Source of the DNA: Bacteroidales bacterium
GTDB taxonomy: Bacteria; Bacteroidota; Bacteroidia; Bacteroidales; Tenuifilaceae
DNA length: 13,621 bases
Assembly (NCBI GenBank): GCA_008933525.1
Contig: WBUV01000039.1
Location: forward strand, 1-13,621
Reading direction: 5' to 3'
Shown here: positions 1 to 13,621 of the stretch, piece by piece
Numbering within the stretch: the stretch's first letter is position 1
Layout of the letters: every line of letters begins with the position of its first letter
The notes under the pieces: generated by a model
Database searches by the model: none
What the model saw: the letters and a program-made list of their open reading frames with translations, nothing else
Told to the model about the DNA's origin: nothing
Position numbers and translations under genes: made by a program

Positions 1-3
1 CAT
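1..3 (-). CDS. Possible start codon of a divergent gene (only one codon inside the window)
   Basis: Read on the minus strand, positions 3-1 are ATG. They are preceded by GGAGG (plus-strand CCTCC at 9-13) with a 5-nt spacer, a well-placed Shine-Dalgarno sequence. The 172 bp to the next gene would then be a divergent intergenic region. Nothing of the protein can be seen, so no function can be given, and the match could be chance because only the start codon and its ribosome site are inside the window. Confidence 0.35.
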
Positions 4-116
4 TCGAACCTCCATATATTATTAATGAAAAGATAATCAACAATATATCCTTTAACAATCTTTTAATATTGTTTAATCAAGTTTAACTATAAGTTGGTCA
101 AAACTTGCGAAACAAA

Positions 117-149
117 TTTGACTTTTGTACTGTTAAAGTTGTAAATTTA
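117..149 (+). promoter_or_regulatory. Candidate Bacteroidetes-type promoter for the 173-700 gene
   Basis: TTTG at 117-120 is followed, after 21 nt, by TAAATTTA at 142-149. This resembles the Bacteroidetes sigma-ABfr pattern TTTG / TAnnTTTG, with one mismatch in the last base of the -7 box. Transcription would begin near 155, about 18 nt upstream of the ATG. The surrounding DNA is very AT-rich, so chance matches are likely. Confidence 0.35.
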
Positions 150-172
150 ATAATAGAATAATTTGATTATCA

Positions 173-700
173 ATGAGTGAGTTATTCAATACATTACTAG
201 TTGAGTTGGGCGAGAGAATTGCTCAAAACACTAAGGCTATTATCGATAATCAAAAGGAAATTGAGTACATATTTTCCGATTCTGGTTTATTAAAAGGTGC
301 TGAGCGTGTTGCTGAACTTGTTGAGTCGAACAAACGATTACAGGTTGAGAACCGTGAGTATATAATGATTCAGCTTAGGTTACGTTCATTTTTAAGAAAT
401 ATGAATCAGTCCACATTGCTTAAGATTGAGGAAAGTAGTGGGTTTTGGATTGATGAGGCCACTGAACGTTTTTTACTATCAACAGGTAATGATTTTTTGA
501 AAAGCAGTAGCATAAATTCCAATGAGGCTGATAGCAATATTGAGGAATCTAAACACATTAATTATGGTATGGATTTTGACTTAAACGATTATAAGTTCAA
601 CAGCATTAGTATGCCAGCAAATTTAATAGAGCAGTATGCACAGGACGAAAAGTATGAATTATGCTCAATGCTTATAAGCGTATATAGTTCAAGAAATTAG
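173..700 (+). CDS. Hypothetical protein, 175 aa, helical N-terminal half
   Basis: I do not recognise this family. The N-terminal half (residues 1 to about 80) is predicted by eye to be strongly helical, with charged and heptad-like segments such as residues 10-30 and 45-75. The middle (about 105-140) is rich in Ser, Asn, Asp and Glu and looks disordered. The C-terminus is a short mixed segment ending in SSRN. There is no signal peptide, membrane segment or cysteine-based metal motif, so it is probably cytoplasmic. The ATG at 173 is the only sensible start and lies just after a candidate promoter. A terminator follows at 735, so the gene appears to be a single-gene unit. Coding quality is supported by a long uninterrupted frame without a competing frame. 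Confidence 0.65.
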   Translation: MSELFNTLLVELGERIAQNTKAIIDNQKEIEYIFSDSGLLKGAERVAELVESNKRLQVENREYIMIQLRLRSFLRNMNQSTLLKIEESSGFWIDEATERFLLSTGNDFLKSSSINSNEADSNIEESKHINYGMDFDLNDYKFNSISMPANLIEQYAQDEKYELCSMLISVYSSRN

Positions 701-734
701 GTTTTGGTTTAGGTTTACATAGGTTAGAGGGTTG

Positions 735-774
735 GCATCCGGGACTTCACAAGTGGTTCCGGATGTCTTTTTTT
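735..774 (+). terminator. Rho-independent terminator after the hypothetical gene
   Basis: GCATCCGGGA (735-744) pairs with TTCCGGATGT (757-766), allowing G·U pairs. A run of seven T at 768-774 follows. The 12-nt loop can itself fold partly (ACTT/AAGT). It separates the 173-700 gene from the DUF2520 gene. Confidence 0.75.
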
Positions 775-824
775 ACTTCGAATTAAAGCACTAACTTTAT
801 GCGAGTAATCAGATTTTCTATTTC

Positions 825-1601
825 GTGAGAAAAGTAATTTTTATAGGTGCAGGAAATGTTTCAACATCACTGGCTTCCGCTTTTAGTAATGCTGGTTGGA
901 GTATTGTTCAGGTTTATTCCAGAACTATTGATAGTGCCGCCACTCTGGCTAAATTATACAACTCAAATGCTATTAGTAATTTGTCTGAAATTGAAAGGTT
1001 TGCAGACCTCTACATTATCGCTGTTCCCGATTCTTCCATTTCTGAGATTATCGATTCAATTCCTATCGTCAACGGCGTTGTGGTACATACCAGCGGAAGT
1101 ACACCGCTATCAGTTTTGTCAACATTGAAATCAAAAGGTATTGGAGTTTTCTATCCTTTCCAAACCTTTTCGCGCAGTAGAATTGTCGATTTATGCAATG
1201 TTCCAATCTTTGTTGAAGCAGGCTCCGATGATGTTTTGAATTTTCTAACCGCTGTTGGCAAGGAACTAAGCCATAATGTAAGTTACTTGAATTCCGAAAA
1301 ACGATTATTATTGCATTTGAGCGGAGTTTTTGCAAGCAATTTTACCAATCATATTTTGGCTTTGACATACCGTTTAGCCACTGAGAATGGTATCGATTTT
1401 AAGGTTTTGCAACCTTTGGTGGAGGAAACAGTTGTAAAAGCGTTTACAACAAATCCAAAGGATGTTCAAACAGGTCCAGCTATCCGTAACGATATTGTAA
1501 CAATGGAGAAGCATTCAGCGGTTTTGGGCAATTTAGATGAGCAATTGCAAAGAATATACAATGAATTATCTTTGAGCATTCAAAAATTGGGTAAGCTATA
1601 A
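825..1601 (+). CDS. Rossmann-like / DUF2520 domain predicted oxidoreductase
   Basis: This 258-aa protein has an N-terminal Rossmann dinucleotide-binding domain (IGAGNVS, residues 7-13, after a short beta strand). A second half matches the DUF2520 domain: HTSGS at 88-92, YPFQTF at 110-115, a helix with SGVFASNFTNH at 166-176 and GPAIRND at 217-223. The fold resembles 6-phosphogluconate and ketopantoate reductase-type dehydrogenases, so NAD(P)-dependent reduction of an unknown substrate is likely, but no substrate is established for the family as far as I know. The start is GTG at 825; the only nearby upstream ATG (799) is in another frame with an early stop. It precedes the HAD-UbiA-Maf genes, an order I recall from Bacteroidales, but a 250-bp spacer separates it from them here. 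Confidence 0.85.
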   Translation: MRKVIFIGAGNVSTSLASAFSNAGWSIVQVYSRTIDSAATLAKLYNSNAISNLSEIERFADLYIIAVPDSSISEIIDSIPIVNGVVVHTSGSTPLSVLSTLKSKGIGVFYPFQTFSRSRIVDLCNVPIFVEAGSDDVLNFLTAVGKELSHNVSYLNSEKRLLLHLSGVFASNFTNHILALTYRLATENGIDFKVLQPLVEETVVKAFTTNPKDVQTGPAIRNDIVTMEKHSAVLGNLDEQLQRIYNELSLSIQKLGKL

Positions 1602-1635
1602 AGTTTTGTTTTTAGTTTTTTTTGTGCGTTAGGCT

Positions 1636-1757
1636 GGCAAAACAGCGAGCAAGCAGAGCGAGAATAATGCAAGACTTAAAATTACGCAAAAGGGGCTTGC
1701 CTAATTTTTGCAGTAATTTTTGGATTGCATTAGAGCGGGAGGAAGCATAGTTTTGCC
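1636..1757. repeat. Nested inverted-repeat element in a non-coding spacer
   Basis: The spacer 1602-1851 holds three nested pairs of complementary arms. The outer pair is GGCAAAAC (1636-1643) with GTTTTGCC (1750-1757). The middle pair is AATGCAA (1666-1672) with TTGCATT (1725-1731). The inner pair is AAAATTACGCAAAA (1678-1691) with TTTTGCaGTAATTTT (1706-1720, one bulged A). Together they can fold into one long imperfect stem. I see no open reading frame of note. It could be a small palindromic mobile repeat, a structured leader or the remnant of a larger element; I cannot tell which from one copy. Confidence 0.55.
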
Positions 1758-1768
1758 TAGATTTTTTG

Positions 1769-1796
1769 CTTACTTTTTCATCATGGAAAAAGTAAG
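1769..1796. repeat. Perfect 11-bp hairpin CTTACTTTTTC / GAAAAAGTAAG
   Basis: Arms at 1769-1779 and 1786-1796 are perfectly complementary around a 6-nt loop, directly after the nested inverted repeat. No T-run follows the hairpin on the + strand and the stem is AT-rich, so it is not a typical terminator. It could be part of the same repeat element or a structure in the leader of the downstream operon. Confidence 0.5.
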
Positions 1797-1851
1797 GTTG
1801 ATAGTAAAAGTAATGGAATGATTATTAGGGTTATTAATATTTTTCTTGTCA

Positions 1852-2376
1852 ATGAAAAAGAACTTTAAAGAACTACTCGCCGATGTAAAGGCCTTTGTTT
1901 TTGATGTCGACGGTGTTTTTACCGATGGCACTGTAATTCTCCATCCTTCAGGCGAACTTTTACGCACATCCAACACCCGCGATGGATATGCGGTTCACGT
2001 TGCTGTTGAGCGTGGATTCCCAATTGCCATTATTTCTGGCGGAAAGTCCGAAGCTGTAAGGCAGCGTTTCAAAGGTTTAGGCGTTACCGATATATATTTA
2101 GGCGCAACCGATAAGGTTGACGCTTTGGAGGATTTTAGGTTCAAGTATGGAATTGAACTTTCTCAGATTTTATATATGGGCGACGATTTACCCGACTATG
2201 AGGTGTTGCAAAAAGTTGGAATTCCAACCTGTCCGCTCGATGCAGCTCCCGAAATTAAACAGATTTCGGCCTACATTTCATCCTATGCCGGAGGTAAGGG
2301 TTGTGTTCGCGATGTAATTGAGCAGGTACTCCGATTAAACGGAAAGTGGGGACCATCGTCTAACGGTTTACAGTAG
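1852..2376 (+). CDS. kdsC: KdsC-family HAD phosphatase (3-deoxy-D-manno-octulosonate 8-phosphate phosphatase-like)
   Basis: The 174-aa protein is a capless C0-type HAD hydrolase. Motif I is DVDGVFTDG (18-26) with nucleophile D18 and acid/base D20. Motif II is the ISGG region (61-64), a motif III lysine lies at K88 in TDK, and motif IV is GDDLPD (110-115). The GGKGCVRDVIE segment (147-157) is typical of KdsC, where the glycine-rich tail closes the active site of the tetramer. KdsC dephosphorylates KDO-8-phosphate in lipopolysaccharide synthesis; a related sugar-phosphate substrate is possible. I chose ATG 1852 over an in-frame TTG at 1846 because ATG is much more usual here. UbiA follows 16 bp after the stop, suggesting one transcript. 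There is no KDO-8-P synthase in the window. Confidence 0.85.
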   Translation: MKKNFKELLADVKAFVFDVDGVFTDGTVILHPSGELLRTSNTRDGYAVHVAVERGFPIAIISGGKSEAVRQRFKGLGVTDIYLGATDKVDALEDFRFKYGIELSQILYMGDDLPDYEVLQKVGIPTCPLDAAPEIKQISAYISSYAGGKGCVRDVIEQVLRLNGKWGPSSNGLQ

Positions 2377-2392
2377 TTAACCCAAATTGGTT

Positions 2393-3349
2393 ATGGAAAT
2401 ACTTCGATTGGTAAGGTACAAGAATTTGCTGATAGTTGCAGCAACAATGATTCTTGTCCGATATTTTATTATGCAACCCATTCTTCAAGCTTTTGGTTTT
2501 GAGTTGCAGTTGGGGTTATTGTACTTTGTAATGCTGGTGCTAGCAACGGTATTCATTACTGCTGCAGGGTATGTAATAAACGATTATTTCGATACTCGAA
2601 CCGATTTGGTCAACCGTCCGCAAACAGTTGTGGTTGGTAAATCGGTTAGTCGCCGAATGGCTATTGCTATTCATATGGTTCTTAGCGTACTGGGTATTTT
2701 TTTGGGATTGCTTGTTGCTATTAAAATTGGGCGACCAATTTTTTCTTTACTTTTTGTTCTAGCAACTGGCGTGCTTTGGTTTTACTCAACTACCTACAAG
2801 CGTCAGTTAATTATCGGAAATCTTGTTGTTGCTACGCTTACAGGGATTGTTCCTTTAATTCCGTTGATTTTCGAGTACCCATTATTTGAAACATACTGGG
2901 AGGTCATTGCAATTTATCAGCTTAAACTTCACGTAATGGTTTACTGGGTTGGTGGTTATGCACTATTTGCTTTCCTTTTGACCTTTGTTCGTGAAATTAT
3001 TAAGGATATTGAAGATTTTGAGGGCGATACAGTGTATGGTCGTAATACTATTCCCGTGCATTTTGGAATAAAGGCATCAAAAATTATTGCATCATCGCTT
3101 TTAATGGTAACTCTTATTGTGTTGATTTTCCTATTTGCTGGCTATATGAGGTTTTTACCATCGGGCAAATTCGATTACTACACCTTTATATATCTTATTG
3201 TTTTTATATTGCTACCAATATTCGTGCTTTTTATGATGTTGCTTTTGGCACAAAATAAAGCCGATTACCATAAAGCAAGTCGTTTGAATAAGATTATAAT
3301 GCTTTTTGGATTGCTCTATACTTTTGTTTTTCGTTGGTTGATACTTTAA
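2393..3349 (+). CDS. UbiA-family membrane prenyltransferase
   Basis: This 318-aa integral membrane protein has roughly eight to nine hydrophobic segments and both aspartate-rich motifs of the UbiA superfamily. The first is NDYFDTRTD (63-71); the second is DIEDFEGD (205-212). These bind Mg2+ and the prenyl diphosphate. The enzyme should transfer a prenyl chain to an aromatic or glycerol-phosphate acceptor in the inner membrane. Bacteroidetes homologues are often labelled geranylgeranylglycerol-phosphate geranylgeranyltransferase-like, but the acceptor cannot be read from the sequence. The longer region between helices near 165-185 could help define it. I prefer ATG 2393 to the in-frame TTG 2387. 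The Maf gene starts 4 nt after its stop, so the two are translationally close. Confidence 0.88.
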   Translation: MEILRLVRYKNLLIVAATMILVRYFIMQPILQAFGFELQLGLLYFVMLVLATVFITAAGYVINDYFDTRTDLVNRPQTVVVGKSVSRRMAIAIHMVLSVLGIFLGLLVAIKIGRPIFSLLFVLATGVLWFYSTTYKRQLIIGNLVVATLTGIVPLIPLIFEYPLFETYWEVIAIYQLKLHVMVYWVGGYALFAFLLTFVREIIKDIEDFEGDTVYGRNTIPVHFGIKASKIIASSLLMVTLIVLIFLFAGYMRFLPSGKFDYYTFIYLIVFILLPIFVLFMMLLLAQNKADYHKASRLNKIIMLFGLLYTFVFRWLIL

Positions 3350-3353
3350 GTTG

Positions 3354-3956
3354 ATGTTATTACACAATATAATAAAAGGTAAAAGTTTAATACTCGCATC
3401 CAACTCTCCTCGTAGGCAGCAATTGCTTAAGGGGCTTGATGTTGATTTTGAGATTTGGTCCACCAATCACGAGGATGAATCCTATCCCAATGATTTACCC
3501 GTTGAGCAGGTTCCTACTTACTTGGCCAAGCATAAAGCATCGTTCTTTACCGAACGTTTAAGTAACGACACAATCCTTATTACTTGCGATACCGTTGTGG
3601 TTTGCAATGGTAAGGTGTTGGGAAAACCTGTAGATTTAGCCGATGCAGTTGCAATATTAAAGCAACTTTCGGGAAATAGGCATACTGTAATAACTGGTGT
3701 TTGCTTGTCAACTGCGAACAAATCAAGCTGTTTCAGCTCCTTTACCGATGTGTATTTTAGACATTTAACGGATGAGGAGATAGAGTACTATATTGAACGT
3801 TATAAGCCTTACGACAAGGCTGGGGCCTATGGTATTCAGGAGTGGATTGGATATGTTGCCATTGAGCGCATTGAGGGTTCTTACTTTAATGTAATGGGGT
3901 TGCCTGTTCAAAAATTGCATAATGAGTTACTCAACTTTATAAATAATAATCAATAA
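3354..3956 (+). CDS. maf: Maf family nucleoside triphosphate pyrophosphatase
   Basis: At 200 aa this is normal Maf length. The N-terminal LASNSPRRQQLL (14-25) is the Maf signature phosphate-binding motif. CDTVV (78-82), LGKP (89-92), QLSGNRHTVITGV (104-116) and YDKAGAYGIQ (153-162) are the other conserved blocks, including D79, K91 and the catalytic-region lysine K155. The family hydrolyses (d)NTPs such as dTTP and UTP, or modified pyrimidines, to monophosphates in the cytoplasm, and has been tied to house-cleaning and septum control. Which substrate this member prefers cannot be settled by eye. The start is ATG 3354; an adjacent in-frame TTG at 3351 is less likely. It lies tightly between ubiA-like and the peptidase gene (5-bp gap). 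Confidence 0.93.
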   Translation: MLLHNIIKGKSLILASNSPRRQQLLKGLDVDFEIWSTNHEDESYPNDLPVEQVPTYLAKHKASFFTERLSNDTILITCDTVVVCNGKVLGKPVDLADAVAILKQLSGNRHTVITGVCLSTANKSSCFSSFTDVYFRHLTDEEIEYYIERYKPYDKAGAYGIQEWIGYVAIERIEGSYFNVMGLPVQKLHNELLNFINNNQ

Positions 3957-3961
3957 TATAT

Positions 3962-6127
3962 ATGATGAGAAAAATTGCAATAACAATTCTGCTTTCGGTA
4001 TTTGTTGTATTTAACAACATTGCCGATGAGGGTATGTGGTTGCCAATGCTAGTTGGCAAAAACATAAACGAGATGCAAAAGATGGGCTTCAAATTAACGG
4101 CTGATGATATTTACAGCGTTAACCAATCCAGCCTTAAGGATGCCATTGTGCAGTTCGGTGGAGGTTGTACCGCAGAGTTAATCTCAGCTGAGGGCTTGAT
4201 AATTACAAATCACCACTGTGGATTTTCAAGAATTCAGGCACATTCGTCTGTTGAGCACGATTACCTATCCAATGGTTTTTGGGCCATGAGCAAACAGGAG
4301 GAACTTCCAAATCCTGGGCTTACTGTTCGTTTTTTGGTGCGTATGGAGGATGTTTCGGCTCAGGTTCTAATGGGAGTTACAAAAGAGATGACAGAGGCTG
4401 AACGTCGTAAAACTATTTCTGCTAGCATTAAGGAAATTTCAACAAAAGTAGAAGCCGAGGGAGTTGGATATGTGGCAGTTATTCGTCCAATGTACTATGG
4501 TAATGAGTTTTACCTTTTCCTTTACGAGGAGTTTAGCGATGTTCGCTTAGTTGGTGCTCCACCTGAGTCAATTGGCAAGTTTGGTGGCGATACCGATAAC
4601 TGGGTTTGGCCACGTCATACTGGCGATTTTTCGCTTTTCCGTATCTATGCCAATAAGGATAACAAGCCAGCGGCTTATTCGCCAGAGAACTTACCCTACA
4701 AACCTAAACGTTATCTGCCTATCTCTATGAAAGGCATAAAGGAGGACGATTTTACATTGGTTTACGGTTTTCCTGGTCGTACCCAACAGTTCCTTACTTC
4801 GCATGCTGTTGAGTTATTGGTTAATCAAACCAATCCCCATAGAATTAATTTAAGGAATACACGCCTATCAATCTTCAGCCACTATATGGATGCCAACGAT
4901 ACAATCCGTATTCAGTACGCTAGTAAACATGCAACCGTTGCCAATGCATGGAAGAAATGGATAGGGGAGACCATTGGATTGCGCAGGCTCGATGCTGTTT
5001 CTAAAAAGCGTGAGTTGGAGAATATGTTTACCGCTTGGACAAGCAAATCTCCCGAATTACAAAAACAGTATGGAAGTTTATTGCCTACATTTAAGAGGCT
5101 TTACGATGAGTTAACTCCCCTTTCTTTGATTTCCGATTACCGTTCGGAGGCAGTGTATGCCGTTGAACTTGTAAATTTCGCATCGCGTTTCGATAGAGTT
5201 ATTGCCGAGGCTGTTAAGCCCCAGCGCGATGTTGAGAAGTTTGAGAATGCTAAGAATAACCTTGTTCGGTATGCGCGGGGCTTCTATAAAGATTTTGAAG
5301 TGAATGTTGATGTTGAGGTTTTTGCAGCAATGATGAAATCCTATTACGAGCAGGTTCCATCTAATTACCATCCTGCATTTTTGAGCAAACTTTACCAAAA
5401 TTATCAAGGAAATTGGATGCAAATGGCTGGCAACCTTTACAGTCAGACCATATTCTCCGACAGCATTAGGGTATTTACCCTTCTAAATGAGATTGACAGT
5501 GTTAACGCTCGCCATTTTCAGTCCGATAATATTTATAATGTATATGCACAATTTGAGTTGCTATATAAAGATAAGGTTGAGGCTCGTTTAACTGAAATAA
5601 ACGATAGTTTGGATATTCTTTACAGAACTTTTGTTGATGGATTGATGAAGATGCAACCCGACAAGCGTTTCTTCCCCGATGCTAACTCTACCTTACGCTT
5701 TACTTACGGTAAAGTTCAAGGGTTTGAGCCAAAGGATGGTGTAGTTTACAACTACTACACAACCATTGATGGTATTATTGAGAAATCAACCCAAACTAAC
5801 GTGCCCGACTATGTTCCACCTAAAAAATTAATTGAACTTTACGAGAAGAAGGATTTTGGACAGTATGCAGTTAATGGAACCGTTCCAGTTGCATTTATTG
5901 GAACCAACCATACAACAGGGGGCAATTCGGGAAGCCCTGTAATTGATTCCAATGGCTACTTAATTGGCATTAACTTCGACCGTTGCTGGGAAAGCACAAT
6001 GAGCGATGTTATGTTCGACCCCAATTACTGTCGCAACATTGCCCTTGATATTCGATATACACTATTTGTTATTGATAAGTTCGCTGGTGCAGGACATTTG
6101 TTAAAGGAGATGAACATAGTTTACTAG
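3962..6127 (+). CDS. dpp11: Secreted S46 family dipeptidyl-peptidase, DPP11 type (Asp/Glu-specific)
   Basis: This 721-aa serine exopeptidase begins with a signal peptide (residues 1 to about 21, likely cut after NNIA before DEGMW), so it acts in the periplasm. Catalytic elements are visible: the histidine in NHHCGF (H85), the aspartate in GGDTDNW (D210 or D212) and the serine in GGNSGSP (S656). S46 enzymes remove dipeptides from peptide N-termini, supplying amino acids to asaccharolytic or peptide-using Bacteroidetes. Eighteen residues after the catalytic serine, in NFDRCWE, lies R674. In Porphyromonas DPP11 the equivalent Arg673 sets specificity for acidic P1 residues, while DPP7 has Gly there, so I assign DPP11. 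The start is ATG 3962 (a second ATG follows immediately). A terminator follows at 6160. Confidence 0.92.
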   Translation: MMRKIAITILLSVFVVFNNIADEGMWLPMLVGKNINEMQKMGFKLTADDIYSVNQSSLKDAIVQFGGGCTAELISAEGLIITNHHCGFSRIQAHSSVEHDYLSNGFWAMSKQEELPNPGLTVRFLVRMEDVSAQVLMGVTKEMTEAERRKTISASIKEISTKVEAEGVGYVAVIRPMYYGNEFYLFLYEEFSDVRLVGAPPESIGKFGGDTDNWVWPRHTGDFSLFRIYANKDNKPAAYSPENLPYKPKRYLPISMKGIKEDDFTLVYGFPGRTQQFLTSHAVELLVNQTNPHRINLRNTRLSIFSHYMDANDTIRIQYASKHATVANAWKKWIGETIGLRRLDAVSKKRELENMFTAWTSKSPELQKQYGSLLPTFKRLYDELTPLSLISDYRSEAVYAVELVNFASRFDRVIAEAVKPQRDVEKFENAKNNLVRYARGFYKDFEVNVDVEVFAAMMKSYYEQVPSNYHPAFLSKLYQNYQGNWMQMAGNLYSQTIFSDSIRVFTLLNEIDSVNARHFQSDNIYNVYAQFELLYKDKVEARLTEINDSLDILYRTFVDGLMKMQPDKRFFPDANSTLRFTYGKVQGFEPKDGVVYNYYTTIDGIIEKSTQTNVPDYVPPKKLIELYEKKDFGQYAVNGTVPVAFIGTNHTTGGNSGSPVIDSNGYLIGINFDRCWESTMSDVMFDPNYCRNIALDIRYTLFVIDKFAGAGHLLKEMNIVY

Positions 6128-6159
6128 TTGATTATTAATTTATTAATCATTCTTGCGAG

Positions 6160-6186
6160 GCCCGACTGATAAAGTCGGGCTTTTTC
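6160..6186 (+). terminator. Rho-independent terminator after dpp11
   Basis: GCCCGACT (6160-6167) and AGTCGGGC (6173-6180) form a perfect 8-bp GC-rich stem with a GATAA loop, followed directly by TTTTT. It ends the kdsC-like to dpp11 transcript and insulates the hydrogenase genes. Confidence 0.92.
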
Positions 6187-6336
6187 TTTAAAGTCCATGT
6201 TTGCCAAATTTAGCTATTGTAAATATCAATAATACAGTATTTTATAATTCGTTTTTTAATCTGCTTACAGTTGATAATTAAAATTGCTTTGAATGTTTCT
6301 AAATTGAAGTTTTAGTGTCCGAATGCTAATAAAAAC

Positions 6337-6356
6337 TGACAAAAATCACTTTGTCA
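6337..6356. promoter_or_regulatory. Palindrome TGACAAA-N6-TTTGTCA upstream of hydC
   Basis: Perfect 7-bp arms at 6337-6343 and 6350-6356 flank a 6-bp spacer, the geometry of a dimeric regulator site. The right arm contains TTTG (6350-6353), which could serve as a -33 box. It lies 58 bp upstream of the TGTTA-N6-TAACA pair and has a different half-site. The remaining sequence from 6189 to 6336 is AT-rich and shows no gene that I can support. Confidence 0.4.
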
Positions 6357-6379
6357 ATTCAAACTTGTTATTATATTTA
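6350..6379 (+). promoter_or_regulatory. Candidate hydCBA promoter
   Basis: TTTG at 6350-6353 and TATATTTA at 6372-6379 (18-nt gap) resemble the Bacteroidetes -33/-7 elements, with one mismatch in the last base of the -7 box. The start of transcription would be near 6386, leaving a leader of about 87 nt that contains both TGTTA-N6-TAACA palindromes. Other weak matches exist nearby, such as 6408-6415, so the exact promoter is uncertain. Confidence 0.3.
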
Positions 6380-6413
6380 TGCAAGTAAATCAGTTTGTTA
6401 CAAAAAATTGATT

Positions 6414-6429
6414 TGTTAATAAAATAACA
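6414..6429. promoter_or_regulatory. Operator-like palindrome TGTTA-N6-TAACA, copy 1
   Basis: TGTTA ATAAAA TAACA. With flanks it reads TTGTTAATAAAATAACAG (6413-6430), matching the copy upstream of the 10208 gene at 17 of 18 positions. It resembles the Rex consensus TTGTTAA-N4-TTAACAA and also the TGTGA-N6-TCACA layout of CRP/FNR proteins. A further TGTTA half-site lies at 6396-6400. Confidence 0.6.
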
Positions 6430-6430
6430 G

Positions 6431-6446
6431 TGTTACAAAAATAACA
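6431..6446. promoter_or_regulatory. Operator-like palindrome TGTTA-N6-TAACA, copy 2
   Basis: TGTTA CAAAAA TAACA follows copy 1 after a single G, so the centres are 17 bp apart. It ends 26 bp before the hydC start codon. Bound protein here would cover the leader, fitting repression. Confidence 0.6.
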
Positions 6447-6472
6447 AAAGTCGTTTTTTAAAAAAATTAATT

Positions 6473-6937
6473 ATGACGGAGACTAAAGAACTAGTAAAGA
6501 AACTTGCTGACAAGTATGGCAGGGCTAGAGAGAGTTTAATGCCAATTCTTCAGGGTGTAATTGAGGAGGAACGCTTTGTTTCAAGCGAAGCTATGACTGA
6601 GATAGCTCGCGAACTCGATATTGCTTCTGCAGAGGTGTACGGAACCGCAACGTTCTATTCTTTCTTGGATACGCAACCCCGAGGCAAGTATGTTATAAGG
6701 GTTTGTAAAACCATTACTTGCGATATGCACGGCAAGAAAAAGGTTATTGAGAAGATTGAGGATTTGCTTAAGATTAAATTAGGGGAAACCACTCAGGACA
6801 AAAAATTTACTTTGCTGACAACAAACTGCTTGGGTTGGTGTCATCAAGGCCCAGTGATGTTGATAAACTCAACACCTTATCCTAGTCTCGACGAGAATAA
6901 GGTTACTGAAATTATTATGGACTATATGAGCAAATAG
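6473..6937 (+). CDS. hydC: [FeFe]-hydrogenase subunit HydC (NuoE-like, thioredoxin-fold [2Fe-2S])
   Basis: This 154-aa protein matches the 24-kDa NuoE/HydC family: a helical N-terminal domain (about 1-65), then a thioredoxin-like ferredoxin domain. The four [2Fe-2S] cysteines are C78 and C83 (VCKTITC) and C119 and C123 (NCLGWC). The family passes electrons between the flavin subunit and the rest of the complex. It is the first gene of hydC-hydB-hydA, the usual order for trimeric NAD-linked hydrogenases; hydB's ATG follows 15 nt after its stop. The two TGTTA-N6-TAACA palindromes upstream suggest redox control. Confusion with a complex I NuoE or a formate dehydrogenase subunit is unlikely given the HydA gene in the same operon. 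Confidence 0.95.
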   Translation: MTETKELVKKLADKYGRARESLMPILQGVIEEERFVSSEAMTEIARELDIASAEVYGTATFYSFLDTQPRGKYVIRVCKTITCDMHGKKKVIEKIEDLLKIKLGETTQDKKFTLLTTNCLGWCHQGPVMLINSTPYPSLDENKVTEIIMDYMSK

Positions 6938-6938
6938 T

Positions 6939-6945
6939 AAGGAGG
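6939..6945 (+). promoter_or_regulatory. Strong Shine-Dalgarno site that sets the hydB start
   Basis: AAGGAGG ends 7 nt before ATG 6953 but only 1 nt before an in-frame TTG at 6947. The spacing therefore favours ATG 6953. Such a strong ribosome site is uncommon in Bacteroidetes. Confidence 0.8.
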
Positions 6946-6952
6946 TTTGAAA

Positions 6953-8113
6953 ATGGAAAATTTAAAAAGAGTCGATTTAATATTTGGTGCTTATACCAAT
7001 GAGAAGTATAAAGTGCTAGAGAGTACCCTTAAGAAATCAAGTGAGCAAATTATCACCGAAATGATTAACTCTGGCCTTAAAGGTCGCGGTGGTGCAGGTT
7101 TTCTTACAGGTTTAAAATGGAAATTTACTGCTCAAGAATCCGAGCCTACTAAGTATGTTGTTTGTAACGCCGATGAGGGCGAACCAGGTACTTTTAAAGA
7201 CCGTGAAATTCTAACTAAAGTTCCCCGAAAAGTATTCAGCGGTATGGCCATTTGCGGAAAAGCAATCGGCGCTAAAAAGGGTTATATGTATTTGAGAGGA
7301 GAGTACCAATACCTTCTGCCCGATTTGATGGCTGAACTGGACGTTTATCACGAGCACGCTAAGCGCTTTAATCACGATTTCACAATTGAAATTAGAATGG
7401 GTAGCGGCGCATATATTTGCGGTGAGGAATCTGCATTATTCGAGTCAATTGAAGGAAAACGTGGTGAACCACGTAATAAGCCTCCTTATCCAACCGTTTC
7501 GGGTGTTTTCAGTAAGCCTACTGTGATTAACAACGTGGAAACGTTTGTTAATGCTGTTATGATTATGAAGTACGGTGCAGAGGAGTTCAAAAAGTTAGGA
7601 ACTTCTGACTCTCGTGGTTCAAAAGTGTTCAGTATTTCGGGCGATACTCCTAAAGCGGGCATTCATGAGTTGGAACTAGGTATGACCCTAGCCGATTTTG
7701 TGGCGGAGTTTGGTGATGGCGATACCAAAGCCGTTCAGGTAGGAGGTGCTTCTGGTTTCTGCGTACCCCGTAAGAAATTTAACGAAACAATCATAGGTTT
7801 TGAAGGTGTTCCTACTGGAGGATCAATGATGCTTTTCAATAGTTCACGCTCAATGTACAATGTGCTTCACAACTATCTTGATTTCTTTGAGGAGGAGTCT
7901 TGTGGTCAATGTACCCCTTGCCGGGTTGGCTGTCAGCAGCTACTTAAGGGTATTCACGCTGTTAAGAAGGGTGAGAAACCTTCAAGCTACCTAAATCAAC
8001 TACTACAGCTTTCCGATACTATGAAAATTACAGCAAAGTGTGGTTTAGGCCAGTCTGTGGCTAACTCTTTCTCATCAATAGTTGAAAACTTCAAAGAGGA
8101 GATGATTTACTAA
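6953..8113 (+). CDS. hydB: [FeFe]-hydrogenase subunit HydB (NuoF-like NADH/FMN subunit), compact form
   Basis: The 386-aa protein is the NuoF core alone. Conserved pieces are GRGGAGF (44-50) with GLKW (53-56), CNADEGEPGTFKDR (71-84) and GSGAYICGEE (150-159) for FMN and NADH binding, then ESCGQCTPCR (315-324), giving C317, C320 and C323, and C363 in KCGLGQ for the [4Fe-4S] cluster. It should oxidise NADH or reduce NAD+ and exchange electrons with HydC and HydA. Bifurcating HydB proteins such as that of Thermotoga maritima are over 600 aa, with an N-terminal [2Fe-2S] thioredoxin-like domain and C-terminal ferredoxin-like clusters; both are missing here without any sign of a frameshift, since the next gene starts 42 bp on. 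The complex may therefore be smaller in its cofactor set. Confidence 0.95.
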   Translation: MENLKRVDLIFGAYTNEKYKVLESTLKKSSEQIITEMINSGLKGRGGAGFLTGLKWKFTAQESEPTKYVVCNADEGEPGTFKDREILTKVPRKVFSGMAICGKAIGAKKGYMYLRGEYQYLLPDLMAELDVYHEHAKRFNHDFTIEIRMGSGAYICGEESALFESIEGKRGEPRNKPPYPTVSGVFSKPTVINNVETFVNAVMIMKYGAEEFKKLGTSDSRGSKVFSISGDTPKAGIHELELGMTLADFVAEFGDGDTKAVQVGGASGFCVPRKKFNETIIGFEGVPTGGSMMLFNSSRSMYNVLHNYLDFFEEESCGQCTPCRVGCQQLLKGIHAVKKGEKPSSYLNQLLQLSDTMKITAKCGLGQSVANSFSSIVENFKEEMIY

Positions 8114-8155
8114 TCAAATTTATGAAGCATAATTAAAACTTTAAGACTAAAGAAA

Positions 8156-9940
8156 ATGGCAGAAATAGTAAAAATAAATATTGATGGCATCGCTCTCGAA
8201 GTTACAAAAGGAACATCAATACTCGATGCTGCAAAATCAGTTAATGTAAAGATTCCAACACTTTGTTATCACGAAGATTTGTGCGTTGCAGGAAACTGTC
8301 GTGTTTGTGTTGTTGAGGTTGAAGGCCGGAAAAATCTGGTTGCATCGTGCGCAGCACCAGCAGAACAAGGAATGGTAATTAAAACAACTACTCCAAAGGT
8401 TCGTAGAGCAAGAACTGATATTATATCTCTTTTAGTATCGGAGCACAACACTCAGTGTACTACTTGCTACAGGAGTACTAATTGCGAGTTACAGTCGCTT
8501 GCAGCAGAGTACAATGTCGACTCTGAAAGGTACTTAAGTGTGTTAAAGCCTAATATTCAGGTTGATAAATCATCGTATTCCATTGAGAAAGACGATAGTA
8601 AGTGCGTACGTTGTCAGCGTTGCGTAAGAACTTGCGCCGAGTTACAACACGTAAATGCAATTACAGTAGCACACAAAGGTCGCGATATGAAAATATCAAC
8701 CTTTATGGAGCTGCCAATGAACGAGGTTGTTTGCGTAAACTGCGGCCAGTGCGTTACACACTGTCCTACAGGAGCTTTAACCGAACGACGTTACTACCAC
8801 GAGATTTGGGAAGCAATTGGCGACCCTGATAAGCACGTTGTTATTAACACTGCTCCTTCGGTTCGCGTTGCTCTTGGCGAAATGTTAGGATACCCAGTAG
8901 GTACCCGTGTTACAGGAAAAATGGTTACTGCCCTTAAGAAGATTGGTTTCGACTCAGTTCTTGACACCGACTTTACAGCAGACTTAACTATTATTGAGGA
9001 AGGTCATGAGTTCCTACAGAGGGTAACAAAAGCCCTTAAGCATAAGGAGAAAGTTGCGTTGCCTATGATTACCTCTTGCTCCCCTGGTTGGGTTAAGTTC
9101 ATTGAGCATATGTACCCCGATCATCTTGACCATTTGTCGCCCTGTAAATCGCCTCATCAAATGTTTGGTGCACTAACTAAAACATTCTATGCTCAGAAGA
9201 TTGGTGTTGACCCATCCAAGATTGTCAGCGTAGCTGCAATGCCTTGCGCTGCTAAGAAGTTTGAGGCTAATCGCCCCGAAATGAAATCGAGTGGATATCA
9301 GGATGTGGATGCTGGTTTGACTACCCGCGAAATTGGTCAGATGATAAAGCAATCGGGTTTGGATTTTGTTAATCTGCCTGATTCTAATTACGATAGCTAT
9401 ATGGGCGAGTCGTCTGGTGCAGCTGTAATTTTCGGAGCAACCGGTGGTGTAATGGAAGCTGCTTTACGTACCGTTTATGAGGTTGTAACTGGCCGTGAAG
9501 TTCCTTTCAAGAATCTTGCTATTACTCCAGTTCGTGGCTTAGAGGGTATTAAGGAGGCAACTATTAAGTTGGAGAACGTTGTTCCTGAGTACAGTTTCTT
9601 AGAGGGAGCCGAGGTAAAAGTGGCGATTGCACACGGGTTGAAAAATGCTCGCGTCATTATGGACCAAATTAAGAATGGCACTTCGCCATACCTATTCATT
9701 GAGATTATGGCTTGCCCTGGTGGATGTATTGGTGGAGGTGGACAGCCAATCCCAACTAACGATGAGATTCGTAAGAAAAGGATTGCTGCTATTTACGCTG
9801 AGGACGAAGGTATGCCTATCCGTAAGTCGCACGAGGTTCCTGAAATTAAAAAAATCTACGAGACTTACCTCGAGAAGCCACTTGGACATAAGTCGCACGA
9901 ATTGTTGCACACACACTACAAGAAACGTAATCGCTATTAG
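8156..9940 (+). CDS. hydA: [FeFe]-hydrogenase catalytic subunit HydA
   Basis: The 594-aa subunit makes or oxidises H2. Domains in order: [2Fe-2S] ferredoxin (C37, C48, C51, C65); His-ligated [4Fe-4S] (H97, C101, C104, C110); two [4Fe-4S] clusters (C150, C153, C156, C160 and C193, C196, C199, C203); then the H-cluster domain with TSCSP (306-310), MPCAAKKFE (362-370) and EIMACPGGC (516-524), followed by the small C-terminal domain ending near [10 protein letters not shown]. The proton path seems intact (E282, E285, C308, S328). One oddity is S309, where the canonical TSCCP has the cluster-binding second cysteine. There is no extra C-terminal [2Fe-2S] domain. The start is ATG 8156; a terminator follows. 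The HydEFG maturases are not in the window. Confidence 0.97.
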
Positions 9941-9965
9941 TGGAAGCGTTTATTCATAAGTTGAG

Positions 9966-9988
9966 AAGGGGCCTAGTGCCCCTTTTTT
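9966..9988 (+). terminator. Rho-independent terminator after hydA
   Basis: AAGGGGC (9966-9972) pairs perfectly with GCCCCTT (9978-9984) around a 5-nt loop, followed by a T-run to 9988. It ends the hydCBA transcript, so the sensor-like operon downstream needs its own promoter. Confidence 0.9.
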
Positions 9989-10091
9989 ATTACCCAACAA
10001 CTTTCTATGCTATAGGATTCAGCATGTATTGCTTTTAAACATGTTTTTGCTCTACCACAAGATTGGCTGATTATGTAACAAAATCTCAAAT

Positions 10092-10107
10092 TGTTAGTAA
10101 AATAACA
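10092..10107. promoter_or_regulatory. Operator-like palindrome TGTTA-N6-TAACA, copy 3
   Basis: TGTTA GTAAAA TAACA, with the same flanks as copy 1 (TTG...CAG, 10091-10108). It is centred about 68 bp upstream of the predicted transcription start. A 9-bp AT-rich inverted repeat (ATAAAATTT / AAATTTTAT, 10111-10131) lies between copies 3 and 4. Confidence 0.6.
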
Positions 10108-10133
10108 GAAATAAAATTTAACAAATTTTATAC

Positions 10134-10149
10134 TGTTATATGAATAACA
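10134..10149. promoter_or_regulatory. Operator-like palindrome TGTTA-N6-TAACA, copy 4
   Basis: TGTTA TATGAA TAACA, centred 42 bp (about four helical turns) from copy 3. It ends 5 bp before the predicted -7 box and covers the expected -33 region, a repressing position. Confidence 0.6.
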
Positions 10150-10154
10150 TAAAT

Positions 10155-10162
10155 TAATTTTG
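10155..10162 (+). promoter_or_regulatory. -7 promoter element for the sensor-like operon
   Basis: TAATTTTG is a perfect TAnnTTTG box, 46 bp upstream of the ATG at 10208. No good TTTG box lies 19-21 bp upstream; that place is taken by palindrome copy 4. Transcription would start near 10168. No gene is seen in 9989-10207. Confidence 0.5.
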
Positions 10163-10207
10163 CATTCAATTATTTATCAGATTATTCCATAAAGTAATAT
10201 ATCACAT

Positions 10208-10552
10208 ATGAAGTTAAAAGAACTTGTAGAGTACATAGGCGGAAGTGTTGTATGCTGTGAAGAGTGCTTGGATAGAGAGGTTGAGTGTGCGTTCGCTTCG
10301 GACTTGATGAGCGATGTGCTTACAGTTAAGAGCGATAAATTGCTCTTAATAACAGGCCTTGCCAATATTCAAGCAGTACGCACAGCTGAAATGTCCGACT
10401 TGCAAGCTATTGTATTCGTTCGCAATAAGCGAGTAAGTGAGGATATGATTAGGTTGGCTCAGGAAAATTGCATAGTTTTGATAGAGTATCCTGGCACCAT
10501 GTTTCGCGTGTCGGGTTTGCTTTATAGTTTAGGGGTTAAGCCTGTTTACTAG
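10208..10552 (+). CDS. DRTGG-domain protein 1
   Basis: The 114-aa protein is a single DRTGG-type domain: a short N-terminal helix-strand region, the conserved SDLMSDVL block (31-38), then TGLANIQAVRTAEM and a Rossmann-like C-terminal half. DRTGG domains occur in phosphotransacetylase N-termini and beside CBS domains, and are thought to bind nucleotides; no reaction is established for stand-alone forms. It carries four cysteines near the start (C16, C17, C20, C27) that the second DRTGG protein of this operon lacks. It is the first gene of the operon and ends 5 nt before the ATPase gene. In Firmicutes similar proteins sit beside [FeFe]-hydrogenase genes, which supports a regulatory or sensory role. 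Confidence 0.85.
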   Translation: MKLKELVEYIGGSVVCCEECLDREVECAFASDLMSDVLTVKSDKLLLITGLANIQAVRTAEMSDLQAIVFVRNKRVSEDMIRLAQENCIVLIEYPGTMFRVSGLLYSLGVKPVY

Positions 10553-10557
10553 TAGTT

Positions 10558-10989
10558 ATGCATTTCGAGTTTAAAGTACAGGGTGGCGATTTCGTAAGAG
10601 CTGGAAACGCATCGAGTCAGGTTAAGAAGATTTTAAAGCAGCTTAACGTGGACTCTAGCGTTATCAAGAGGATTGTTGTGGCTCTCTACGAAGGGGAGGT
10701 AAACATTGCCGCGCATGCTTTTAATGGAGTAATTTATGTTGATATCGATACTGAAAGGATAATAATTAAGTTAGACGATAATGGTCCCGGAATTCCTGAT
10801 ATAAACCTGGCTATGCAACCTGGCTATTCAACAGCATCGCCAATAGTAAGAGAAATGGGATTTGGAGCAGGAATGGGACTTCCGAATATCAAGGATAATT
10901 CCGATGATTTTAAGATAACAAGTGAGGTAGGAAAGGGTACTTGTCTTGAAATTCTTGTAAATTTAAAGGTAAATCAGGAAGGAGTTTAG
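10558..10989 (+). CDS. RsbT/RsbW-like GHKL ATPase (anti-sigma factor or switch kinase family)
   Basis: This 143-aa protein is a stand-alone histidine-kinase-type ATPase domain. The N-box reads E45-xxx-N49-xxx-H53-A54, the G1 box is DDNGPGIPD (73-81), and the G2-like loop is GFGAGMGLPNI (101-111), followed by the GKGT segment (125-128). This pattern matches anti-sigma serine kinases and RsbT switch proteins, which phosphorylate partner proteins or bind a sigma factor in an ATP-dependent manner. There is no sensor domain, dimerisation histidine or membrane segment, so input must come from partners, plausibly the neighbouring proteins. No anti-anti-sigma (STAS) or sigma gene is visible here. It lies between a DRTGG gene and the hydrogenase-like gene with gaps of 5 and 2 nt. 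Confidence 0.88.
   Translation: MHFEFKVQGGDFVRAGNASSQVKKILKQLNVDSSVIKRIVVALYEGEVNIAAHAFNGVIYVDIDTERIIIKLDDNGPGIPDINLAMQPGYSTASPIVREMGFGAGMGLPNIKDNSDDFKITSEVGKGTCLEILVNLKVNQEGV
10976..10984 (+). promoter_or_regulatory. Shine-Dalgarno site that supports the GTG start of the hydrogenase-like gene
   Basis: AGGAAGGAG ends 7 nt before GTG 10992 and lies inside the end of the ATPase gene. It supports GTG as the start; there is no ATG near the beginning of the frame before the first cluster motif. Confidence 0.7.
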
Positions 10990-10991
10990 CT

Positions 10992-12365
10992 GTGGAAAAT
11001 GCTAGTTTTCATCACGCACTAAAAATTCGTACCGATGTTTGTATCGGATGCGCTCACTGTATGAGGGCGTGTCCCACTGAGGCGCTAAGAGTGAGTGGCG
11101 GAAAGGCTCATTTGCATAGCGATAGGTGTATTGATTGTGGCGAGTGCTACAGGGTTTGCCCAACCGGAGCAATAATTGTGGAGCAGGACGATTTCCAGAA
11201 CATATTTAACTTTAAGCATCGTGTAGCATTGATTCCTTCCGTTTTATTGGGGCAATATCCTGATGATGTTACACCCGGAATGGTTTTTCAGGCATTGCAG
11301 AATATCGGGTTTACTGAGATTTATGAGGTGGAAGATTCCGTTGAGTATCTTATTCCTCAAATTAATGATTACATAGGAAAAAATCAGAATAAAAAGCCAA
11401 TAGTATCATCGTTTTGTCCTGCCATTGTTCGACTTGTTCAGGTTAAGTTCCCTTGGTTAGTAGGCAATATAATGCTTTTACGCCCACCGCTGGACTTAAC
11501 TTCATCATATATTCGTGGAAAATACAAAGAACAAGGCTTTAGCGAATTGGAGGTTGGTATTTTTTATGTAACACCTTGTGCCGCCAAAATAGCTGCAATA
11601 AAAAGCCCCGTTGGTGAGGATAAGTCGGAGATTACAGGCGTTATTAACATGGATTTAATTTACAATCGTACATTACACGAGATTAAGAAGAAGGTTGTAA
11701 GTAAAGACCAGGATACGTTTAATTCCCAGTTAACTCCACGAAGCATTACTTGGGCTTTGACTAATGGTGAGGCATCGCACATTAATGGCCGTTGTATGGC
11801 CATAGATGGTATTCATAATGTAATGGAATTCCTCGATAAGATTGAGAACGATGAAGTTGCTGGTGTTGATTTCTTGGAACTTAGGTCTTGCGACGAGAGC
11901 TGTGCAGGAGGAATTCTGGCCGCAAGTAATCGCTTTTTAACCGCGGAGTTACTTAGAAAAAGGGCTAAAGCCCTTGCCGAATTTAATCATGGAGAGGTTA
12001 ATCAGTCAAAATTATTACAATACCAGGAGTTTTTAGTTGGTAGGATTGATTTGAGTAGAGTAGAACCTCGCTCTATGGTAAAACTCGACGAGGATATGGC
12101 CAAGGCGATGAAGAAGATGGAGCGCGTAAATCGAATTATGTGTTACTTGCCTGGTATTGATTGTGGGGTGTGTGGAGCGCCGTCGTGTCTGGCTTTGGCC
12201 GAGGATATTGTAAAGGGCGAGGGGGCAATTTCTCATTGTGTATTCCTGCAAAAGGTAATGGAACAGAGCAAGTTAAACCCTGAGCACTCTTTTAAAATTA
12301 TGAAGAAAATTTGGGGCGATAATCGATGCATGAAGGATTGTGAAAAGCCTAATCAAAATAAATAG
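10992..12365 (+). CDS. HydS-like [FeFe]-hydrogenase homologue, putative H2/redox sensor
   Basis: This 457-aa protein has two N-terminal [4Fe-4S] motifs (C17, C20, C23, C27 and C46, C49, C52, C56), then a degenerate H-cluster domain. The motifs read SSFCP (139-143), TPCAAK (194-199) and LRSCDESC (297-304). All four cysteines that would hold the H-cluster cubane remain (C142, C196, C300, C304), but the proton-transfer cysteine is Phe141 and other active-site residues are replaced. A C-terminal Fes-type [4Fe-4S] domain follows (C391, C394, C399, C416 in GIDCGVCGAPSC), as in RnfB, plus C446 and C450. Group C sensory hydrogenases (HydS) look similar but usually end in a PAS domain, absent here. 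A role in sensing H2 or redox state is inferred from this and from the flanking ATPases; catalysis is unlikely. The start codon is GTG. Confidence 0.88.
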   Translation: MENASFHHALKIRTDVCIGCAHCMRACPTEALRVSGGKAHLHSDRCIDCGECYRVCPTGAIIVEQDDFQNIFNFKHRVALIPSVLLGQYPDDVTPGMVFQALQNIGFTEIYEVEDSVEYLIPQINDYIGKNQNKKPIVSSFCPAIVRLVQVKFPWLVGNIMLLRPPLDLTSSYIRGKYKEQGFSELEVGIFYVTPCAAKIAAIKSPVGEDKSEITGVINMDLIYNRTLHEIKKKVVSKDQDTFNSQLTPRSITWALTNGEASHINGRCMAIDGIHNVMEFLDKIENDEVAGVDFLELRSCDESCAGGILAASNRFLTAELLRKRAKALAEFNHGEVNQSKLLQYQEFLVGRIDLSRVEPRSMVKLDEDMAKAMKKMERVNRIMCYLPGIDCGVCGAPSCLALAEDIVKGEGAISHCVFLQKVMEQSKLNPEHSFKIMKKIWGDNRCMKDCEKPNQNK

Positions 12366-12374
12366 TTTACTTGT

Positions 12375-12710
12375 ATGACAGTTGCAGATATTGTAAAAGC
12401 CTTAGATTTAAGGGTATTTTCAGGAAATGAAGGGTTAAATCAGGAAGTAGTTGGTGGCTACACATCTGATTTGCTGAGCGATGTTATGGGTAATGCCGAT
12501 GCTGGTATGGTTTGGGTTACCTTACAAACACACATCAATGTTATGGCTATTGCTTCGTTAAAAGAATTAGCTGCAATTATTCTTGTAAAGGGTTTAGAGC
12601 CTGAGGTTAATACTCTGCAGCAAAGCAACAGTGAGGGTATTCCAATTCTTGGAACCAATTTACAGGCTTTTGAGATTACTGGTAAACTTTACCAGCTACT
12701 GAATAAGTAA
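12375..12710 (+). CDS. DRTGG-domain protein 2
   Basis: The 111-aa protein is a second single-domain DRTGG protein. Its block TSDLLSDVM (30-38) aligns with the first copy's SDLMSDVL, followed by WVTLQTHINVMAIASL and a C-terminal IPILGT strand-loop. It is clearly a distant paralogue of the 10208 protein: same length and layout, but low overall identity and no cysteines. A nucleotide-binding role is inferred from the family. It lies 9 nt after the hydrogenase-like gene, and its stop TAA shares its last A with the ATG of the PHP gene (TAATG), so translation of the two is probably coupled. Confidence 0.87.
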   Translation: MTVADIVKALDLRVFSGNEGLNQEVVGGYTSDLLSDVMGNADAGMVWVTLQTHINVMAIASLKELAAIILVKGLEPEVNTLQQSNSEGIPILGTNLQAFEITGKLYQLLNK

Positions 12711-13429
12711 TGAACCAATACCGTGCCGATTTGCACATTCACAGTGTCTTGTCTCCCTGTGCTGATTTGGAGATGAGCCCTGTAAATATTGTGAATCGTG
12801 CAAAGGCTTTGGGGCTAGATATTATCGCAATTACCGACCACAACTCGACACTTCATTGCCCGTTAACAGTAGAGCTTGCCTCAAGGGTTGGAATTATGGC
12901 TGTTTATGGCGCCGAGGTTACTACCCGCGAGGAGGTGCACTGTGTATGCTTAGTAGAGGATGAGCCCAAGCGCAAACTTCTACAGCAATTCCTCGAGGAT
13001 AACATTCAACGTGTTCCCAATAATGTTGATATTTTTGGCTATCAGGTGGTTGTGAACGAGCAGGAGGAGATAGTTCAAGAGATTGAATACCTTTTGCACG
13101 GAGCGCTAAACAAGGGCATCAATGAGGTTGAGGCATTTGTGCATAGCATTGGTGGAATTTTTATTCCAGCCCATGCCGATAGGCCCAAATACAGTATTAC
13201 CAGTCAGTTAGGCTTTGTTCCGCCCGATTTAAACTACGATGCCATAGAACTTTCAAAATATACCACAGAGGAAAAGTTTCTTACGTTAAACCCATTCGTT
13301 ACCAAAAAAAGGTTTATCAGAAGTTCAGATGCTCATATGATTGATCAAATAGGGCAGATTTCATCCACTCTAAGTATGGGTAAGCTAACATTTGAGGATT
13401 TAAAAGCATCAATATTTGCTTTGGGTTAA
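12710..13429 (+). CDS. PHP-domain metal-dependent phosphoesterase
   Basis: The 239-aa protein is a PHP (polymerase and histidinol phosphatase) domain enzyme. Metal-binding motifs are DLHIHS (7-12; H9, H11), TDHN (42-45; D43, H44), GAEV (67-70; E69), H77, PAHAD (153-157; H155) and SSDAH (205-209; D207, H209), so all motifs for a trinuclear metal centre are present. Stand-alone members hydrolyse phosphate esters, for example RNase AM/YciV-type 3',5'-nucleotides; the substrate here is unknown. In this operon it could remove a nucleotide signal or a phosphate set by the neighbouring ATPases, which is inference. It overlaps the DRTGG stop by one base and is followed after 36 bp by a second ATPase gene. 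Confidence 0.92.
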   Translation: MNQYRADLHIHSVLSPCADLEMSPVNIVNRAKALGLDIIAITDHNSTLHCPLTVELASRVGIMAVYGAEVTTREEVHCVCLVEDEPKRKLLQQFLEDNIQRVPNNVDIFGYQVVVNEQEEIVQEIEYLLHGALNKGINEVEAFVHSIGGIFIPAHADRPKYSITSQLGFVPPDLNYDAIELSKYTTEEKFLTLNPFVTKKRFIRSSDAHMIDQIGQISSTLSMGKLTFEDLKASIFALG

Positions 13430-13465
13430 TTTTCTCAAAAAGAATCAGCATAAAAGTCTTAAATA

Positions 13466-13621
13466 ATGAAGGACCTATCATTGCATATACTTGATATTGT
13501 GCAAAATTCAGTGGTTGCACAGGCTACTAATATTGAAATAAAAATTGAAGTTGATATAAATCCACCAACTGGATTTAATACCGAATATAAATTGCAATTA
13601 ATGCCGTTTTCTTTTACAACC
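13466..13621 (+). CDS. Second GHKL ATPase, N-terminal fragment cut by the window end
   Basis: Fifty-two residues are visible, from ATG 13466 to the window edge. The segment SLHILDIVQNSVVAQA (5-20) matches the start of small histidine-kinase-like ATPases that accompany hydrogenase-linked DRTGG and PHP genes; D10-xxx-N14 would be the N-box. The G1 and G2 nucleotide-binding boxes lie beyond the window, so activity cannot be judged. It is a different subfamily from the ATPase at 10558, whose N-box has the E-xxx-N-xxx-H form. It is the sixth gene of the operon as seen, and more may follow. Confidence 0.75.
   Translation, partial: MKDLSLHILDIVQNSVVAQATNIEIKIEVDINPPTGFNTEYKLQLMPFSFTT

Follow-up and report, generated by a model that had tools for sequence, protein, structure and literature searches.

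A six-gene module closes the window (the whole 13,621-nucleotide stretch of Bacteroidales DNA that was analysed), in which a group D-like hydrogenase homologue, HydS, is encoded together with two DRTGG proteins, two ATPases, and a PHP phosphoesterase (Table 1). Its gene content, gene order, fusions, split halves, conserved motifs, co-occurrence, and shared sites are directly established. Our preferred interpretation, held with a little less than even confidence, is that the module acts in the cytosol as a redox switch, working post-translationally on electron-bifurcating complexes that are NAD-linked and of the NuoEF type (HydC/HydB core), the signal transfer, the phosphorylation of Ser35 in DRT1, the target, and the identity of the regulator being the parts of it that we infer.

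The six reading frames are packed with successive gaps of 5, 2, 9, -1, and 36 nt, every one of them as given in the original prediction. The window is an entire contig (C153 of genome G000), so that the last gene, ATP2, is cut short. A C-terminal half without a Pfam match, read by eye as belonging to the ATP2 family, lies at the start of contig C146 (locus L212).

Table 1. Features of the window (positions counted from its first nucleotide).
Feature	Position	Strand	Description
Operator-like palindrome TGTTA-N6-TAACA	6414..6429		hydC upstream copy 1
Operator-like palindrome TGTTA-N6-TAACA	6431..6446		hydC upstream copy 2
HydC	6473..6937	+	NuoE type; catalytic trimeric hydrogenase
HydB	6947..8113	+	NuoF type, short form
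HydA	8156..9940	+	Group A6 catalytic [FeFe]-hydrogenase; NF040763, 867.8 bits (curated cut-off 765)
Terminator-like GC hairpin and T run	9968..9988	+	3' of hydA; seen by eye, absent from the list of the pattern scan
Operator-like palindrome TGTTA-N6-TAACA	10092..10107		Module upstream copy 1
Operator-like palindrome TGTTA-N6-TAACA	10134..10149		Module upstream copy 2
DRT1	10208..10552	+	Single-domain protein of 114 aa, DRTGG type; opens the module
ATP1	10558..10989	+	SpoIIAB/RsbW-class GHKL ATPase, 143 aa
HydS	10992..12365	+	Group D-like hydrogenase homologue, 457 aa
DRT2	12375..12710	+	Second DRTGG protein, 111 aa
PHP phosphoesterase	12710..13429	+	239 aa
ATP2	13466..13621	+	Histidine-kinase-type ATPase, N-terminal 52 codons only; the frame runs off the contig

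Neighbourhoods were surveyed at 169 HydS loci, including 87 from Bacteroidota and 81 from Clostridia; the count omits the duplicates L001–L007 and L092–L123 (L100 is kept), as well as L010 and L011, which are of group C. The clostridial sample is non-random, comprising the best 80 of 535 relatives plus a Subdoligranulum locus (all clostridial fractions below refer to it), and the sampled relatives are all Clostridia because the Subdoligranulum protein led the query. A phylum-wide draw of Bacteroidota contributed 3 of its 296 genomes, and the deep-branching loci L207 and L208 came from it. The order DRT1-ATP1-HydS is kept in 83 of the 87 Bacteroidota and 80 of the 81 clostridial loci, and all five core genes are present in 76/87 and 75/81, respectively. 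Since this order is conserved in two phyla, the module represents more than a chance arrangement, and the conserved co-occurrence outside this genome on which the original prediction had hinged is indeed found.

Gene fusions and split loci reveal the internal structure of the module. Fusions occur in three of the 169 loci, joining either DRT1 to ATP1 (L204 and L206) or PHP to ATP2 (L148). Three other loci (L176, L179, and L180) place DRT2-PHP-ATP2 ahead of DRT1-ATP1-HydS, and six genomes (G426, G296, G414, G511, G442, and G476) hold DRT1-ATP1-HydS alone at the locus, with PHP and ATP2 elsewhere; in G426, the separate PHP/ATP2 genes lie on the same contig as a HydA. The module therefore resolves into two halves, one on the input side, containing HydS, and one on the output side, containing PHP. 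Of the loci that show ATP2, with strand disregarded, 70 of 72 in Bacteroidota have it immediately behind PHP, and 53 of 55 in Clostridia list it adjoining NuoE.

HydS matches the hydrogenase family PF02906 in a Pfam scan (2.3e-22), which also places two [4Fe-4S] clusters at its N-terminus and PF04060 at its C-terminus, and finds no PAS domain in its 457 residues. All four cubane cysteines of the H-domain are present (C142, C196, C300, and C304). The eight N-terminal cysteines are kept across the 169 sequences, except for C20, which is replaced in four deep-branching loci, and the C-terminal Cx2Cx4Cx16C motif (C391, C394, C399, and C416) is Cys wherever it is aligned. Mapping onto CpI and TamHydS by motif and residue offset places F141 at CpI C299, T194 at M353, and R298 at M497, and makes E260 the equivalent, by residue offset, of the Glu proposed as the proton relay of group D (E252 in TamHydS), which is found in 163 of the 164 aligned HydS outside the deep clade and in none of the four inside it. 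In a quick tree built without TamHydS, HydS proteins from the window, Clostridia, and the deep loci form one clade, separate from group C (SH-aLRT 100). The best 120 of 7995 matches in a search with a clostridial HydS are mostly unnamed proteins, and the 60 listed of 109 PDB matches are hydrogenases, ferredoxin-type, and Rnf proteins, none of them named as a group D enzyme. Judged by its sequence, HydS thus carries the marks of the published group D (M2e) "sensory" [FeFe]-hydrogenases, and H2 binding or turnover at an H-cluster is putative. HydG was found in the genome of the window, which is 85% complete, and HydF was found neither there nor in 10 other HydS-bearing Bacteroidales.

The DRTGG proteins score 24.5 and 23.6 bits in Pfam, slightly below the cut-off of 25.2. 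Nevertheless, the AlphaFold models of DRT1 and DRT2 (mean pLDDT 92.2 and 98.1) match the solved DRTGG domain 2IOJ in Foldseek with TM-scores of 0.85 and 0.86 on the query, and further matches include 3L2B and HPr kinase/phosphatase, so that, as modelled, both are DRTGG-fold proteins. A STAS-like fold was considered for them and rejected, the Foldseek matches being DRTGG folds. DRT1 holds the near-invariant motif S31-D-x-M-S35-D-V-L, and D32, L33, S35, T49, and N55 of DRT2 are invariant in a 30-row alignment.

The first ATPase had been called RsbT-like; it is a GHKL ATPase, with its nearest relative in SpoIIAB rather than RsbT (NCBIfam 1.6e-14, under the curated cut-off; family profile against PDB 1TIL, 7.6e-13). 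What we take to be its N-box (E45 and N49), G1 box, and G2 box are intact, and by similarity only it falls into the class of GHKL serine kinases or anti-sigma factors. The window fragment of ATP2 by itself gives a domain match of 0.0026, and the family, taken from relatives in which the gene is complete, resembles the ATPase domains of histidine kinases (3D36, 3.4e-16). The PHP domain match is 6.1e-10, and its conserved residues H9, H11, D43, H44, E69, H77, H155, D207, and H209 presumably represent the metal-ligand pattern of PHP enzymes. In alignments, the motifs of ATP1, PHP, DRT1, and DRT2 are near-invariant across relatives.

The proposed link to the catalytic hydrogenase is borne out at the level of genomes. 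In a sample of 295 Bacteroidales genomes drawn evenly, group A6 HydA is encoded in 84 of the 85 with HydS vs. 99 of the 210 without it (Fisher 1.3e-20, ignoring relatedness). A NuoE-, NuoF-, or HydA-type gene lies within 9.5 kb of HydS in 64/87 Bacteroidota and 57/81 clostridial loci, and none is in range in 23/87 (including P. distasonis, L008) and 24/81, where some contigs end early and others do not. The claim that related gene sets occur near [FeFe]-hydrogenases of Firmicutes, with no worked-out mechanism, agrees with the available text of three published studies (PMC3561251, PMC8163306, and PMC13104023).

The operators said to be shared with hydCBA are also real as predicted sites. When up to one mismatch is allowed, the palindrome TGTTA-N6-TAACA occurs precisely four times in the window, each time without any mismatch: hydC and the module are each preceded by two copies. 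The expected number is 0.95, and four were reached in 2 of 200 shuffles; one set of operator shuffles preserved base composition as the only property. Genome-wide, perfect sites show no excess (16 vs. 15 in a backward control), and the case for these operators therefore rests on their location; for 7 of the 16 sites, a binomial test framed after the sites were seen gives 7.9e-21. The palindrome fits predicted Rex sites of T. saccharolyticum, but one such site likewise accompanies a CRP/FNR-type gene. By its domains, a rex gene was recognized in the genome (C333:366-980), on the same contig as hydG.

The deep-branching loci L204, L206, L207, and L208 retain DRT1, ATP1, HydS, and a DRT2, and lie at NuoEF clusters whose HydA-like protein is devoid of the H-cluster domain. 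In two genomes (G172 and G180), the six genes stand beside a NuoEF-Hdr-Mvh ([NiFe]-type) cluster, and HydG—the sole maturase searched for there among HydE, HydF, and HydG—was not found in either. In two further genomes (G439 and G363, with L204 and L206), the HydS half stands beside a NuoEF/molybdopterin-type cluster; PHP was not found at E <= 1e-10, and the ATP2 profile gave only weak matches (best 4.4e-13 and 1.2e-12), so the output half is dispensable. In all four deep-clade HydS, the relay Glu is missing, as is one of the Cys of the N-terminal clusters, and the cubane and C-terminal cysteines are retained.

H2 sensing, as originally proposed, may hold in the clade of the window. Because the module or its HydS half also stands next to non-[FeFe] NuoEF clusters, however, sensing of the Fe-S or ferredoxin redox state has at least an equal claim to being the function common to all loci. 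A broader possibility, which we consider rather less likely than not, is that group D "sensory hydrogenases" were not originally H2 sensors, but belong to a broader set of Fe-S redox sensors; acting with DRTGG/GHKL switch pairs and often PHP, these would control any NuoEF-based bifurcating complex (HydABC, Hdr-Mvh type, or NuoG/Nfn type). H2 binding would then belong to some branches, and the deep branch, in which all four sequences have lost the relay Glu and a search of two of the four genomes gave no HydG, would report the ferredoxin state alone.

In the proposed switch, HydS, with its predicted N-terminal [4Fe-4S] clusters, H-domain cubane, and C-terminal [4Fe-4S] cluster, would exchange electrons with the low-potential pool, namely reduced ferredoxin, joined by H2 in those cases in which an H-cluster is made. 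Its redox state would alter docking with DRT1 and ATP1, the input pair. ATP1 may act as a SpoIIAB-type ATPase or kinase, and DRT1 may take the place that STAS proteins hold in partner switching, Ser35 of its S-D-x-M-S-D-V-L motif being the candidate switch residue. The state of the input pair would be handed to the output pair DRT2/ATP2, and PHP, as a metal-dependent phosphoesterase, could reset the switch; the neighbouring complex would thereby be adjusted, in its activity or assembly, to the ferredoxin/H2 load. Transcription of the module and the hydrogenase would be set separately by one regulator binding TGTTA-N6-TAACA, most likely Rex (responding to NADH/NAD+), otherwise a CRP/FNR protein. 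Several observations count against a switch: the position of ATP2 in Clostridia and of hydE in Acetobacterium woodii inside the hydrogenase operon suits assembly as well as signalling (PMC3315566), some loci have no NuoE-, NuoF-, or HydA-type gene in range, and the output half is dispensable in G439 and G363.

The original prediction had offered a partner-switching or a nucleotide-signal circuit. Classical partner switching of transcription—where ATP1 and ATP2 would be anti-sigma factors or serine kinases, a STAS antagonist, PP2C, and sigma factor would be encoded elsewhere, and HydS would set hydrogenase expression by H2—could draw on the similarity of ATP1 to SpoIIAB, with the Glu and Asn of the N-box retained, and on the SpoIIE-type phosphatase that adjoins group C HydS in Ruminococcus albus and Monoglobus. 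However, when the unassigned ORFs around HydS were clustered and a single member of each of the 40 largest groups was inspected by eye, no conserved neighbour was recognized as a STAS, PP2C, or sigma gene, which leaves this mechanism unsupported. The largest of these groups (TruA-like by eye) covers 13 of 169 loci, a SpoIIE-like group 7, response-regulator-like groups 6 and 4, and small HTH groups 3, and the SpoIIE-like gene of L172 adjoins a second, group C HydS. Furthermore, the P. distasonis operon stops after ATP2, DRT1 and DRT2 match DRTGG folds rather than STAS in Foldseek, and transcription already has its own shared palindromic sites, all of which make this mechanism highly improbable. 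Somewhat less improbable, although still unlikely, is a nucleotide-signal circuit. Its messenger would be a small adenine nucleotide to which the DRTGG proteins bind, as the regulatory region of the CBS-DRTGG pyrophosphatase does; the ATPases would produce or bind this nucleotide, and PHP would hydrolyse it. The structural relatives of the DRTGG proteins do include the CBS-DRTGG regulatory region of that pyrophosphatase (3L2B and 3L31), and those of PHP are nucleases and phosphoesterases (EndoQ, the exoribonuclease 7UG9, and 2YB1), but neither ATPase matched a nucleotide cyclase or nucleotidyltransferase in family scans and structure searches, and the D-x-x-S motif of DRT1 and DRT2 is not part of the segment that aligns with the DRTGG domain of the pyrophosphatase.

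On the other hand, the module could be an assembly or chaperone system, with HydS as a cluster scaffold rather than a catalyst, and with the DRTGG proteins and both GHKL ATPases loading Fe-S clusters or flavin, or assembling the NuoEF-type complex. This is consistent with the clostridial ATP2 lying inside the catalytic operon and with the very different catalytic subunits of the complexes that the module accompanies. Nevertheless, 99 of the 210 genomes in which HydS was not detected at the chosen threshold do encode A6 HydA, so a genome can have the enzyme without needing the module. The conservation of the relay Glu outside the deep clade, together with the low but real H2 turnover reported for TamHydS (PMC8163306), also argues against a mere scaffold, and we regard an assembly role as improbable. 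The redox switch remains the preferred reading.

According to the available text of a 2026 study of TamHydS (PMC13104023), the signalling partners of group D hydrogenases are not known, and must be identified to clarify signalling. The module names five candidates for this role, DRT1, ATP1, DRT2, PHP, and ATP2, and the survey adds their internal pairing (DRT1 with ATP1 and PHP with ATP2, both fused in nature), a candidate switch residue, and the HydBC core as a candidate target. This suggests a dedicated post-translational circuit over enzymes central to fermentation and H2 balance, of which no characterization was found in the open-access literature searched: none of the listed titles and abstracts tied DRTGG or PHP genes to group D hydrogenases, and DRTGG alongside hydrogenase or PHP domain terms returned only an unrelated fitness study of Desulfovibrio vulgaris (PMC10102598).

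Among known systems, HydS most resembles TamHydS from Thermoanaerobacter mathranii (group D), as far as the available texts describe it (PMC8163306, PMC11803613, and PMC3561251). Both share the two N-terminal [4Fe-4S] clusters, the four cubane cysteines, the C-terminal Cx2Cx4Cx16C motif, the absence of PAS, the loss of the proton-relay C299, Thr or Ser at M353 (in all aligned HydS except one), the proposed relay Glu outside the deep clade, and a neighbourhood with a trimeric bifurcating hydrogenase and an ATPase. Unlike TamHydS, Bacteroidota HydS have Phe or Tyr rather than Ala at C299 and mostly Arg at M497, deep-clade HydS, from which the relay Glu and a Cys of the N-terminal clusters have disappeared, stand beside non-[FeFe] complexes, and this survey has established the conserved companions. 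Group C (M2f) proteins, such as R. albus HydS and TmHydS, share the H-domain, a published C-terminal Fe-S cluster, and a nearby catalytic hydrogenase, whereas they branch separately, have a PAS domain as published (PMC8163306), and neighbour a SpoIIE-type phosphatase in both loci examined (R. albus and Monoglobus). With SpoIIAB/RsbW partner-switching modules, the module has in common the GHKL family of ATP1 and its N-box, but it differs in its two ATPases, in the DRTGG proteins where STAS would be, and in showing no STAS, PP2C, or sigma component. Finally, the clostridial ATP2, which is histidine-kinase-type, occupies the same operon position as the ATPase-like hydE, second in the hyd operon of A. 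woodii—a likeness of position, not of sequence—whereas the ATP2 of Bacteroidota belongs to the HydS operon.

Re-derivation of the open reading frames reproduced exactly the six genes of the original prediction, packed with gaps of 5, 2, 9, -1 and 36 nt. They encode two DRTGG proteins (DRT1 and DRT2), a SpoIIAB-like ATPase (ATP1), a hydrogenase-like Fe-S protein (HydS), a PHP phosphoesterase and a histidine-kinase-type ATPase (ATP2). The window starts this module, in the order DRT1-ATP1-HydS-DRT2-PHP-ATP2, after the catalytic genes hydC-hydB-hydA, a hairpin and about 200 nt with two palindromes, and ATP2 is interrupted at the contig end. The assembly comprises 3.39 Mb in 543 contigs (85% complete), of which the window is contig C153 in full, and the named proteins among the nearest HydS relatives are mainly from Tenuifilaceae, Bacteroidales. 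A separate contig of the same genome, C146, begins within an apparent C-terminal half of an ATP2-family protein, followed by a palindrome, a [2Fe-2S]-type protein, HydB, HydA and NuoE, and probably adjoins the window on its right side. Because this order matches that downstream of the module in relatives, the module is probably flanked, across these two contigs, by two catalytic hydrogenase operons. Upstream in the window lie a gene presumably encoding a secreted peptidase-like protein, which recurs upstream in 8 other Bacteroidota loci, and one that we take to be Maf-like, which recurs in 7.

Positions of the features discussed
Feature	Sequence	Position	Remark
Maf-like gene	window	3351-3956	name presumed
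Secreted peptidase-like gene	window	3962-6127	721 aa; name presumed
Catalytic HydA	window	8156-9940	
Terminator-like hairpin	window	9968-9988	by eye; absent from pattern-scan list
HydS	window	10992-12365	
ATP2 family, apparent C-terminal half	C146 (L212)	1-375	by eye
rex	C333	366-980	
hydG	C333 (L221)	2393-3781	
Nine conserved PHP positions	PHP protein	H9, H11, D43, H44, E69, H77, H155, D207, H209	

Module profiles were built from the window, P. distasonis (L008) and Subdoligranulum (L009), and rebuilt once from their own hits over all fetched loci. Gene order was read in 169 loci, comprising the window, 81 clostridial loci and 87 from Bacteroidota (P. distasonis, 84 of 295 evenly drawn Bacteroidales genomes and two further genomes of the phylum). 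DRT1-ATP1-HydS stand in this order in 83/87 Bacteroidota and 80/81 clostridial loci; the five core genes occur together in 76/87 and 75/81, and in order in 73/87 and 74/81, respectively. The six genes fall within 9.5 kb in 72/87 and 52/81 loci, and a NuoE, NuoF or HydA-type gene lies within the same distance in 64/87 and 57/81. These shortfalls are due partly to early contig ends and partly not, as in P. distasonis, where the six genes stand as an operon of their own and no NuoE/NuoF/HydA-type gene comes after ATP2. HydS (E <= 1e-60) is present in 85 of the 295 Bacteroidales genomes, and group A6 HydA (E <= 1e-80) in 84 of these 85, all except G296, versus 99/210 genomes without HydS (Fisher 1.3e-20, relatedness ignored).

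The module looks like two units, each with one DRTGG protein and one ATPase, half A carrying the Fe-S protein and half B the phosphoesterase. This bipartite make-up is suggested by fusions, swapped orders and split loci. DRT1 and ATP1 share one reading frame in L204 and L206, as do PHP and ATP2 in L148 (3/169 loci in total), and DRT2-PHP-ATP2 precedes DRT1-ATP1-HydS in three loci (L176, L179, L180). Six genomes hold only DRT1-ATP1-HydS at the locus, and a search for PHP and ATP2 located both elsewhere, in G426 on a contig that also carries a catalytic HydA and in G511 on two different contigs. PHP was not found at E <= 1e-10 in G439 and G363, the genomes of L204 and L206, where ATP2-profile matches are weak and DRT2 is still at the locus. 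ATP2 directly follows PHP in 70 of the 72 Bacteroidota loci showing it; in Clostridia it adjoins NuoE in 53/55, inside a catalytic operon NuoE-ATP2-NuoF...HydA that either lies downstream of the module or runs divergently. Published gene tables agree with this: in six genomes, PMC3561251 places four locus tags between group D (M2e) HydS and the genes of the bifurcating hydrogenase (e.g., Cthe_0335 / Cthe_0340-0342). On our own reading, DRT2, PHP, NuoE and ATP2 would account for these four.

Four deep loci adjoin complexes other than [FeFe]-hydrogenases. Downstream of the complete six-gene module, L207 and L208 (G172 and G180, both 99% complete) carry NuoE, NuoF, a [2Fe-2S]-HdrA fusion, MvhD (PF02662, 3.5e-54 in L207) and a [NiFe]-type small subunit (PF01058, 2.5e-26 in L207; by eye in L208). 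Upstream of both lies an HdrA N-terminal-like half, joined in L208 by HdrB/HdrC-like genes (by eye). HydG was not found in either genome at E <= 1e-20, and was found in all four other genomes of the same search. In L204 and L206, the genes after HydS encode NuoE, NuoF and a NuoG/molybdopterin-type protein lacking an H-cluster domain, and L204 also has NfnA/GltD-like proteins; since HydG, HydF and a HydA are encoded elsewhere in these genomes, an H-cluster could be assembled there. NuoE/NuoF is the partner common to all module versions with a neighbouring enzyme. Together with the non-[FeFe] neighbours, this is the strongest hint, from four genomes, that the module senses the electron pool of bifurcation and not H2 in itself.

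Our preferred reading, at slightly less than even chances, is that the module is a redox switch acting post-translationally on bifurcating complexes of the NuoEF type. Published results on TamHydS, the group D enzyme of Thermoanaerobacter mathranii, constrain the mechanism: its rates of H2 turnover are low (PMC8163306), 1 atm H2 does not reduce its C-terminal cluster, and a secondary-structure change is the mechanism being discussed (PMC13104023). A nucleotide-messenger circuit and an assembly system are unlikely alternatives of equal weight, and transcription control by the module is less likely still. Nine His/Asp/Glu positions of PHP are conserved at 98-100% (n=153), as are, in ATP1 (n=168), the N-box Glu and Asn (99%) and the G1/G2 box glycines (100%). 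DRT1 (n=164) keeps S31 (98%), D32 (100%), M34 (99%), S35 (100%), D36 (99%), V37 (98%) and L38 (100%), and DRT2 (n=157) D32, S35 and N55 (100% each). Block 31-40 is the least confident of the DRT1 structure model (pLDDT 71), and residues 34-40 of the DRT2 model are helical. A conserved Ser/Asp loop of this kind is to be expected at a switch or ligand site, and does not prove one. HydF (E <= 1e-40) occurs in 74/85 genomes with HydS versus 103/210 without (Fisher 3.4e-10, relatedness ignored), and was not matched at that threshold in 11 of the 85, including the window's own. Three genomes of one family (G399, G498, G582), each 99% complete, have HydS and HydA and no HydF match at the same threshold.

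The palindrome TGTTA-N6-TAACA is found upstream of DRT1 in 29/84 Bacteroidota loci as a perfect site (0.05 expected), in 44/84 with at most one mismatch (2.2 expected) and in 9/79 clostridial loci (2.5 expected). It precedes NuoE in 7/60 Bacteroidota (0.9 expected) and 14/54 clostridial loci (1.5 expected), and the inner genes in no more than 4 loci of any set. Genome-wide, 16 perfect sites compare with 15 in the backward control, showing no excess. Seven of the 16 lie at module or hydrogenase operons (window four, C146 one, C445 two). Of the rest, some have no evident link; others lie at genes for ferritin and rubrerythrin, at an acyl-CoA dehydrogenase locus, at an HdrC-like Fe-S gene, or at a CRP/FNR-type gene accompanied by one of the FUR family. 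One palindrome on C284 (L216) lies with a CRP/FNR-type regulator, a FUR-family gene, and ferritin-like and peroxiredoxin-like genes (the last two by eye). The motif fits the Rex sites predicted for T. saccharolyticum (PMC5886521). In the window's genome, rex and hydG lie about 1.4 kb apart on one contig; a CRP/FNR protein is a possible alternative regulator.

HydS itself is an already known kind of protein, and its proximity to kinases and bifurcating hydrogenases is already in print (PMC3561251). Among the papers listed by searches of the open-access literature, none described the six-gene system, its two-part make-up, its occurrence through Bacteroidota or its association with non-[FeFe] complexes. 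In a quick tree of 45 rows, whose outgroup does not fall on one side of a branch, the window's clade, Clostridia and the four deep loci fall together (SH-aLRT 100) and separately from group C. In four loci (L141, L172, L173, L181), a further HydS that belongs to the group C branch lies near a group D-type module, so both sensor types coexist; that of L172 adjoins a SpoIIE-type phosphatase (by eye).

The four cubane and four C-terminal cysteines are conserved in every aligned HydS, including the deep loci, where the N-terminal cluster cysteine C20 (window numbering) is replaced by His (two), Asp and Arg. One of the N-terminal clusters may thus be missing there or bound through a residue other than Cys. 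Motif L1 reads T-S-C-S-P in catalytic HydA and S-S-F-C-P in HydS of the window; with the Cys offset by one residue, a simple alignment would not tell which cysteine ligates the cubane in each. The position of CpI M353 is Thr or Ser in all aligned HydS except one (L196, Ala), and that of M497 is Arg in 81/82 Bacteroidota sequences, including the window's, and Asn in 76/81 clostridial ones. PMC11803613 gives Ala, Ser and Leu for TamHydS at C299, M353 and M497, and proposes E252 as relay. E260 of the window lies near the matching offset, and outside the deep clade this position is Glu in 163/164 aligned HydS, the other being Ala and one gapped sequence not counted; within that clade it is Gln, Leu or Val. 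Compared with TamHydS as described there, the Ala at C299 is shared by clostridial HydS (81/81), whereas Bacteroidota HydS carry Phe or Tyr instead.
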